64,000 bases of DNA from Clostridiales bacterium (GTDB lineage: Bacteria; Bacillota; Clostridia; Christensenellales; Pumilibacteraceae): positions 1 to 64,000 of the forward strand of contig JAIDCZ010000009.1 of the NCBI GenBank assembly GCA_029055565.1. Reading direction: 5' to 3'. Below are positions 1 to 64,000 of this stretch, in pieces. The notes below the pieces were generated by a model. The model saw nothing but the letters and a program-made list of their open reading frames with translations, did not search any database and was not told where the DNA came from. The translations under genes and the position numbers were made by a program. Every line of letters begins with the position of its first letter. Within the stretch, counting starts at the first letter, position 1.

Positions 1-1
1 C

Positions 2-910
2 ACTGGCCCTGCCGGTGCCGAAGGTCCCACCGGCCCGACCGGCCCCACCGGCGCCCCCGGTCCGATTGGCCCGCGCGGCTACCCCGGCATTGACGGCGCT
101 ACCGGCGCAACCGGTGCTACCGGACCGCAAGGCGTGCAAGGTCTGCAGGGCGTTCAAGGCGAGCAAGGTCCTACGGGCCCCACCGGTGCGCAAGGCGTGC
201 AGGGCTTACAAGGCGTGCAAGGCCCTACCGGCGCAACCGGTCCCACCGGTGCGACCGGCGCGGACGGTGCCGACGGAACTAATGGCGTAACCGGCCCCAC
301 GGGTCCGACCGGCGCGACCGGACCTATAGGTCCCCAAGGTATTCAAGGTGTAACCGGTGCAACCGGCGCGACCGGCGTAACCGGCCCCACCGGCCCGCAA
401 GGCATACAAGGCGTGCAAGGTATTCAAGGCGCAACCGGTGCAACCGGACCCCAAGGTGAACAAGGTATTCAAGGCATAGCCGGCCCTACCGGAGCTACCG
501 GAGCCGACGGCACGGCGGGCGTAACCGGCCCCACCGGTGCAACCGGCGCTACCGGTCCCCAAGGTATACAAGGCGTTCAAGGTATTCAAGGCGCGACCGG
601 TGCAACCGGCCCGACCGGACCCCAAGGTGAACAAGGTATTCAAGGCATAGCCGGCCCTACCGGCCCGACCGGTGCAGTGGGTGCAACCGGTGCTACAGGT
701 GCTACCGGCGCTACCGGTCCCCAAGGTATACAAGGCGTTACCGGCCCGACCGGAGCTACCGGAGCAACCGGCGCAACCGGTCCGGCGGGAACAATTACGC
801 CCGCGGCGGCAGTGCCCGACGTGGAGAACACGCCCACGCCCGACGAGGTTGGCGAAACGCTTAACGCACTGCTTGCCTCGCTACGCGCGGCCGGTATCTT
901 GGCAACCTAA
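2..910 (+). CDS. Collagen-like (G-X-Y) repeat surface protein, 5' end missing
   Basis: The reading frame is open from the left edge, so the N-terminus lies outside the window; 302 residues are visible. About the first 260 are uninterrupted Gly-X-Y triplets (GPTG, GATG, GIQG, GVQG, GPQG), which should form a collagen triple helix; the many GxT triplets are typical of glycosylated bacterial collagens. The last ~40 residues are not collagenous and end in [13 protein letters not shown], a tail type seen in clostridial collagen-like proteins and probably a trimerisation segment. By family knowledge such proteins (BclA-like) form hair-like filaments on exosporium or cell surface; the spo0A gene in this window makes a spore location plausible but that is inference. 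The repeats are GC-rich and internally near-identical at DNA level, so length probably varies between strains. A terminator follows directly. Confidence 0.85.
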
Positions 911-922
911 TAAAACGATATT

Positions 923-962
923 GTGGGACTTGTGACAGATAGGTCACAAGTCCCACTGTTTT
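923..962 (+). terminator. Rho-independent terminator of the collagen-like gene
   Basis: A perfect 14-bp stem (923-936 with 943-956, starting gtgggacttgtgac) with a 6-nt loop is followed by tgtttta. It starts 12 bases after the stop codon of the collagen-like gene. Confidence 0.9.
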
Positions 963-1129
963 ATTTGCCTTCGGCAAATGCTATAACGCTACGCGATGTG
1001 TTATTTCGCTACGCGAAGTTAGGAGTAAATAATCATATAACTCCTCACTTTTAGCCGTTAGGCTAAAATATCACTGTTTGCGTTAGCAAACAATATCACA
1101 CTTTGTATATCACTTCCGCGCAAGCGGAA
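963..1129. repeat. Array of six unlike mini-hairpins
   Basis: Six short inverted repeats lie in 167 bp, each with a different stem and a 3-4 nt (one 13 nt) loop: 963-979 (atttgcc-ttc-ggcaaat), 987-995 and 1005-1017 (cgc-tac-gcg cores), 1021-1045 (aggagt/actcct), 1049-1068 (ttttagcc-gtta-ggctaaaa), 1075-1092 (tgtttgc-gtta-gcaaaca) and 1114-1129 (ttccgc-gcaa-gcggaa). Several are separated by an atatcac-like spacer. Stems differ in sequence while the layout is constant. No ORF crosses the array convincingly. Confidence 0.7.
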
Positions 1130-1180
1130 ATATAACTATTAGCCGTGCGTAAATTTTTATCAAACGCCCATACTATCGGT

Positions 1181-1948
1181 ATGAATAGCACGAGAAAAAT
1201 CGAAAAGGGATTTTGGCTGACGTTGGCGTTTGCCGTGATAATAATTATACTTGCGGGCGCGGCGTTTTTGCCGACGGTATTGGCAAGTCGAGAAACGAGC
1301 CAAGCGGCTACGGTAGGTTGCGGTGGGAACGAGGAAGCCTTGAGTGCGCTCGATTGCTGCAACGCATACACGGCGAAAAACGACTTTACCACTACTATGA
1401 CCGGCACGGTAAGGGCCAAGGTAATAGGCATACCGTATTCGCAAAGAATACATGGCGGGCGCACTGTGTGTTGCGACGGTACGTTTACCGACGTTGCGGA
1501 AAGCACGTCCGCACTTGTTAAGGCGGCGCTCAAGCGTGAACGGCGCGACGGCAAATACTGCGTTTCGCGCGGCGATTACAAAAACAAGGCGTTCCGCTAC
1601 GATACCGAACGTGCCTTGCCAGAAAAGAATTATATTGAGCAGTACGGCAAGCCGTTTACCGGAATAGTCAAGTACGACCTTGACGGCGCCGTAATCTCGG
1701 CAACGACCGTCGCCGACAACGTTTACAAGTTCGTGCTCGATCCCGACATCGCCACGCGGTACTCGCGCAACGAGGTAAAAACCACGCTCGGCAGTAAGTC
1801 CTACCCCAAATACACGAGCGTCGAATTCACTCTGACGACCGACGGCGAACGACCGGTCAAGGTTACCGCTACCGAAAAATTCCGCGTAGACAAATTCGGC
1901 GGCACCGACTGCACCGCCGTATTTACCGAAACGTTTAAGTTTAATTAA
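1181..1948 (+). CDS. Membrane-anchored protein of unknown function
   Basis: 255 residues from the ATG at 1181; a GTG at 1145 in the same frame would add 12 residues, but neither start has a clear ribosome binding site. The N-terminus is basic (NSTRKIEKGFW), then one hydrophobic segment (about residues 12-35) that is either an uncleaved anchor or a signal peptide. The remainder should be extracytoplasmic. It has a cluster of cysteines (CGG, DCC, VCC, KYC) that could form disulfides or bind metal, and a C-terminal half rich in beta-type segments ending in FTETFKFN. I recognise no family. It sits alone between two terminators, so it is probably monocistronic. Confidence 0.7.
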   Translation: MNSTRKIEKGFWLTLAFAVIIIILAGAAFLPTVLASRETSQAATVGCGGNEEALSALDCCNAYTAKNDFTTTMTGTVRAKVIGIPYSQRIHGGRTVCCDGTFTDVAESTSALVKAALKRERRDGKYCVSRGDYKNKAFRYDTERALPEKNYIEQYGKPFTGIVKYDLDGAVISATTVADNVYKFVLDPDIATRYSRNEVKTTLGSKSYPKYTSVEFTLTTDGERPVKVTATEKFRVDKFGGTDCTAVFTETFKFN

Positions 1949-1987
1949 GAATTAAGAATGCAGAATTAAGAATTATCGGTAAAAAAT

Positions 1988-2023
1988 AAATAACGCACCA
2001 TGTACGTATACGGTGCGTTATTT
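1988..2023. terminator. Bidirectional terminator between convergent genes
   Basis: Stem aaataacgcacc (1988-1999) pairs with ggtgcgttattt (2012-2023), with A-rich and T-rich flanks on the two sides. It lies between the plus-strand gene ending at 1948 and the minus-strand acetyltransferase ending at 2052, so it can serve both. Confidence 0.8.
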
Positions 2024-2051
2024 GCTTATGTTTAAAACGCTAAATTGAAAT

Positions 2052-2558
2052 TTATCGTATTAGTGCATACATTTTCATATCTATAATAGCACCGTTTTTT
2101 ACCGCATTTGCACGCAATAGTCCCTCAAATTGAAAACCTGCTTTTTCTAAAACACGGCACGAGCCTATATTGTGAGCAAACGGCTCTGCATAAATTCGTA
2201 TTATGTCCGAATTATCAAAAACACATTTGCAAACTTGTTTTACAGCTTCGGTCATTATTCCTTTGCCCCAATATTCTTCCGCAAGATAATAGCCGAGTTC
2301 GGCTGTCTTGAAATGAATATTATTTTGACGAAAAACAGCAATACTGCCCACAACTTTTCCTTCAATTTCAATAGCAAAGGCAAATGTTGAGTTTTTATCA
2401 GCTGAAAGCATTGCAGTAATAAAATCTTTACCGTCTTGTTCGGTATAAGGGTATGGTATGCCATCTCTTAAATTATCTAAAACTTTTTTATTATTGATTG
2501 CCAAAGCCAAGTTTTGAGCGTCATTTAATTTCCACTCTCTTAACGAAAAGGTCAACAT
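2052..2558 (-). CDS. GNAT-family N-acetyltransferase (RimJ/RimL type)
   Basis: 168 residues, the usual length for RimJ/RimL-like GNATs. The N-terminal LREWKLNDAQNLA start, the FAIEIEGKVVGSIAVF strand pair, the AELGYYLAEEYWGKGIMTEA segment (acetyl-CoA pyrophosphate loop region) and the terminal NIGSCRVLEKAGFQFEGLLR block are hallmark positions of the family. It should transfer acetyl from acetyl-CoA to an amine, such as a ribosomal protein N-terminus or small molecule; the substrate cannot be read from sequence. A strong site (gcggaggaaat) precedes the ATG. The gene is distinctly more A+T-rich than its neighbours, which hints at lateral acquisition. Confidence 0.9.
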   Translation of the reverse strand: MLTFSLREWKLNDAQNLALAINNKKVLDNLRDGIPYPYTEQDGKDFITAMLSADKNSTFAFAIEIEGKVVGSIAVFRQNNIHFKTAELGYYLAEEYWGKGIMTEAVKQVCKCVFDNSDIIRIYAEPFAHNIGSCRVLEKAGFQFEGLLRANAVKNGAIIDMKMYALIR

Positions 2559-2624
2559 ATTTCCTCCGCAAAATTACTGTTTATCGTTCATAGCAGTAAA
2601 GTTATCTTACCAATAATTCCGAAT

Positions 2625-3380
2625 TTACTGTTTGGTGTAATCCTTAACGTCGTCACGGATATACAAACCGGCGATCTTGGGAAACTCTACCTTGAGCGCC
2701 TTGGCCGCGCTTTTTAGCGCTACCGGCACGACGAATTTCTCCTTGGTATTGTTTACGTCAAAGTACTTTATGCGCGCGCCGCCCACCGAGCCGTAGCGCG
2801 GAACACCGTTAAAGAACACTATCTTACACTTGTACCGCTTGCCGCCTTCGGTAAGCGTTCCTTTGTACTCCTCTTTGGCGCCGGCGGATATGCGTTCGGT
2901 CGGCTCCATGTCCACAAAAAAGTCGAACCTATACTGCGTATACAGCGGCTCGTCCATCATGGACGCCATGTCGCCGTTGCACTCTATGGTATGCTCGCCG
3001 TCGTAGAACGCCGCGCGTTTTTTGGACAGCACCATAAATCTGAACGCTTTGTCCCTACCGCCGTCCTTGTACGTGTACTGCAAAAAGCTGGTCGGCGTAA
3101 TCGAGCGCAAAACGTAGTTGAACACGATAAGCCCGATTGCAAGCACTATGCCGGTTATAGCGCACACCGCCATAGTAGTGCCCTTGGTGAACATAGAAGC
3201 CACCAACAGCGCAAGCCCGCCGCCGCCCAAAACAAAGTTGATTACAAACTGCCACCACTTGGTGGTGTAAACGTCGTTGCGCACGCTTTTTATTTTTTGC
3301 GCGTACTCGTTTAGCGTTCGGGTAAACCGCTCCTTTGCGGACTCCTCCGGCGTTTGCGCGTTTTCCGTATCGTTTTCCAC
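2625..3380 (-). CDS. Two-TM membrane protein, unknown function
   Basis: 251 residues from a GTG start (3380) with ggag 8 bases upstream. An acidic, helical N-terminus (about residues 1-40) precedes two adjacent hydrophobic helices (about 43-65 and 70-92: FVINFVLGGGGLALLVASMF and VCAITGIVLAIGLIVF). The C-terminal ~155 residues are soluble and mixed alpha/beta, with KDGGRDKAFRFMVLSKKRAAFYDG as an identifiable block. The hairpin topology puts both termini on the same side, probably the cytoplasm. I recognise no family. It lies downstream of gyrA on the same strand but is separated from it by a repeat. Confidence 0.7.
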   Translation of the reverse strand: MENDTENAQTPEESAKERFTRTLNEYAQKIKSVRNDVYTTKWWQFVINFVLGGGGLALLVASMFTKGTTMAVCAITGIVLAIGLIVFNYVLRSITPTSFLQYTYKDGGRDKAFRFMVLSKKRAAFYDGEHTIECNGDMASMMDEPLYTQYRFDFFVDMEPTERISAGAKEEYKGTLTEGGKRYKCKIVFFNGVPRYGSVGGARIKYFDVNNTKEKFVVPVALKSAAKALKVEFPKIAGLYIRDDVKDYTKQ

Positions 3381-3398
3381 TATAATACTCCGTAAGTT

Positions 3399-3484
3399 AA
3401 AAGGCTGAGATACTTCGCTACGCTCAGTATGACAATTATAATTTATTTGTCATTCCGAGCAACGCGAGGAATCTCAACCTTTTT
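3399..3484. repeat. Family C interspersed repeat, copy 1
   Basis: Arms ggctgagatacttcgctacg and cgaggaatctcaacc flank a short A+T-rich centre containing tatgacaattata and tttgtcattcc. The same arm pair recurs at 18982, 21227, 25914, 36568, 60314 and 61609. It separates gyrA from the two-TM gene and folds back on itself on either strand. Confidence 0.8.
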
Positions 3485-3494
3485 TAATTCTGCA

Positions 3495-6032
3495 TTATTC
3501 AGCCGCGCCGTCACCCTCGCCGCCTTCGCCTTCCTCGATTACCTCTTGGTGGGGCGCAGTGGCTACGCACACTACGGTGCCTTGGTTCTTGACGCGCATC
3601 ATTCTTACGCCTTGACTGCCACGGCCGATCTTGCTTATTTCCTTGACGAGCATTCTTATAATAGTGCCGTTGTCGGAAATGACCATTACGTCGTCGTCGG
3701 GGTTGACCAGCTTGAGGTTGACCAGTCGGCCGGTCTTGCTGTTGAACGTGCCGGCCTTAATGCCCTTGCCCGCGCGCGATTGCAGCCTAAACTCGTCTAT
3801 ATCGGTGCGCTTGCCAAAGCCGTTTTCGCTGACGGTAAGCACGTCGCAATCGGGCAAAACTACCGTCATATCCACGACGTTGTCGTCCTCGTCCAGTCGC
3901 ATAGCGCGCACGCCTTGAGTATCTCTGCCCATAAGTCGTACGTTCTCCTCGGAGAAGCGTATGCACTTGCCGCTTTGCGAAGCGATAAGTATTTCGTCGA
4001 TGCCGCCCGACTGCTGGACGGAAATAAGCTCGTCGCCGTCCATAAGCTTGATAGCAACCTTGCCGACCTTGCGGATTTGCTTGAATTCGGTCAGCGCCGT
4101 TTTCTTGATCATACCGCGCTTTGTCGCCATGACGAGATTGCCCTTGTACATATCGTCGGCAATAGGAATGACCGCGCTCACCTTTTCGCCGTCGCTAAGC
4201 TGCAACAGATTGACTATTGCTCTACCGCGCGCGGTGCGTTCCGCTTCGGGAACGGCGTACGCCTTGTCCGCATACACACGGCCGAAGTTGGTAAAGTACA
4301 ACAGCGTGTCGTGCGTATTGGTGACGAACATCTTTTCGACAAAGTCCTCTTCCTTGGGCCTATGCGCGGTAATGCCTTTGCCGCCGCGGTGCTGAGCCTT
4401 GTACTCGGTAGTGGGCAAACGCTTAATGTAGCCGTAGTGGGTCATGGAAATAACGACGTCTTCCTTGTCGATAAGGTCGCCTATATCTATTTCGTCGTAG
4501 TCTATAACGAGCTCGCTGCGGCGCGGATTGTCGTACGCTTCCTTAATCTCTTGCAGCTCGGCGCGAATGATGTCGGTAACGCGCTTGGGGCTGCCGAGAA
4601 TGCTCTTGAAGTCGGCAATCTTTTCTTGCAACGCGGCCAGCTCGGCTTGGAGCGCGTCGATTTCCAGACTGGTCAATCTACGCAGCTTCATTTCGAGAAT
4701 GGCGTTGGCTTGCTTGTCGGACAAGTAGAACTCCGCCATCAAGCGCTCGGCGGCTTCCACGTTGTCGCGGCTCTTTTTAATTATAGCGATAACCTTGTCG
4801 ATATTGGCTTGCGCCTTGACAAGACCTTCCACTATATGCTCGCGCTCTTGCGCGGCTTGAAGGTCGTGCTTGGTGCGACGAACGATTACGTCCTCTTGGT
4901 GCTTCAAATAGTATTCGAGCATCTCCTTGAGGTTGAGGATTTTCGGCTCGCCGTCGGCAAGCGCAAGGAAGGTTATGCCTTGCGATACTTGGAGATTGGT
5001 GTGCTTGAACAGCGTGTTAAGTACGACTTGCGCTTGCGCGTCGCGCTTAACTTCGATAACGATACGCATACCTTGACGGTCGGATTCCTCCTTAATGTCG
5101 GATATGCCCTCGATACGTTTGTCCTTAACGAGGTCGGCTATCTGAACGATAAGCTTTTCCTTGTTTACTTGATACGGCAATTCGGTAACGACTATGCGCT
5201 GGCGCATAAGGTCGCTGCCCTCGCGCACCGGATATTCCTCTATCTCGGTCTTGGCGCGCATAACTACGCCGCCCTTACCGGTCTTGTACGCGCGCTTAAT
5301 GTTGGCTCTGCCCATGATAAGACCGCCGGTCGGGAAGTCGGGCGCCGGCACGTACTTGCACAGCTCGTCTACCGTTATTTCGGGGTTCTCGATAAGCGCG
5401 TCGATAGCGGATACTACCTCGCCGAGGTTGTGCGGCGGAATGGACGTGGCCATACCCACCGCTATACCGTCCGAACCGTTGACCAAAAGGTTGGGGAAGC
5501 GTGACGGCAATACCGTAGGCTCTTGCAACGAATCGTCAAAGTTGTTGGTCCAATCAACGGTTTCCTTGTCTATGTCGCGCAACATTTCGGCCGCGATTTT
5601 GGCAAGGCGCGCCTCGGTATAACGCATAGCCGCGGGCGGATCGCCGTCCACCGAACCGAAGTTTCCGTGGCCGTCCACAAGCGGATAGCGCATGGAAAAG
5701 TCTTGCGCAAAACGCACCAATGCGTCGTACACCGAACTATCGCCGTGCGGGTGATACTTACCCAAAACGTCACCGACTACGCGCGCGCACTTGCGGTACG
5801 GCTTGTCGGCCCACAGCGAAAGCTCGCCCATTGCGTAAAGTATACGGCGGTGCACCGGCTTAAGACCGTCGCGCACGTCGGGTATAGCACGCGAAACGTT
5901 GACCGCCATTGCGTACGCAATAAAGCACTTTTTCATTTCGTCAACGACGTGCGTTTCTATAATCTTGGTATTGTCTACGTAATCCTTGTTGCTGCTGCCG
6001 GACGGCGCGCTTCTTTTAGGTAATTTAGCCAT
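3495..6032 (-). CDS. gyrA: DNA gyrase subunit A
   Basis: 845 residues. GyrA is the breakage-reunion subunit of the A2B2 gyrase that introduces negative supercoils. The ATG at 6032 is preferred because ggaggt lies 8-9 bases upstream; the GTG at 6038 would be too close. The N-terminal domain carries the quinolone-determining region ([12 protein letters not shown], with Ser99 and Asp103 matching E. coli Ser83 and Asp87, so a quinolone-sensitive configuration) and the catalytic tyrosine in [10 protein letters not shown] (Tyr138). The C-terminal pinwheel has a near-consensus GyrA box, QHRGGKG, which identifies gyrase rather than ParC. It starts 15 bp after gyrB and is surely co-transcribed. Confidence 0.98.
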
Positions 6033-6047
6033 TTTCACTCACCTCCG

Positions 6048-7976
<1,929 letters not shown>

Positions 7977-8047
7977 TCAAGCATAAAATTAAGCGTATTT
8001 TCGCGGCTGAAACCGGCCTTGCGACAGCCGATTTTAACCACGATTAC

Positions 8048-8075
8048 ATTATACCATAAATAACGCCGATTTCAA
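8048..8075 (-). promoter_or_regulatory. gyrBA promoter
   Basis: On the minus strand, TTGAAA (8075-8070), a 16-bp spacer and TATAAT (8053-8048), with TATGG just before the -10. This leaves a leader of roughly 80 nt before gyrB. Nothing else is evident between 7962 and 8237 apart from this promoter. Confidence 0.65.
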
Positions 8076-8237
8076 AGCGTTTTGACGGCACATTAGGCTA
8101 ATTATTCAATTTAATTTTTAGGCACACGCCGTAAAATGCCCATAATTGCGCCTACACGCCACGCCGCATACAAATCGAACACTTTTGCATATTGAACTTT
8201 TGCGCCGTACGATTAAAATTTTACTTTTTATACAGCA

Positions 8238-8264
8238 AAACAAAACGCACGCCCAAAGCGTGCG
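8238..8264 (-). terminator. Terminator of the orphan gene at 8273
   Basis: On the minus strand, cgcacgc and gcgtgcg form a 7-bp stem followed by ttttgtttt. It lies just beyond the stop at 8273. Confidence 0.8.
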
Positions 8265-8272
8265 CCCTATCG

Positions 8273-8773
8273 TTACATAACGGATATTTTGTTTGCACCC
8301 ACTCGCTGTGCAAGCTCCTTAGCCGCGTAGAATTTGTGCGATAAAAAGGGCGATTGCGACCCGAACATTTGCGTAGTATACGCGCCGCGAAACCGTGAGG
8401 CAAACCGCTTATCGGTAACGAATATATACGCGCGCGGAACGACAGACAACAGCCGCTTAAGCGCCGACATGTTCCGCCTTGTGTAGCGTATTCCGTCAAG
8501 ATTGACTATTACCGGCTTATCCGTTTTGCCCAAAGTCTTTTCCAAAAACTGCACTATTCGCCGCTCCGCCGCGCACAGTCTGCGCAGTTTTTTATTGGGG
8601 TTCACCCCCAGCCTTGCTATATCCGCCGGCAAAAGCTTTTCGTCGCACAGCGCTCGCCTATACCGCAAATAGTCGATCACGCGAAACCCGCCGAACGGCA
8701 CCGGCGCGTACGCAAAGTAGTTGCGGCCGTTTTCGCTCGCGCAAAACAACACCTCTATATTGTCGAGCAACAT
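8273..8773 (-). CDS. Uncharacterised protein
   Basis: 166 residues from the ATG at 8773 (MLLDNIEVLFCASENGRN), chosen because gaggg lies just upstream and because the 22 residues gained from the ATG at 8839 look like translated leader. The protein is basic and soluble, with no signal peptide. Visible blocks are FAYAPVPFGGFRVIDYLRYR, the basic KKLRRLCAAERRI and KPVIVNLDGIRYTRRNMSALKRLL; the hydrophobic strand VIVNLDGI followed by a long helix resembles the end of an ATPase fold, but there is no P-loop. I do not recognise the family. It is monocistronic, with its own terminator downstream. Confidence 0.6.
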   Translation of the reverse strand: MLLDNIEVLFCASENGRNYFAYAPVPFGGFRVIDYLRYRRALCDEKLLPADIARLGVNPNKKLRRLCAAERRIVQFLEKTLGKTDKPVIVNLDGIRYTRRNMSALKRLLSVVPRAYIFVTDKRFASRFRGAYTTQMFGSQSPFLSHKFYAAKELAQRVGANKISVM

Positions 8774-8877
8774 CCCGCCCTCAATCGTCTTGATATATGC
8801 GCGCTTAGCCCGCGCCGAGCCTAAACAAAACGTTACCATAAATACGATTATTGCCGTATTTACAGTGTTTAAACAAA

Positions 8878-8909
8878 TTCAGAATTATGAATTCGGAATT
8901 CGGAATTAA
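8878..8909. repeat. Family D A+T-rich repeat tract
   Basis: A tract built from overlapping aattcagaatt/gaattcggaatt units. Like tracts occur at about 1949, 9105, 21193, 22503, 36652, 38266, 39049, 40187, 42191, 42331, 51391, 60413, 61559, 61736 and 63338, nearly always beside a gene end or another repeat. Confidence 0.75.
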
Positions 8910-8957
8910 GAAAAATGATGATTTTTAGTATATTTGCGGCTTCGCCTCATTAAGGTC

Positions 8958-9080
8958 GCCCCTCATCCGTCTGCTTCGCAGCCACCTTCCCCCACGGGGA
9001 AGGTAAGCAGAGATAAAGCTTAGCCACATGAATACCTTCCCTTGGGGGAAGGTGTCACCAACGGTGACGAATGAGGGCAA
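8958..9080. repeat. Family A interspersed repeat, copy 1
   Basis: Outer arms cccctcatccg and gaatgaggg enclose two hairpins, ccttcccccacggggaagg and ccttcccttgggggaagg, joined by a variable linker. Other copies are at 22568, 31899, 38141, 52952 and 56986. No ORF is present; with the D tracts it fills the gap between 8774 and 9091. Confidence 0.85.
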
Positions 9081-9091
9081 TAACTAAAAAA

Positions 9092-10030
9092 TTATCCTTT
9101 TAATAATTCTGCATTCTTAATTCTTAATTCTGAATTCGACAAAACTTTATTTTTGTCGTACAATGGTATCAAACGTTCAATATCGATCGGGCGCGGCTCG
9201 TCCAGAATATTTGCGGAGAACGCCAACTCGCCTATTATCCTTTGCGGACCGTAGTCCTTGAGTAGCCGTTTCGCGCTGTCGCCCTCGCTTTTGCTAAGCT
9301 TGCGCCCATTCGCGTCACACATGAGCGGGATATGATAGTACTTGGGCGTGGGCAGTCCGAGAAGCCGTTGCAAATATATTTGCCGCGGCGTGTCGTACAA
9401 CAAATCCGCGCCGCGCACCACCTCTGTAACGCCGCTTTCGCCGTCGTCAACCACTACCGCCAGTTGATATGCGTACACGCCGTCACTGCGCCGAATAATA
9501 AAGTCGCCGCATGCTAAAGCAAGGTTTTGGCTTTGCTCGCCGCATATACCGTCGGTAAAGGTTATGACCTCGTCGGGCACTGAAATCCTAAGCGCCGGCT
9601 TTAGCCCGCACTTTTCGCGCTCGGCTATATTTTCGGCAGTAAGGCTTTTGCAAGTTTTGGGGTACAATATACCGCCGTCGGGCAAGCGCGTAATACCCTC
9701 CGCGTGCAGTTCGGCACGAGTACAGTAGCACGGATAAACTTGCGTTTTGCAAGCCAGCTTTTGCACCGCCGCTTGATACACGGAAGCGCGCTCGCTTTGC
9801 CACAGCATAGGCTCGTCGCTTTTTATCCCGAATGCGTTTAGAGTTTCTATAATATCAAGTGCGGCAAACCGCGGACAGCGCACCGCGTCCAAATCCTCTA
9901 TACGAATAATGAACTTGCCGCCCTTACTCTTGGCGGAAAGATAGGCAAGCATAGCACACAAAAGATTGCCCGCGTGCATAAACCCGCTCGGCGTCGGCGC
10001 AAATCTTCCTATAACCATGTCGCTACTCAT
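9092..10030 (-). CDS. gluQ: Glutamyl-Q tRNA(Asp) synthetase
   Basis: 312 residues from ATG 10030 (MSSDMVIGRFAPTPSG). It is a truncated class I GluRS paralogue without the anticodon-binding domain; by family knowledge it attaches glutamate to the queuosine of tRNA-Asp. The HIGH-like motif is PTPSGFMHAGNL and the KMSKS-like motif GRKLSKSEGD; the zinc site includes YPCYCTRAE. It fits the queuosine-salvage genes found 20 kb away. The last 14 residues (NSELRIKNAELLKG) are encoded by a family D repeat tract, so the native C-terminus was probably replaced or extended by repeat insertion. An ATG at 10108 is in frame, but the added residues look non-coding. Confidence 0.9.
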   Translation of the reverse strand: MSSDMVIGRFAPTPSGFMHAGNLLCAMLAYLSAKSKGGKFIIRIEDLDAVRCPRFAALDIIETLNAFGIKSDEPMLWQSERASVYQAAVQKLACKTQVYPCYCTRAELHAEGITRLPDGGILYPKTCKSLTAENIAEREKCGLKPALRISVPDEVITFTDGICGEQSQNLALACGDFIIRRSDGVYAYQLAVVVDDGESGVTEVVRGADLLYDTPRQIYLQRLLGLPTPKYYHIPLMCDANGRKLSKSEGDSAKRLLKDYGPQRIIGELAFSANILDEPRPIDIERLIPLYDKNKVLSNSELRIKNAELLKG

Positions 10031-10110
10031 AGCCTTATTGTAGCACATTACAAAATATTTTTCAATACAAAATAATAATGTTACGTTTATCCGACTAAGG
10101 AATATCAACT

Positions 10111-10368
10111 TTATTTTATACTATCGCCTTTTATGCTCTGCTCGGCAATTACAAACACGTCGGACACCTCTCCTTGGCATTGTGCAAAGAATTGTTTATC
10201 CACATATTCGCGCAATGCCTCGAACAGTTTGTTAAACTGTTCATCCCGCGCAACATTGCCCAAGCTACGCACAATATCTAAGTACGCACCCATCATGTAC
10301 CAAGATATATCCAGTCGACTGTATACAGTCTTTTTTGCCATTTCTAATTGCTCCGTCTTGTTATTCAC
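10111..10368 (-). CDS. Small protein divergent from an XRE regulator
   Basis: 85 residues from a GTG at 10368 with ggag six bases upstream; an ATG at 10341 (MAKKTVYSRLDISWYMMG) is a second possibility. It is helical and soluble, with no recognisable domain. It reads from a near-perfect promoter (TTGACA, 17 bp, TATAAT) whose spacer and -10 contain a palindrome, and it faces the XRE gene at 10448. This layout suggests that the XRE protein represses it. Toxin-antitoxin, phage-remnant or simple autoregulated pairs are all possible; nothing in the sequence settles which. It is A+T-rich compared with its surroundings. Confidence 0.65.
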   Translation of the reverse strand: MNNKTEQLEMAKKTVYSRLDISWYMMGAYLDIVRSLGNVARDEQFNKLFEALREYVDKQFFAQCQGEVSDVFVIAEQSIKGDSIK

Positions 10369-10379
10369 AACGCACTCCA

Positions 10380-10432
10380 AATATCCCGAATTAGGATATT
10401 TACATTATACCGAAATGGTATAATATTGTCAA
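10380..10432. promoter_or_regulatory. Divergent promoters with two palindromic operators
   Basis: Minus strand: TTGACA (10432-10427), 17 bp, TATAAT (10409-10404). Plus strand: TATAAT at 10419-10424 preceded by AAATGG, without a good -35. The palindrome attatacc-gaaat-ggtataat (10404-10424) covers both -10 boxes; a second, aatatcc-cgaatta-ggatatt (10380-10400), lies over the minus-strand start region. Binding of the neighbouring XRE protein here would control both genes. Confidence 0.8.
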
Positions 10433-10447
10433 TAGGAAATATAAAAA

Positions 10448-10654
10448 ATGCGATTAAAAGAACTACGCAAACAACGTAATATTACTCAAGTCAAATTAGC
10501 TATGGACTTGAACATGAACCAAAACAGTATTAGTAGGTATGAAACCGGCGAGCATGAAGCGGACTACGCAACGCTGATTGCATTTGCAGATTACTTTAAC
10601 GTATCAATCGACTACTTGCTTGAACGCACAAATAATCCCAAACTAAACAAATAA
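10448..10654 (+). CDS. XRE-family transcriptional regulator
   Basis: 68 residues, almost entirely one helix-turn-helix domain of the Cro/C1 type: MRLKELRKQRNITQVKLA, then MNQNSISRYETGEHEADYATL as turn and recognition helix, then ADYFNVSIDYLLERTN. It should bind as a dimer to the palindromes just upstream and repress its own and the divergent promoter. The leader is short (about 17 nt) with agga as ribosome binding site. A strong terminator follows. Confidence 0.9.
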   Translation: MRLKELRKQRNITQVKLAMDLNMNQNSISRYETGEHEADYATLIAFADYFNVSIDYLLERTNNPKLNK

Positions 10655-10690
10655 CCCTTTGCAATTGAGACTGCAAAGGGTTTGTTTATA
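10653..10690 (+). terminator. Terminator of the XRE gene
   Basis: Stem aaccctttgca (10653-10663) pairs with tgcaaagggtt (10672-10682), then tgttta. It begins with the stop codon. Confidence 0.85.
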
Positions 10691-10741
10691 AAATATTGTT
10701 AAGACTGCAAAAAACTTCATTTTTCGTGTAAAGTTTTCTTG

Positions 10742-10767
10742 CCTACTTCTTTTCCAAAAGAAGTAGG
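10742..10767. repeat. Family E palindrome that encodes a gene end
   Basis: Perfect palindrome cctacttctttt-cc-aaaagaagtagg. On the minus strand it supplies the last seven codons (LLLLEKK) and the TAG stop of the gene at 10743. The same sequence, with related flanks (aaagttttcttg), is intergenic at 63309-63332, and a variant lies at 18923-18948. Confidence 0.85.
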
Positions 10768-12740
10768 TCGGCGTATAGCTTTAAAATATTCGGCAATTTT
10801 AAAATCTCGTCTTTATCGTTTTGGCGGTAGTCCTTTTTGTTTTCAGAGCCGGCACTCATAAGCTTTTCCAAAGCCTCAACGTCGTAATTTCCGATACGTG
10901 CGTACTTCATTCGCAGCTGGTCGCGCAACGCTCTGTTCCTTATCTCGTCCACCGGCAAATTCGTCCAGCCAAGCGTATACATATATCTGTTAAACCGCTC
11001 GGTAGTCAGCGCACATATTTCGTCGATATTGGCTTGCAGCTCGCCTTTAAAGTCGTACTCCGGATCGAGATACAGCGCAAACGGAATACTGCGTGTTGAT
11101 TGCAAACCCAAGCTTTGGCGTGTCTTTTCAAGATAGTCCACGCACTTGTCGGCATAGCCGAGCGCAAACAGTATATACCCGATAGACAGCGCCAGTTGAT
11201 CGGCGTTGTACTTGCAAAACGCTATCTGGTTGTACGAATAGGACAGCGAGCTTACAAACTGCTCCTTCGTTTCGCCGGCGTTCAAGTAATTGCGTTTGCC
11301 GTCCCAGTCGGTGTCCATTTTTGCATAGTGACACGCGAGCGCCAGCATGCCGAACTTCGACTCGGTAGGGTTCAACTGTCGGTAAGCACTCGCGTACGAC
11401 CCGAAGCCTTTAATTTCAAACTTCTGTTCCGTATCGTCGCGCTTGCGGAAAACGCGGTCCTTGCCCACAGTCCAATCGTACACGTTTATAAGATCGAGCT
11501 TATCTGCGTAATCCTCGGCATTCGTAGTCATGTGCAACAGCGGATAGCCGTTCGTTATTCCGAAGCGACGGCGCAGATATATACACACTTCGGTATTGAC
11601 TTTTTCATCACCCAACGCAACCACTACGTACGTGGGCGTACCTATTTGACTAAGCGCCGCAGTAAAGCTATCGTCGTTGACGTTCGCGTCGAAAAATCCG
11701 ATATTCAGCTCGCACTCACCGAAAAGTGCGGGGCACTCTTTTTTGAGTCGCGACTCCGTCGCTTTGGCGTTTTGGTCTATAACGTTGATTTCGGTTTGAA
11801 CGCCTTTTCCGAGATACCCCGACCATATAACCTTTTTCAGAATTTCGTAGCCTATTTTGCCGCAACCGACAAGCAGAACGTTTAGCTTGCCGTCCACCAC
11901 GCCGGCGTAAAGCGGATGATTGAACGTTAGGTCGTTTGCAATTATTTCTTCCTCGCGGAACAGTTGTATGGTTACGTTGTGCTTGGTGTTGTAAAACACA
12001 AGCTGCGGCATTTCGCCGGCGGAATAAATAAGCAAATCGACCTTTTCGTATGCGGCCTTGCAGTCCTTATACTTATCGTTTATGGCAAGCCCTTGGTCGA
12101 TATTGTTTTGCGCTTCCTTGTCCAACAAATAATAATGCCGCTTGTGCCTAAGATTGTGTTTAACGTCCTTAGCGCCTTGCTTGACGATAATGCCGCCCAG
12201 CTCCTCTATTCGCGACGTTAAGCTTTCGTCATAGTCCTTTTCCCCATCCAAAGCGAAAAGTATAAGCGCCTTGGCGTGCCTATCGCGTATAGATTTACAA
12301 ACAGCCAGCGAACGCTCGTTCACCGTCGAAAACACGTACGACTCCGCAAAGAGCGATTTTACCCAATACACAAATCGCCCGAACCCCTTAAAGAACGACA
12401 ACGTTGCGCCGGCTACGCTTATCGGGCCGATCACGTACAAAAACGTTACGTAAATGCCGTACGCATCGACCAATGACGATTTGTACTGCGCAATCACACC
12501 CAGCGTTTCGGTAAGGCTGGATTGCGTTATCATAACGCAAATCGTTTGAAACAGATTAACGCCGAACAAGTATTTGCCACCATCTATATTGCACGGCGAA
12601 ACTGCAATGAATATCGTTATAAAAAACCCTATCGACAGCGCACGAACGGCCAGCCTAAGCCTATGCCTAAACACAACCGCCAAAACTACCGATACCAATA
12701 GCGCAATCAACGACAATATTCCGCAAATAATCAAATTCAT
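10743..12740 (-). CDS. Membrane protein with two TrkA-like Rossmann domains and a RyR-like C-terminal domain
   Basis: 665 residues from ATG 12740 (aaggaag seven bases upstream). Three to four hydrophobic helices fill about residues 1-140 but show no K+ selectivity motif. Two nucleotide-binding Rossmann-like regions follow: one near residues 150-210 (YVFSTVNERSLAVCKS) and a clear one near 300 (LNVLLVGCGKIGYEIL), a tandem layout like RCK1-RCK2 gating rings. The tail contains ERFNRYMYTLGWTNLP and a segment with RNRALRDQLR...ARIG, which fits the bacterial RyR-domain pattern. It may sense a nucleotide at the membrane; the function is not known. Its last codons lie in a repeat palindrome that could also act as terminator. 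Confidence 0.75.
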   Translation of the reverse strand: MNLIICGILSLIALLVSVVLAVVFRHRLRLAVRALSIGFFITIFIAVSPCNIDGGKYLFGVNLFQTICVMITQSSLTETLGVIAQYKSSLVDAYGIYVTFLYVIGPISVAGATLSFFKGFGRFVYWVKSLFAESYVFSTVNERSLAVCKSIRDRHAKALILFALDGEKDYDESLTSRIEELGGIIVKQGAKDVKHNLRHKRHYYLLDKEAQNNIDQGLAINDKYKDCKAAYEKVDLLIYSAGEMPQLVFYNTKHNVTIQLFREEEIIANDLTFNHPLYAGVVDGKLNVLLVGCGKIGYEILKKVIWSGYLGKGVQTEINVIDQNAKATESRLKKECPALFGECELNIGFFDANVNDDSFTAALSQIGTPTYVVVALGDEKVNTEVCIYLRRRFGITNGYPLLHMTTNAEDYADKLDLINVYDWTVGKDRVFRKRDDTEQKFEIKGFGSYASAYRQLNPTESKFGMLALACHYAKMDTDWDGKRNYLNAGETKEQFVSSLSYSYNQIAFCKYNADQLALSIGYILFALGYADKCVDYLEKTRQSLGLQSTRSIPFALYLDPEYDFKGELQANIDEICALTTERFNRYMYTLGWTNLPVDEIRNRALRDQLRMKYARIGNYDVEALEKLMSAGSENKKDYRQNDKDEILKLPNILKLYADLLLLEKK

Positions 12741-12777
12741 AAGCTTCTTCCTTATAGCTAAAATCTTTATATACTCG

Positions 12778-12806
12778 ATTATACCATACGGATCGAAAAA
12801 AGTAAA
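12778..12806 (-). promoter_or_regulatory. Promoter of the Rossmann/RyR membrane protein
   Basis: Minus strand TTTACT (12806-12801), 17-bp spacer, TATAAT (12783-12778) preceded by TATGG. It lies 38 bp upstream of the ATG at 12740. Confidence 0.7.
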
Positions 12807-12813
12807 CAGCATT

Positions 12814-12855
12814 TTAAAAACGGCTACCGCAAAACCAATGCGGTAGCCGTTTGTG
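12814..12855 (-). terminator. Terminator of trxB
   Basis: A perfect 13-bp stem (aaacggctaccgc with gcggtagccgttt) with a 9-nt loop, flanked by T-runs on the minus strand. It ends the nrdD-trxB transcript. Confidence 0.85.
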
Positions 12856-12878
12856 TATTTAGTATAAAGTTTTCTCGC

Positions 12879-13775
12879 CTAAAAAAGCAACTCACTAAGC
12901 GCCGTTTGTACGGCAATGGCACCATCGGCCGCTGCGGTGGTAAGCTGGCGCACGGTCTTGGCTCGGCAATCGCCCGCGGCGTAAATTCCTTTCACGTTGG
13001 TTCGGCACTTTTCGTCAGCCGTTATATATCCGCTCTCGTCAAGCGCTATCGGCGCGAACACTCCGTTGTCCGGCTGTTGCCCTATCGCAACGAACATACC
13101 GTCAACGTCCAGCGTTTGCGGCGCGCCGTTTACGTCCAGCTTGAGTGCTGTCAACTCGTCGTCGCCAACAAGCTCGGTAACCTTGGCTTTGGTTATAAAC
13201 CGCACGTTGTTAAGCGCCTTTACGCGCTCGACCACGGTCGGCTCGGCGCGGAACTCGTTGCGGCGGTGAATTACGTACACCAACGACGCCACGCCCGCAA
13301 GATAGCTTGCCGCACTGAACGCGGCGTTACCCCCGCCCACGACCGCGACCGTTCTGTCCTTAAAGAACGCGCCGTCGCACAGCGCGCAGTAGCTTACGCC
13401 ACTGCCGATAAGCCTATCCTCGCCGACTACGCCCAGCCGTTTATGTTCACAGCCGGCGGCGATAACGACCGCTTTTGCGTCGTACTTGCCCTCGTCGGTG
13501 ACGACGGTGGTATAGCCGTTTTGAGGTATGATTTTTTGGACGGTTTCGCACTTGAACTCCGCTCCCGCCCTTTCCGCTTGATCGAACAGATCGGAGGCGA
13601 ACTGCGCGCCCGAAATGCTGACGATTCCGGGGTAGTTTTCCACCGTCGGCGCGTCGACGATTTGCCCGCCAAACGCTTCGCGCTCTATAACGAGCGTGGA
13701 CTTATTCGCTCTGCAAGCATAAACGGCGGAGCTAAGGCCCGCCGTTCCGCCGCCGATTATAATAAAATCGTACAT
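12879..13775 (-). CDS. trxB: Thioredoxin reductase
   Basis: 298 residues, typical for low-Mr thioredoxin reductase. It moves electrons from NADPH through FAD and a CxxC pair to thioredoxin-like proteins. The FAD-binding GGGTAG is at 8-13, the redox pair CALC at 130-133, the NADPH-binding GGGNAA near 147, and the second FAD motif YAAGDCR near the end. It lies 28 bp after nrdD on the same strand, and NrdD carries its own redoxin domain, so the likely electron acceptor is that domain or a free thioredoxin. No thioredoxin gene adjoins it. Confidence 0.95.
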   Translation of the reverse strand: MYDFIIIGGGTAGLSSAVYACRANKSTLVIEREAFGGQIVDAPTVENYPGIVSISGAQFASDLFDQAERAGAEFKCETVQKIIPQNGYTTVVTDEGKYDAKAVVIAAGCEHKRLGVVGEDRLIGSGVSYCALCDGAFFKDRTVAVVGGGNAAFSAASYLAGVASLVYVIHRRNEFRAEPTVVERVKALNNVRFITKAKVTELVGDDELTALKLDVNGAPQTLDVDGMFVAIGQQPDNGVFAPIALDESGYITADEKCRTNVKGIYAAGDCRAKTVRQLTTAAADGAIAVQTALSELLF

Positions 13776-13803
13776 TGGTTTTAATCCTTATAATAGTATC
13801 GAA

Positions 13804-16170
13804 TTAGTTCTTGTTCAAGAATTTACGGATTTCGGCAACGCCCGAATACTTGACGGTTTCGGTGCCGTTGGTGACTACCAAGGTAGGCGCTTGCTTAATG
13901 CCGTACTTTTTGGCGCTGTCGGGCTGAACGGTTGCGTCCACTATATCCACCGCAATGCCGGCGTCCTTGAGCATGGGTATTGCCACCTTGCAGTTAGGGC
14001 AAGTCGGGGTGGTAAACAGCTCGTAATGCAATTCGCCGGTAATTTCGGACTGCGCGGCGACCTCGGTCTTGGCAACGCAATGGCCGGTGTGCGGCGTGGC
14101 GTACTTCATGGTGTTGTACGTTCTGCGGTCCTTAAACTCTTGCGCCTTGCCGTCGTTCCAGTTCTGCACCGGCCGGTAGTAACCGGTTATGCGGCTGTTG
14201 ACCTCGGTCTTTGCGCCGCACTTGGGGCAAGTATAAACCTCGCCGGCAATGTAGCCGTGGTTGCGGCATACCGAATACGTGGGCGAAAGCGTAAAGTACG
14301 GAAGCTTGTAGTTGGAAGCGATTGTGCGCACCAGCTTGGCCGCGGCCTTCCAGTCTGGAAGCTTTTCGCCGAGGAAGGTGTGGAAAACGGTGCCGGAGGT
14401 GTACAGCGTTTGCAGTTCGTCTTGAACGTCAAGTGCGCTGAACACGTCCTCGGTGTAGCCTACGGGCAAGTGCGAGCTGTTGGTGTAATACGGCGTGCCT
14501 TCCTCGTTGGCGGTGATAATGTCGGGATAGCGTTCCTTGTCGTGCTTGGCAAGGCGGTAGGTCGTGGACTCCGCCGGCGTTGCTTCAAGGTTGTACAAAT
14601 CTCCGTACTGTTCTTGGTAAATAACGAGGCGCTCGCGCATGTGGTTAAGCACGTCCCTAGCAAACTGCTGTACGCGCGCGTCGGTAAGGTCGGCTTTCAG
14701 CCACTTGGCGTTGAGTCCGGCCTCGTTCATACCCACGAGACCGATAGTGGAGAAGTGGTTGTTGAACGTGCCGAGGTAGCGGCGGGTGTACGGATACAAG
14801 CCCTCGTCCATAAGCTTGGTTATTATGTCGCGCTTAATCTTGAGCGAACGCGCCGAAATATCCATCAGCTTGTCCAGCCGCGTATAGAAGTCGGCCTCGT
14901 CGGTTGCGAGGTACGCAATGCGCGGCATGTTGATAGTAACAACGCCCACCGAACCGGTGCTTTCGCCACTGCCGAAGAATCCGCCCGACTTTTTGCGCAG
15001 CTCGCGAAGATCGAGGCGCAAGCGGCAGCACATACTGCGTATGTCCGACGGCTCCATGTCGGAGTTGATGTAGTTGCTGAAGTACGGCGTGCCGTACTTG
15101 GCGGCCATCTCGAACAACAGCTTGTTGTTTTCGGTTTCCGACCAGTCGAAGTCACGGGTAATGGAATACGTGGGTATAGGGTACTGGAAGCCGCGGCCGT
15201 TGGCGTCGCCCTCGATCATAATCTCGATAAACGCCTTGTTCACCATATCCATTTCGCGCTTGCAGTCCTTGTACTTAAAGTCCATGGGCTTGCCGCCGAC
15301 TATGGCTTGCTGTTCGGCAAGGTCGGGCGGGCACGTCCAGTCCAGCGTGATATTGCTGAACGGCGCTTGCGTGCCCCAGCGCGACGGCGTGTTCACGCCG
15401 AATATAAACGACTCGATGCACTTTTTAACCTCGCCGTAAGTGAGGTTGTCCACCTTGACGAAGGGTGCAAGGTAGGTGTCGAAGGACGAGAACGCTTGCG
15501 CGCCCGCCCATTCATTCTGCATAATGCCGAGGAAGTTGACCATCTGGTTGCACAGCGTTGCCAAGTGGCTGGCCGGCGACGAGCTGATTTTGCCGGGGAG
15601 TCCGCCCAAACCCTCTTGAATAAGCTGGCGCAACGACCAGCCAGCGCAGTAACCGGTGAGCATGGACATATCGTGAATGTGTATGTCCGCACTGCGGTGC
15701 GCGTTGGCTATTTCCTCGTCGTAAATTTCCGACAGCCAGTAGTTGGCGGTTATCGCGCCCGAGTTGGACAGAATAAGTCCGCCTACCGAATAGGTAACAG
15801 TGGAGTTCTCCTTAACGCGCCAGTCGGTCGATTTGACGTAGCTGTTTACAAGATCCTTGTAGTCAAGGATTGTCGATTTCATATTGCGAATTTTTTCTCG
15901 CTGTTTGCGGTAAAGAATGTACGACTTGGCAACGTCGGCATAGCCGGCTTGAATAAGCACTTGCTCCACGCTGTCCTGAATATCCTCGACGGCAACCTTT
16001 CCGTTCTTGACCTTACCCGAAAAATCCGCCGTAACGCGCAGTGCAATAAGATCTATAACGTCGTCGTTATACTCCTTGCCTACCGCCTCGAACGCCTTGC
16101 GTATAGCCTGACTGACCTTAGTAATGTCAAATCCGGTGAGCTTTCCGTCTCTCTTGACTACTTTGTACAT
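13804..16170 (-). CDS. nrdD: Anaerobic ribonucleoside-triphosphate reductase with C-terminal glutaredoxin-like domain
   Basis: 788 residues. Class III glycyl-radical enzyme that reduces NTPs to dNTPs without oxygen. The start at 16170 (MYKVVKRDGK) has ggaggt four bases upstream. An N-terminal ATP-cone (about 1-95) gives allosteric control. The core is followed by a zinc site (CRNHG, CPKCG) and the glycyl-radical segment RITGYYRPVQNWNDG (Gly663). Residues ~709-788 form a glutaredoxin/NrdH-like domain with CPNC at 724-727. Formate-dependent class III enzymes lack this; fusion to a redoxin and adjacency to trxB suggest a thioredoxin-type reductant. The activase gene nrdG is not next to it. Two NrdR-box-like sites lie upstream. 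Confidence 0.96.
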   Translation of the reverse strand: MYKVVKRDGKLTGFDITKVSQAIRKAFEAVGKEYNDDVIDLIALRVTADFSGKVKNGKVAVEDIQDSVEQVLIQAGYADVAKSYILYRKQREKIRNMKSTILDYKDLVNSYVKSTDWRVKENSTVTYSVGGLILSNSGAITANYWLSEIYDEEIANAHRSADIHIHDMSMLTGYCAGWSLRQLIQEGLGGLPGKISSSPASHLATLCNQMVNFLGIMQNEWAGAQAFSSFDTYLAPFVKVDNLTYGEVKKCIESFIFGVNTPSRWGTQAPFSNITLDWTCPPDLAEQQAIVGGKPMDFKYKDCKREMDMVNKAFIEIMIEGDANGRGFQYPIPTYSITRDFDWSETENNKLLFEMAAKYGTPYFSNYINSDMEPSDIRSMCCRLRLDLRELRKKSGGFFGSGESTGSVGVVTINMPRIAYLATDEADFYTRLDKLMDISARSLKIKRDIITKLMDEGLYPYTRRYLGTFNNHFSTIGLVGMNEAGLNAKWLKADLTDARVQQFARDVLNHMRERLVIYQEQYGDLYNLEATPAESTTYRLAKHDKERYPDIITANEEGTPYYTNSSHLPVGYTEDVFSALDVQDELQTLYTSGTVFHTFLGEKLPDWKAAAKLVRTIASNYKLPYFTLSPTYSVCRNHGYIAGEVYTCPKCGAKTEVNSRITGYYRPVQNWNDGKAQEFKDRRTYNTMKYATPHTGHCVAKTEVAAQSEITGELHYELFTTPTCPNCKVAIPMLKDAGIAVDIVDATVQPDSAKKYGIKQAPTLVVTNGTETVKYSGVAEIRKFLNKN

Positions 16171-16329
16171 GTTTACCTCCAAGTGTATGTAAAAGTCCGT
16201 ATAGACTTAAATTATAACCGTTTTTCCCGCTTTAAAACGCGCCGACGCCGGCGCGAAAACGGTGCTCCCGCAAAAAGCGGAGAACTCGTCCATTATAACA
16301 CTATGCTCTCGCCTTTGTCAATAGATTTA

Positions 16330-16387
16330 CCACAATATATTGTGGTTTTAAAAATTTTTTTGACACAAGATACACAATATATTGAAT
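16330..16387 (-). promoter_or_regulatory. Two NrdR-box-like sites upstream of nrdD
   Basis: ccacaatatattgtgg (16330-16345, perfect palindrome) and acacaatatattgaat (16372-16387) match the established NrdR box pattern acaCwATATwTwGtgt. Their cores are 42 bp apart, four helical turns, so both face the same side of the DNA. They should mediate dNTP-responsive repression of nrdD-trxB. Confidence 0.85.
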
Positions 16388-16530
16388 AATAATTATTATT
16401 TACTATCAACACCCGCCTAAACTATCGGTACTGAATTATAGGTACATAACGTACTGTTTATAGGTATATAACAGACAAAAAGACAGCAATGTTAACATTA
16501 CTGCGGTTCGCCTTTTTTTGCACATATTTA

Positions 16531-16687
16531 TGCGGCTACGCCTAGATTTCTCCACTACGCGCTAACGCGCTTCGGTCGAAATGATGGGTAATAGAGCCGA
16601 ACATGTTGTTATCTAATTTCGTTAATAACAAGCCTATATTCCCATCATCCCGAGCGCAGTCGAGGGATCTAGGCGAACCGCCGCATA
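16531..16687. repeat. Family B inverted-repeat element, copy 1
   Basis: Ends tgcggctacgcctagat and atctaggcgaaccgccgca are inverted; inside them aaatgatggg faces cccatcat. It has no ORF and no strong similarity to genes. With the NrdR boxes it is the main content of the gap 16171-16708; the rest is A+T-rich with nothing recognisable. Confidence 0.85.
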
Positions 16688-16708
16688 CATTTAAAGATAC
16701 TTCAAATG

Positions 16709-17323
16709 TTAATCCCGAGTATATAACAATTCCTTATTAGTAAAAATCATTTCTACGTTTTTGTTGTTTTTATACTTTCCGATTTTGTTTGCTTTAATAT
16801 CTTTTAAATAGCGTTCGGCCAAATGCAAATAAGACAGCAACCGCCGTTTGCCGTATTGAACGTAAACACAGTCGTCTTGAACGAAAGCACAATAACACTC
16901 CAATAAATCTTGCTCCTCTACGTCATAATAGAACTTGTCGTTTACGTAAGTCTTTTGTAATACTATATCTGTTTTTACAATAAATCCGTCATGGACTTTT
17001 AGCGTTATTACGTAATTCTTCCTATCAGCAGTCAATTTATCTTTCAGAACGGTGCAAGCCAGTAATTCGTCGAAAGTATCCGACAAATCGTTTTGACATG
17101 AAATATCGTATATTATTCTTTTAGCCGTCTTTTTATCAAGCTCATAATTGGCGGTATCGTGGAACAACGCAATAAACTTGTCGGGCATACCAATCAAATT
17201 TTTAGAGTTATCCCATAATTCGACTATTGCACCGACAAGCTTCTCCTTGATTTCGTTGTTATCTAAAGCATCAAGATTATAGTTATCCAAAACAAAAGCA
17301 ACGTCTTGATAGCTCGTTTTCAT
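16709..17323 (-). CDS. Uncharacterised A+T-rich protein
   Basis: 204 residues from the ATG at 17323, preceded by ggaggcgaat. The protein is soluble, acidic in its first two thirds and basic near the C-terminus (KDIKANKIGKYKNNKN). The segment FIALFHDTANYELDKKTAKR is the most distinctive part. I recognise no domain. The codon use is A+T-rich, unlike the housekeeping genes on both sides, and family B repeats flank it on both sides (16531-16687 and 17394-17524), so it sits on a small repeat-bounded island that may have been acquired. Confidence 0.65.
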   Translation of the reverse strand: MKTSYQDVAFVLDNYNLDALDNNEIKEKLVGAIVELWDNSKNLIGMPDKFIALFHDTANYELDKKTAKRIIYDISCQNDLSDTFDELLACTVLKDKLTADRKNYVITLKVHDGFIVKTDIVLQKTYVNDKFYYDVEEQDLLECYCAFVQDDCVYVQYGKRRLLSYLHLAERYLKDIKANKIGKYKNNKNVEMIFTNKELLYTRD

Positions 17324-17393
17324 ATTCGCCTCCGATGTTTATAGCTTACCATATCCCTTACCGAAAGTCAACTGTGACTATCGGAACACAAAA

Positions 17394-17524
17394 ATGCGGC
17401 TTCGCCTAGACCCCTCCGCTACGGTCGGGGTGATGGGAATAAAAACCATACTATTCTATATAGAATCGAACAGTCGATATCCACATCATTCCGAGCAACG
17501 TCGAGGAATCTAGGCGAACCGCCA
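17394..17524. repeat. Family B inverted-repeat element, copy 2
   Basis: Ends atgcggcttcgcctaga and tctaggcgaaccgcc, with an internal ctattctatatagaat palindrome. It is shorter than copy 1 and lies between the orphan gene and the tuf terminator. Confidence 0.85.
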
Positions 17525-17562
17525 CAAAACGATAAAGCCACTTAACGTTCCATTTCACGCAC

Positions 17563-17598
17563 AAAAAAACGGCGTTCGTGTGAACACCGTTTTCTTTG
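17563..17598 (-). terminator. Terminator of tuf
   Basis: Stem aaaacggcgttc (17566-17577) pairs with gaacaccgtttt (17582-17593), with one G-T pair; on the minus strand it is followed by a T-run. It lies about 20 bp after the tuf stop. Confidence 0.85.
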
Positions 17599-17615
17599 TT
17601 TAACTTTAATTCAAC

Positions 17616-18818
17616 TTATTTTATAATCTCGGTGATAACGCCCGAGCCAACGGTTCTGCCGCCTTCGCGGATAGCGAAGCGCAAGCCCTTTTCGGCAGCG
17701 ATCGGGTGGATAAGCGTAACGGTCATAGTTACGTTGTCGCCGGGGGTAACCATTTCTACGCCCTTCGGAAGCTCGACCAAACCGGTAACGTCGGTCGTGC
17801 GGAAGTAGAACTGCGGACGATAGCCGTTGAAGAACGGAGTGTGGCGGCCGCCTTCCTCTTTCTTAAGAACGTACACCTCAGCCTTGAACTCGGTATGAGG
17901 GGTAATGGAGCCGGGTTTGGCGATAACTTGTCCGCGCTCGATGTCCTTGCGGTCTACGCCACGGAGAAGGATACCCGCGTTGTCGCCGCTTTGCGCGGTG
18001 TCAAGCATCTTGCGGAACATTTCGATACCGGTAACGGTGGACGAACGAGTCGCTTTGATACCTACGATTTCTACGGGGTCGCCCATTTTGATAACGCCGC
18101 GCTCTACACGACCGGTAGCAACGGTGCCACGGCCGGTAATCGTGAAGATGTCCTCAACGGGCATAAGGAAGGGCTTGTCAACGTCGCGTTCCGGAGTGGG
18201 AATGTACGCGTCAACAGCGTCCATAAGCTTCATGATGCATTCGCAAGCGGGATCGTCGGCTTTGCCGCTCTGCGCCGCTTCCAAAGCCTTGAGAGCCGAG
18301 CCGGGGATAACGGGAGCGCCGTCGCCGTCGAAGCCGTAGTTGGAAAGAAGTTCGCGAACTTCCATCTCAACAAGCTCGAGCATTTCGGGATCGTCCACTT
18401 GATCGGTCTTGTTCATGAAAACGACGATCTTGGGAACGCCGACCTGACGCGCAAGAACGATGTGCTCGCGGGTCTGAGGCATAACGCCGTCGGTAGCCGC
18501 AACAACGAGAATTGCGCCGTCCATCTGCGCCGCGCCGGTAATCATGTTTTTAACGTAGTCAGCGTGCCCCGGGCAGTCAACGTGAGCGTAGTGACGGTTG
18601 GCCGTCTGGTACTCAACGTGCGAGGTGTTGATGGTGATACCACGAGCTTTCTCTTCCGGTGCTTTATCGATCTGGTCGTAGCGCATCTGCTCCGCCAAAC
18701 CTTTGGCTGCAAGCACCATCGTGATAGCTGCGGTCAAAGTGGTTTTGCCGTGGTCAACGTGGCCGATTGTGCCGATGTTTACGTGCGGCTTGCTTCTATC
18801 GAATTTTGCCTTTGCCAT
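17616..18818 (-). CDS. tuf: Elongation factor Tu
   Basis: 400 residues from the ATG at 18818 ([12 protein letters not shown]; ggagga upstream); the longer frame to 18890 is excluded because the promoter overlaps it. EF-Tu delivers aminoacyl-tRNA to the ribosome as a GTP complex. GTPase motifs: GHVDHGKTT (G1), DCPGHADY (G3), NKTDQ (G4, with Thr in place of the usual Cys) and SALKA (G5); domains 2 and 3 are complete. It is last in the str gene order rpsL-rpsG-fusA-tuf, but a palindrome and a repeat separate it from fusA and it has its own consensus promoter. Confidence 0.98.
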
Positions 18819-18861
18819 ATTATTATGGTCCTCCAAAAAAATTTCTTTTTTAGTTTGTTTT

Positions 18862-18890
18862 ATTATACCACGCCTTTTGAAAAACTTCAA
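18862..18890 (-). promoter_or_regulatory. tuf promoter
   Basis: Minus strand TTGAAG (18890-18885), 17-bp spacer, TATAAT (18867-18862) preceded by CGTGG. This allows tuf to be transcribed separately from the rest of the str operon. Confidence 0.8.
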
Positions 18891-18922
18891 CCGTTTTAAC
18901 GTGGATTTTTAAAAAGATTTCC

Positions 18923-18948
18923 CCCACTTCTTTTGGAAAAGAAGTGGG
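18923..18948. repeat. Family E palindrome, variant copy
   Basis: cccacttctttt-gg-aaaagaagtggg, a 12-bp perfect stem. On the minus strand it is followed by ggaaatctttttaaaaa, so it may end the rpsL-rpsG-fusA transcript ahead of the tuf promoter. Confidence 0.7.
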
Positions 18949-18981
18949 CAAACCTCTATGTTGATAACTGTCAGCGAAATT

Positions 18982-19072
18982 CTTTTGTCATTCCGAGCGG
19001 AGCGATGAATCTCATCATTTTTTATACGGTTGAGATTCTTCACCGCGCTTCGCTTGTTCAGAATGACAAAAG
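18982..19072. repeat. Family C interspersed repeat, copy 2
   Basis: cttttgtcattccgagcgg and gttcagaatgacaaaag form inverted outer ends around the gaatctcatc/ggttgagattc arms. It lies directly after the fusA stop. Confidence 0.8.
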
Positions 19073-19078
19073 TTTAGA

Positions 19079-21178
19079 TTAGTTCTGAGCCTTTGCGCGC
19101 TCGCCGATAACCTTCTCCGCAATGTTGCGAGGAACCTCGGCGTAGTGGTCGAACTGCATAGTGTAGTTGCCACGGCCTTGGGTGCGCGAACGAAGGTCGG
19201 TTGCGTAACCGAACATTTCGGACAGCGGGATTTCGGCGTGAATGATTTGGCTGCCGTTTACAAGGTCGGTACCGAATATGGTGCCGCGGCGGGAGCTTAC
19301 GTTGCCCATAACGTCGCCCAAGTATTCGTCGGGCAGAGTTACGTCAACCTTCATGATAGGTTCGAGCAAGTATGCGTCGCCCTTTTTCATGCCGTCCTTA
19401 AACGCCATAGAGCCGGCAATCTTGAACGCCATTTCGGACGAGTCGACCTCGTGGTAGCTTCCGTCGTACAACGTTACCTTGAAGTCAACGCATTCGTAGC
19501 CGGCAAGGATACCGCTCATGCGCGCTTCCTGAATGCCGTTGTCGACAGCGGGGATATATTCCTTGGGAACGGATCCGCCGACGGTCTTGTCCTCGAACAC
19601 GTAGCCTTGGCCTTGCTCGAGCGGCTCCATGATAACCTTGCAGTGACCGTACTGACCTTTACCACCCGACTGACGGATGTACTTGCCTTCAGCCTCGACC
19701 TTTTTGCGAATGGTTTCGCGGTACGCGACTTGCGGCTTACCTACGTTGGCTTCCACTTTGAACTCGCGGAGCAAACGGTCGACTATAATGTCAAGGTGAA
19801 GCTCGCCCATACCGGCGATAATGGTCTGACCGGTTTCTTGGTCGGTGTAGGTTTTGAACGTGGGATCTTCCTCGGCGAGCTTGATAAGCGCCATGGTCAT
19901 TTTTTCTTGACCGGCCTTGGTCTTAGGCTCGATAGCGACGCGGATAACCGGCTCGGGGAATTCCATGCTTTCGAGAACGATGGGGTGCGAAGGATCGCAA
20001 AGCGTGTCGCCGGTGGTCGTGTCCTTAAGACCGACTATGGCGCAGATGTCGCCCGCGCGAACCTCGTCGATGTCGGTACGCGAGTTGGCGTGCATCAAAA
20101 GCAAGCGACCGATACGCTCCTTTTTGTCCTTGGTGGAGTTGAGCACGTACGAACCGGCGGGGCAAACACCGCTGTAGCAGCGGAAGAACGCCAGCTTACC
20201 TACAAACGGGTCGGCGGCAATCTTGAACGCCAAGCCCGCAAACGGCTCTTTGTCGTCGGTTTTGCGCTCGGCTTCGTTGCCTTGCTTGTCCGTACCTTTG
20301 ATGTGCGCAATGTCTACGGGGCTGGGCAAATAGTACACGATAGCATCGAGCAGCTTTTGCACGCCCTTGTTTTTGTACGACGAACCGCAGAACACGGGGT
20401 TCATCGTCATGTTAAGCGTGGCCTTACGCACGGCGGCGCGGATTTCGTCAACGCTAAGCTCCTCGCCCGCGAAGTAACGTTCCATAAGTGCGTCGTCCGT
20501 TTCGGCAACGGCTTCCAAAAGGATTTGACGGTACTCGTCGGCTTGCGCTTTGTAGTCTGCGGGGATCTCGGTTTCGTTGATGGTCTTGCCGAGGTCGTCC
20601 TCGTAGATTTCCGCCTTCATGGTTACAAGGTCGATCATACCCTTAAAGGTATCTTCCTTGCCGATGGGGATTTGGAGCGCAACCGGATTGGCACCCAAGC
20701 GCGTCTTCATCATGTTAAGCACGTTAAAGAAGTTGGCGCCGTTAATGTCCATCTTGTTGACGTAAGCGATACGCGGTACGCAGTACTTGGTAGCTTGGCG
20801 CCAAACGGTTTCGGACTGAGGCTCAACGCCGCCCTTTGCGCAGAACACGGCAACGGCGCCGTCAAGAACCTTAAGCGAGCGCTCAACCTCGACGGTAAAG
20901 TCAACGTGTCCGGGGGTGTCTATAAGATTGATACGCGTAAGCGGCTGATCGGGAGCGGTCTGCCACTGCGTAGTGGTAGCTGCGGAAGTAATGGTAATAC
21001 CGCGCTCTTGCTCTTGAACCATCCAGTCCATGGTAGCGCCGCCGTCGTGAACCTCGCCTATCTTGTGCACCTTGCCGGTGTAGAACAAAATACGCTCGGA
21101 CGTGGTGGTCTTACCGGCGTCGATGTGCGCCATAATACCAATGTTTCGCGTGTTTTCCAATGCAAATTGTCTTGCCAT
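19079..21178 (-). CDS. fusA: Elongation factor G
   Basis: 699 residues, the usual length. EF-G is the GTPase that drives translocation and, with RRF, ribosome recycling. Motifs: AHIDAGKTT (G1), RGITITSAA (G2), DTPGHVDF (G3) and NKMD (G4); domains II-V are present through to [15 protein letters not shown]. It is the third gene of the str cluster. The spacer to rpsG is unusually long (about 255 bp) and contains a family D tract, half of a family C repeat and the structured element at 21311-21429. Confidence 0.98.
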
Positions 21179-21226
21179 AATGATTTCCTCAATTTAGAAT
21201 TAAGAATGCAGAATGCAGAATTTTAT

Positions 21227-21268
21227 ATAAGGTTGAGATTCTTCGCTACGCTCAGAATGACAAAAGTA
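21227..21268. repeat. Family C interspersed repeat, half copy
   Basis: Only one arm, aaggttgagattcttcgctacgc followed by tcagaatgacaaaagt, is present, next to a family D tract at 21193-21224. Confidence 0.75.
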
Positions 21269-21310
21269 TATTTGTAATATTCGCATTCAAGCTGTACAGA
21301 ACGTATTTGA

Positions 21311-21429
21311 GAGTGCGTAGAGTCGCGTCAGACAAGGAACCGAGCGCCGACCGACGGGAGTTTACACAGAAGCAAATGACCGAGGGCGGCGCGACGGCTG
21401 ACGCCGTATCACGCGAACTATACGCGCTC
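21311..21429 (-). ncRNA. Structured element of unknown type, copy 1 (between rpsG and fusA)
   Basis: A ~119-bp segment closed by gagtgcgta (21311-21319) with tacgcgctc (21421-21429) and, inside that, tcgcgt with acgcga. It contains gacgggagtttacac and atgaccgag. A second copy at 35981-36102 shares cgcgtcagac, gacgggagt, atgac and cgtatcacgcga but has a different, still complementary closing stem. Conserved pairing with changed sequence indicates selected structure. The strand is uncertain; it is given as that of the surrounding operon. It may be an RNA within the str transcript or a mobile repeat. Confidence 0.5.
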
Positions 21430-21433
21430 GAAA

Positions 21434-21904
21434 CTACCAGCGATAATGGGCAAACGCTTTATTAGCCTCCGCCACTCTGTGCATTTCCTCTTTACGCTTT
21501 ACGGCCGCGCCGGTATTGTTGTACGCGTCCAAAAGCTCGCCGGCAAGCCGCTCGTTCATAGTCTTTTCGCCGCGCTTGCGAGCGAACATAACTATCCAAC
21601 GGATAGCGAGCGTTTGCTGACGGTCGGCACGAATCTCCAGCGGCACTTGGTAAGTGGAACCGCCGACGCGACGCGCCTTAACTTCCAGTTGCGGTTTGAC
21701 GTTGGCCATAGCTTGGTTAAATACGTCAACCGGTTCGAGCGACGTCTTTTCCTTAATAATATTAAAGGCGTCGTACACTATAGCTTGGGCCGTACCCTTT
21801 TTGCCGTCAAGCATAATCTGATTGACAAGCTTGGTCACGACCTTGCTGTTGTAAATAGGATCGGGTAATACGTCCCTTTTGGGAACCCCGCTTCTTCTGG
21901 GCAT
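21434..21904 (-). CDS. rpsG: Small ribosomal subunit protein uS7
   Basis: 156 residues from the ATG at 21904 ([15 protein letters not shown]), with aaggagat upstream; the frame to 21982 is only leader. S7 nucleates assembly of the 30S head and contacts the E site. The block [16 protein letters not shown] and the C-terminal [13 protein letters not shown] are diagnostic. It is the second gene of the str operon, about 100 bp after rpsL. Confidence 0.98.
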
Positions 21905-22001
21905 GATTATCTCCTTATTCGATTTTTTGTGGGCAAGAACGCCCGTTGAGATACGCCAAGAAATAATAACGCTTGTCCGCAATCAAACGGACAACCGCAC
22001 A

Positions 22002-22373
22002 TTATTTCGCTTTCTTAGCGCCGTACTTTGAGCGAGCTTGCTTGCGCTTTGCCACACCCGCAGTGTCTAACGCACCGCGAATGATGTGATACCGCACACC
22101 GGGCAAGTCCTTCACTCTGCCGCCACGGACAAGCACAACCGAGTGTTCTTGCAGATTGTGACCTATGCCGGGAATGTAGACCGTACCTTCCATCTTGTTG
22201 ACAAGACGCACACGAGCGATCTTGCGCAAAGCGGAGTTGGGCTTTTTAGGCGTAGTCGTAGTCACCGAAAGGCACACACCGCGCTTTTGGGGATTGTTGT
22301 CGAGAATAGGGCTCAAAGACTTATACTCGACCTTTTGACGACCTTTCCTAACGAGCTGGTTGATCGTAGGCAT
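22002..22373 (-). CDS. rpsL: Small ribosomal subunit protein uS12
   Basis: 123 residues, preceded by aaggaggtag. S12 sits at the decoding centre. The streptomycin-target loop [13 protein letters not shown] and the [13 protein letters not shown] loop have the sensitive-type lysines. [12 protein letters not shown] is the standard start. It is the first gene of the str operon. Confidence 0.98.
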
Positions 22374-22462
22374 TGTTACTCTACCTCCTTATAGTAGTAT
22401 TGCCGCTCTCACTCATCGAATAAGAGCATAAAGATACGCGCATACTTATACGCGTACTACTA

Positions 22463-22491
22463 ATTATAAACGAACTCCCATATCTTGTCAA
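22463..22491 (-). promoter_or_regulatory. str operon promoter
   Basis: Minus strand TTGACA (22491-22486), 17-bp spacer, TATAAT (22468-22463): a consensus housekeeping promoter that gives a leader of about 80 nt before rpsL. Confidence 0.85.
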
Positions 22492-22567
22492 GCGATTTAA
22501 ACCAATTAAGAATTATGAATTAAGAATGCAGAATTATAAATAAGGTTGAGATTTTTAGAATATTTGC

Positions 22568-22686
22568 CCGACACCACAAGCGACCCCCTTCCCCGAGGGG
22601 AAGGTATTCATGTCGCAAAGCAGTTACACATGATAACCTTCCCTTGGGGGAAGGTGTCGGCGACGAAGGAGCAGACGGATGAGGGC
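22568..22686. repeat. Family A interspersed repeat, copy 2
   Basis: Hairpins ccttccccgaggggaagg and ccttcccttgggggaagg with outer cgacacc/ggtgtcg pairing. With a D tract (22503-22534) it fills the gap between the str promoter and the first amylase gene. Confidence 0.85.
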
Positions 22687-22753
22687 TTTTTATCCACGTA
22701 AAAAGCGCGGAACGTATACGCTCCGCGCTTTACTGTGTTGAACTATTTAGATA

Positions 22754-25615
22754 TTAGCTGATAAGCACGTGGAACTTGTTGCCGTCGAACTTAAGGCCGT
22801 AGCTACTGCTGCCGCTAATCGCCCTTGTGGAGAACTGAACGGTAATAGAACCGTTAGTGCCGGTAACCGTATAAGAGCAGTTATCTTGACCTTGTTGTTT
22901 AAGCGTTAACTTAGACTTGCCGGTAATACCCTTTTCCTTGCGCATCTTGTTGAGCTTGGCAACCCAGTCTATAAGCGTGCCGTTTTTGAACGAACCGTCG
23001 GTATTGGTGCACTCCGCTACGCTCGGGATATGGTCGGTAGCGTTGATACCCACGAGCTCGCAAGTGATTTCGCCGTAACCGATTTTGAACGCCGCGTTGC
23101 CGTGGCTGGTATGGGTAGCTTCGTCGTACTCCGCCGCCGTGGACTGATTCCACTTCATAGGCTGACGGTATATAACGTCCTCGTGCGGTTGGCTTGCCGT
23201 CGACGAAGTGACAAGGTTACTATCCGTGCAAGTGAGCGTATGTTGCATAAGACCGCTCATGCCGAGCTCGTCGCCGTAGTACAACCACGTTACGCCGGGG
23301 AGGGTCATAAGCGCAGCATAATAAACTTTAAGCCTTTCGGTCGTAGTGGTTATCTTGTCGGGTTGTATAGTGCCCGTAGTAGTGATGGATTTATGCAGTT
23401 TGTCGGTGCTGTCGTAAATATGCGTTTTGCCGTCAATCGAGCCGTTGGTATAGAACGAGCCGAACGTATCGCCGTCCTCGTCGACGTTAGTCACGTTTAC
23501 GCGGTCGCGCGCACGCGGCAAGTCGTGGTTGGACGTGAACTGGCCGCCGATATAGCCTTCGTTATAGGTTTTGTAGCCTTGATAGCCGCGGTTGTATCTG
23601 TTGTAGATAGCGCCTAAGCCGTCGCCGAACTTACCGGCCACGCCCTCGGCGTGAAGTATGCCGCGCGGAATGTTGTAGTAAAGACTGAAGTCGAACTGCG
23701 AGTCGATGCCTTGATAGAACGGCGCCGTACGCGCGTCCCAACCGTCGAGGTTTTCGCCCACTACGTATGCCTGAGGATACTTGGTTTTAAGGCGGTTGTT
23801 AAACTCGCGGTAGAAGTTGAGGTTGCGCTTCATGTCGTAATTGAAACGAATATCGTTATCCTCGACGTAATCGCACTCGCCGGTCATTTGTCCGTTGGGT
23901 TGAACGGTAACAGCCTTTTTAAACTCCCTATTGGGATTGTAGGTAACACTGCTGTTTTTGCCCTTGACCTCGTTGCACATATAAATATGCTTTACGGCGT
24001 CAAGACGGAAACCGGCAAGGCCGGCGCTCATCCACTCGTAGCAAACGTCGAGTATGGCGTCGCGTACGGGCTGGTAGTCGTAGTTAAGCTCCGGCATGCT
24101 GCTGCTGAACGACGAGTAGAAGTAATAGCCGTAGTTATCCTTGTACCAATGCGTCTTTTCGGTAGCGCTAAGCTTATCGAACTGATCTTGGGTTATCCAG
24201 CTGTAGAACTGACGGTAATCTACCTCGGCGTAAGCGGTGTCGTTGGACTCGTACTTTACGTTCTGCTCCTTTACGAGCGTTTGCGATTTGACGAACCACT
24301 CGTTGGAAAGCGAGGTATGGTTGAGAACGAAGTCCATAACGATCTTCATGCCCTTGTCTTTGGCTTTGCTTATAAGCTCGCGGTATTTTTCCTTAGTGCC
24401 CCAACGCGAATCGACCGAAGTATAGTTGTTAATGTTATAGCCGTGGTAATCGGTGGAGTCTTGGAAAGGCGTAAGCCACAGCAAGTCTACGTTAAGGCTT
24501 TGCAGATAGTCGAGCTTATTGATTATGCCCTGAATATCGCCCATGCCGTCGCCGTCGCTGTCGGCAAACGACGCGATAAAGATTTGATAGCCGTTGCTGC
24601 AATTAAACTCGTCGCTTACGTTTTTAAGCGGATATTTACTGCTGTTGTCGGCCGCACTGTTGGCGATAATATTCTCGCCCGAAAGCTTGGTAGCGTTAAG
24701 CGTGCGGTTGGGGTCGTCCTTGTACGGATCCTCGTACGTGACGTCGGCATAGGTCGGCGAGCCGTCCTTTACGTGCGCCTCGTTGATGAACCAATGATAA
24801 TCGCCGGTGCTACGCTCGCACTTGCTCATAGCAAGGTAGTTGTCGCCGCCGTCGTTCGCCCAGAATCCGGTACCCGAGGTACGCGTGCTTATCTGGTGAA
24901 TCTGCGTGCCGATTTCCTCCGCGCCGGCAAACGTATTGGTAACGCCTTGATGTTGCTTTTTGGTCGCGTCCCAGCCGCAGTCGTTGTACGTTTCGGTCAA
25001 GTCGACGTCGAATACCGCGCCCGACTCGTCTATCCAAGCGGCGTTGAACAATCTGCCGTTGGCGTTCTTTTTGGGCCACGCCCAAAGTCCCCAATCGGCG
25101 TACACCGAGGAATCGATTGCGGAATTATAGTTGGGTGCGCCGGCGGTCGTACCCGACGTGGGCGGGGTTACTTGCTCTGCCGCGACGTGGGTAAACTTTT
25201 TATAATGTATATACAAGTGTCCGGGTTTGGCCCAAGACGAAATGTTCTTTTCGTATTCGAGCTTGGCAGCGTCCGACTCCCACTTTGCGGTGAGCTCGAC
25301 GTTGCCGGTTATTTTGGTCGAACCGGTATACTGCTTGCCGTTTTTGTCGAACCAGCCGACGAACGAATAGCCCGCTCGAGTGGGTGCGGGCATTTGCGCA
25401 GAGCCTATAGTCTTGCCCTCGCTTACCGCAATAGGACTGGGATTAGTCGCGCCGTTGCCGTTGAACGTAACGTAATACGTTTTGGTACCGACGATTGTGG
25501 GTCCGTTGGGTATGCCGCCGGTGCCGCCGTCCGGCATGTCTATACTACCGCAAGCAAGCATGGATAAACTCATAGCCGCACAAAGCAAAACGGTAATCGT
25601 TTTTTTGAACCTCAT
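22754..25615 (-). CDS. Lipoprotein alpha-amylase/pullulanase-like GH13 glycosidase
   Basis: 953 residues. A lipobox (SMLAC, Cys22) predicts a lipid-anchored surface protein. Then come one Listeria-Bacteroides (InlB/Flg_new) repeat, about residues 46-115 (YYVTFNGNG...VELTAKW), a starch-binding PUD-like domain (PGHLYIHYKKF, YADWGLWAWPKK), and a GH13 (beta/alpha)8 domain with all four conserved regions: DFVLNH, GFRLDAVKH (nucleophile Asp539), VGENLDG (acid/base Glu621) and SNHD (Asp698). It should cleave alpha-1,4 or alpha-1,6 glucans outside the cell. The start was placed at the ATG with ggagga five bases upstream. A paralogue lies just upstream, but each gene has its own promoter. Confidence 0.92.
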   Translation of the reverse strand: MRFKKTITVLLCAAMSLSMLACGSIDMPDGGTGGIPNGPTIVGTKTYYVTFNGNGATNPSPIAVSEGKTIGSAQMPAPTRAGYSFVGWFDKNGKQYTGSTKITGNVELTAKWESDAAKLEYEKNISSWAKPGHLYIHYKKFTHVAAEQVTPPTSGTTAGAPNYNSAIDSSVYADWGLWAWPKKNANGRLFNAAWIDESGAVFDVDLTETYNDCGWDATKKQHQGVTNTFAGAEEIGTQIHQISTRTSGTGFWANDGGDNYLAMSKCERSTGDYHWFINEAHVKDGSPTYADVTYEDPYKDDPNRTLNATKLSGENIIANSAADNSSKYPLKNVSDEFNCSNGYQIFIASFADSDGDGMGDIQGIINKLDYLQSLNVDLLWLTPFQDSTDYHGYNINNYTSVDSRWGTKEKYRELISKAKDKGMKIVMDFVLNHTSLSNEWFVKSQTLVKEQNVKYESNDTAYAEVDYRQFYSWITQDQFDKLSATEKTHWYKDNYGYYFYSSFSSSMPELNYDYQPVRDAILDVCYEWMSAGLAGFRLDAVKHIYMCNEVKGKNSSVTYNPNREFKKAVTVQPNGQMTGECDYVEDNDIRFNYDMKRNLNFYREFNNRLKTKYPQAYVVGENLDGWDARTAPFYQGIDSQFDFSLYYNIPRGILHAEGVAGKFGDGLGAIYNRYNRGYQGYKTYNEGYIGGQFTSNHDLPRARDRVNVTNVDEDGDTFGSFYTNGSIDGKTHIYDSTDKLHKSITTTGTIQPDKITTTTERLKVYYAALMTLPGVTWLYYGDELGMSGLMQHTLTCTDSNLVTSSTASQPHEDVIYRQPMKWNQSTAAEYDEATHTSHGNAAFKIGYGEITCELVGINATDHIPSVAECTNTDGSFKNGTLIDWVAKLNKMRKEKGITGKSKLTLKQQGQDNCSYTVTGTNGSITVQFSTRAISGSSSYGLKFDGNKFHVLIS

Positions 25616-25648
25616 CATTTCCTCCATTAGGAATTTTCAGTAATAGTT

Positions 25649-25678
25649 ATTATACACCACTAATAAAGAAGTTGTCAA
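25649..25678 (-). promoter_or_regulatory. Promoter of amylase gene 1
   Basis: Minus strand TTGACA (25678-25673), 18-bp spacer ending ttattagtggtg, TATAAT (25654-25649). The spacer end resembles that of amylase gene 2. Confidence 0.85.
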
Positions 25679-25706
25679 TAGTTTTTGTGAATTCGGAGTT
25701 AAAAAT

Positions 25707-25748
25707 AAAGTACCGTATTGAAAGGGGGGAACAATACGGTACTTTACC
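25707..25748 (-). terminator. Strong hairpin between the two amylase genes
   Basis: A perfect 14-bp stem (aaagtaccgtattg with caatacggtacttt); on the minus strand it is followed by atttttaac. It ends read-through from amylase gene 2 before the gene 1 promoter. Confidence 0.8.
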
Positions 25749-25913
25749 AAAGGAAGAAAAAGATTGCAAAGAGTAACTCTTTACGATTGTGATTATAATA
25801 CACAAAGTTGTTAGATTTGTGAAAATTGCGAAAAAAGTTCATAATTTTTTAACATTTTCGCACTTTTCGGCCGTTTTTTCGTGCAAATGACCAATTTTCG
25901 AGATTTTTAAAAA

Positions 25914-26085
25914 AAGGTTGAGATTCCTCGCGTTGCTCGGAATACCTTTGGTGCTTCGTAGGACAAAAATTGAATAGTTATACTTTCGACCAAGCTACTG
26001 TGCTTTTGTCCTACGAAGCAAGCCCTTGGGCTTATTCAGAGCAAGCGCGGAGCGCGTTTTTTGCCCACCGAATAATCTCAACCTT
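25914..26085. repeat. Family C interspersed repeat, long copy
   Basis: Arms aggttgagattcctcgcgttg and aataatctcaacct enclose an extra inverted pair, cttcgtaggacaaaa and ttttgtcctacgaag. Between it and the hairpin at 25707 (25749-25913) the sequence is A+T-rich with no gene. Confidence 0.8.
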
Positions 26086-26113
26086 AATGCCGCAAAAGCG
26101 GCCTAATTCTGCA

Positions 26114-28903
26114 TTACACCACTATAGCCGTGCCGTATGCGGGTACGGTGTTACTGCCGAACACTACGTTGCCGCTTACCGTCTTGCTGCTGTTAGAGAA
26201 GTTGTGGTACACGGTATACGTTTTGCCGCCGCCCGTTACGGTAATTTTGAGCATGCCGTTATCCTCCGAGCAAGTAGCTGTACCGTTGATAAGCGCGGGA
26301 TTGTCGTTGCGGAACTTGGTAAGGCTTTTAACGTAGTTGAGCAACGAATTGTCGTCGGCTTGCTGGTCGGCAACGCTTTTGGTGTTTCTGTTGGCGCCGT
26401 TGTCGTAGATAGCGGTGCACTTGTTGGCCCAGCCGCTCGTCCACTTCATTGACTGGCGAAGGTCGTCGTCACTGCCCTTTTGGCCGACGAGGCCTATTTC
26501 GTCGCCGTAGTAAATCCACGTAAGCCCCGGCATCGTCATGGTGACGGCAAAATAGAGCTTTGCCTTTTCGGTACTGCCGTTTATTTGCGCGTTGAGCCTA
26601 TTCACGTCGTGGTTGGAGCTTATCATACAGTTGATAGGTCTGTCCGCCCTGTGGTTCAAGTACTTTTGCGCATTGGCGTTGAAATCCGCCGCCGTTGCTG
26701 CCGCGCCGCCGTCCATACGATTGGGCAGATTGTAGTAGGTGTTAAAATCGAACAGCGAATCCATGCCTTGGTAGAACGGCGAAACGTCGTCGGTATTGCC
26801 GTTAAGCTGTTCGCCCAAAAGATAGCAGTTGGGGTATTTGGTTTTAAGCTTGTAGTTGAATTCCTTAAAGAACTCGACGTTTTTTGTTTCGTTGTAGTTG
26901 TACGGCTTGTCGTTGGCGCCGCCCTCGCGGTCGCCACTCGCGTTTTCGCTTTCGTCCCACATAAACACGTGCTTGATTGCGTCCATGCGGAATCCGTCCA
27001 GACCGTAGCTCATCCAGTACGCCGCAACGTCCACCATGGCGTCGCGCACCGGCTGATAGTCATAGTTAAGCTCGGGCATAGTGTTGTTGAACGACGAATA
27101 GAAGTACCAACCGTCGCCCGCGCTTTCCATACGATTGCCGCCGCTGTTTTTCCAACGGTAAAAGTCGCGGTACTTGACGGTAGCTTTGGTGCCGTCTTGG
27201 TAGGTCACTTCCTCGATAACGCCGTCCTTGGATTTTTGGAACCACTCGTTTTGTTGCGAAGTGTGGTTTACCACCAGGTCCATAATGATTTTCATGCCGC
27301 GCTTGTGCGCCTCGGACACGAGCTTGCGGTAGTCGGCGTTGGTGCCGAACTTGGGATCTATGCTGTAATAGTCGTAGCAATCGTAACCGTGATACGAATT
27401 ACTGCTCTGTATGGGCGTCAGCCACAAAACGTCAACGTTAAGGCTTTGCAAATAGTCGAGCTTGCTCGTAATGCCGTTAAGGTCGCCGCAGCCGTCGCCG
27501 TTGCTGTCGCAGAAGGACGCGACGAAAATCTGATAGCCTACGCCCATCTCGTCCCAGCCGCCCACCGTTTTCATAACCGGTAAGCCTTGCGCGTACGCGC
27601 GGTTCAAGTTGCCTACGCTCGCGCGCTTGGGCTCGGTCTGCCTCGTCGACTCGCCCGACCCCTCCAAAAGTCTGTTACTGCCGCCCGCCGTATTGCCTTG
27701 CGAAACGAACCAGTGATAACTGCCGCCCACCTTTTGCGTAGATGAAAGGTTGAGCTTAACGTCGCCGCCGTCCTCACCGTTCCAGCTTCCGCCGCCCTCG
27801 GGGATTTTGCCAATCTTGAAATTGACAGTTGACGGATTACCTATTTGTTTGAGGTCAACCGCTATTACAGCGCCCGACTTATCCACGGTAACGCTTGCAC
27901 AACGCCTACCCTCGCCGCTAGTCCATACCCAAGCCGCCCAGCCGTCGTAATCGCCCGCACTGCGCAAGTAGTGAATGTACAGCGTATCGTTATCCTTCAT
28001 AGTCGGGGCGTAGTCCACTGCGGTGCCGCCGCCCACTTGCCACTTGGCAAACAGAGTGACGTTTTCGGTAACCTTGTCGGTGGCAAAGTTCCACTTTTTT
28101 GCGCTGTCCTCCTCCGCGTACCAGCCGCTTACCTCGTAGCCGTTGCGCTTTAGCTGTGGCGCGGCTATGGTACTGCCCGCCTTGACGGTGATAGGCGCGG
28201 GGTTGTAGGTGCCCGCCTTGCGCGCGTCCAGTCCAACGTTAAACGTTACGGTAACGTCGTCGCCGTCGCCTATAATGGGCGGGTCTACTACCGGCGGCTG
28301 TTCGTTTTTAATCCACTTGGCAGTGAGCGTGAGCGTATCGCCGCTTACCGTATCCATATCGAAATTCCACTTGGTACTGCCGTTATACCAGCCGTCGAGG
28401 GTGTAGCCGGCGTTTGTTACGCTCGGCTGACTTACCTTGTTGCCTACGAGTATCACTTGCGCCGGCACTACCGCGGCACAGCCGGTTACGAACGTTACCG
28501 TAGTCGACTGCGGTATGGGTTCGGGCGGGCCTCCTTGCACCGGCGTCCACATGGCGTACAGTACCAGCGTACTGCCGCTGACCTTAGTGTCGAAGTCCCA
28601 TTCCGTACCGAAATCGGAATCGACGTACCAGCCGCCGAACACGTAGTCGGCGCGCGTGGGGTCGGTAGGGCGAGTTACGCGTTCGCCTTCCTTTATGCTT
28701 TGCGCCGGCACGGCACTGCCCTCGCCCACAAAAAATACTACCGAGCAGTACTTATCGGGTTGGGGCTTGTCGTTGTCCTTATCGCCGTTGCCGGTCGACG
28801 GCGTTTGAACGGTACCGCACGCAGTAAAGCACGCGACGAACGTAGCTATAACGACAATAAGCAACGTTGCAAAAACGATCGATTTACCTTTTCGAGTTCT
28901 CAT
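26114..28903 (-). CDS. Lipoprotein alpha-amylase-like GH13 glycosidase, paralogue
   Basis: 929 residues from ATG 28903 (gaggg upstream). Lipobox FTAC (Cys29), then three Listeria-Bacteroides repeats (each ending in a YAMW, TAKW or FAKW motif, about residues 50-320) against one in its neighbour, a PUD-like starch-binding domain (DTLYIHYLR, GWAAWVWTSGEGRR) and GH13: DLVVNH, GFRMDAIKH (nucleophile Asp641), LGEQLNG (acid/base Glu698) and SSNHD (Asp766). A C-terminal beta domain follows. It should act on extracellular starch or glycogen. The domain order and many segments match the gene downstream, so the pair arose by duplication and then differed in repeat number. Confidence 0.92.
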   Translation of the reverse strand: MRTRKGKSIVFATLLIVVIATFVACFTACGTVQTPSTGNGDKDNDKPQPDKYCSVVFFVGEGSAVPAQSIKEGERVTRPTDPTRADYVFGGWYVDSDFGTEWDFDTKVSGSTLVLYAMWTPVQGGPPEPIPQSTTVTFVTGCAAVVPAQVILVGNKVSQPSVTNAGYTLDGWYNGSTKWNFDMDTVSGDTLTLTAKWIKNEQPPVVDPPIIGDGDDVTVTFNVGLDARKAGTYNPAPITVKAGSTIAAPQLKRNGYEVSGWYAEEDSAKKWNFATDKVTENVTLFAKWQVGGGTAVDYAPTMKDNDTLYIHYLRSAGDYDGWAAWVWTSGEGRRCASVTVDKSGAVIAVDLKQIGNPSTVNFKIGKIPEGGGSWNGEDGGDVKLNLSSTQKVGGSYHWFVSQGNTAGGSNRLLEGSGESTRQTEPKRASVGNLNRAYAQGLPVMKTVGGWDEMGVGYQIFVASFCDSNGDGCGDLNGITSKLDYLQSLNVDVLWLTPIQSSNSYHGYDCYDYYSIDPKFGTNADYRKLVSEAHKRGMKIIMDLVVNHTSQQNEWFQKSKDGVIEEVTYQDGTKATVKYRDFYRWKNSGGNRMESAGDGWYFYSSFNNTMPELNYDYQPVRDAMVDVAAYWMSYGLDGFRMDAIKHVFMWDESENASGDREGGANDKPYNYNETKNVEFFKEFNYKLKTKYPNCYLLGEQLNGNTDDVSPFYQGMDSLFDFNTYYNLPNRMDGGAAATAADFNANAQKYLNHRADRPINCMISSNHDVNRLNAQINGSTEKAKLYFAVTMTMPGLTWIYYGDEIGLVGQKGSDDDLRQSMKWTSGWANKCTAIYDNGANRNTKSVADQQADDNSLLNYVKSLTKFRNDNPALINGTATCSEDNGMLKITVTGGGKTYTVYHNFSNSSKTVSGNVVFGSNTVPAYGTAIVV

Positions 28904-28945
28904 AATAATCCCTCTCGGAAATTCATTTAGGTGAATTGTATTAAC

Positions 28946-28974
28946 AATATACCACCAATAATCGGTTTTGTCAA
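28946..28974 (-). promoter_or_regulatory. Promoter of amylase gene 2
   Basis: Minus strand TTGACA (28974-28969), 17-bp spacer ending ttattggtgg, TATATT (28951-28946). It lies immediately past the yhhQ stop, so this gene is not dependent on the queuosine operon. Confidence 0.85.
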
Positions 28975-28989
28975 CATTCAAAGCGCGCA

Positions 28990-29697
28990 CTACTGCCCGA
29001 GCAACGCGGTTTTTCGCATTTTGTGCCGACGCGCAAGGTACAGTATGGGCGTATCGAGCAACGACGTGAACACGAATATAATATACCCCGAACCGAATAT
29101 GGACATTACCGTAACGAAGTCGTACGTGCCCGCGAACGCCAGTACCGCAAACAAAAACGAATTGATAAGCTGGCTTATAAGCGTGGACCCGTTGTTACGC
29201 AACCACAAAAACTTCTTTTTGTCGCCGGACTTCTTTTCGGTAAACCGCCACCACGCGTGGTACAGCCACACGTCGAATATTTGACTGACTACGTACACTA
29301 TAAGCGACGCACACACGATGCGCGGCGTGGACGTGAATATCGTGCGGAAGGCCGGTACTACCGTATCGTTCGGGCTCGGCACGAAGCACAGCCAGCTCGC
29401 CGACAGCCCCAAAAAGAACAGTGTGGTAAACAGACCTATGTACACCGCCTTGTTGGCCGCCTTTTTGCCCTCGCACTCTGAAAGTATGTCGGTAACGAGA
29501 AAGGTGGAAGCAAACAGCACGTTACCCAGCGTTTGCTCCATACCAAACGCGTCTACCAAAATAAGCACCTCGATATTAGCAAACACGGTAGCTACCGCCG
29601 ACGTGGCGTACAGTCCCGCCTTGCCGAACAGCATATACGCAAGCAACACCACGCCGTAAATAAACACGACGGAAATAATCAATAACAGCTCGTTCAT
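28990..29697 (-). CDS. yhhQ: YhhQ/VUT-family queuosine precursor transporter
   Basis: 235 residues, six to seven hydrophobic helices. The family imports queuosine precursors (preQ0, preQ1 or queuine). Diagnostic blocks: TDILSECEGKKAANKAVYIG, SQIFDVWLYHAWWRFT and RNNGSTLISQLINSFLF. Its ATG overlaps the TGA of the upstream radical SAM gene (ATGA), so the two are translationally coupled and share the leader RNA at 30390-30545. The gluQRS gene in this window acts on queuosine-modified tRNA-Asp, in keeping with use of the salvaged base. Confidence 0.9.
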   Translation of the reverse strand: MNELLLIISVVFIYGVVLLAYMLFGKAGLYATSAVATVFANIEVLILVDAFGMEQTLGNVLFASTFLVTDILSECEGKKAANKAVYIGLFTTLFFLGLSASWLCFVPSPNDTVVPAFRTIFTSTPRIVCASLIVYVVSQIFDVWLYHAWWRFTEKKSGDKKKFLWLRNNGSTLISQLINSFLFAVLAFAGTYDFVTVMSIFGSGYIIFVFTSLLDTPILYLARRHKMRKTALLGQ

Positions 29698-30389
29698 TCG
29701 CCCACCCCGAAATCGGTATTGTTAAGAAGTATATCCACCCGCTCGTCGTCCTTATATATAGGATATATGCGGGTGCGAAAAACGTCCGTCACGGCGCGGT
29801 CGGGCTTGACTGCGGTCGAGTTGTCGCACATAATATTTATGCAAATGCGCTCGAAGTTGCTTAGCCCGAGCTTAATATCGGCTAGCATGCTTTGCTCGGT
29901 CTGCCCGCTCAATCCGAACAGAAAATTGGCCTCATCCACTCCGTCCGCTATTACCGCGGGGTCGCGGTCGGCAATGCCCTTGTGCAAAACGCGCTCGCGA
30001 AGGTCGTAGTCGAACGTTTCGAGCCCGAGCTTTAGCTTGAGCGTAAAGCCGTCGAACTCCCGCCGCAAATCGGCCAGCTTATCCTTGTACATGTAATGAA
30101 CTTCAAAGTGAATTACCGTTATGCCCTTATCGCGGCAAACCGACTTGATAAGACCGCGCGTGCGCTCGTCCAGCTCGAACACCGACCCGCTGTTAATAAC
30201 CTCTAGCTCGCCGTACTTGCCGGTAACGCGGGCCAGCACGTCCGCGTTCAGCGCAAAGTTGTCGGCGTCGGACGGACTGCAGTCCAAGTGATAGTCGCAA
30301 AAGGTGCAACGCCTATACGCGCACCCCCGCCCGCGCAACAGCACTATCTCGCGCTTGCGCTTTTCCGTAATAACCGAATATCTGTCCAT
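29694..30389 (-). CDS. Radical SAM protein, candidate queuine lyase (QueL-like)
   Basis: 231 residues from ATG 30389; the frame is open to 30509, but that part overlaps the leader and terminator and is not convincing as coding. The cluster motif is GCAYRRCTFC, spaced CX4CX2C rather than the usual CX3CX2C. The core (GELEVINSGSVFELDERTR, KLKLGLETFDYDLRERVL) resembles the Elp3/RaSEA-like branch of radical SAM enzymes. Overlap with a queuosine-precursor transporter suggests a role in queuosine salvage; a radical SAM queuine lyase (QueL) has been described in Clostridioides difficile, and this is the best guess. No Shine-Dalgarno site precedes the ATG, which follows the terminator T-run directly. 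Confidence 0.65.
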   Translation of the reverse strand: MDRYSVITEKRKREIVLLRGRGCAYRRCTFCDYHLDCSPSDADNFALNADVLARVTGKYGELEVINSGSVFELDERTRGLIKSVCRDKGITVIHFEVHYMYKDKLADLRREFDGFTLKLKLGLETFDYDLRERVLHKGIADRDPAVIADGVDEANFLFGLSGQTEQSMLADIKLGLSNFERICINIMCDNSTAVKPDRAVTDVFRTRIYPIYKDDERVDILLNNTDFGVGE

Positions 30390-30545
30390 AAAAATAAAAA
30401 ACGCGTTTGCAAAAAGTAACCATGCAAACGCCCGAGTATAAACTCGCTGCCTCCAATAGTTTTGTTTTAGGGAGTCGACGACAATCGACGAATTGTCGGA
30501 GAATCCCAAGGCAGGATGGTTACGAACTGCCTAATATTAAATTAG
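30390..30545 (-). ncRNA. Putative preQ1-type riboswitch with intrinsic terminator
   Basis: Minus-strand leader of the queuosine-salvage operon. P1: aggcag (near 30532-30527) with ctgcct (30514-30509) closing a loop that contains ttcgtaaccat. Next is an inserted hairpin (ggga...tccc with cgacaat/attgtcg inside, 30508-30471), then A-rich taaaacaaaacta and ttggaggcag (30454-30447). The second ggcag can pair with the same ctgcc, an alternative to P1. The leader ends in a terminator, gcgtttgc/gcaaacgc plus T-run, abutting the ATG. Gene context and the pseudoknot-capable loop with A-rich tail suggest preQ1 sensing; class assignment is uncertain. Confidence 0.6.
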
Positions 30546-30549
30546 GTAC

Positions 30550-30578
30550 ATTATATATAACACTCGCACGCTTGTCAA
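30550..30578 (-). promoter_or_regulatory. Promoter of the queuosine-salvage operon
   Basis: Minus strand TTGACA (30578-30573), 17-bp spacer, TATAAT (30555-30550). Transcription should start near 30543, about 155 nt before the first start codon. Confidence 0.9.
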
Positions 30579-30641
30579 TCGTTTGCGGCGCGTTTATACA
30601 TGCCCATTACAAAATTTAATCGTATTTTAATCTATTTTATA

Positions 30642-30670
30642 TTGACTTTTTCCGGTCTGCGTAATAAAAT
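30642..30670 (+). promoter_or_regulatory. Promoter of the zinc-ribbon protein gene
   Basis: TTGACT (30642-30647), 17-bp spacer, TAAAAT (30665-30670), 33 bp upstream of the ATG. Confidence 0.8.
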
Positions 30671-30702
30671 ATATATACTAACGACACAAAAGGAGGACAA
30701 AC

Positions 30703-31083
30703 ATGTATTGTCACCAATGCGGCGCACAAATCGACGACAGCAGCAAGTTTTGCGGCAAGTGCGGAGCGCCGGTAAATTCCGAAAACAAGGACACGGTTAC
30801 ACAAAACAACGCAAGCTACAACCCCGCCCCGCCTCCGCCCCAACCGGCTCCGCAATACAACGCACAGCCCGCGGAAAACGACGGAATATTCGGCATACTC
30901 GGACTCGTGTTTGCGTTTATAATTCCCTTGCTTGGCTTGATTTTTTCCATAATCGGTTTGGGCAAGACCACCAACCGCGGCTACGCCAAAGCGGGCTTGA
31001 TAATAAGCATACTGTACTTTGCGCTCGTGTTCCTAATCGTCATCATAATCGTAACCACTTCGGCCAGCTTTTTCGCTCTATAG
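30703..31083 (+). CDS. Zinc-ribbon plus DUF4190-like membrane protein
   Basis: 126 residues; aaaggagg precedes the ATG. The N-terminal zinc ribbon has two CxxC knuckles (YCHQCG and FCGKCG, residues 2-21), then a Pro/Gln/Asn-rich linker (about 30-62), then two hydrophobic helices (about 66-86 and 97-120) with the DUF4190-type turn SIIGLGKTTNRGYAKAG. The topology puts the ribbon in the cytoplasm. Proteins of this build are common in Firmicutes, and their role is not established. It has its own promoter and terminator. Confidence 0.9.
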   Translation: MYCHQCGAQIDDSSKFCGKCGAPVNSENKDTVTQNNASYNPAPPPPQPAPQYNAQPAENDGIFGILGLVFAFIIPLLGLIFSIIGLGKTTNRGYAKAGLIISILYFALVFLIVIIIVTTSASFFAL

Positions 31084-31111
31084 CCTATCGGCTACCGAAA
31101 GAAATCAAAAC

Positions 31112-31138
31112 AAAAAAGCAACCTCGGTTGCTTTTTTT
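31112..31138. terminator. Bidirectional terminator
   Basis: aaaaaagcaacc pairs perfectly with ggttgctttttt across a two-base loop. It serves the zinc-ribbon gene on the plus strand and the AlkD-like gene on the minus strand. Confidence 0.9.
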
Positions 31139-31147
31139 CGTGCTATT

Positions 31148-31846
31148 TTATTTTACCTTAAGCGTGTTCAGATAATCCTTTGTTTCGGGCGAAACGCGAA
31201 AGCTCTCCCGCGCCTTTTGTATTGCCTTGTTGTGCACGAACTTGGGAAAGCTTTGCTCGGTAAACAGCGGCAACGTTTTGTCGTAGTACTTGACGAGGCA
31301 TTCGGCAAGCAACCACGCCGCCGCCATATCCACGTAATACCGGCCGTAGCTAACGTTATGCAACAGCGTATCCAAAATTCGGTCTACGTACTCGTCGCAA
31401 AGGCAGCATGAGAACATGATCATTATATAGAACCGCGTTTGGTACTGCCCCTCGCAGTCGAGCATGTACCTAAAGTCGTCCCACAGCGCGGTCTTGTCCG
31501 CCCACCTAAGGCACGGCGTAACGCAGTCCACGTGCGCCCAAGACCGAAACAGCGGAACGAGCTTGTTCAAATACTCGAGCGTTTTTTCGTAATCGCCCTT
31601 GCGCGCGGCAAGCACGCCGGCAAACAGCACGCTGTCGTACGACAAATCCTTATCTGCAAAGAACCCGCTAAGCACCTCGTCGCGCGCGGGCATCGGCACC
31701 GACTTAGCCAGCTTTTTTATAACCGGCGTGCGCACGCCAAGCGTGGGGTACCCCTCGCAATTCACTATGGGGTTGTTAAAGCAGTCGTACTTTCCGTCGA
31801 CGTTTTTCAGTAATTCGGCTTTGCACTGTGAATACGTTTCGTACAT
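31148..31846 (-). CDS. AlkD-like DNA alkylation repair protein
   Basis: 232 residues, the typical size for the all-helical HEAT-like AlkD family of DNA glycosylases that remove bulky or cationic alkylpurines. Segments that fit are LGVRTPVIKKLAKSV, SYDSVLFAGVLAARKGDYE, RSWAHVDCVTPCLRW (the Trp and Asp in WAHVD correspond to the DNA-contact region) and YYVDMAAAWLLAECLVKY. The ATG follows cggag. It is monocistronic, between a bidirectional terminator and a family A repeat. Some relatives lack glycosylase activity, so substrate range is uncertain. Confidence 0.88.
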   Translation of the reverse strand: MYETYSQCKAELLKNVDGKYDCFNNPIVNCEGYPTLGVRTPVIKKLAKSVPMPARDEVLSGFFADKDLSYDSVLFAGVLAARKGDYEKTLEYLNKLVPLFRSWAHVDCVTPCLRWADKTALWDDFRYMLDCEGQYQTRFYIMIMFSCCLCDEYVDRILDTLLHNVSYGRYYVDMAAAWLLAECLVKYYDKTLPLFTEQSFPKFVHNKAIQKARESFRVSPETKDYLNTLKVK

Positions 31847-31898
31847 AAAACTCCGGTTTTATAATTCAGAATTATGGCCGCTCACGCGGCATTAAGGT

Positions 31899-32029
31899 CG
31901 CCCCTAATCCGTCGGCTTCGCCGACACCACCCCATACCCCTCCACGGGGAAGGTATTCATGTGGTTACTCTTTTCCACATGAGCGCCTTCCCTTGGGGGA
32001 AGGTGCCCACGCAGTGGGCGAATGAGGGC
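31899..32029. repeat. Family A interspersed repeat, copy 3
   Basis: cccctaatccg and gaatgaggg ends; paired ccttccc/gggaagg hairpins with a less symmetrical first hairpin (ccccatacccctccacggggaagg). It lies downstream of mfd. Confidence 0.8.
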
Positions 32030-32054
32030 AAATCATTAAATCTCAACATTATTT

Positions 32055-35000
32055 CTACTCCGCGCATTGAGTAAGATAGCGCAGTAAATTCTTTACGTTA
32101 TCGAAAATAATGAGCGGGGCCTTGACGGCGGTAAACGTTCCGCCGAATTTTTCAAATCCGTCCTTAACGTCTTGAACGTCGGTGAACTCGATTTTCGCGC
32201 CCGAGCGGAGCAGAGTTACCGTTGCCGCGTTCATAGTAGAAGCAAGGTTCTTTATCAGTCCGACGTTGGCAAGGTTGCGAATTTCCACCGGCACGCTTTC
32301 ATACGCGTCCTTAAGTCCGTTCAACAGCTCGTCGCGCTCGGCTTCCGTCTTTAACTGCGATATGCGCTTGTACAGCTCAACGCGCATTGCGCTGTCGCAG
32401 TACTCCTTGGGTATGACTGCGGTAAAGTCAACCTTCATAACCGGATCCTTGTGCTTAGCAACCGCTTGACCCTTTATTTCCGCAACAGCCTCGTTTAGCA
32501 GTTTGCAGTACATATTGTAGCCTACGCTTACCATATGCCCATGCTGTTCTGCGCCGAACACGTTGCCCACGCCGCGTATGCGCATGTCTTGCTCGGCTAT
32601 TTTTACGCCACTGCCGAGGTCGGTGTACCGCGACACGGCGGTAAGCCGCTCGAGCGCCGCACCGGCAAGTCCGGCCTCGCTACTATACGTAAAGTACACT
32701 TGCGCCACCCTATCCGACCGCCCGACGCGGCCCTTAAGCTGGTACATTTGGCTAAGCCCCATGTTTTCCGCGCCGTATATTATCATAGTATTGGCGTTGG
32801 GTATGTCTATGCCGTTTTCTATAATGGTAGTCGCCACCAGCACGTCGGCCTTGTTTTCGGCAAAACTTTCCATTGCGGCGTTCATAAGCTTTTTGTCCAT
32901 CTGCCCATGCGCGTATGTAAAGCGCAGTTCGGGCATTAGCGACTGAAGCCGCGCGGTGTATTCCGCAATGCCGCCGGCACGCGGCCCGCCGTTGACGTAG
33001 TTGTATACTATAAAGGCTTGCCCGCCGCGCGCCACCTCGCGGGTTACGGCGTCCACTATCAGCGCGTCCGAATACTCGGTTACGTACACTTGCGCGGGCA
33101 GTCGGCCGGTTGGCGGCGTTTCCAGCATGGATACGTCGCGTATGCCGGACATAGCCATATGCAGAGTGCGCGGAATGGGCGTTGCGGAAAGCGTGAGCAC
33201 GTTTATGTCGGTCTTTAGATTTTTAATCTTTTCCTTATCGGACACGCCGAACTTTTGCTCCTCGTCGAGTATCAAAAGCTCGAGGTTTTTGAACTTGACC
33301 GAGCTGCCCAAAAGCTTGTGCGTGCCGCACACTATATCCACCGAGCCGTCGGCAATGCCCTTTAGCGTTTTTGCGGTATCGCCCTCGGCGCGGGACAGCG
33401 CGGCCACCTTTACGCCGAACCGTTCCATTCTCAACTTGGTGGTGTTGTAGTGCTGGTGGCAAAGCACGGTGGTGGGCGACATAAACGCAACCTGCCCGCC
33501 TTGCGCAATCACCTTGAACGCGACGCGAAGCGCGACCTCGGTCTTGCCGAACCCGACGTCGCCGCAAACGAGCCGGTCCATAATCTTGCCGCTCGTCAAA
33601 TCGTGAAAGCACGCGTCGATAGCAGAAAGCTGATCGGGCGTTTCCGAATACGGAAAGTCGGCGGCAAACTCGTCCTCCAGCTCCCCGCCGTCGTCGTAAA
33701 CCTTGCCCTTGACCGTTTCCCGCCGCGCGTACAGCGCCAAAAGGTCGAACGCCATGGCCTTGAGCCGCGACTTGACCTTGGCCTTTACCCTTTCAAACTC
33801 GGCGCCGCCTATCTTGCTCAGCTTGGGCGGGTTGTCGTTAAAGTCGTACTTGCTAAGCCGACTCATGTTCTCGACCGGCACGTACAGCGTGTCGCCGCCG
33901 GCGTAACGGATCGTAATATAATCGCGCGAGTAGTCGCCGAAGTCGACGGCGCCCACAGCCTCGCAAATGCCTATGCCGTGCGTTTCGTGCACTACGTAGT
34001 CGCCGGCCTTGGGCAGCTCCGCCATTCCGGTGCGCTTGACCGAAGTAAACGGATCGCGCTTTTTGCCGACGTTGCGCATGCCGATAATAACGGTGTTGCT
34101 GTCAAAAAACACGCCGCCGTCCGAAACCGGTTGTATATATTCCACGTCGTAGCATTCTACGCTTTCCAGTCCCTCGCGCACGTCCGCGCCGATAAGCACG
34201 TTAATGCCGCGGCTTTTCCACGTAGCAATATCAGCCTTAAGCTGACCGAAGTTTTTGCCGTACAGCGGTAGATCTATACTTTTCAGCTTGAACACGCAGT
34301 CGGGCGAAAAGAATCGGTTACTGCTGTCCACCGCGTGGAAGCACAGCCTAAGCCCATGCGTGGGCGGCACGGACGTGAGGTTGTCCGCGGCGCATAACGG
34401 CGCTTCCCCCGCCTCGATAAGCCGCTTGGCACGCGAGGCATGCTCGCGGTAGGCAAACACGCAGTTGTCGTAAACGGTTTTTGCGTCCTCGGCAATTATC
34501 AGCCCGCCGAAAAACTTATCCAACGTAGTGTGCGGAAAGAGCGAAATAAGCGTTTGCTCGCCGTCGGTGTCGCCGACGTTAAGCCGCTCGGCCATGCGGT
34601 GCTCTATGGGCACGCCGGCGGTTTTGCGCTTTTCGCCCGCCTTAAGCAGCTGTTCGATTACCGCCGACTTATCCCCGAACACCGTTTCGGTAGCGGGGTA
34701 CGCCGTAAAGCAAGTCAGCTTATCCACCGCGCTTTGCGAGCTTATATCGAGCTTGCGAATGCTGTCGCACTCGTACCCGAAAAATTCGATACGCGCCGCT
34801 TCGCCGTCGGGCGCGCACACGTCCACTATGTCGCCGCGCACGGCAAACTGCGCCGGCTCGTCCACGTGCCCGACCCGCGCATACCCCGCCGCCGTCAGCT
34901 TACTCAAAAGCTCGGCGGTGGGCATGGACTTGCCAACCTCAAACTCCACCGTAGTCGCAAGCACAAGCTCGGGAGGCGGCAGTAGCTGCATATAGGCCTC

Positions 35001-35336
35001 GGCAGTCGTTACCACCACGTCGCACTTTCCGCTTGCCATGCGGTACAGCGCCCTTGCGCGGTCGCCCGACCGATCGTTGCCCGCAACGAGTATTACGTTA
35101 TTTTTGGGCAAAAACAATTCCACCGCGGCGTAGTGCAAGGACAGCTCGACGAACGCGGCGCGCGCGGACAAAACGTCGGCGCACACCAGCATATATTTAT
35201 TGAACGCACAGCAAAAAAGTCGGACGTCCGACTTTGACATGCCGAACACCGACGCACGCTTTCCGCCGTTGACCGCCGATACTATATCCGCAACAACGCC
35301 GTTCATGTCGTTTATTACACGACCTATATTTCGCAT
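32055..35336 (-). CDS. mfd: Transcription-repair coupling factor
   Basis: 1093 residues from the ATG at 35336 (MRNIGRVINDMNG). Mfd removes RNA polymerase stalled at lesions and recruits UvrA. In order: the UvrB-like N-terminal region, the CarD-like RNA-polymerase interaction domain (KAGDYVVHETHGIGICEAVG), a RecG-like translocase with Walker A GDVGFGKTEVALR, DEEQKFG, and the TRG region (RVGRSDRVAQVYFTY), and the C-terminal TRCF domain. It is slightly shorter than the usual ~1150. It follows pth on the same strand by about 50 bp, the common pth-mfd order. Confidence 0.98.
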   Translation of the reverse strand: MRNIGRVINDMNGVVADIVSAVNGGKRASVFGMSKSDVRLFCCAFNKYMLVCADVLSARAAFVELSLHYAAVELFLPKNNVILVAGNDRSGDRARALYRMASGKCDVVVTTAEAYMQLLPPPELVLATTVEFEVGKSMPTAELLSKLTAAGYARVGHVDEPAQFAVRGDIVDVCAPDGEAARIEFFGYECDSIRKLDISSQSAVDKLTCFTAYPATETVFGDKSAVIEQLLKAGEKRKTAGVPIEHRMAERLNVGDTDGEQTLISLFPHTTLDKFFGGLIIAEDAKTVYDNCVFAYREHASRAKRLIEAGEAPLCAADNLTSVPPTHGLRLCFHAVDSSNRFFSPDCVFKLKSIDLPLYGKNFGQLKADIATWKSRGINVLIGADVREGLESVECYDVEYIQPVSDGGVFFDSNTVIIGMRNVGKKRDPFTSVKRTGMAELPKAGDYVVHETHGIGICEAVGAVDFGDYSRDYITIRYAGGDTLYVPVENMSRLSKYDFNDNPPKLSKIGGAEFERVKAKVKSRLKAMAFDLLALYARRETVKGKVYDDGGELEDEFAADFPYSETPDQLSAIDACFHDLTSGKIMDRLVCGDVGFGKTEVALRVAFKVIAQGGQVAFMSPTTVLCHQHYNTTKLRMERFGVKVAALSRAEGDTAKTLKGIADGSVDIVCGTHKLLGSSVKFKNLELLILDEEQKFGVSDKEKIKNLKTDINVLTLSATPIPRTLHMAMSGIRDVSMLETPPTGRLPAQVYVTEYSDALIVDAVTREVARGGQAFIVYNYVNGGPRAGGIAEYTARLQSLMPELRFTYAHGQMDKKLMNAAMESFAENKADVLVATTIIENGIDIPNANTMIIYGAENMGLSQMYQLKGRVGRSDRVAQVYFTYSSEAGLAGAALERLTAVSRYTDLGSGVKIAEQDMRIRGVGNVFGAEQHGHMVSVGYNMYCKLLNEAVAEIKGQAVAKHKDPVMKVDFTAVIPKEYCDSAMRVELYKRISQLKTEAERDELLNGLKDAYESVPVEIRNLANVGLIKNLASTMNAATVTLLRSGAKIEFTDVQDVKDGFEKFGGTFTAVKAPLIIFDNVKNLLRYLTQCAE

Positions 35337-35383
35337 CTCGCCCAAATCGTTATACCGTATAATCTTGAAAAAATCTTGCCGTC

Positions 35384-35959
35384 TTAAGTATCGGATTTTA
35401 CCGTTTTAGTCAGGTCTTGCCACTGCTTGCCGCAAACCCAGTCGGTTACGAAATCGACCGCCAAGCCGCACGCCTTGCCCATAATATCGGCAAGCGCGGG
35501 ATTGATTTTGGACAGCACGTAGTCGGCAAGCCCCATATAGTTGGGCTTGGGTCCGATACCGACGCGCACCCGCGCAAAATCGGTACTGCCCAGCTTAGCC
35601 ACTATGTCGCGCATACCGTTGTGCGTACCCGCACTGCCGCTAAGCCGCGCGCGCACCACGCCCTTAGCCATATCTATATCGTCGTACATGACCAGAATAT
35701 CCTTAGGCTCCACCTTGTAATAGCGCGAAAGAAACCCCACCGCGTCACCGGACAGATTCATGTACGTGTTCGGCTTGACGAGCAAAACCTTTTGACCGTA
35801 TATATTCAAATCGGATATATACGCATTGCTCTTTTTGTCTAAAGCAAAATCGGGCGCGCGGAACGTATCCGCCACCTTATCCACCGCCATAAAACCGATA
35901 TTGTGGTAGGTGCCCGAATAATCGTTACTCGGATTGCCCAAGCCGACGATAAGCTTCAT
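35384..35959 (-). CDS. pth: Peptidyl-tRNA hydrolase
   Basis: 191 residues. It frees tRNA from prematurely released peptidyl-tRNA. Signature blocks: LIVGLGNPSNDYSGTYHNIGF with the catalytic His, KPNTYMNLSG, MYDDIDMAKG with the conserved Asp, and GSAGTHNGMRDI. The start follows taagaggcg. It is co-directional with mfd, a linkage widely kept in Firmicutes. A structured element (35981-36102) lies just upstream. Confidence 0.97.
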   Translation of the reverse strand: MKLIVGLGNPSNDYSGTYHNIGFMAVDKVADTFRAPDFALDKKSNAYISDLNIYGQKVLLVKPNTYMNLSGDAVGFLSRYYKVEPKDILVMYDDIDMAKGVVRARLSGSAGTHNGMRDIVAKLGSTDFARVRVGIGPKPNYMGLADYVLSKINPALADIMGKACGLAVDFVTDWVCGKQWQDLTKTVKSDT

Positions 35960-35980
35960 TTAAATCGCCTCTTATAATAT

Positions 35981-36102
35981 GAAAGCTCAGTCGCGCGTCA
36001 GACGGACAACAGTTGGCGAGGCGGCGACGGGAGTGTAGACCCACCTACATGACCAAGCCGCCGAGCCAAACGTAGTCCGTATCACGCGATGAATGTGCTT
36101 TC
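35981..36102 (-). ncRNA. Structured element of unknown type, copy 2 (upstream of pth)
   Basis: A ~122-bp segment closed by gaaagc (35981-35986) with gctttc (36097-36102), then tcgcg with acgcga inside. It shares cgcgtcagac, gacgggagt, atgacc and cgtatcacgcga with copy 1 at 21311-21429. The small hairpin tgtag/ctaca in the middle aligns with tttac/gcaaa in copy 1. Both copies sit in short gaps between co-directional genes. Confidence 0.5.
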
Positions 36103-36103
36103 G

Positions 36104-36313
36104 TTAGTCAATGACTGCGTTAAGCTTTTTAACTAATTCGTCAACGTCGTTGCCATGCGCCGCCGCCGCTTCCGCAACGGTCTCCCCGCGCGAAATGGGG
36201 CAACCCAAGCAGTGCATGCCCATGTCGAAAAACACTTGCGACACCTTTTCGTTTTCGGGCGCCAAGCACAGTACGTCGTAAATAGTCATATCGGGTGTAA
36301 CCTTATTAGCCAT
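36104..36313 (-). CDS. DUF1858-domain protein
   Basis: 69 residues, one DUF1858 domain: VTPDMTIYDVL at the start, then FFDMGMHCLGCPISRGETV with the CxxC pair typical of the family, then GNDVDELVKKLNAVI. Relatives occur alone or attached to redox and Fe-S proteins such as ScdA/RIC-like factors; a role in metal or redox chemistry is likely but unproven. It has its own promoter and a good ribosome binding site (aaggagaat). Confidence 0.92.
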   Translation of the reverse strand: MANKVTPDMTIYDVLCLAPENEKVSQVFFDMGMHCLGCPISRGETVAEAAAAHGNDVDELVKKLNAVID

Positions 36314-36352
36314 GATAATTCTCCTTGCGTTTAGTATGTTCGTAACGGTTTA

Positions 36353-36381
36353 AGTATACACGCGCAAACCGTATTTGTCAA
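36353..36381 (-). promoter_or_regulatory. Promoter of the DUF1858 gene
   Basis: Minus strand TTGACA (36381-36376), 17-bp spacer, TATACT (36358-36353). The spacer and downstream region contain an inverted pair, acggttt and aaaccgt, that could be an operator. Confidence 0.8.
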
Positions 36382-36413
36382 TCGAATTGAAAAAGGTTAG
36401 AATTTAAGAGATT

Positions 36414-36564
36414 ATGCGGCTTCGCCTAGATTTCTCCGCTTCGTTCGCTTCGCTCACTTCGGTCGAAATGATGGGAATGGGCGTTGCCGTTCTGCATAAG
36501 AATAGCAACGCCCACACCACCCATCACCCCGACCAACGCGGAGGGGTCTAGGCGCCAGCCGCAC
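36414..36564. repeat. Family B inverted-repeat element, copy 3
   Basis: Ends atgcggcttcgcctagat and gtctaggcgccagccgca; internal ttctgcataagaata and gatggg/cccatc pairs. It is followed directly by a half family C repeat (36568-36649) and a D tract (36652-36690) that reaches into the RadC-like gene's stop codon. Confidence 0.85.
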
Positions 36565-36679
36565 AATCTTTTTTGTCCTACGAAGCACCGAAGGTATTCA
36601 GAGCAAGCGCGTAGCGCGTTTTTTGCCCGCCGAAGAATCTCAACCTTATTTATAATTCTTAATTCTGAATTCTTAATTC

Positions 36680-37642
36680 TTAATTCTTCTCCAGCACCTT
36701 ACAAATTTGCAAGGCCATGTCGGGCAATTCCTCGGCGGTTTCCATACCGGCGTACATACGGTAGCCGTCGGGCACGGTTATGCGTTCCAATAGATCGGGC
36801 GAACGCATAAACTTGACGGCGGGCACGAAAATATACAGCGGGTACCAGTCGGCCTCGCGCGGCGGCGCGCCTATCGTGTAGTAGCCGTAATCGCCGAAAA
36901 CTATGTAGTCGAGCATAGTAACCTTTACTGCGGTAAGCGTATTGCCAAGCTCGGCAACCGCTTGCGCTATATTATAGGTCTGCGGAAACATGTCCGGCTC
37001 CCGCCGCGCCACAAACACATGCTTACAGCGGTGCTTAAACGTCGCGCTTATTATTGCGCGCGCGGGCACGCCGTCGGCAGTAAAGCACTCTATCGCTTTA
37101 ACGTTAAGATCGCCGTCCATAAACGCGACGTAGGTTCCCGACTCTTGCTTGCCGTAGTACGCAATGCCGAAAAAGTCCGCCGCCTCGAATCGGTTTTTCA
37201 GCCTAACCGCCTTTTTGCCGGTGCTCAAGCACAACCCGAACAGCGCGGGCAGCATTGCCGCCGCTTGTGCGGTGATATGCGCCAACCGCACCAAATCGGA
37301 CTGCGGCGCGCAAATAACGCCGGCCACCGAACCGTACTCGTCAATCAGTCGGTGCGCTATTACGTTGGTATCCTTTTGCGGAATGAAAAAGGCAAGCAAC
37401 AGTTCCACCAGCTCGACGTCGCTTAGTCCGGCAAGGTCGTCGTCGCCCTTGGCACAATCGCGCAGTCGTTCCCTATGCCCGCAATGCGCGTTTGAGCTTC
37501 CGTCTTGAAGTTCAAGTCGGCGGCGCAAATACTTTTCCAAATACGGCGCAATGGGCAATATATGCGGCGGGTCTATTTCCACGTCCGCGTCGCCCTCGCC
37601 CGCAACTGATAAATTGGTTTTAGGTAGGTTATCGCTTTCCAT
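36680..37642 (-). CDS. RadC-like protein without the JAMM metal site
   Basis: 320 residues from ATG 37642. The middle (about residues 55-125, HRERLRDCAKGDDDLAGLSD and VELVELLLAFFIPQKDTN) is the helical UPF0758/RadC N-terminal domain. The rest aligns in layout with the RadC MPN/JAB domain, but the metal-binding HxHPSG motif is missing: the equivalent stretch reads VFVARREPDMFP. Its ordinary family function is uncertain, and hydrolase activity is unlikely here. A ~35-residue acidic N-terminal extension precedes the domain. It is 15 bp downstream of an XRE regulator on the same strand, so they form a two-gene unit. Confidence 0.8.
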   Translation of the reverse strand: MESDNLPKTNLSVAGEGDADVEIDPPHILPIAPYLEKYLRRRLELQDGSSNAHCGHRERLRDCAKGDDDLAGLSDVELVELLLAFFIPQKDTNVIAHRLIDEYGSVAGVICAPQSDLVRLAHITAQAAAMLPALFGLCLSTGKKAVRLKNRFEAADFFGIAYYGKQESGTYVAFMDGDLNVKAIECFTADGVPARAIISATFKHRCKHVFVARREPDMFPQTYNIAQAVAELGNTLTAVKVTMLDYIVFGDYGYYTIGAPPREADWYPLYIFVPAVKFMRSPDLLERITVPDGYRMYAGMETAEELPDMALQICKVLEKN

Positions 37643-37657
37643 ACGCAAGTCTACAGC

Positions 37658-37987
37658 TTAATCTTGCATCGTTTTCATTAAATTTAATATAGACTTTTTC
37701 TTGTCGCTCGTCAAGGTATTCCACAACTGTAAAAGACTTTGTTGCTCTGAAGTAAGTGCAACGAGGTCGCCGTCGTCAGCCATAAACTCTGCAACGGTTA
37801 TCCCAAAAGCATAACACACGGCGTCCAACAATTCCAATGACGGCAAATTAAGTCTATCCCGCCAATGATAAATCGCCGAAGTCGAAACACCCGCTCGCTT
37901 GGCAAGCTCGTAATGCGTCCAACCCCTTGCTACGCGCAAATCGTCAAGTCGTTCATAAACAGCCCGAGCGTCTAATAAATCAATCAC
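37658..37987 (-). CDS. XRE-family regulator
   Basis: 109 residues from a GTG at 37987 (gagg five bases upstream). The helix-turn-helix is VARGWTHYELAKRAGVSTSA plus IYHWRDRLNLPSLELLDAV, followed by FGITVAEFM and a short C-terminal helix region (LTSEQQSLLQLWNTLTSDKK). It should bind DNA as a dimer; the palindrome at 38029-38050 is a candidate autoregulatory site. It is transcribed ahead of the RadC-like gene. Confidence 0.9.
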   Translation of the reverse strand: MIDLLDARAVYERLDDLRVARGWTHYELAKRAGVSTSAIYHWRDRLNLPSLELLDAVCYAFGITVAEFMADDGDLVALTSEQQSLLQLWNTLTSDKKKSILNLMKTMQD

Positions 37988-38028
37988 AACAACCTCGCAA
38001 ATAGTGTATGTTAGTACAATAAATATAT

Positions 38029-38050
38029 ACCAACCGTCATATATGTTGGT
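38029..38050. promoter_or_regulatory. Candidate operator upstream of the XRE gene
   Basis: accaac-cgtcatatat-gttggt, a palindrome with 6-bp arms 42 bp upstream of the regulator's start codon, in A+T-rich promoter-like DNA. Confidence 0.5.
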
Positions 38051-38093
38051 TGCCTTTTGGATTATTGATATTGTCCTATTGGATTATATTTCA

Positions 38094-38119
38094 CAATAAA
38101 AAAGGGCGCCTTCGCGCCC
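38094..38119 (-). terminator. Terminator of the NusG-like gene
   Basis: On the minus strand gggcgc-gaag-gcgccc followed by TTTTTTATT. It lies beyond the family A repeat that follows the NusG-like gene. Confidence 0.75.
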
Positions 38120-38140
38120 AGAGGACTATTTTTAGTAATT

Positions 38141-38260
38141 GCCCTCATCAGTCACCTTCGGCGACAGCTTCCCCATTGAGGAAGCTCCCCACTCGCAAAA
38201 GCTTAATCACATGAATACCTTCCCTTGGGGGAAGGTGTCGCATTAGCGACGGATGAGGGC
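38141..38260. repeat. Family A interspersed repeat, copy 4
   Basis: Ends gccctcatcagtcac and gacggatgagggc; one hairpin is cttccccattgaggaag, the other ccttcccttgggggaagg. Confidence 0.85.
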
Positions 38261-38282
38261 ATTTCTTAATTCTGAATTCGAT

Positions 38283-38831
38283 TCACTTTTTTTCCACTAT
38301 TTCCAGTGCGACCCTTGCTTTGGCCGTACTGCCGAACATATCTATATCTATATCGGCGTAGCGGTTGTGGCGGTTGATATAGGTAATCATTCCCTCGCAG
38401 CCCATAAGCGCGCCGGCGGTTATAGTCACCTTGTCGCCGGTTATGAACCCTACGGAATGTTCCACGCAACGTTTGCCGCGCAGTAAAAATTCCAGTCGCG
38501 CGCGCTCGCCGTCCGGCAATGCTATATTGTCCTTGCCGCCGGACAATAGCCGAATAATCTCTTGCGACGAGTACACGAACGAGCCGAACTCGGAAATGAA
38601 CGATTTGGGGTCGAGCCGAGTTTCCACAAAAACGTAGCCTGCAAACAGCGGGCGCTTTTGGTAGCGCTTAACGCCGCCCGCGCGGTAGTACGTTTCGGTC
38701 ATAGGACAAAAGGGTTCTATCTCTTGCGCGGTAAAACCCTTAGTATCGGCAAACCGCGCGATATCTTGTACCACGCGGTTTTCTTGACCGGTTCTTACGT
38801 AAAGCACGTACCAGTAGTACGGTTCTTGCAT
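38283..38831 (-). CDS. NusG paralogue (LoaP-like antiterminator)
   Basis: 182 residues. The NGN domain (WYVLYVRTGQENRVVQDIA to LFAGYVFVETRL) is followed by a KOW domain (FITGDKVTITAGALMGCEG). It differs from housekeeping NusG in the short linker and lacks the usual secE-nusG-rplK neighbours. Such specialised NusG proteins (LoaP) load on RNA polymerase at one or a few long operons, often for polysaccharide or antibiotic synthesis. No obvious target operon adjoins it here. The ATG at 38831 lacks a good ribosome binding site. Confidence 0.88.
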   Translation of the reverse strand: MQEPYYWYVLYVRTGQENRVVQDIARFADTKGFTAQEIEPFCPMTETYYRAGGVKRYQKRPLFAGYVFVETRLDPKSFISEFGSFVYSSQEIIRLLSGGKDNIALPDGERARLEFLLRGKRCVEHSVGFITGDKVTITAGALMGCEGMITYINRHNRYADIDIDMFGSTAKARVALEIVEKK

Positions 38832-38891
38832 AGTAAATTTCGCTCCGCGAATTTAGTGAATAAATAATAGTGAATAGTGAATAGTGTCGGA

Positions 38892-39023
38892 CTGCGGCTT
38901 CGCCTAGATTTCTCGACTTCGCTCGAAATGATGGGAGTTGGGCATTGCCATTCTGTATAAGGATAGCGCCGTCCACACCACCCATCACCCCGACCAACGC
39001 GGAGGGGTCTAGGCGTAGCCGCA
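38892..39023. repeat. Family B inverted-repeat element, copy 4
   Basis: Ends ctgcggcttcgcctagat and gtctaggcgtagccgca; internal ttctgtataaggatagc. A D tract (39049-39083) follows, reaching the stop of the next gene. Confidence 0.85.
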
Positions 39024-39083
39024 CAATCTTAAATCTCATCCTCTTTTAAAATTCCGAATTCCTAATTCCTAATTCCGAATTAA

Positions 39084-39959
39084 CTAAATGTCTCTTTCCT
39101 TGTCGCTGACGAAGGTCATGCCGACCATGCCCGCGCCGGTGTGCGCGCCGATAACCGGACCGACCCAGCCGATAATCACTTCGCAGTCGGGACGGATTTC
39201 CAAGATCTTGGCCTTAAGCTCCTCGGCAACCTCCCAGTTGTCGGCGGTGGGCAAATACACGCGCTTGGTGCTTGCGCCGTTGTTCTGCTTAAAGAAGTCG
39301 GCCATATACGACACGCCGGCGCTGACGCCTATCTTTTTGGCGACGACGGACAAGCCGCCCTCCTTGTTGATGCACAGTATGGGTTTTATGCGCAACGCCG
39401 TGCCTATGTACGCCGAAGGGCCGGAAACTCTGCCGCCGCGCTTAAGGTGCATAAGGTCGGTGGGCATAAACCTAACCATAATATGGTGAGTGATATAATT
39501 CATTTTTTCCAACGCTTCGGCCGCGGACAAACCCTCGTCGCGCAAGCGTTGCGCCTCGTCAACCACCAGCCGCTGAACGCTGGTTGCCGCAAGCGAGTCC
39601 AGCACGTACACGCGCGTTTTGCCAAGCTTTTCGTTTACGTTGGCGGCCGCTGTGAGCGCGCTCTGGTACGTGGACGACAAGCCGGACGACAGCGTAATAT
39701 GCAAAAGGTCCTCGTCGGTTTCGCTTAGCACCTTTTCAAAAAAATCCTCGTGCTCGGCAATGTTTATCTGCGACGTAGTGGGCATTTTGCCCGCGCGGAT
39801 AAGGTCGTAAAATCCGGTGTACTGCGCGTCGTTGTCAAAATCGTCGACGTGCGGTACTTCGTCTATAGTATATACTTGCGATATGTACTTGATGCCGCGG
39901 CTGTCAAGCTCGCTGCAAAATATATCGCACGAACGGTCTGTGGAAAGTGTAAATGACAT
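39084..39959 (-). CDS. DegV-family fatty-acid-binding protein, paralogue 1
   Basis: 291 residues; aaggag precedes the ATG. DegV (FakB-like) proteins bind one fatty acid and, in many Firmicutes, present it to the kinase FakA for phosphorylation. Key blocks: STDRSCD, MPTTSQINIAEHEDFF, LLHITLSSGLSSTYQSA, VYVLDSLAATSVQ, MHLKRGGRVSG and VIGAHTGAGMVG. The SLAAT block, where many homologues have SLSAS or similar, is shared with the second copy. No fakA is nearby. Confidence 0.93.
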   Translation of the reverse strand: MSFTLSTDRSCDIFCSELDSRGIKYISQVYTIDEVPHVDDFDNDAQYTGFYDLIRAGKMPTTSQINIAEHEDFFEKVLSETDEDLLHITLSSGLSSTYQSALTAAANVNEKLGKTRVYVLDSLAATSVQRLVVDEAQRLRDEGLSAAEALEKMNYITHHIMVRFMPTDLMHLKRGGRVSGPSAYIGTALRIKPILCINKEGGLSVVAKKIGVSAGVSYMADFFKQNNGASTKRVYLPTADNWEVAEELKAKILEIRPDCEVIIGWVGPVIGAHTGAGMVGMTFVSDKERDI

Positions 39960-40023
39960 TATGTTATTCTCCTTGATTGTTTATCTGTTGTTTTTTATGT
40001 GGAAAATTTTATCAAGTTAATTT

Positions 40024-40169
40024 TGCGGCTTCGCCTAGATTTCTCCACTACGCGCTAACGCGCTTCGGTCGAAATGATGGGATTTAGGGTTGCACTTCTG
40101 TATAAGAATAGTCCGGCACACACTACCCATCACCCCGAGCAACGCCGAGGGGTCTAGGCGTAGTCGCAC
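40024..40169. repeat. Family B inverted-repeat element, copy 5
   Basis: Ends tgcggcttcgcctagat and gtctaggcgtagtcgca; internal ttctgtataagaatag. It separates the two DegV genes, with a D tract at 40187-40221. Confidence 0.85.
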
Positions 40170-40218
40170 AATTACTAAAATCCCAACCTCTTCTTAATTC
40201 TTAATTCTTAATTCTGAA

Positions 40219-41091
40219 TTAAATCTCGCTGCGCAGCTTGTCCGACACAAAGGTTATGCCGACGGCGTTTGCGCCGGTGTGCGCGCCGATAACCGGCCCT
40301 ATAAGCGCAACCTCTATATCGCAGTCGGGTCGCGTCGCCTTAGCCTTTTTGAGCATGCCCTCGGCAAGATCACTGTCCGCGCTGGCTATGTACACCTTGT
40401 GCGGCTTTTCGGCGCTGTCGCGCTTGAATATGTTAATCATTTCCGCAACGCCCTTGCTCGCGCCGATTTTCTTTTGCATAACCACCAGCGCGCCCGCGGG
40501 GTCGAAACGCAGTATGGGCTTGATGTTGAGCGCCGTGCCTATGTACGCCGATGGGCCGGAAACTCTGCCGCCGCGCTTAAGGTGCATAAGGTCGGTGGGC
40601 ATAAACCACGTATGAATGTGGTTTACGAAGTCCTCCAAAAACGCAACCGCGTCCTCGGCCGATACGTCCTCGTCGCGTAAGCGTTCCGCTTCGTCCACGA
40701 CGAGCCGCGTCGCTATGGTAGCGGCAAGCGAATCCACTATATATATGTGCCTACCGGTTTCCGCCAGTATCTGCTCGGCAACATGCCGCGCCGCAAGCGG
40801 CGAAGTGGTTAGTCCCGACGATATGGTGATATGCACTATGTCGCCGTCGCACTTTTTAATCAGCTCGCCGAAAAACTCCTCGTAGTCGTTTTGGGTTACT
40901 TGCGAGGTGGTGGGCATTTCTCCGCCGCGAATTTTGGCGTAAAAATCTATAAGCTCGTCGTCGCGCGTAATCTCGTCCTTGCGCTCGCACCCGTCTATGG
41001 TGTAGTACGTGGATATGTAATCTATATCGCGCGCCCTAAGCTCGCTTTTGTATACGTCGCAAACCGTATCGGTAGATAAATGAAACTTCAT
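40219..41091 (-). CDS. DegV-family fatty-acid-binding protein, paralogue 2
   Basis: 290 residues; ggagg precedes the ATG. Same family and blocks as the neighbour: STDTVCD, MPTTSQVTQNDYEEFF, IVHITISSGLTTSPLAA, YIVDSLAAT, MHLKRGGRVSGPSAYIGTAL (identical in both) and VIGAHTGANAVG. The two genes probably arose by tandem duplication and then diverged, which may mean different acyl chains. It is divergent from spo0A. Confidence 0.93.
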   Translation of the reverse strand: MKFHLSTDTVCDVYKSELRARDIDYISTYYTIDGCERKDEITRDDELIDFYAKIRGGEMPTTSQVTQNDYEEFFGELIKKCDGDIVHITISSGLTTSPLAARHVAEQILAETGRHIYIVDSLAATIATRLVVDEAERLRDEDVSAEDAVAFLEDFVNHIHTWFMPTDLMHLKRGGRVSGPSAYIGTALNIKPILRFDPAGALVVMQKKIGASKGVAEMINIFKRDSAEKPHKVYIASADSDLAEGMLKKAKATRPDCDIEVALIGPVIGAHTGANAVGITFVSDKLRSEI

Positions 41092-41395
41092 GTTTTGTCC
41101 TCCATGTTGTTAATAATAGTATACTACTTAACTCTATTTTTTTATATTTATGAAAGGCAAATTACACACATATACCACATTTAGCACCAAAAAGTAAACA
41201 CATATACCATTATTGTGTCATTTTTACTTTTATCCAAATTCGGAATTTTTCCGATGTGGCGAATAAGTGACGCGGCAAAATTGTCGCACGAGCTTTTTCG
41301 ACCCATCGCGACCGTCCACACATGCGTTTCGCTATTTTGCGGCAAAATTCCGCGTTTTTTGATAAAAGAAGGCGTTTTACGCATGTATGCTAACG
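41092..41395. other. Divergent DegV/spo0A intergenic region
   Basis: No gene is seen. On the minus strand two direct repeats, aatggtatatgtgtttac and tgtggtatatgtgtgtaa (about 41172-41212), could hold the DegV promoter. Two copies of gcggcaaaatt (near 41270 and 41338) and two weak matches to the Spo0A box TGTCGAA (ttgtcgcac near 41282; ttttcgacc near 41297) lie nearer spo0A. Confidence 0.4.
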
Positions 41396-41424
41396 TTGAA
41401 TATTTTCGGCGAAAATGGTATAAT
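41396..41424 (+). promoter_or_regulatory. spo0A promoter with internal dyad
   Basis: TTGAAT (41396-41401), 17-bp spacer, TATAAT (41419-41424) with TGG before the -10. The spacer is a palindrome, attttc-ggc-gaaaat (41402-41416), a likely regulator site. Confidence 0.75.
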
Positions 41425-41459
41425 TTTCTTAAATTATCGGGAACAAAGGAGTTCACATT

Positions 41460-42188
41460 ATGAAGATTAGGGTTATGGTTTGCGACGACAACGCGGAGTT
41501 TACGGCGAGCGTAAAGGCGCATTTTGCCACTTCGGACAAGATAGAGCTGGTGGATATTGCAACGGACGGAAAGCAAGCCTTGGACAAGCTGGTTACGGTG
41601 CGGCCGGACGTATTATTGCTCGATTTGGTTATGCCTAACCTTGACGGATTTTCGGTGCTGGAGCGTGTAAACAAGGGCAATATGAAGATCATAATAGTAT
41701 CGGCGCTCAGCCAAGAAGCGTTTATTTCCAAGGCGATGGGACTGGGCGCGGACTTTTACATGATGAAGCCTATTTCGTTCGGAGTGCTGGACGAACGCAT
41801 AATCGAGGCGTTCAACAACAAGCGGCCGTCGGCCAAAAACCGGTCTATGGACGAAAAAATAAGCAATATTTTCATTACGGTGGGCATACCCGCGCACATC
41901 AAGGGGTATCAGTACTTGCGCGAGGCGATAAAAATGACGATAGACAATCCCGAAATTATCAATTCCATAACCAAAAAGCTGTACCCCGAAGTGGCCGATC
42001 ACTTTAAAACCAGCCCCAGCAAGGTGGAGCGCGCCATTCGCCACGCCATAGAGGTGGCATGGAACCGCGGCAAGATAGAAAACATAAACACCCTATTCGG
42101 CGTGCGCGTGTACAACCACAACGAAAAGCCGACCAACGGCGAATTCATAGCGCTCGTCGCCGACAAAATGCTGTTGGAAAGTGTTTAG
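41460..42188 (+). CDS. spo0A: Sporulation master regulator Spo0A
   Basis: 242 residues; aaaggag precedes the ATG. The receiver domain has the acidic pair Asp9/Asp10, phospho-acceptor Asp55 (LLLDLVMPNLDG) and the MMKPIS lysine. The effector domain (from about residue 135) has IGIPAH-like VGIPAHIKGYQYLREAI and the recognition helix SPSKVERAIRHAIEVAWNRG, nearly invariant in Spo0A. It commits the cell to sporulation when phosphorylated. The common upstream neighbour spoIVB is absent: a DegV gene lies divergently instead. This is the best evidence that the organism forms endospores. Confidence 0.98.
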   Translation: MKIRVMVCDDNAEFTASVKAHFATSDKIELVDIATDGKQALDKLVTVRPDVLLLDLVMPNLDGFSVLERVNKGNMKIIIVSALSQEAFISKAMGLGADFYMMKPISFGVLDERIIEAFNNKRPSAKNRSMDEKISNIFITVGIPAHIKGYQYLREAIKMTIDNPEIINSITKKLYPEVADHFKTSPSKVERAIRHAIEVAWNRGKIENINTLFGVRVYNHNEKPTNGEFIALVADKMLLESV

Positions 42189-42360
42189 GATAATTCAGAA
42201 TTAAGAATTAAGAATGCAGAATTATAGTACGCAATATTGCCCTTTCCGTATACGGGAAGGGCTTTTGTTTGGATATATAAAATAGTAAAGCTGCTAATCC
42301 CAATAAATGACCAATCAATACTTCTGAATTCTTAATTCTGCATTCTGAATTCACATTCGC

Positions 42361-42389
42361 TTGACACCGTTTTTTGTATTTGATAAAAT
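42361..42389 (+). promoter_or_regulatory. Promoter of the kinase/membrane protein operon
   Basis: TTGACA (42361-42366), 17-bp spacer, TAAAAT (42384-42389). It rules out the in-frame ATG at 42374 as a start for the next gene. Confidence 0.85.
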
Positions 42390-42430
42390 ACACTTATGCT
42401 AACACAAATACTAAAGAAGCACGGCTTACT

Positions 42431-43015
42431 ATGAAAAGACTCATTTTGGTATCGTCGCCGCCGGCGTGCGGCAAAACGTACATATCCAGGCAGTTGGCAA
42501 AAAACCTTCGGCACGTAGTGTATCTGGACAAGGATACGCTTATTCCCCTATCCAAGCAAATTTTTCGCGTGGGAAAAAAGCCGTACGACCGTAGCTCGGA
42601 TTTTTTTGAGGAACAGATACGCGACTACGAATACGAGGTTATACTCGACCTCGGCTTCGAGGCCTTGCAGTACGACGACACGGTGCTTATAAACGCGCCG
42701 TTTACCCGCGAGGTGCGCGACCCCGACTATATTGCCAAACTGCGCGGCAAGCTGGCCGAGCTTGGCGCCAAGCTGACTATTATTTGGGTAGTAACGTCGC
42801 CCGAGGTTTGTCATGCGCGCATGCTGCGCCGCAACTCCGACCGCGATACCTACAAAATAACGCACTGGGACGAGTATATAAATGGCATTGACTTTTCGGT
42901 ACCGGCCGGCGTGTCCGGCGACGACCCCGACGGACTGCTGTTGTTTTACAATTCGTCCGAGGCGGAATTCGTCAAGTCCATGCACGACGTACTGGAAGTA
43001 CTCGACAACAAGTAA
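42431..43015 (+). CDS. P-loop kinase-like ATPase (zeta-toxin/AAA_33 type)
   Basis: 194 residues from MKRLILVSSPPACGKT. Walker A is SSPPACGKT near the N-terminus. YLDKDTLIPLSKQIF and VILDLGFEALQYDDTVLINAPF occupy the positions of substrate-binding and Walker B strands in small nucleotide or sugar kinases, and HARMLRRNSDRD is the lid region. It probably phosphorylates a small molecule; the substrate is unknown. It is first in a plus-strand run; the next gene starts 22 bp later. Confidence 0.8.
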   Translation: MKRLILVSSPPACGKTYISRQLAKNLRHVVYLDKDTLIPLSKQIFRVGKKPYDRSSDFFEEQIRDYEYEVILDLGFEALQYDDTVLINAPFTREVRDPDYIAKLRGKLAELGAKLTIIWVVTSPEVCHARMLRRNSDRDTYKITHWDEYINGIDFSVPAGVSGDDPDGLLLFYNSSEAEFVKSMHDVLEVLDNK

Positions 43016-43037
43016 CGCCATACGGTAAAAAACTAAC

Positions 43038-43796
43038 ATGACTCAAAACACCGAACAGAATTCCACGATAACCGCACCCGAGCGCCCCGCCGACTTTAAG
43101 GCGGCGTTTGCTTCGGTGCCGGCTACGGAAAAACGGCGCGCATACACCATGCTGATTGCGGCGGGCATAACGCTTGCCGTGCTGTTTTTGTCGCGGCTGT
43201 TTTGGCTGTTCAAGCCGGTGTTCGATTTGGTGTACTACGGCACTCTGCCTATAATCCTATACTATATACTTATCGGCGTCGTGTTTACGGTGTTTATAGT
43301 GTTGCTTAACCACTATATAAAAAAGCTGTGCGACTGCCGATTGTTTTTGCCGCAAAAAAAGCGCGTGGGCGTGCCGCGCACGCTTGCCGTCATTCTGGTC
43401 GGTGCAATAGCCGTGCTGTGCGTAAGCGCCGGCTTCAAATTCAAAGTAAAAATCCAAGTGGAAATGGGCACGGGCGTCACTATGGCTACCGCGCTTATCA
43501 ACCTTGCAATATACGTCTATTACGGACTGCACTTGTGGCTGGGGCTTGCCGCAGCCGCGCTCGTTCAGCGCGCGCTTACCATACTCCTCCCCACCAAGTA
43601 CTCGGTACCGTGGGGCGCCATATTTTTGGTGACTGCGTTCGGGCTGATAGAGTTCGCACTGGAAGCATGGACTACCACGCATTCGTATCCGTGGCTGTAC
43701 TATATACTCACCTACGCGTACGCCGTGGTGTACGAGCTTACCGACCACAGCTTTCACCTTACGTACTGGGCGTGCGTTATAATACTGGTTTTGTGA
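43038..43796 (+). CDS. Multi-pass membrane protein, unknown function
   Basis: 252 residues with a ~33-residue soluble N-terminus, then about six hydrophobic segments (for example MLIAAGITLAVLFLSRLFWL, ILYYILIGVVFTVFIVLL, LAVILVGAIAVLCVSAGF, WGAIFLVTAFGLIEFALEAW). The basic loop KKLCDCRLFLPQKKR lies between TM3 and TM4. I recognise no family. Its stop is followed one base later by the start of the LtaS-like gene, so the two products are likely made together and may function together. Confidence 0.75.
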   Translation: MTQNTEQNSTITAPERPADFKAAFASVPATEKRRAYTMLIAAGITLAVLFLSRLFWLFKPVFDLVYYGTLPIILYYILIGVVFTVFIVLLNHYIKKLCDCRLFLPQKKRVGVPRTLAVILVGAIAVLCVSAGFKFKVKIQVEMGTGVTMATALINLAIYVYYGLHLWLGLAAAALVQRALTILLPTKYSVPWGAIFLVTAFGLIEFALEAWTTTHSYPWLYYILTYAYAVVYELTDHSFHLTYWACVIILVL

Positions 43797-43797
43797 T

Positions 43798-45882
43798 ATG
43801 TCGATTAAACAGACCGCCAAAATCGCGGGAAAAGCTTTTCTCCGCTTTATAAAGATCAACTATCTTATGGTCGCATATATTTTCGCGTCCGTACTGATAG
43901 AGCTTACCGGCATAGCGGTTACGTCGGGCAAGTTTTACATGACCTCGCCGTGGCTGTTCCTTTCGTTTATCGCGCTCGTTTGTCTTATTTCGCAGTATAT
44001 CCCCAACCACAAGGCGCGGTACGCGTTCTTTATGTGCCTTATACTTATCAACTTTATTCTCGACTTTATATTTATAGTAATATTCGACAGCACCGGAGGC
44101 ACGGTGTTCGAGTACGCAATGCTCAGTCTGCGCAACGACGCAATGATAATAGTGGAAGTTATTCCCATGAGCTTTGCGTTCATATTCGTGTCCGGCATAA
44201 TTATCGCGCTGTACGGCACGCTCGGGTTTATGTTCACCAAGCGCGTGGAAAAACCCAACGTCGCGTTTTCGGCCAAAATAACCACGGCGGCGCTGTGCGC
44301 GCTTGTTATACTGGGCAACTCCATGCTCGCCTTTTTCGGCAACTATAGGTTCGATTCCAACGACCTCACGTACAAGCTTCACCAGCAAGAAACGGGCACC
44401 TATGCCAACAAGGGCATAGTGGGCAATATGTACAACGAGCTCGTGCGCGGACTGTGGTTTTCCGACATAGACGTAGGCGACAAAAACGAGCTTAACCGCT
44501 TTATCTACAAAAGCACTACCGAGCCTACCCCGCTTACCGGCGAGGCCGACGGCTTTAACGTGGTAACCATTCTTTGCGAAAGCTTCGAGTGGTTCACCTT
44601 CCTCTACGACGCCGAAAGATACCCCAACGGCTTTGCCAAAAGCGTGAACGGCGAAGCGGTTGACGAGGCGTATATCAAGTCCGCGCTAAAACGGCTGTAC
44701 CCCAACTTTTACAGAATTTACGACAGCAAGTCCACGATTATACTCAACAACGCGCACTCGCTGGAAAAAACGGACATTTCGGAAAACAAATCCATACTGG
44801 GCAACTACCCGCTTTTGTACCAGTACGTAAACTACGGCTATCCCGAAAACTCGTTGCCGTACAGCATGCCCAACGTGCTCAAAACTCTGTTCGGCGTGGA
44901 AAGCAATTCCTTCCACAACGGCGACAGAACCTTTTACAACCGCGATATTCACCACACCAACGCGCTCGGCTTTAAAAGCTACACGGCCGGCGACGAAATG
45001 TATCCGCCCGACGAGGACGGCGGCGGACTGGGCGAGCGCAGGCTCGACTCGGTTATGTTCGACGTGTGCAAGGAAAAAATGTTCCCCACCGATCGCCGAT
45101 TCAATACGTACATAACCACCATAACGATGCACGGCCAGTACGCCGAGCGCGAAAATCTGCAAGACTACTACGCCCAAATGGACGAGTACGGCATTCTGCC
45201 CTACGTCGAGGACGACGAGGACGCAAACGCACTGCGCTACTACTGCGCCGCCGGTATGGATACCGACAAGGCCATAGGCGTTATGCTCGACTACCTCGAT
45301 CAAAACGGCTTGGCCGACAACACGCTTATAACCATGTTCGGCGACCACAACGCCTACTACCAGGGCATAAGCAACTACGCAAAGAACATTTACTTTACCG
45401 ACCAATCCAACTACACCGACTTGTACCGCGTGCCGGTTATGATCAAGGTGGGCAACCGCAATCTGGAAGCGCACAACGTCAACCGCGTGGTAACCAAGTT
45501 CACTTGCACGTGCGATATTTACCCGACCGTGCTCGACCTTTTGGGCGTAACGGTGTTTTCCAACCTCACCTACGGCGTAAGCGCGTTTTCGCCCGACGAG
45601 TCCATACTGTACTCCCGCGCCTACGACAAATTCCTTACCGACAAAATTTACTTTAACAGCCTTAGCAATATCATTTACCAAGCGGACGACGTGGACGACG
45701 CGTATTTGGCCGATATAGAACAGCGCGCAACCGTGCTGCTCGACAAGATTTCGCACCTTAACCGCATTTTTGCGGCAGACTACTTTAAGGGCAGTCGCAA
45801 AAACGAGTTCAACACGATGCTGCACTCGGTAAACGAACAGCCGATTAAGTCCAAACAAGCGGAGGTGCAACATGCGGCTTAA
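43798..45882 (+). CDS. LtaS-like membrane phosphoglycerol transferase/sulfatase-fold protein
   Basis: 694 residues. Five N-terminal membrane helices (about 20-185) precede an extracellular alkaline-phosphatase/sulfatase-fold domain. The likely nucleophile is Thr325 in SLEKTDISE, matching the catalytic Thr of LtaS; VTILCESFEWF, SFHNGDRTFYNRDIHH and TMFGDHNAYY supply the other metal- and substrate-binding positions (Glu, Asp/His). LtaS enzymes polymerise glycerol phosphate from phosphatidylglycerol onto a glycolipid; this protein may do that or decorate another polymer. Overlap of 11 bp with the following gene, and one-base spacing to the previous, show an operon. Confidence 0.88.
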   Translation: MSIKQTAKIAGKAFLRFIKINYLMVAYIFASVLIELTGIAVTSGKFYMTSPWLFLSFIALVCLISQYIPNHKARYAFFMCLILINFILDFIFIVIFDSTGGTVFEYAMLSLRNDAMIIVEVIPMSFAFIFVSGIIIALYGTLGFMFTKRVEKPNVAFSAKITTAALCALVILGNSMLAFFGNYRFDSNDLTYKLHQQETGTYANKGIVGNMYNELVRGLWFSDIDVGDKNELNRFIYKSTTEPTPLTGEADGFNVVTILCESFEWFTFLYDAERYPNGFAKSVNGEAVDEAYIKSALKRLYPNFYRIYDSKSTIILNNAHSLEKTDISENKSILGNYPLLYQYVNYGYPENSLPYSMPNVLKTLFGVESNSFHNGDRTFYNRDIHHTNALGFKSYTAGDEMYPPDEDGGGLGERRLDSVMFDVCKEKMFPTDRRFNTYITTITMHGQYAERENLQDYYAQMDEYGILPYVEDDEDANALRYYCAAGMDTDKAIGVMLDYLDQNGLADNTLITMFGDHNAYYQGISNYAKNIYFTDQSNYTDLYRVPVMIKVGNRNLEAHNVNRVVTKFTCTCDIYPTVLDLLGVTVFSNLTYGVSAFSPDESILYSRAYDKFLTDKIYFNSLSNIIYQADDVDDAYLADIEQRATVLLDKISHLNRIFAADYFKGSRKNEFNTMLHSVNEQPIKSKQAEVQHAA

Positions 45883-46471
45883 CGCAAGTATCCTTTGCGC
45901 AAGCGAGTTTGCGCTCGCCATTGCGCTCACCGTATTTATTTTGCTTACCGCAATACTATTGCTACTGCTCGTTTCGCTTGCCGCAAGCAAAAATTTCCGC
46001 ACCGTATTTTTCCGCGAAAAATCGCGCAAAAAGAAGTCCGGCAAAAAGCCGCAAGCCGTTTCCGAGCCCGCGCCGGTCATGCCGCACGGCAGCGTTGACA
46101 CCGTACCCATCGACCCGCCCAAAGCGCCGCGCAAAACGCCTACGCGCAAAGCGGCGGACGACGGTACTCCCGAGTTTTTGAACGCTATCCCCACCGTCCC
46201 GCTGGGCGGCTTTCCCCAAGTAGCGCCCTCCCCGCGTGGTAAGGCAAAGCAAGGCGGTATGCACGTAGCGGAAATACCCGATTCCGACGAGGGCGGCGCG
46301 TATATAGCCCGCTCGATAACCATAACCCGCGCGCGCTCGCCCATTACCACGCCTACGACCGACAAGCCCAACAGAGCCAAAACGGACAAGGCGGATAAAG
46401 TCGACAAAGCCGACAAGCAAGAAGCAGAAAAGCCGACGGCGCGCGCGCCCAAAAGAGATACTAAAAAATGA
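45872..46471 (+). CDS. Single-TM protein with long basic Pro/Lys-rich tail
   Basis: 199 residues; ggaggtgcaac precedes the ATG, which lies inside the end of the LtaS-like gene. One hydrophobic helix (about 12-36, ALAIALTVFILLTAILLLLL) is followed by a low-complexity tail rich in Lys, Pro, Ala, Thr and Asp (KSRKKKSGKKPQ; KADKVDKADKQEAEK). The tail should be cytoplasmic by the positive-inside rule and disordered. No domain is recognised. It overlaps the ClC gene by 4 bp. A scaffold or regulator for the neighbouring membrane proteins is possible, but that is a guess. Confidence 0.7.
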   Translation: MRLNASILCASEFALAIALTVFILLTAILLLLLVSLAASKNFRTVFFREKSRKKKSGKKPQAVSEPAPVMPHGSVDTVPIDPPKAPRKTPTRKAADDGTPEFLNAIPTVPLGGFPQVAPSPRGKAKQGGMHVAEIPDSDEGGAYIARSITITRARSPITTPTTDKPNRAKTDKADKVDKADKQEAEKPTARAPKRDTKK

Positions 46472-48069
46472 AACAATCAAAGCTGTTACACAACTTACAG
46501 CCACTACTGTATGGCTGTATAACGGGCGTAGTGTGCGGCGCGGTAATCGCGCTGTTTTTGGTATGCTCGCGTATAGTAATCAGCTTTGCTTTTTCGGTAT
46601 ATTCGCTGGAGCGCACGGTGCTGGCGGTTACTTGCACGCTAATACTCGTGCTGTTGTGCTGTCTTATTACCGCAGTACTGCAAATACTGGTGCCGTCCGC
46701 CAAGGGCAGCGGCATACCGCTTGCCGAGGGTTGCGCCCGCGGCATGCTCAAGGTTAAGTGGCTGCGCACAGCGGCGGCGCTGATTGCGGGGAGCCTATTG
46801 GCATTCCTATCCGGCATGCCGCTGGGCAGCGAGGGACCGTCCATAGGCGTAGGCGGTCTGATTGGCGAAGGCGTAGGCCGTATGGCCAAAAAGCCGGTAC
46901 AATTCCGCAGATATCTGATAACCGGCGGCGCAAGCTCCGGCCTTGCCGTAGCGTTCAACGCGCCGCTTACCGGCGTGGCGTTCGCCTTGGAGGAAACGCA
47001 CCGCAGATTCTCGCCGAGCATACTGCTCGCGGCGTTCAGCGCGGTGGTGCCCGCAATTATGGTTTCCCAGCTTGTATTTTGGGCGTTTGGGCACGTACCA
47101 TACCTTAACGGCCTCGGCGTCAAATACGGCATGACGGTACTCCCCTTTTTGGCGCAAGTCAAGTACTCGTCGGCGGGCGCGTTGTTTACGGTATGCGGCG
47201 TTGCGGCCGCCGGCGGAATTCTGTGCGCGTTGCTTGCCGCGGCGTTCAACTGCACCATATTCCTATTAGGCAAGCTGTTCGGAAAAATCAACAACGCGGC
47301 GCTTCGGCTTATCCCCACCTTTATGCTTACCGCCGTTTGCGGACTTTGCATATACTACGTAGTGGGTAGCGGCGAGCGCACCTTCGAGCATGTGTTCGAG
47401 CAGACCTTCGGCCACGCCACCGTCAACAGCGCCGTGGGCGTGCTGATAACGCTCGTCGTGCTTAGGTTTGCAATGACGGCGACGGCCAGCGGCAGTAGCG
47501 CGACCGGCGGCTTGTTTTTGCCGATGATAGCCATAGGCGGCATACTTGGCACCATTATTGCCAAGACCGCTATTGCAATGGGCATGAGCGCGGAGTACGC
47601 GCCCAACGTGATAATGCTGACCATTTCGGCGTTCTTTGCCGCGTCGGTGCGCGCGCCCATAAGCGCGCTTGCCATGTCGGTGGAGCTGACGTCCAGCTTT
47701 TCCAACCTACTGCCTTGCGCGGTAGCCGTGGGCATAGCGACCGCGCTTGCGGCAATCCTCCGCTCGGCGCCGCTTTACGACAAAATGATGGAGGACCTTT
47801 ACCACCAATCGGTTACGAGCGGCAACGACGTAACCGTAAAGGGCGTTATCCACGCCAAATCGTTTATTTGCGGCAAGCGCATACGCGACGTGCTGTGGCC
47901 GCACAACTCGCTGGTAACCGACCTTTGCCGCGACGGCCGCGACCTCGTGCCCGACGGCGAAACGGTTTTGCAAGAGGGCGACGAGCTTACCGTTCGCGCC
48001 GAAATGGTAGACGAGCAAGCGTTTGTACAACAAATACAAGACTATATAATCACGCGCAATCGAAATTGA
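46468..48069 (+). CDS. ClC-type chloride channel/transporter with RCK_C domain
   Basis: 533 residues. ClC signatures in order: AKGSGIPLAEG (GSGIP), PLGSEGPSIG (GxEGP, gating Glu122 present, consistent with a Cl-/H+ exchanger), and SATGGLFLPMIAIGG (GxFxP). About ten or more hydrophobic helices span residues 15-430. A C-terminal TrkA_C/RCK_C domain (about 445-533, GKRIRDVLWPHNSL, LQEGDELTVRAE) should bind a regulatory ligand. It shares a 4-bp ATGA overlap with the upstream gene. Confidence 0.95.
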   Translation: MKQSKLLHNLQPLLYGCITGVVCGAVIALFLVCSRIVISFAFSVYSLERTVLAVTCTLILVLLCCLITAVLQILVPSAKGSGIPLAEGCARGMLKVKWLRTAAALIAGSLLAFLSGMPLGSEGPSIGVGGLIGEGVGRMAKKPVQFRRYLITGGASSGLAVAFNAPLTGVAFALEETHRRFSPSILLAAFSAVVPAIMVSQLVFWAFGHVPYLNGLGVKYGMTVLPFLAQVKYSSAGALFTVCGVAAAGGILCALLAAAFNCTIFLLGKLFGKINNAALRLIPTFMLTAVCGLCIYYVVGSGERTFEHVFEQTFGHATVNSAVGVLITLVVLRFAMTATASGSSATGGLFLPMIAIGGILGTIIAKTAIAMGMSAEYAPNVIMLTISAFFAASVRAPISALAMSVELTSSFSNLLPCAVAVGIATALAAILRSAPLYDKMMEDLYHQSVTSGNDVTVKGVIHAKSFICGKRIRDVLWPHNSLVTDLCRDGRDLVPDGETVLQEGDELTVRAEMVDEQAFVQQIQDYIITRNRN

Positions 48070-48103
48070 GATTGGGCGTTACTCGGATAGGAGAATATTA
48101 CTA

Positions 48104-49630
48104 ATGACTACGGTAGCTATAACCGGAATAACCGGCAATATGGGTCAAGCGACCTTCGAGGCGCTTAACGGACTGGAACTGGACGAGATACGGCTGTTAA
48201 TCCGCACCCCCAAACGCTTTAAAAAGGCTTTAAAGGCGAACAAGGCGTTGAATAGCAAGGTGAAGATTATACAAGGCGGTATGACCGATCGTCAAGCCGT
48301 TATGCAACTGGTTACCGGCGCCGATATAGTCATTAACATGGCCGCGGTAATACCGCCCCGCTCCGACCAAAATCCCAACGCCGCAGTGGCGTGCAACCAG
48401 ATAGGCACCGAGCTGTTGGTATCTACTATAGAGAGTATTACGGACAACCAGCCCGCGCTGGTACACGTATCCACGGTGGCCGTGTACGGCAACCGCACCG
48501 GCGCGCATCCGTTTGGGCGGGTTGGCGACCCGCTATTAACAAGTCCGCTGGACGTTTACTCCGCAACCAAGGTTCGCGGCGAATTTCGCGTACTGGAAAG
48601 TAAAATAACAAAGTGGGCGGTAATCCGCCAATCGGCAATGCTCCACCCGCAAATGATAACGGACAACGTTCACGACGGACTTATGTTCCACACGGCGTAC
48701 AACGCGCCGCTGGAATGGGTAACCGCGCACGACAGCGGCGTGCTTATCCGCAATATAATAAAGAAGTTCATGGACGGCACTATGCCCGACAAGTTTTGGA
48801 AGCGGTGCTACAACATAGCCGGCGGCAAGGCCAACCGCCGCTACGGCATTCAAACCTTTGACGAAGGCTTTGCCATCATGGGCGGCAGCTCCAAAAAGTT
48901 TTTTAAGCCGGTGTACAACGCAACGCGCAACTTCCACGGCGTGTGGTATCTGGACGGAAATGAACTTAACGATATGTTCGACTTCCAAAGCCAAACCACC
49001 GAAGAGTACTGGCAACAAGTGTTCAAGGCCCACCCCATTTTCAAGCTGGGCAAGCTGGCGCCGCGCTCACTCATTCACCTATTTCTGTTCCGCAGACTGC
49101 TTAACGACAAAAACGCGCCGTCGTACTGGGCCAAGCACGGCGACGAGGCGCGTATGATAGCCTACTTCGGCGGCACGGCCGAGTACGAAAAACTGAAAAA
49201 GGTTGAATGGAAGGACTTTCCCCTACTCGACCCCGCGCAAATCCCGAACTTTGACGACAACGAAACGCCGGTATTCTACGGCTACGATATAACCAAGCCG
49301 GACGAGCAAATAACCCAAGCCGACGTCGCGGCGGTTGCCGAGGCGCACGGCGGCAAACTGCTGTCGACCTTCGACGGCGATATGTACAAAAAGCTCAACT
49401 TCCAAACCCAAGACGGCGAGCTGTTTTCGGCCAACGCCTACACCGTGCTCCGCGCCGGCCACTGGTACAACCCCATTTACCACAAGTTTGTATGGGACTT
49501 TGACAGACTTTCCAAAAAGGACAAAATTTTCGCGTCGGTATGGTACGACACCCACGATAAGGACGAGGACATGGTTTACTCGTTTGACGCTAACTTCGTC
49601 GCGCACGCAACCAAAATAGAGAGAAAATGA
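48104..49630 (+). CDS. Extended SDR-type NAD(P)-dependent epimerase/dehydrogenase
   Basis: 508 residues, long for an extended SDR (usually 300-350). Rossmann motif GITGNMG at 7-13; NMAAVIPPRS; VHVSTVAVYGNR; and the catalytic YSATK (Tyr-x3-Lys). The C-terminal ~200 residues are an extra region (for example HGVWYLDGNELNDMFDFQ and RLLNDKNAPSYWAKHGDEAR) that I do not recognise. The substrate is unknown. aggag precedes the start, and its TGA overlaps the ATG of the EFR1-type gene, which suggests coupled redox chemistry. Confidence 0.85.
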   Translation: MTTVAITGITGNMGQATFEALNGLELDEIRLLIRTPKRFKKALKANKALNSKVKIIQGGMTDRQAVMQLVTGADIVINMAAVIPPRSDQNPNAAVACNQIGTELLVSTIESITDNQPALVHVSTVAVYGNRTGAHPFGRVGDPLLTSPLDVYSATKVRGEFRVLESKITKWAVIRQSAMLHPQMITDNVHDGLMFHTAYNAPLEWVTAHDSGVLIRNIIKKFMDGTMPDKFWKRCYNIAGGKANRRYGIQTFDEGFAIMGGSSKKFFKPVYNATRNFHGVWYLDGNELNDMFDFQSQTTEEYWQQVFKAHPIFKLGKLAPRSLIHLFLFRRLLNDKNAPSYWAKHGDEARMIAYFGGTAEYEKLKKVEWKDFPLLDPAQIPNFDDNETPVFYGYDITKPDEQITQADVAAVAEAHGGKLLSTFDGDMYKKLNFQTQDGELFSANAYTVLRAGHWYNPIYHKFVWDFDRLSKKDKIFASVWYDTHDKDEDMVYSFDANFVAHATKIERK

Positions 49631-50526
49631 AAATACTGCTGATATACTTTTCGGGCACCGGCAACACTAAGCGCGTGACCGACCTATACAAAACCGCATT
49701 CGAGGCGAACAGCGCCGAGGTAGACGTAGCGGAAATACCGTTGGATACCCAACCGCCGAACGCAGACGACTACGACATGATAGGACTGGGCTATCCCATT
49801 CACGGCTTTAACGCGCCCAAGCTACTGCTTGACGTATGCAAAAAACTGCCCAAGCGCAACGTAAAAACGGACGGATACAAAAAAGCGTTCATCTTCAAAT
49901 CGTCGGGCGAGCCGGTGCGCATGAGCGACGCGTCGTCGCTGAAAATGCGCAAAATCCTAAAGCGGCGCGGGTACGCGGTGAACAACGAGTACCAGTACGT
50001 AATGCCGTACAATATAATTTTCCGCCACACGGACGCCGAGGTTTACAAAATGTGGACGACGGCGCAAAAGCTGGTGCCCGCCGACGTAGCGGAAATTCTG
50101 CAAGACAAGCCGCGCTTACCCAAAAAGCCGTTTTTGGGCGGATTCGTGGCATGGATATTGCGCTGTGAATACTGGGGCGCGCATATTATAGGCAAAACCT
50201 TTAAGGCGAAAAAGGATTGCGTTAAGTGCGGCAAGTGCGTAAAGCTGTGCCCTATGGGCAATATCCACACTAATAAGAAGGGCAAAATCAAGTTTGGAGG
50301 CAAGTGCATGATTTGTATGCGTTGCGTACAAGCTTGCCCCAAGGCCGCAATAAACATGGGTATAATGAATAGCTGGAAGGTAACCGGCGCGTACAGCTTC
50401 GACCAGCCTACCCAACCGCCCGCACCCACCAAGCACGACAAGTATTGCAAAAAGGCATACGACAGATATTACGCCGACGCGCAAAAGCGTATTGACGATT
50501 ACGACCCCAACAATCACAAAATGTGA
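49627..50526 (+). CDS. EFR1-family flavodoxin-ferredoxin protein
   Basis: 299 residues. N-terminal flavodoxin-like domain (FSGTGNTKRVTDLY, FMN phosphate loop; GLGYPIHGFNAPK) followed by two 4Fe-4S cluster motifs (CVKCGKCVKLCP and CMICMRCVQACP). This arrangement defines the EFR1 (EF-hand-free ferrodoxin) family of anaerobes. It should carry electrons, perhaps for the SDR that overlaps it by 4 bp. The basic C-terminal tail is of no known function. Confidence 0.9.
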   Translation: MKILLIYFSGTGNTKRVTDLYKTAFEANSAEVDVAEIPLDTQPPNADDYDMIGLGYPIHGFNAPKLLLDVCKKLPKRNVKTDGYKKAFIFKSSGEPVRMSDASSLKMRKILKRRGYAVNNEYQYVMPYNIIFRHTDAEVYKMWTTAQKLVPADVAEILQDKPRLPKKPFLGGFVAWILRCEYWGAHIIGKTFKAKKDCVKCGKCVKLCPMGNIHTNKKGKIKFGGKCMICMRCVQACPKAAINMGIMNSWKVTGAYSFDQPTQPPAPTKHDKYCKKAYDRYYADAQKRIDDYDPNNHKM

Positions 50527-50544
50527 AAATTTGCCGAAAAAGTA

Positions 50545-50573
50545 TTGACATAAAATACACATAGTGGTATCAT
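50545..50573 (+). promoter_or_regulatory. Promoter of the small membrane protein gene
   Basis: TTGACA (50545-50550), 17-bp spacer ending atagtgg, TATCAT (50568-50573). Confidence 0.8.
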
Positions 50574-50601
50574 TAACCTATAATCATTTTGGAGGTAAAT
50601 C

Positions 50602-51123
50602 ATGGCTAAAAAAACCAACCCTATCGCCACGACGTTTCTGTCGCTTGCAGCGGCCGGACTCGTGCTGGTAATCATCGGTATGTGCACCGGAGTTATTAGC
50701 TCAACAATGGGCAACCAGACCGAATACGCAACCCTGTTCGACAAACAGTGGGCGGACTTGGAGCAAATGAAGCCCATGGCCGAAGCGCTTGGACTTACTC
50801 TGCCGTCCCGCACGTTCCCGATCATTGCGTTCGTAGTTGCTATCGTAGGCGCGCTCGCCGTACTCGTAAACGGCATACTCTCCGCGCTTGGCAAGGATAT
50901 TAAAATCCTCGGCCTCGTGGGTGGCTCGGTTGCTATCGTAGGCGGCGTACTCGTAATAGTTGCTTGCTTTATCCTTGCCAGTCAGTTCCAAGACATCATG
51001 GTAATCGCCACCAAGGGCGTTACCACGACTGCGGGTATCGGCGCTTGGCTCGGCGCTATCGGCGGCATACTTGCCGGCGTTGCGGGCATCCTCGGCGCAC
51101 TTAAAGTCGGACAAAAGGACTAA
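50602..51123 (+). CDS. Four-TM small membrane protein
   Basis: 173 residues; ggaggt precedes the ATG. Four hydrophobic segments (about 11-32, 72-95, 101-128 and 142-166), Gly/Ala/Ile/Val-rich, with a ~40-residue outer loop after TM1 (NQTEYATLFDKQWADLEQMK). It ends in GALKVGQKD. No family recognised; the regular small-residue helices are reminiscent of tetraspan proteins. It has its own promoter and terminator. Confidence 0.8.
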   Translation: MAKKTNPIATTFLSLAAAGLVLVIIGMCTGVISSTMGNQTEYATLFDKQWADLEQMKPMAEALGLTLPSRTFPIIAFVVAIVGALAVLVNGILSALGKDIKILGLVGGSVAIVGGVLVIVACFILASQFQDIMVIATKGVTTTAGIGAWLGAIGGILAGVAGILGALKVGQKD

Positions 51124-51147
51124 TAATTACTTATAATATTACTTAGC

Positions 51148-51180
51148 AAAAAAAATGGGCTATACGCCCATTTTTTTTGT
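51148..51180 (+). terminator. Terminator of the four-TM protein gene
   Basis: aaaaaaaatgggc (51148-51160) pairs with gcccatttttttt (51166-51178). Confidence 0.9.
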
Positions 51181-51221
51181 TGCCGATTTTTTATATGGCA
51201 AGTTTAATGGCAAAATCGCTG

Positions 51222-51372
51222 TGCGGCGGTTCGCCTAGATCCCTCGACTTCGCTCGGGATGATGGGAGTAAAAACCGTGCCGTTCTTTATAGAATAGCAA
51301 AGTCAACATATCCATCATTTCGACCGAAGCGCGTAAGCGCGTAGCGGAGAAATCCAGGCGAACCGCCGCATA
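51222..51372. repeat. Family B inverted-repeat element, copy 6 (reverse orientation)
   Basis: Ends tgcggcggttcgcctagat and atccaggcgaaccgccgca. Its right half (tttcgaccgaagcgcgtaagcg) is the reverse complement of the left half of copy 1 at 16531, so it is inserted the other way round. A D tract (51391-51430) follows. Confidence 0.85.
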
Positions 51373-51430
51373 CATGTATCGCTAGTACTATCTTTAATTC
51401 TTAATTCTGCATTCTTAATTCTGAATTATC

Positions 51431-52933
51431 TCAATAGTCTGCCACTTGCAGAATATGCAACACGCTCGTCCCCTCGCTAACGGCAACGCCGCAGTGCACC
51501 AGCGCCGCGCCCGACAAAGTTTTGTTAAGCTCGCGCACATGGTATAGGTTGTGCTCGTCCAGTCCTAAAAGCCTAACTCTGCCACCGCACGCGCATACAG
51601 CGTATGCGCGCGACTTGTCCTTGCCGACTACGGTAATGCTACCGCCGTCGCAGTAAACGTCGCCGTGCAGTACGCACCGCGCGTCGTCTTGGTAGGACAG
51701 TATTTGCGCACGCACCGCGCGCTTAATGCCGTCGGAAAGCTTGGCGGGGTTAAGCTCGTACCCGAGCGTGCCGAGCGACGCGCGGTCGAACCGCGACTTA
51801 AAGCTTTCGGGCGGGTCTGGCGTTATTACGTTACGAACAAACGCCAGCGGATAGCAAGCGCTAAAAGCCTTGGCTACGGCTTCCGTCCCAATGCCAAAGT
51901 CAATGCGCAAGTCGGAAAACTCTTTTTTAAGCATATTCCGCATTGCAAACACGCCCCGCCAGTCATCCACCGTGCCGTCCTTGGGCGAGTCTATCATTAC
52001 GTAAGCTATATCGTTTTTTTCGACTGTTGCCGCGACCATGGCGAACGGCGCGTTGCCGCCCACGCGCAAGCCTGCGGCAAGTCCGTTTTGCTTGCATGCC
52101 GCGCACAATGCTTGCACCGCCGCTTGGTCATGTCTGCTTATATCAATCGCGACTACGCCAAACCCAAGCTCGCCCGCAGCTTGCACGGCACTTGCAATTT
52201 CCGCTTGCTTGACGGCCGGCAAAAACAACGTCGCCGCACGTTCGGACAAATCGTCCGCGCCGTCGTTGCGCAGTACGTCGTGCAACACGCGCGTCGCGCC
52301 GCCCTTGCCCATATCCGAATATACGCAAAGCAGTTCTGCGCACTTGGGTCGATCGCCAAACGGATACAAATTATCCCCGCCGCAATCGCACGCAACTGTA
52401 CCCGAATCGACGGCAATACTGCCGTCGGCGTTGGGGCATAAAAACGCATAAGCGTCGCCGTCGTTCCCGCCGCAATCGCCGAAGAATTCCAAGCCGCTAT
52501 TTCTGTTTTCGGTTTCGCCCATGCCGATACCGCAGTCCAGCGACTGCCTAACGCGCGTAAGCTTAATATCCTCACAATCGGCGCAATCGATAACCACTCG
52601 CCTAGATATGCCGCCGCGCGGATGCGGCGTGTAATACGCCGTAGCTTTCAGCTTGGTTGCCGTATCGCACAGCTCCACAGCGAGCGACTTACCGTCGCCG
52701 TCGATCACGCGCACGGCGGTGCACTTAAGATCGACGGCCTTGGTTTTTCCGCCGACCTCGGCTTGCACGCAAAGCTCCTTGGTACTGCCGCCAAGCCCGA
52801 GCGCGGCAATATCGTCCTCCGGCTCCACACGCTTACCAAAGTACACGTGCGTAGGCACGCCGTCTGCTATCTTGAACACGTAGCACGCCTCACCCGCAGA
52901 AATATAGCAAGTATAGTCGTTTATTTTTATCAT
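51431..52933 (-). CDS. GH36-like (alpha-galactosidase-related) protein, apparently without catalytic core
   Basis: 500 residues from ATG 52933 (gagga upstream); the frame to 53074 is repeat-derived. The N-terminal part (YVFKIADGVPTHVYFGKRV, HPRGGISRRVVIDCADCEDI) has the layout of the GH36 N-terminal beta-sandwich, and the end (RVRLLGLDEHNLYHV) resembles its C-terminal domain. The central region is shorter than the family's barrel, and the usual KWDMN nucleophile and SDCxD acid/base motifs are not found. Typical members have 700 or more residues. It may bind rather than cleave galactosides, or belong to a divergent family. No signal peptide. Confidence 0.6.
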   Translation of the reverse strand: MIKINDYTCYISAGEACYVFKIADGVPTHVYFGKRVEPEDDIAALGLGGSTKELCVQAEVGGKTKAVDLKCTAVRVIDGDGKSLAVELCDTATKLKATAYYTPHPRGGISRRVVIDCADCEDIKLTRVRQSLDCGIGMGETENRNSGLEFFGDCGGNDGDAYAFLCPNADGSIAVDSGTVACDCGGDNLYPFGDRPKCAELLCVYSDMGKGGATRVLHDVLRNDGADDLSERAATLFLPAVKQAEIASAVQAAGELGFGVVAIDISRHDQAAVQALCAACKQNGLAAGLRVGGNAPFAMVAATVEKNDIAYVMIDSPKDGTVDDWRGVFAMRNMLKKEFSDLRIDFGIGTEAVAKAFSACYPLAFVRNVITPDPPESFKSRFDRASLGTLGYELNPAKLSDGIKRAVRAQILSYQDDARCVLHGDVYCDGGSITVVGKDKSRAYAVCACGGRVRLLGLDEHNLYHVRELNKTLSGAALVHCGVAVSEGTSVLHILQVADY

Positions 52934-52951
52934 GTTTCCTCGTAAATATTT

Positions 52952-53072
52952 GCCCTCATCCGACGGCTTCGCCGCCACCTTCCCCCGAGGGAAGGTAATC
53001 ATGTGTTTAGGCTTTTGCGAGTGAGTAGCTTCCCCTTTGGGGAAGCTGTCACCGTAGGTGACTGATGAGGGC
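52952..53072. repeat. Family A interspersed repeat, copy 5
   Basis: Ends gccctcatccgacggcttcg and gactgatgagggc; hairpins ccttcccccgagggaagg and cttcccctttggggaag. Confidence 0.85.
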
Positions 53073-53097
53073 AATCACTATAATCTCAACCTTATTT

Positions 53098-53871
53098 CTA
53101 AAACAGCTTTGCCGTAATATCCAGCAACAGCTTTTGCGGCAGAATATGCCTAAAAAAGTTAAGCGCCTTATACTTGAACCCGATAATATACGTCGGCTTT
53201 TTGCTCTTTTTGCAGCACTTGTAAATCTTTTTTACGGCTGGCTCGAGCTTCATTCTTTTATGCTCACGGCCGTCAATTTTTTGCGCGGACTTACTCGGCG
53301 CGTCGCCGTAGCGCTCGCCGCCGTCGGCGTACTTAATACGGTTGGCGGTAAAGTTGGTTTGAATATCCCCCGCGCAAACGGAGCTTACGCGTATGCCGTG
53401 ACCCTTAAGCTCCATGTACAGTCCATGCGCCGCCATGTTCACCGCCGCCTTGCTTGCACAGTACATAGCGCGGTACGGCAGTGCAAACAACGCGCACGCC
53501 GATGAAATGAACACGGCGTTACCGCCAGACTGCATATACCCCAGCGCGCACCGCACGACGTTAAGCGCGGCGGTAAAGTTCAAATCCATTTGACGCTGTA
53601 TTTGCTCGATAGGCAACAGCTCGGTAGCGCCAGACAGTCCGCCGCCGGCATTGGCTATTACGGTATCTATCCGACCGTAGCGGGCGTACACCTCGTCCAC
53701 AGCGCGGCGCACGGCCTCGAGGTCGGTAACGTCGGCGGCAATATCCGGCTCGACGGCCGACCGCGCAAGACCCACAACTATATGTCCGTCGTTGCGGTAT
53801 AGGCGGCAAAGCTCCTTGCCTATGCCCGAGGTACTGCCGGTAATAATTACTACCCTTTGCTTTTTACTCAT
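53098..53871 (-). CDS. Short-chain dehydrogenase/reductase
   Basis: 257 residues from ATG 53871 (MSKKQRVVIITGSTSGIG), overlapping the last 8 bases of htpG. Classical SDR motifs: TGSTSGIG (cofactor), NAGGG, ISSACA and YCASK (catalytic Tyr-x3-Lys). The C-terminal ~50 residues are basic with hydrophobic stretches (KKIYKCCKKSKKPTYIIGFK, HILPQKLLLDITAKLF), which suggests membrane association as in lipid-acting SDRs. Substrate unknown. Overlap implies translation coupled to htpG. Confidence 0.9.
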   Translation of the reverse strand: MSKKQRVVIITGSTSGIGKELCRLYRNDGHIVVGLARSAVEPDIAADVTDLEAVRRAVDEVYARYGRIDTVIANAGGGLSGATELLPIEQIQRQMDLNFTAALNVVRCALGYMQSGGNAVFISSACALFALPYRAMYCASKAAVNMAAHGLYMELKGHGIRVSSVCAGDIQTNFTANRIKYADGGERYGDAPSKSAQKIDGREHKRMKLEPAVKKIYKCCKKSKKPTYIIGFKYKALNFFRHILPQKLLLDITAKLF

Positions 53872-55708
53872 CGGTCTTTTTGGTCGACTTTTTGGCGGGC
53901 GCGGGTTTTTGCGCACCGGCGAGCAGTCTGTTTATGGCCGTCAAAAATTCTGGTTCGGTTTTGTAGCCCTCGGCAATAAGCGCCTCGTTGTACAGCACCG
54001 TAACCGTGTCGTCAAAATCTTGCTCGGTCAGCTTTTCCATGCCGAGTATAATCGGGTGCTCCATGTTCACTTGCAGTACGCGCTCGGCCTTAACGCCGCC
54101 GCCCATAGCTTGCATTATGCGTTCCATCTCCAGCGACACGTCGCCCTTGGCGGCAAGACATACCGGATAGGACTTAAGCTTGTCCGTGGCCGTAACCGTC
54201 GCCTTGCCATTAAGCTTGGCCTCTATGCGCTTGAGCAAATCCTTGTGCTCTTGCTTTTCGGTCTTGACCTCCGCACTGCCAGAGGCAATATTTTCAAACT
54301 TGTGGCCGTCGTACTCCTCTATCATACGCGCGACGAACTCGTCCACGGGATCGACAAAGTACAGCACGTCGTCGCCCTTGTCCCGCGCAACCTCCAGCTG
54401 CGGAAGCATGGAAATCTTTTCTATGGTTTCGCCGCAAGCGTACAGCACCGGCGCTTTTTCATTAAGCTCCGCAACGTATTCCTTGTACGTAATTTGCTTT
54501 TTGGTCTTGTCCGAATAGTACAGCAACAAGTCCTTAAGCTTGTCCTTGTCGGCGCCGAAGTTGTTGTACGCGCCGAACTTGATAGCCTTGCCGAACTGAG
54601 TAAAAATCTTTTCGTATTTTTCGCGGTCGTTTTTGAGCAGCTTTTCCAGCTCGGCAAGTATTTTCTTTTCCAAACCGTTGGCTATAGCCTTAAGCCGTCT
54701 GTCGTGCTGAAGCGTTTCGCGCGATATGTTGAGCGCAAGGTCGGGCGTATCCACCACGCCGCGTACGAACCCCAAATACTCGGGCAGTAGCTCGGCGCAA
54801 GTATCCATAATAAGCACGCCGTTGCAGTACAGCGACAGACCGCGTTTGTAATCCTTGGTGTAGTAGTCGTACGGCGGCTCGGCCGGAATAAACAACAACG
54901 CCGTGTAGTCCACAGCGCCTTCGACGCGCGTCATAATATTATGCAGCGGGTCGCGGTAGTCGCGGTACGCGTGCTTGTAAAACTCGTCCAGCTCCTTTTC
55001 GCCGAGGTCTGCCTTTTGCTTTTTCCACACCGGAATCATGGAATTGAGAATAGTCATTTCGTCGGCCTTTTTGCCGTCCTTGTCGTACATTTCGGTCATC
55101 ATGCGTATGGGGTAACGAATGTAGTCCGAATACTTTTTGACGAGCGTGGTAAGGCGATAGCTTTCCAGATAGTCGGAATACTTGTCGTCGTCGCCGTCCG
55201 GCTTGAGCGAAATAATAATTTCGGTGCCGGCCTCGGCCTTTTCGGCCTCCGTTATTTCAAACCCTTCAACGCCGTCCGATACCCATTTGTAAGCTTTATC
55301 CGTGCCTACCTTTTTGGTGACGACGGTCACTTTCTGCGCAACCATAAACGCCGAATAAAACCCGACGCCAAACTGGCCGATAAGCTCCGCGTTCTCTTTG
55401 ACGCCTTGCTCCTTTTTGAACGCTTCCGTGCCGCTGGCCGCAATCACGCCGAGGTTGTCCTCCAAGTCCTTGTCGGTCATGCCCACGCCGTTGTCGCTGA
55501 CGGTAAGCGTACGCGCCGCCTTGTCCACCTTTATTTCTATGCCGAAGTCGGCGGAAAGCGAGCTGTCCGTAAGCGACATAAATCTGCGCTTGTCCAGCGC
55601 ATCCGACGCGTTGGATATAATCTCGCGCAAAAATATTTCGCGGTTGGCGTATATGGAATTGACTACCAAATCGAGTAGCTTTTGCGACTGTGCCTTAAAC
55701 TTTTTCAT
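53864..55708 (-). CDS. htpG: Chaperone HtpG (bacterial Hsp90)
   Basis: 614 residues. ATP-dependent chaperone. N-terminal GHKL domain: NSIYANREIFLREIISNASD, DNGVGM and the lid region GQFGVGFYSAFMVA; middle domain with SRETLQHDRRLKAI; C-terminal dimerisation domain ending in a short charged tail (KPAPAKKSTKKTDE). A TATAAT lies near 55741 on the minus strand without a clear -35, and there is no CIRCE element, so heat control by HrcA is not indicated. Confidence 0.97.
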   Translation of the reverse strand: MKKFKAQSQKLLDLVVNSIYANREIFLREIISNASDALDKRRFMSLTDSSLSADFGIEIKVDKAARTLTVSDNGVGMTDKDLEDNLGVIAASGTEAFKKEQGVKENAELIGQFGVGFYSAFMVAQKVTVVTKKVGTDKAYKWVSDGVEGFEITEAEKAEAGTEIIISLKPDGDDDKYSDYLESYRLTTLVKKYSDYIRYPIRMMTEMYDKDGKKADEMTILNSMIPVWKKQKADLGEKELDEFYKHAYRDYRDPLHNIMTRVEGAVDYTALLFIPAEPPYDYYTKDYKRGLSLYCNGVLIMDTCAELLPEYLGFVRGVVDTPDLALNISRETLQHDRRLKAIANGLEKKILAELEKLLKNDREKYEKIFTQFGKAIKFGAYNNFGADKDKLKDLLLYYSDKTKKQITYKEYVAELNEKAPVLYACGETIEKISMLPQLEVARDKGDDVLYFVDPVDEFVARMIEEYDGHKFENIASGSAEVKTEKQEHKDLLKRIEAKLNGKATVTATDKLKSYPVCLAAKGDVSLEMERIMQAMGGGVKAERVLQVNMEHPIILGMEKLTEQDFDDTVTVLYNEALIAEGYKTEPEFLTAINRLLAGAQKPAPAKKSTKKTDE

Positions 55709-55751
55709 AATATGCTCCTTATATTAACAGATTGCTGATTATAAATAACAA

Positions 55752-55790
55752 AACGCGACACCGACCCTATCGCCCATGCCGCGCTCGTAA
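55752..55790 (-). terminator. Probable terminator of the YitT-family gene
   Basis: On the minus strand gcggca and tgtcgc close a hairpin with further internal pairing, followed by gttttgttattt, just before htpG. Confidence 0.5.
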
Positions 55791-55792
55791 TA

Positions 55793-56830
55793 TTAGTAGA
55801 ATTTACCCAATACCTCGCTGGTGCTGGTTACGTACGCAAAAGTATTGTCGTACTTTTTGAGTATCTTGTTGAACTCGCTTACCTGGCGCTTGTATATTAC
55901 GCAAATCAAAAGCGCCTTTTCGCTGTGCGCGTACATGCCCATAGCGTCGATTTTGGTAACGCTGTGCTTGAGCTTGGAAATAAGCTCGGCAGCAAGCTCC
56001 TCCGGCTTGTCGGTAATAATCTCGTACTTGATTGCAGACTTGAAACCGGTTAGTATTACGTCGCCCACCATTGCGCTGCTAAACTGCTGGGTAAACGACA
56101 TAAACACCGGCGTCATTCCGTTTTTGTAAACGAAGTACGAAGCCAACACGACTATAGCGTCCAAGCCCATTATAAACCACGTTATGCCAGCCGCTTGGAA
56201 CTTGCGTTGAATAAGCGCAGCTATAATATCTGTGCCGCCGTTGCTTGCGCCGGCGCGGATCATAATAGCCACCGCAATGCCGCCCAGCACGCCGCACGCT
56301 ATCGCGCCGAGCACCGGCTCCACGTTGGGCCCGCTGTACTGCGGAAAGTTAAACTCCTTCATAAGCACCATGCCGCCCGAGGACAAGCCTACCGCGCACG
56401 CAGTCTTTATGGCAAAGCCCTTGTTCAAGAATATAAACGCAATAATCAAGAGCGGAATGTTGATAAGTATATTGGTATAGCCGGCGGAAAATTTGTCGTC
56501 GGTCATGTACTGAATCATAGTGCCTATGCCGGTAACGCCGCCGGGCGCAAAGTTAAGCTCGGGCGACGTCATAAACACTTGTACGCAAAGCGAGCGTATA
56601 AACGACGCGACCAGTATCATTATCGGCACGATAACGAAGTTGCGTATACGCTTCTTTTTTTGCTCACGCGTAAGCGGCGCCTTTTCCTTTTTGGTGTTGG
56701 CCTTTTTGGCGGCCTTGGTCGACTGTTCAGCTTTGCCCGCTTGCGGCTGTTCTGCCGCTTCGGCTTGCTCCGGCTGCTCGGTAGCCTCTGCCGCCTCGGT
56801 TACTTCGTTTTGTTGAGTTTCGGTGCTCAT
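55793..56830 (-). CDS. YitT-family membrane protein with acidic N-terminal extension
   Basis: 345 residues. After a ~60-residue low-complexity, Glu/Gln/Ala/Lys-rich head comes the YitT_membrane domain with about five helices (IVPIMILVASFIRSLCVQVF; NILINIPLLIIAFIFL; the conserved GASNGGTDIIA block), then a cytoplasmic DUF2179 domain (about 270-345, YEIITDKPEELAAELISKL). The family is widespread in Firmicutes and its transport role is not established. Typical members (~280 aa) lack the acidic head, which resembles the tails of the flippase and PssA genes nearby. Confidence 0.92.
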   Translation of the reverse strand: MSTETQQNEVTEAAEATEQPEQAEAAEQPQAGKAEQSTKAAKKANTKKEKAPLTREQKKKRIRNFVIVPIMILVASFIRSLCVQVFMTSPELNFAPGGVTGIGTMIQYMTDDKFSAGYTNILINIPLLIIAFIFLNKGFAIKTACAVGLSSGGMVLMKEFNFPQYSGPNVEPVLGAIACGVLGGIAVAIMIRAGASNGGTDIIAALIQRKFQAAGITWFIMGLDAIVVLASYFVYKNGMTPVFMSFTQQFSSAMVGDVILTGFKSAIKYEIITDKPEELAAELISKLKHSVTKIDAMGMYAHSEKALLICVIYKRQVSEFNKILKKYDNTFAYVTSTSEVLGKFY

Positions 56831-56985
56831 AAAATTATCAGACCTCTATATGAACTCTACATGAGTTATAACAAACTGCAAAAAAATTAGCAAGTGTTTT
56901 AAGACGTTAAACGAGAATAAATTTACAATAAACCACACACGCCCTACGGGCACCCCTCCCACGGAGAGGGCGTTTTTTTCAGCCG

Positions 56986-57102
56986 CCCCGACACCGCAAG
57001 CGGGCCCCCTTCCCCCACGGGGAATGTTGATGGTGGCACGGCTTTACCACTGAATACCTTCCCTTTTGGGGGAAGGTGTCACCGTAGGTGACGGATGAGG
57101 GC
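56986..57102. repeat. Family A interspersed repeat, copy 6
   Basis: Outer gacaccgcaag and gacggatgagggc, hairpins ccttcccccacggggaa (partly decayed) and ccttcccttttgggggaagg. Just before it, 56940-56980 forms a separate plus-strand hairpin, cgccct...agggcg, with a T-run. Confidence 0.8.
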
Positions 57103-57104
57103 AA

Positions 57105-57971
57105 TCACTCTAAAAACTCATCCTTATTCCAAATTGACTGACCAATGCGTTCACCACACTTGACTACCGTTTCCACATCGTTGGCGGTGTTGGCAAAAAA
57201 CTCGTCGTCAAGCTCTGCAACGCCCTTTTCCAGCAACAGTATTACGGTGGAGCCGCCAAACTCGAACTTGCCCTTTTCTTGACCGCGCTCAAAGCGGCCG
57301 GCCTTGACGGCGTTGACTATGCGCCCCACCATCATTGCGCCCACCTCAACCATTACAGCCTTGCCAAAGTTGTCGGTATCCAGCACGGTGTATTCCCTAC
57401 AGTTTTCGGTAAACACGCGACGGCGCTCCAAAGCAACCGGCTGGACGGTGTGCAATCTTCCTTTTATAAACGTATTGCCGCTTGCCGTGCCGCCGTCAAA
57501 AAAGTGGTATCTGTGGTAATCGGTTACGCACAGCCTAAACACTATGCACAGTCCGCCGCGGTAACGCTCGGCAAGCTCGGGGTTTTTCAGCAGAGTTTCT
57601 ACCGTGTAATCGAACCCCTTTACGTTGAACTTTAGCTCGTCGTCAATCTTATACGCCGACACTTTGCCGTCGCACGGACTGCACAGCGCAGTCGGCTCCA
57701 TGTCGAACGGCCTAAGCTCCGGCTTGATATGCCGAGTGAAAAAGGCGTTAAAGCTCTTATAATCTTCCTCGACAAACTCCGACATGTCTATGCCGTTCTT
57801 TTTGATATACTTTTTTATTTTGCGGCGGGAAAGCTTGCCGTCGAGGTGCCGCCCGACCAGCTTGCTGAGCCAACGCCTATTTATAAGCCGCAAGCACAGT
57901 CCGCCGAACCTCGTGTAGTACAAAAATCTAAGCGACTTGGGGACTTGCGGTTTTTCTACGATTTCTCTCAT
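57105..57971 (-). CDS. psd: Phosphatidylserine decarboxylase
   Basis: 288 residues from ATG 57971 (MREIVEKPQVPKSL), 4 bp after the pssA stop. It converts phosphatidylserine to phosphatidylethanolamine. The pyruvoyl-forming cleavage site is EFGGSTVIL (Gly-Ser); other conserved blocks are CSPCDGKVS, TDYHRYHFFDGG and VEVGAMMVGRI. Cleavage at Gly-Ser makes the alpha and beta chains of the membrane-associated enzyme. It is last in the flippase-pssA-psd operon. Confidence 0.96.
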   Translation of the reverse strand: MREIVEKPQVPKSLRFLYYTRFGGLCLRLINRRWLSKLVGRHLDGKLSRRKIKKYIKKNGIDMSEFVEEDYKSFNAFFTRHIKPELRPFDMEPTALCSPCDGKVSAYKIDDELKFNVKGFDYTVETLLKNPELAERYRGGLCIVFRLCVTDYHRYHFFDGGTASGNTFIKGRLHTVQPVALERRRVFTENCREYTVLDTDNFGKAVMVEVGAMMVGRIVNAVKAGRFERGQEKGKFEFGGSTVILLLEKGVAELDDEFFANTANDVETVVKCGERIGQSIWNKDEFLE

Positions 57972-57975
57972 TAGG

Positions 57976-58836
57976 CTATATACCCATAGCCGTTCTCGTA
58001 AGCGGCGCAAACAGCACGACGTCGAACACGTAGTAGCGAATAAGCGCAAGGCCTACCACGAGAACGGTTATGGTGATTATGGTTATGATAAGACCTTTTA
58101 TGCGGGCCTTGAACATTTTGAACTTGAACACGAAAAGGAATGCGCAAAGCAGATAGCACGTCATCATTATTACGCTTTGGTATATGATTATCGTGTCTGC
58201 GTTGAGGCCTATCCATTCGGGGTGCTTGTCGAACAGCGTTGCAAAAAGATAGAACACCGGAAGCGCCAACGACACGTTGGTTATGGGCAAGCCCTCGTAG
58301 CTTTCCCTCCGCGTCGAGGTCGGGTCCTTAAGTCTGTTCACTTCGCTAACGTCGTAGTACGCAAGACGGACGAGTCCGCAAAGAGCAAAAACGACGTACA
58401 CTATGCAGTAGTACCAGCGCGTCATGCCCATGGCCACGCCTACCATTATCGGCGCGACGCCAAACGACACCATGTCGCTTAGCGAGTCTATATTCATGCC
58501 GAACAGCTTGTCGTTGTCCGAACGGTGTTTGCGCGTTTTTGCAACCATGCCGTCAAAGGCGTCGCAAAGTCCCGCAAGCAAAAGGAAAAACGCCGCTATG
58601 TCGTCCCTACGCGGGCCGCCGTACGCCGCCGCAAAGCATATGCCGCAAATGGACAGCGCAAGCGAAAGATATGTAAGTATTACGCCGTAGTGCCAGTAAC
58701 CCACGAAGTGCTTAAGCACCGGATCGCGGTGCGGCTTTTGCGATGCCTCCGCAGTCGCCTCGGCGGTGGGTGTTTCCGTTTGCTCGGTGGCGGGCGTTTG
58801 CTTAAGCTCGTCCGGTCTTTCAGTTGTTTCCGTCAT
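57976..58836 (-). CDS. pssA: CDP-diacylglycerol-serine O-phosphatidyltransferase
   Basis: 286 residues from ATG 58836; an ATG at 58848 in frame would leave no room for a ribosome binding site. It makes phosphatidylserine from CDP-diacylglycerol and serine. The CDP-alcohol phosphotransferase motif is present as CDAFDGMVAKT...GMNIDSLSDMVSFG, with Lys in place of the usual Arg of DGxxAR. About seven to eight hydrophobic helices. A ~40-residue Thr/Glu/Ala-rich N-terminal extension precedes the domain. It overlaps the flippase gene by 17 bp. Confidence 0.94.
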   Translation of the reverse strand: MTETTERPDELKQTPATEQTETPTAEATAEASQKPHRDPVLKHFVGYWHYGVILTYLSLALSICGICFAAAYGGPRRDDIAAFFLLLAGLCDAFDGMVAKTRKHRSDNDKLFGMNIDSLSDMVSFGVAPIMVGVAMGMTRWYYCIVYVVFALCGLVRLAYYDVSEVNRLKDPTSTRRESYEGLPITNVSLALPVFYLFATLFDKHPEWIGLNADTIIIYQSVIMMTCYLLCAFLFVFKFKMFKARIKGLIITIITITVLVVGLALIRYYVFDVVLFAPLTRTAMGI

Positions 58837-60196
58837 TTTGGGATTCATCCTTTGACTGTTCGTCTTTTATAGTCTGTTCCGACTGCTCGGAGTTTTCGGC
58901 TTGAGTACGTTCGGATTGCTCGGCCGGCGGTTCCGCCGACTTCTCTACGGCTTGCTCTATATTCTGCTCGTCGGGCCGTTGCGCTTCAGACTGCTCGTCG
59001 GCGGCCTTTTTTTGCTTTTTGGACGCGGCCGGCACGGTCTGTTCCTCGTCGGCAATGGACTTGATAACGGCGTCGCTTTTAAGCGCGGTGTAGACGTCCA
59101 CGTCCTCGGGGATTTCCGGCGGCGCGGCAACGCCCGCATTTACTTCGGCCTTTATCTTTTTAATTCCGACCGCGTGGTATATCAACGTGTACAAGCCGGT
59201 AACGACCATGCTTATATAGAACGAAATAGCGCGCGACACCATCATTGCCGACAGCACGAAGGTCATGTCGGGGAAGCCTATGCCGAATACGTTGGGATAC
59301 AAGTATTCGTACACACCGGTGCCGCCGGGGAGGGGTATGGAGTTGTACCCTATCATAACGTACGCTTGCATGCAGAACAGCTCCAAAAAGTTTACGTCCA
59401 CCTTGCCGAACAGCGGCGAGGCCATAATGACGAAACACGGAATAAGCGTTTGCGATACGCGCTGGGCAACGTTCAACAGCAGCGCGTTGACGAACAGCAT
59501 GGGGTGCTTTTTTATTACCGTACGGCATGACCTATACTTGGTTACCACGCCGTCCAGCTTAGCGCGCCACTTGTCCGTCTTTTTTACGATATGCATTTTG
59601 GAGAGCAACGTTATGCCCCAGTTGCCTATTTTCAGTATCACGCGCGCGCGGAACAAGCACAACAGCAGTAGCGCGAGCAATGCGAGCTGAATTACGAACC
59701 CGACTATTACGAGCGTTTTCGCAAGCCAGTGCCCTATCTGCCCGAACATCGTCGGGCACGCCACCAAGCCGAACAAGCCGACGAGTATGGTCGCCACGGT
59801 GTACGCTATAATGTTGAACAGTACGGTAAAGCCGGCCGTGCCGCCGCTCATGCCGTCGCGCATCATGTAGAACGCGGAAGCGGGTTGTCCGCCGCTTGCA
59901 GACGGCGTGATTGCCGAATAATACAAGTCTGCAGTGGAGTACGCCATAGACGACGTGAATTTGTTTTTGCGACCGAGCGCGCGAGCTATTACGTGCAAGC
60001 TGATCGCCTCGAAAATAATATAGCCGAAAAGCCCGCCGAACGCGGCCACGATATACCACGGATTGCAGTTGTAAAGAAACGTGCCTATATCGTGTATGTT
60101 AATATCCTGACTGACAAAAATCACGGTAAACGTAACGCCTATCAATAAGATAAGGAACGCTATGTTTAGTATTTGTTTTTTTGCCTTTTTTGTCAT
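58820..60196 (-). CDS. LPG-synthase-TM (UPF0104) flippase-like membrane protein
   Basis: 458 residues. About eight membrane helices (residues 8-345) with the family blocks TPSASGGQPASAFYM and SIPLPGGTGVYEY; this is the MprF N-terminal/UPF0104 lipid-flippase domain without a lysyltransferase domain. The last ~110 residues are a Glu/Gln/Ser/Ala-rich disordered tail. It may translocate a phospholipid made by the two enzymes downstream. The start codon follows a palindrome at the presumed transcription start. Confidence 0.92.
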   Translation of the reverse strand: MTKKAKKQILNIAFLILLIGVTFTVIFVSQDINIHDIGTFLYNCNPWYIVAAFGGLFGYIIFEAISLHVIARALGRKNKFTSSMAYSTADLYYSAITPSASGGQPASAFYMMRDGMSGGTAGFTVLFNIIAYTVATILVGLFGLVACPTMFGQIGHWLAKTLVIVGFVIQLALLALLLLCLFRARVILKIGNWGITLLSKMHIVKKTDKWRAKLDGVVTKYRSCRTVIKKHPMLFVNALLLNVAQRVSQTLIPCFVIMASPLFGKVDVNFLELFCMQAYVMIGYNSIPLPGGTGVYEYLYPNVFGIGFPDMTFVLSAMMVSRAISFYISMVVTGLYTLIYHAVGIKKIKAEVNAGVAAPPEIPEDVDVYTALKSDAVIKSIADEEQTVPAASKKQKKAADEQSEAQRPDEQNIEQAVEKSAEPPAEQSERTQAENSEQSEQTIKDEQSKDESQNDGNN

Positions 60197-60209
60197 ACGG
60201 TCTCACTTT

Positions 60210-60266
60210 TTGTGACGATTTCGGTCACAACGTTTACATAATAACATACCTACGACAATTAGTCAA
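60210..60266 (-). promoter_or_regulatory. Promoter and +1 palindrome of the phospholipid operon
   Basis: Minus strand TTGACT (60266-60261), 17-bp spacer, TATTAT (60243-60238). The palindrome ttgtgac-gatttcg-gtcacaa (60210-60230) lies at or just after the transcription start and may be an operator or a 5' stabilising hairpin. Confidence 0.7.
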
Positions 60267-60313
60267 GCAATGCGCGCGATATGGAGTATTATCGACCGAT
60301 TTTAAAGAAAAAA

Positions 60314-60397
60314 TAAGGTTGAAATCCTTCACTTTGCTCAGCATGACAAAAATTAAATTCTTTTGTCATTCCAAACGCAGTGAGGAATCTCAACCTT
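60314..60397. repeat. Family C interspersed repeat, copy 6
   Basis: aaggttgaaatccttcac and gtgaggaatctcaacctt arms around cagcatgacaaaa and ttttgtcattcc. A D tract (60413-60440) follows and supplies the region of the next gene's stop codon. Confidence 0.8.
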
Positions 60398-60437
60398 AAT
60401 GCGGCGAACCGCCTAATTCTTAATTCTTAATTCTGAA

Positions 60438-61487
60438 TTATTCCGGCTTGGCCGTGGAATTGGGGTATCCCGCGTCCGCGGCAAGCTTTTGGAACTTTTC
60501 GGCGAGCGCCTTGTCCTCCTTGGTACCCACGCCGCGCGCGTAGCAATCGGCAAGATCGGCGTACGCAATGGGGAAGCCTTGCTCGGCGGCGCGCTTAAAC
60601 AGCGAAAACGCGCGGCGCTCGTCGGTCTTGGCGCCCACGCCGTCGCGCAAGCATTTGGCAAGGTTGTACTGCGCGGGCGCACTGTCCGCGTCGGCGGCTA
60701 TGGTGTACAGCTGTACCGCCTTTTCCGCATTCTTTTCCACACCCCTACCCGTTTCGTGGCAAAAACCGAGGTTGGCAACCGCTACCGGATTGCCCAGCTT
60801 GCCCGCACGCTCGAACCACTGCACGGCTTGTTCGTAATCTTGCTTTACGCCCCTACCGTTGAGGTAGCACATACCCACGTTGTTCTGCGCAATGGGGTAT
60901 CCGTTTTGCGCGGCGCGGTAGTAGTACAAGTACGCCTTTTCGCCGTCGGCCTTTACGCCGCGCCCAAAGTTGTAGCAGTCGCCCACGTTGTTTTGCGCCG
61001 CCGCAAAGTCTTGCTCGGCGGAACGCATATAACAGTCGAACGCCTTGTCCAAATCGACTTCCACGCCCAGTCCGCGCTGATAGCAGAACCCGAGGTCGTT
61101 AAGTCCGCCCGCGTGGTTTTGGTCGGCCGCGGCTTGGAAAATTTCCACAGCCTTGTCGTAGTCGCGCTCCACCACCGAACCCTCGAAGTAGAAGTGACCC
61201 ATAGTGAACTGCGCGTCAAGGTTGCCCATTTCCGCCGCTTGGCTTATTAGCTCGTACGCCTTTTGCTCGTCCGGCTCAACGCCCAGTCCGCGAATATAGC
61301 ACACGCCCAGCGAGAATATTGCGGGCGCGTAGCCGAGCTTTGCGCTCTGCTCGTAGCCGCTTACCGCCTTTTTAAAATCTACCGGAACGCCGTCGCCGGT
61401 AAAATTCTTTTCCGCTTGGTCGAAGTACTTTTTCGCCAAAAATTCGGTGGGCGAAAGCCCGCTTTGATTATCTTTGTTTTTTGCCAT
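60438..61487 (-). CDS. Sel1-repeat protein
   Basis: 349 residues from ATG 61487 (MAKNKDNQSGLSP; agaggg upstream). At least eight Sel1-like repeats, each with the pattern A...LG..Y..G.GV..D...A...Y..AA: for example DLGFCYQRGLGVEVDLDKAF, NVGDCYNFGRGVKADGEKAY, NVGMCYLNGRGVKQDYEQAV and NLGFCHETGRGVEKNAEKAV. They form a solenoid for protein binding. No signal peptide, so it is cytoplasmic. The gene at 63352 also carries such repeats next to a J-like domain. It is monocistronic with its own promoter. Confidence 0.93.
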   Translation of the reverse strand: MAKNKDNQSGLSPTEFLAKKYFDQAEKNFTGDGVPVDFKKAVSGYEQSAKLGYAPAIFSLGVCYIRGLGVEPDEQKAYELISQAAEMGNLDAQFTMGHFYFEGSVVERDYDKAVEIFQAAADQNHAGGLNDLGFCYQRGLGVEVDLDKAFDCYMRSAEQDFAAAQNNVGDCYNFGRGVKADGEKAYLYYYRAAQNGYPIAQNNVGMCYLNGRGVKQDYEQAVQWFERAGKLGNPVAVANLGFCHETGRGVEKNAEKAVQLYTIAADADSAPAQYNLAKCLRDGVGAKTDERRAFSLFKRAAEQGFPIAYADLADCYARGVGTKEDKALAEKFQKLAADAGYPNSTAKPE

Positions 61488-61523
61488 AATACCCTCTATA
61501 TTGCGTTGCAATACGCTGTAAAT

Positions 61524-61552
61524 ATTTTACCACAACAGTATATAAAATGCAA
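61524..61552 (-). promoter_or_regulatory. Promoter of the Sel1-repeat gene
   Basis: Minus strand TTGCAT (61552-61547), 17-bp spacer ending tgttgtgg, TAAAAT (61529-61524). Confidence 0.75.
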
Positions 61553-61608
61553 TAGTTAATTTTGAATTAGGAATGCGGAATTCGGAATTGTGGCGGCGTA
61601 GCCGCATT

Positions 61609-61733
61609 AAGGTTGAGATTCTTCACTGCGCGCTTCGCGCTTGTTCTGAATGACAAAAAAGTTAATTTCCTTTTGTCCGACGAAGCACCGAAGGTATTCC
61701 GAGCATTTTTTGCCCGCCGAGGAATCTCAACCT
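61609..61733. repeat. Family C interspersed repeat, copy 7
   Basis: aaggttgagattcttcactg and ccgaggaatctcaacctt arms with gaatgacaaaaa inside, flanked by D tracts at 61559-61590 and 61736-61783. The gap 61488-61782 holds only this, the promoter and the tracts. Confidence 0.8.
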
Positions 61734-61782
61734 TATTTATAATTCTGAATTCTTAATTCTGAATTCTGAATTCTGAATTAAA

Positions 61783-62331
61783 TCAGTACTGTATCGCATT
61801 CTTAACCTTGTCCGCAACGCCGTCGCCGACAAGCAAGCGTATAAGCTCAAGACCCAAGTCGACGGCACAGCCCAGTCCGCGCGCGGTAGTTATATTGCCG
61901 TCGGTTACGACGCGCGCCTTTATATTCATGTACGCGCCTATACATTCGGCCGCGAAGTCCGGATAGCAAGTCGCCTTTTTGCCGCGCAAGTATCCGTTGG
62001 CGCACAGCACCACCGCCGGCGCGGCGCAGATTGCCGCAACGCGCTTGCCCGACTTGATCTGCTTATCTATTGCCGACATTAGCGGATCGCACGCGGCAAG
62101 ATGTTCCGACCCCGGCATGCCGCCCGGCAGAAAAATCAAGTCCGCGTCGGTTAGGTCGGTTTCGTCCACCGTAGCGTCCGCTTGGATTTTCACCTTGTGT
62201 GAGCCGACAATCTGCTTGCCGCCCACCGATACGAGCACGGTATCTACACCCGCGCGACGAAGCAAGTCCACTACCGTAAGGCATTCCACCTCCTCGGTAC
62301 CGTCGGCTATCATTGCGTAAACCTTTGACAT
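61783..62331 (-). CDS. DJ-1/PfpI-family protein
   Basis: 182 residues, the usual DJ-1 size. DGTEEVECLTVVDLLRRAG gives the conserved Glu, and AICAAPAVVL the nucleophile-elbow Cys; LIFLPGGMPGSEHL is the glycine loop. Family members act as glyoxalase/deglycase-like enzymes or oxidative-stress proteins; the exact role is not set by sequence. The good ribosome site taggagg precedes the ATG. Divergent from the thiamine pyrophosphokinase gene. Confidence 0.94.
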   Translation of the reverse strand: MSKVYAMIADGTEEVECLTVVDLLRRAGVDTVLVSVGGKQIVGSHKVKIQADATVDETDLTDADLIFLPGGMPGSEHLAACDPLMSAIDKQIKSGKRVAAICAAPAVVLCANGYLRGKKATCYPDFAAECIGAYMNIKARVVTDGNITTARGLGCAVDLGLELIRLLVGDGVADKVKNAIQY

Positions 62332-62354
62332 AGTAACCTCCTAAAATATATGTA

Positions 62355-62438
62355 TTTGCTATCATTAGTATATACCATTAGTATATATCATTCGGAACGC
62401 AATGTAAAGTTGATTTTTTGCGTATGTAATGGTATAAT
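62355..62438. promoter_or_regulatory. Divergent DJ-1/thiN promoter region
   Basis: Plus strand TTGATT (62410-62415), 17-bp spacer, TATAAT (62433-62438) serving the pyrophosphokinase gene, whose ATG is at 62445. Towards the DJ-1 gene there are two direct repeats of cattagtatata (about 62363-62392) that contain TATACT-like -10 sequence and may be regulatory. Confidence 0.7.
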
Positions 62439-62444
62439 GTCGGT

Positions 62445-63059
62445 ATGGAAAAACTGTGCGTAATTTTCGGCGCCGGCGAGGTACATTCGCCGCGCAAGCG
62501 TTTCGGCAAGGACGACCTTATAATAGCCGCCGACGGCGGGTATGCCGCGGCAATCCAAGCGGGACTGGAACCGAACGTCGTAATAGGCGATTTCGATTCG
62601 GGCAGCGTACCGGAAGCCGCCGCGCACGTAATCAAGCTGAACCGCGACAAGGACGACACCGATATGATGGCCGCAGTCAAACTGGGGCTTAGGCGCGGGT
62701 ACAAAACCTTCGTGCTGTACGGCGGAGTGGGCGGTCGACCCGACCACACCTACGCAAATATTTCCACGCTCGCGTATCTGAACGCATACGACGCGCGCGG
62801 ATACTTGGTGGATAAGTCGACTGTTGCGACGATTATTACCGACGGCAGTATCACTCTGCCCAAGGCCGCGCACGGCACCGTTTCCGTATTCGCGTACGGC
62901 GGCAACGCAAACGGCGTAACGTACAAAAATCTGACATATATACTGGACGACGTGGAGCTTACCCCGGACTTTCCGCTCGGCGTTTCCAACGCCACTACGG
63001 ACAAGCAAGCAAAAATAACCGTAAAGCACGGCTCGTTGCTTATTTATTTCCCCAGATAA
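62445..63059 (+). CDS. thiN: Thiamine pyrophosphokinase
   Basis: 204 residues. It makes thiamine diphosphate from thiamine and ATP. Motifs: IIAADGGYAAA, VVIGDFDSGS, DKDDTDMM and YGGVGGRPDHTYANI, with the thiamine-binding C-terminal beta domain (GTVSVFAYGGN, LTPDFPLGVSN). The -10 box TATAAT ends six bases before the ATG, and no ribosome binding site exists, so the mRNA is probably leaderless. In many Firmicutes this gene follows rpe and the rsgA/prkC cluster; here it stands alone. Confidence 0.95.
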   Translation: MEKLCVIFGAGEVHSPRKRFGKDDLIIAADGGYAAAIQAGLEPNVVIGDFDSGSVPEAAAHVIKLNRDKDDTDMMAAVKLGLRRGYKTFVLYGGVGGRPDHTYANISTLAYLNAYDARGYLVDKSTVATIITDGSITLPKAAHGTVSVFAYGGNANGVTYKNLTYILDDVELTPDFPLGVSNATTDKQAKITVKHGSLLIYFPR

Positions 63060-63085
63060 AATAATAAGGATGAGAATTAAAAATT

Positions 63086-63221
63086 ATGCGGCTTCGCCTA
63101 GACCCCTCCGCTACGGTCGGGGTGATGGGTGATGTGTACGGTACTATTTCTTATACAGAATAGCACCTTCCAAACCCCATCATTCCGAGCGAAGTCGAGG
63201 AATCTAGGCGCCAGCCGCACA
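63086..63221. repeat. Family B inverted-repeat element, copy 7
   Basis: Ends atgcggcttcgcctagac and atctaggcgccagccgca, internal ttcttatacagaata. A solo end, taggcgaaccgccgcacgcatg, follows at 63243-63265, then a family E palindrome at 63309-63332 and a short D tract. No gene lies in 63060-63351. Confidence 0.85.
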
Positions 63222-63308
63222 AATCTAAAATCTTATCATTATTTAGGCGAACCGCCGCACGCATGTTAAGCAGTGGTTACATCCAACCATACGCGTAAAA
63301 GTTTCTTG

Positions 63309-63332
63309 CCTACTTCTTTTCAAAGAAGTAGG
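63309..63332. repeat. Family E palindrome, intergenic copy
   Basis: cctacttcttt-tc-aaagaagtagg preceded by aaaagtttcttg, matching the element at 10742-10767 including its flank. On the minus strand it lies just beyond the J-like/Sel1 gene. Confidence 0.8.
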
Positions 63333-63351
63333 TTCATAATTCCGAATTGAT

Positions 63352-64000
63352 TTACTGTCCTTGTTTTTTCATTTCTTTTTGGGCGGGCTTGGAGCCGAGC
63401 TTGGCTGCTTGGCGGATAAAGCCTTGGCCGTTGGTTTCGTTCTTTTCCGTGCCGTGGCCGTGGAGGTAGCACAGACCGAGGTAGTACATTGCGTCGGCGT
63501 GTTTTTGCTTGGCCGCTTCCTTAAACAAGAAGTACGCTTGGTCGTAGTCTTGGTCTATATCCTCGCCTGTATAGTAAATGATGCCGAGCGCGCATTGGGC
63601 TTCGGCGTCGCCTTCCATTGCCGCGGCGGTCAGCTCGTCAACGTGCATCCAGAATTCCTTGGTGGCAAGCTGATTGCGGTATTCCTCCATCAAACTTTCG
63701 TTTTCGGCAATAAGCTTGCGTTCGGCGGCTATGCGTTCCTCGGTTATATTTATACTCGCGTTGTACTGCTTGCGCTTTTCCGCGTCGCCCAGTACGTCGT
63801 ATGCGGCTTGAACCTTTTGGAGCTTGGCGACTATTGCGTCGCCCGACTTGCCGGCGTAGCGCTTGTGCAGTTTGTTATACGTTTCCTCGATTTCCGCGTC
63901 GGTAGCCCAAATAAGCACGCCCAGATCGCCGTAAAGCGTAGGTTTGGCAAGACGCTTATCGGCGTTGGTCTTTTTAGTCCACGATTCGATACGCTTTTCT
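63352..64000 (-). CDS. J-like domain plus Sel1-repeat protein, 5' end missing
   Basis: The frame is open to the window edge; about 215 residues are visible. A J-domain-like region (TLYGDLGVLIWATDAEIEET...VQAAYDVLGDAEKRKQYN) is recognisable from helices I-III, but the loop between helix II and III reads HKRYAGKSGD, so the HPD tripeptide needed to stimulate Hsp70 is missing. A charged helix (RIAAERKLIAENESLMEEYR) follows, then Sel1 repeats (ALGIIYYTGEDIDQDYDQAY, YLGLCYLHGHGTEKNET). The GTG at 63918 is an internal codon, not the start. It probably acts as a scaffold or partner-binding protein. Confidence 0.85.
   Translation of the reverse strand, partial: EKRIESWTKKTNADKRLAKPTLYGDLGVLIWATDAEIEETYNKLHKRYAGKSGDAIVAKLQKVQAAYDVLGDAEKRKQYNASINITEERIAAERKLIAENESLMEEYRNQLATKEFWMHVDELTAAAMEGDAEAQCALGIIYYTGEDIDQDYDQAYFLFKEAAKQKHADAMYYLGLCYLHGHGTEKNETNGQGFIRQAAKLGSKPAQKEMKKQGQ

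What the first reader, a model, noticed from the sequence alone, without database searches (positions are those of the whole stretch)
30390..30578. Long switch-like leader on a queuosine-salvage operon, a possible divergent preQ1 riboswitch
Seen: a consensus promoter, a ~155-nt leader with a P1 stem (ggcag/ctgcc) closing a ttcgtaaccat loop, an inserted hairpin, an A-rich segment, a second ggcag that competes with the first for ctgcc, and an intrinsic terminator whose T-run touches the start codon. Known: preQ1 riboswitches are small pseudoknots with an A-rich tail and often control queuosine-precursor transporters. Inference: this leader senses preQ1 or another queuosine precursor, with an extra hairpin not found in the minimal class I fold.
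Basis: partly seen in the sequence, partly recalled or inferred. Interest (0 to 1): 0.85.

Follow-up and report, generated by a model that had tools for sequence, protein, structure and literature searches.

The report
Hairpin-split preQ1 riboswitch on queuine-salvage operon
The leader of this bacterium's queuine-salvage operon carries the conserved core of a known small-molecule sensor RNA (a preQ1 riboswitch) split by an extra hairpin, and it is predicted to shut the operon off when the tRNA-base precursor preQ1 is plentiful; the same split form sits in front of nearly all related queuine-salvage genes examined, yet the standard RNA-family library passes it over.

Summary
The minus-strand leader (about 30543-30390) has the preQ1-I type I core: GGCAG-UUCGUAACCAUC-CUGCC and an A-rich tail ACAAAACUA, with a 44-nt hairpin segment between them. 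P1 and the inserted hairpin covary in relatives. The genes are queL (queuine lyase; PDB 6P78 homologue, E 6.8e-45) and a QPTR/YhhQ transporter. All 100 order-wide leaders with a readable core precede queuosine genes (14 of them fetched through queL itself). The insert is in 24 of 24 queL leaders, 6 of 36 queT, 1 of 38 yhhQ-first and 0 of 2 queF. In species genomes, 77 of 79 queL genes with upstream sequence have it. Likely mechanism: an OFF switch in which preQ1 holds the loop and tail, so they cannot pair with the terminator's apical part (8 perfect pairs in the window). A Shine-Dalgarno-like site lies in the aptamer tail, about 60 nt from the AUG, and usually none nearer, so translation may be controlled too. 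Ligand binding and termination are untested. New variant of a known kind.

The parts
30550..30578 (-). promoter, TTGACA (30578-30573), 17-nt spacer, TATAAT (30555-30550)
   Evidence: 12 of 12 consensus matches; by eye, similar sequence at the same place in genus relatives (upstream strings)
30510..30531 (-). aptamer P1 hairpin: GGCAG, 12-nt loop UUCGUAACCAUC (U6 to C17 in published type I numbering), CUGCC
   Evidence: sequence; P1 covaries across the order, 31 two-sided cells, 0 of 500 shuffles, and pairs in cores located without any demand on P1; R2 match 27.6 bits, E 1.9e-6 in 64 kb
30466..30509 (-). inserted segment with hairpin between P1 and the A-rich tail (44 nt, its last AAA belongs to the A-rich strand)
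   Evidence: homologous inserts covary, 16 two-sided cells, 0 of 500 shuffles
30457..30465 (-). A-rich tail ACAAAACUA (A30, C31, U32, A33 in type I numbering are its last four bases)
   Evidence: sequence; second half of the R2 match, 15.4 bits, E 0.008
30450..30454 (-). Shine-Dalgarno-like GGAGG just after the tail, 60 nt before the AUG
   Evidence: tail anti-SD duplex median -8.2 against -3.2 kcal/mol near the AUG in 76 leaders
30433..30446 (-). spacer hairpin CGAG..CUCG between tail and terminator
   Evidence: folds; hairpins of varying sequence are predicted there in many relatives
30391..30431 (-). intrinsic terminator: GCGUUUGCA / UGCAAACGC stem, 11-nt loop, U-rich run up to the start codon; AUGGUUAC (30423-30416) is complementary to aptamer loop 30523-30516
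   Evidence: 8 perfect pairs, 0 of 100 shuffles of the downstream region
29697..30389 (-). queL, queuine lyase (radical SAM, CX4CX2C)
   Evidence: PDB 6P78 'Queuine lyase', E 6.8e-45, full length
28990..29697 (-). QPTR/YhhQ-family queuosine precursor transporter (Vut_1)
   Evidence: TIGR00697 170.5 bits, cut-off 50.95; PF02592

Best explanation
The queL-yhhQ leader carries a preQ1-I type I aptamer core split by an inserted hairpin, and it is predicted to act as a preQ1-responsive OFF switch. Shown by sequence and comparison: the core, the covarying P1, the covarying insert, the terminator-like hairpin abutting the AUG, the 8-base complement between aptamer loop and terminator apex, and the queL-yhhQ genes. 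Inferred: when preQ1 is scarce the aptamer stays open, and its loop (in the window and its nearest relatives) or its tail CUAAGGA (in a number of others) would pair with the terminator's apical part as it emerges and delay terminator closure, so that the salvage genes are transcribed. When preQ1 is plentiful, probably two molecules stack in the pocket as in the solved type I aptamer, the loop and tail are held in the pseudoknot, the terminator closes and transcription stops at the start codon. The inserted hairpin would lie under P1, outside the pocket, as a passive extension or folding aid. Because a Shine-Dalgarno-like GGAGG follows the ligand-contact strand and none lies near the AUG, ligand binding may also hide the ribosome site. 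The logic is end-product feedback: QueL makes preQ1 from queuine.
For: The positions named for the solved type I aptamer (G5, U6, U7, C8, G9, A11, A12, U16, C17, C18, A28, A29, A30, C31, U32, A33; paper PMC8752633, sections read and passages) are the same in the window; the exception is the proposed pair 10-34. P1 covariation, kept when cores are located by loop and tail alone: all five pairs form in 96 of 106 such cores in RNA-model loci and 77 of 81 in queL loci; by their positions the 14 others are chance matches elsewhere in the loci, except L057 with one mismatch. Insert covariation. R2, trained on 28 insert-free leaders of other queuosine genes, gives the two halves of the leader as its two best hits in 64 kb, and hits 27 of 27 queL leaders given to it and none of 3 queL loci without one. 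100 of 100 order-wide leaders with a readable core precede queL, yhhQ, queT or queF (14 were fetched through queL, 86 through RNA models). Antiterminator complement: 8 pairs in the window, 0 of 100 shuffles; at least 6 pairs in 31 of 77 leaders, mean 5.39 against 4.58. Insert-free leaders have their own version, CCAUCCU/AGGAUGG (6 or more pairs with the aptamer loop in 29 of 69). TGT and QueA in 18 of 18 genomes, full QueC and QueF over cut-off only in 2 of 18 and not in the window's, so its genome, 76% complete, looks salvage-dependent. A preQ1-I riboswitch upstream of queK-qrtT-queL is reported for Clostridioides difficile (PMC11477304, passages).
Against: No ligand or termination data. Rfam finds nothing useful in the window at gathering threshold or, in 30250-30700, at E up to 10, and its preQ1-I model gives no match in the window's genome at E up to 1 under strict filters. 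Position 34 of the window is U, so the U10-A34 pair (C10-G34 in the solved RNA) open to 8 of 15 near leaders is lost. 46 of 77 leaders have no perfect antiterminator complement of 6 or more pairs. In the window the complement lies mostly in the terminator loop, so it would act by kinetics or as a kissing pair, not by replacing the stem: 8-base duplex -8.5 against terminator -12.0 kcal/mol. The minimum-energy fold of the window leader pairs CUGCC with the second GGCAG instead of closing P1. The count of pairs with two-sided change, unlike the other covariation measures, is not far above shuffles (P1 4 pairs, 85 of 500; insert 5 pairs, 32 of 500).
Confidence: 0.82

Rival explanations
1. The RNA senses queuine or another larger queuosine precursor, the substrate of QueL, rather than preQ1; the insert would enlarge or gate the pocket.
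For: The insert is in 24 of 24 queL leaders but in 1 of 38 yhhQ-first and 0 of 2 queF-first leaders, so it tracks the one enzyme that uses queuine.
Against: Loop and tail bases at the named contact positions are the same as in insert-free leaders of queF, queT and yhhQ in most cases and as in the solved preQ1 aptamer; 6 of 36 queT leaders also have the insert. Induction by substrate would call for an ON switch, and a terminator with a ligand-competed antiterminator argues for OFF (inference).
Confidence: 0.1
2. Control is mainly translational: the tail GGAGG is the ribosome site, brought to the AUG by the folded hairpins, and the U-tract hairpin is mainly a spacer.
For: Strong SD in the tail and weak near the AUG, against 65% of 322 background ORFs with a good SD. 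Leaders without a tail SD tend to have a near one: at -7 kcal/mol 60 tail only, 6 near only, 0 both, 10 neither, p 3.7e-5; at -6 59, 6, 5, 6, p 0.0013; at -5 56, 3, 16, 1, p 0.046. Four insert-bearing queT leaders have an SD a short way before an ATG (L028, L086, L104, L107; by eye).
Against: A stem rich in G-C pairs followed by a U-run next to the AUG is a textbook terminator (58 of 77 have TTTT within 16 nt of the AUG). Folding brings SD and AUG no closer than in shuffled sequence (14.6 against 12.6 unpaired nt, 71 leaders). The sequences are related, so the Fisher values overstate independence.
Confidence: 0.25
3. The element is not a riboswitch but an attenuator or protein-binding leader.
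For: No direct ligand evidence; 22 of 77 inserts share an unexplained CCRAUAGG cap that could be a protein site.
Against: Identity with the type I aptamer core, covariation and the queuosine regulon. No Rfam match at gathering threshold anywhere in the window, so no attenuator family of that library there.
Confidence: 0.05

Closest known systems
preQ1-I riboswitch, type I (Rfam RF00522; Carnobacterium antarcticus structure, PMC8752633)
   Same: 5-bp P1, 12-nt loop with UU at its start and UC at its end, A-rich strand ending ACUA, SD-like bases after CUA, queuosine genes downstream
   Different: a structured insert (14-181 nt in 15 near leaders) splits P1 from the A-rich strand; a terminator stands between the tail SD and the AUG; scores below the Rfam cut-off
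preQ1-I riboswitch of the Clostridioides difficile queK-qrtT-queL operon (PMC11477304, passages)
   Same: preQ1-I control of queL and a precursor transporter
   Different: different gene order and transporter; whether it has an insert was not checked (sequence not seen)
Bacillus subtilis preQ1-I type II transcriptional switch (PMC11625349, section 4 and passages)
   Same: preQ1 favours the pseudoknot and then the terminator; without ligand the A-rich strand joins an antiterminator
   Different: type II has AC, not UC, before the P1 3' strand; no insert described in what I read
preQ1-III riboswitch
   Same: larger RNA of the same ligand family (recalled)
   Different: no match to its Rfam model in the window at gathering threshold, nor in 30250-30700 at E up to 10; the core here is that of class I

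Membership tests
preQ1-I riboswitch, type I | UU directly after the 5' strand of P1 | tested here: met
   U6, U7 in the window; in 77 of the 79 queL leaders with sequence (whose pattern asked for UU, so the two others simply gave no match). Definition from PMC11625349 section 4
preQ1-I riboswitch, type I | UC directly before the 3' strand of P1 | tested here: met
   U16, C17 in the window and in 77 of 77 found leaders (the pattern required the C and favoured the U)
preQ1-I riboswitch, type I | conserved C in the 3' tail, followed by UA | tested here: met
   ACUA in the window and in 77 of 77 found leaders (sought first by the pattern); L118, a queT leader, has AAAACC instead
preQ1-I riboswitch, type I | P1 helix supported by covariation | tested here: met
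   31 two-sided cells, 0 of 500 shuffles, slid controls far lower (rows had been chosen with five pairs); pairing holds without that choice
preQ1-I riboswitch, type I | P2 pairing of loop and tail (C10-G34 proposed, G9-A33 noncanonical in the solved RNA) | tested here: inconclusive
   G9 and A33 kept; 10-34 could pair as U-A in 8 of the 15 leaders (L004, L006, L007, L010, L012, L013, L014, L016) but is U-U in the window
preQ1-I riboswitch, type I | P1 joined directly to the A-rich strand (compact H-type pseudoknot) | tested here: not met
   44-nt insert in the window, 14-181 nt in 15 near leaders; this is why it is filed as a variant, not as an ordinary member
preQ1-I riboswitch, type I | Rfam RF00522 gathering score (39 bits) | tested here: not met
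   none in the window; best near leader 27.5 bits. Insert-free relatives also stay below it, 22.5-27.2 bits in 4 of 5 tested, none in the fifth
preQ1-I riboswitch, type I | binds preQ1 (two per RNA) | not testable with these tools
   needs calorimetry or probing
QueL queuine lyase | sequence homology to the solved enzyme with its cysteine motif | tested here: met
   6P78, residues 1-231, E 6.8e-45; CX4CX2C aligned
preQ1-II and preQ1-III riboswitches | match to their Rfam models | tested here: not met
   no match

The most novel reading that the evidence does not exclude
The split preQ1-I RNA is a one-strand, three-way switch. The same CUANGGAGG strand is the ligand-contact strand of the aptamer, the antiterminator strand, and the only Shine-Dalgarno of queL, handed to an AUG about 60 nt away across the folded terminator. 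preQ1, RNA polymerase and the ribosome would compete for one 10-nt strand, with an inserted hairpin (in part of the family capped CCRAUAGG) that marks the queL version and may add a second input.
Probability: 0.3. Interest if true: 0.72.

Novelty: new variant of a known kind. Interest (0 to 1): 0.5.

Why it matters
It adds a widespread, queL-linked form of one of the smallest riboswitch classes that the current Rfam model passes over at its threshold. It suggests that this compact pseudoknot tolerates a structured insert of up to about 180 nt at the P1-tail junction, ties queuine lyase to preQ1 feedback across many Clostridia, and makes a testable case of dual transcription and translation control by one strand. 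It also points to a natural site where reporter or second aptamers could be inserted.

Tried and rejected
Rfam at gathering and at E up to 10 found nothing useful in the window (a plant microRNA family at E 5.3 was discarded). The competing second GGCAG was rejected as a conserved feature (2 of 77). A short upstream ORF read from the tail SD was looked for by eye in the printed leaders and no conserved one was seen. That folding brings the tail SD closer to the AUG than chance was tested and not supported. A script with a faulty pattern reported 0 of 80 leaders and was replaced. L118 was labelled 'no insert' because its tail reads AAAACC; one search shows its 20-nt insert, and I count it as insert-bearing (6 of 36 queT). 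Rows dropped: of 101 rows two (L023, L116) were chance matches; 11 loci gave no match there, of which L057 was recovered and ten stay uncounted (L026, L029, L031, L036, L121-L126); nine weak places (E 0.001-0.05) were not fetched; rows with identical sequence were merged; L179 was left out of the SD statistics (platform too short). Literature: no held paper on a hairpin inserted in preQ1-I was found; McCown 2014 is not held, so a prior description there cannot be excluded.

Full report
Observation. The minus strand of the window carries a TTGACA-17-TATAAT promoter at 30578-30550, then about 154 nt of leader and the ATG of a 231-aa gene at 30389. The leader folds far better than its shuffles (z -4.9, 0 of 200).

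The genes. The first gene is queL: its only match among solved structures at E 0.001 is 6P78, 'Queuine lyase', full length, E 6.8e-45, with the CX4CX2C cysteines aligned. The second is a queuosine precursor transporter, TIGR00697 at 170 bits with cut-off 51. TGT and QueA are in 18 of 18 genomes examined; full QueC and QueF over its cut-off are in only 2 of 18 and not in the window's genome (that genome is 76% complete). Weak QueC-model hits elsewhere, about 31 bits or less, are probably other PP-loop enzymes (inference). The operon therefore looks like the preQ1 source of a salvage-dependent cell.

The leader in near relatives. Of 61 genomes searched, 16 have the gene, the window's own included; 15 of the 16 loci, all but L015, carry the same core: GGCAG-UUCGURACCAUC-CUGCC, an insert of 14 to 181 nt with a hairpin of differing sequence, then a tail ending CAAAACUA. 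The insert's stem changes on both sides repeatedly (16 two-sided cells, 0 of 500 shuffles; 85% of its cells paired). A model of 13 of these 15 leaders (R1; the two longest inserts left out) finds matches in 104 of 396 genomes of the order, of two kinds: about 45 nt with no insert, and 54 nt or more, mostly with one. P1 reads GGCAG, GACAG, GTCAG, GACGG, GTGAG, GCGAG or GACTG with the matching 3' strand; 31 two-sided cells, 0 of 500 shuffles. Those rows had been picked with five P1 pairs, so I repeated the search by loop and tail alone: 96 of 106 cores in RNA-model loci and 77 of 81 in queL loci still form all five pairs, and by their positions the rest are chance matches elsewhere in the loci, except L057 with one mismatch. 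In a sample of 398 genomes of the phylum 41 had a match, and all but the window's own were of insert-free length.

The regulon. All 100 leaders with a readable core lie upstream of queL (24), yhhQ/VUT (38), queT (36) or queF (2). Fourteen of the queL leaders were fetched through queL, so for those the link is by construction; the other 86 leaders came through RNA models. QueF was confirmed by TIGR03139 on one representative; the yhhQ of the insert-free group scores below its family's cut-off (33 against 51 bits) and is named by similarity to the window's; QueT is named by resemblance and recall (no NCBIfam hit for the one tested). The insert is in 24 of 24 queL leaders, 6 of 36 queT (five plus L118), 1 of 38 yhhQ-first (L057) and 0 of 2 queF. 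In named species genomes 77 of 79 queL homologues with upstream sequence have the split aptamer, including Ruminococcus bromii, Acetatifactor muris, Pseudoruminococcus massiliensis and a Coriobacteriales MAG; L186 and L188 lack it. That call kept the best 80 of 104 relatives.

What the core is. The review PMC11625349 (section 4 read; passages) defines type I by UU at the top of P1, UC before its 3' strand and a C in the tail. The structure paper PMC8752633 (sections and passages) names G5, U6, U7, C8, G9, A11, A12, U16, C17, C18, A28, A29, A30, C31, U32, A33. The window has each at the matching place, apart from the insert; the proposed pair 10-34 is U-U here. The insert sits between P1 and the A-rich strand, away from the pocket (inference from the published fold). 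A model trained only on insert-free leaders of other genes (R2) gives as its two best hits in 64 kb the two halves of this leader, in order and adjacent (27.6 and 15.4 bits); it hits 27 of 27 queL leaders given to it and 0 of 3 queL loci without one. Rfam's own preQ1-I model points to 5 of the 15 near leaders, not the window's, always below its cut-off; none of 13 insert-bearing loci scanned passes it, nor do three insert-free ones.

How it may switch. The terminator apex of the window and four relatives contains AUGGUUAC, the perfect complement of the aptamer loop GUAACCAU (0 of 100 shuffles for each). Nine other queL leaders have the full complement UCCUUAG of the tail CUAAGGA, and more have part of it. 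At least 6 perfect pairs of either kind occur in 31 of 77 leaders; mean longest match 5.39 against 4.58 in shuffles, the loop taken alone no better than shuffles on average (4.34 against 4.37). Insert-free leaders often use AGGAUGG against CCAUCCU (7 pairs in 19 of 69). Three solutions to the same need speak for a competition between aptamer and terminator: ligand-bound aptamer, terminator forms, gene off. Against: 46 of 77 lack a long perfect complement, and in the window it lies mostly in the loop, so the effect would be kinetic or a kissing pair (-8.5 against -12.0 kcal/mol).

A second layer. The queL AUG directly follows the U-rich run, and only 11 of 76 leaders have a good anti-SD match close to it (14%, against 65% of 322 other ORFs in the same loci). 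The tail after CUA matches well (median -8.2 kcal/mol). At -7 kcal/mol 60 leaders have the tail site only, 6 the near site only, 0 both, 10 neither (Fisher p 3.7e-5; at -6 p 0.0013, at -5 p 0.046; not corrected for kinship). This suggests that the aptamer tail holds the real ribosome site, bridged over the terminator. A direct test of bridging by folding was negative, so this stays a hypothesis. In the Ruminococcus bromii group the predicted fold closes a helix around the terminator in read-through RNA (folds), which fits.

Verdict. A preQ1-I type I aptamer with an inserted hairpin, on queL-yhhQ, most likely an OFF switch by attenuation and perhaps by hiding the ribosome site: new variant of a known kind. 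A preQ1-I switch on queL is already reported for C. difficile (PMC11477304, passages). Ligand binding and switching are untested.

Noticed in passing
L022:-, L025:-, L061:+ and further insert-free leaders; L057: In 35 of 37 yhhQ-first leaders, and in L057, a short-chain dehydrogenase gene of about 215 aa follows the transporter; NCBIfam gives only below-cut-off SDR matches for the one tested. It is a candidate unknown enzyme of queuosine-precursor salvage.
   Followed up: partly
inserts of L138, L142, L144, L148, L151 and others; also second hairpin of L127, L128, L130: 22 of 77 inserts share a CC[AG]AUAGG hairpin cap (0.06 expected from shuffled inserts); three leaders carry it in the next hairpin instead. 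Unexplained.
   Followed up: partly
L016 (G028): queL match covers only residues 1-61 behind a complete split aptamer, in a genome that has QueC and QueF; it may be a decaying queL where de novo synthesis is present.
   Followed up: no
platforms of L138, L143, L160, L165, L176, L177, L189, L205: Predicted helix (GGCAUA/UAUGCC or GGCACA/UGUGCC and variants) encloses the whole terminator and could form only in read-through RNA (folds).
   Followed up: no
window 26114-28990, minus strand: 958-aa ORF downstream of the operon, repeat-rich N-terminus and amylase-like C-terminus by eye only; a similar ORF follows the operon in 9 loci (cluster 4).
   Followed up: no
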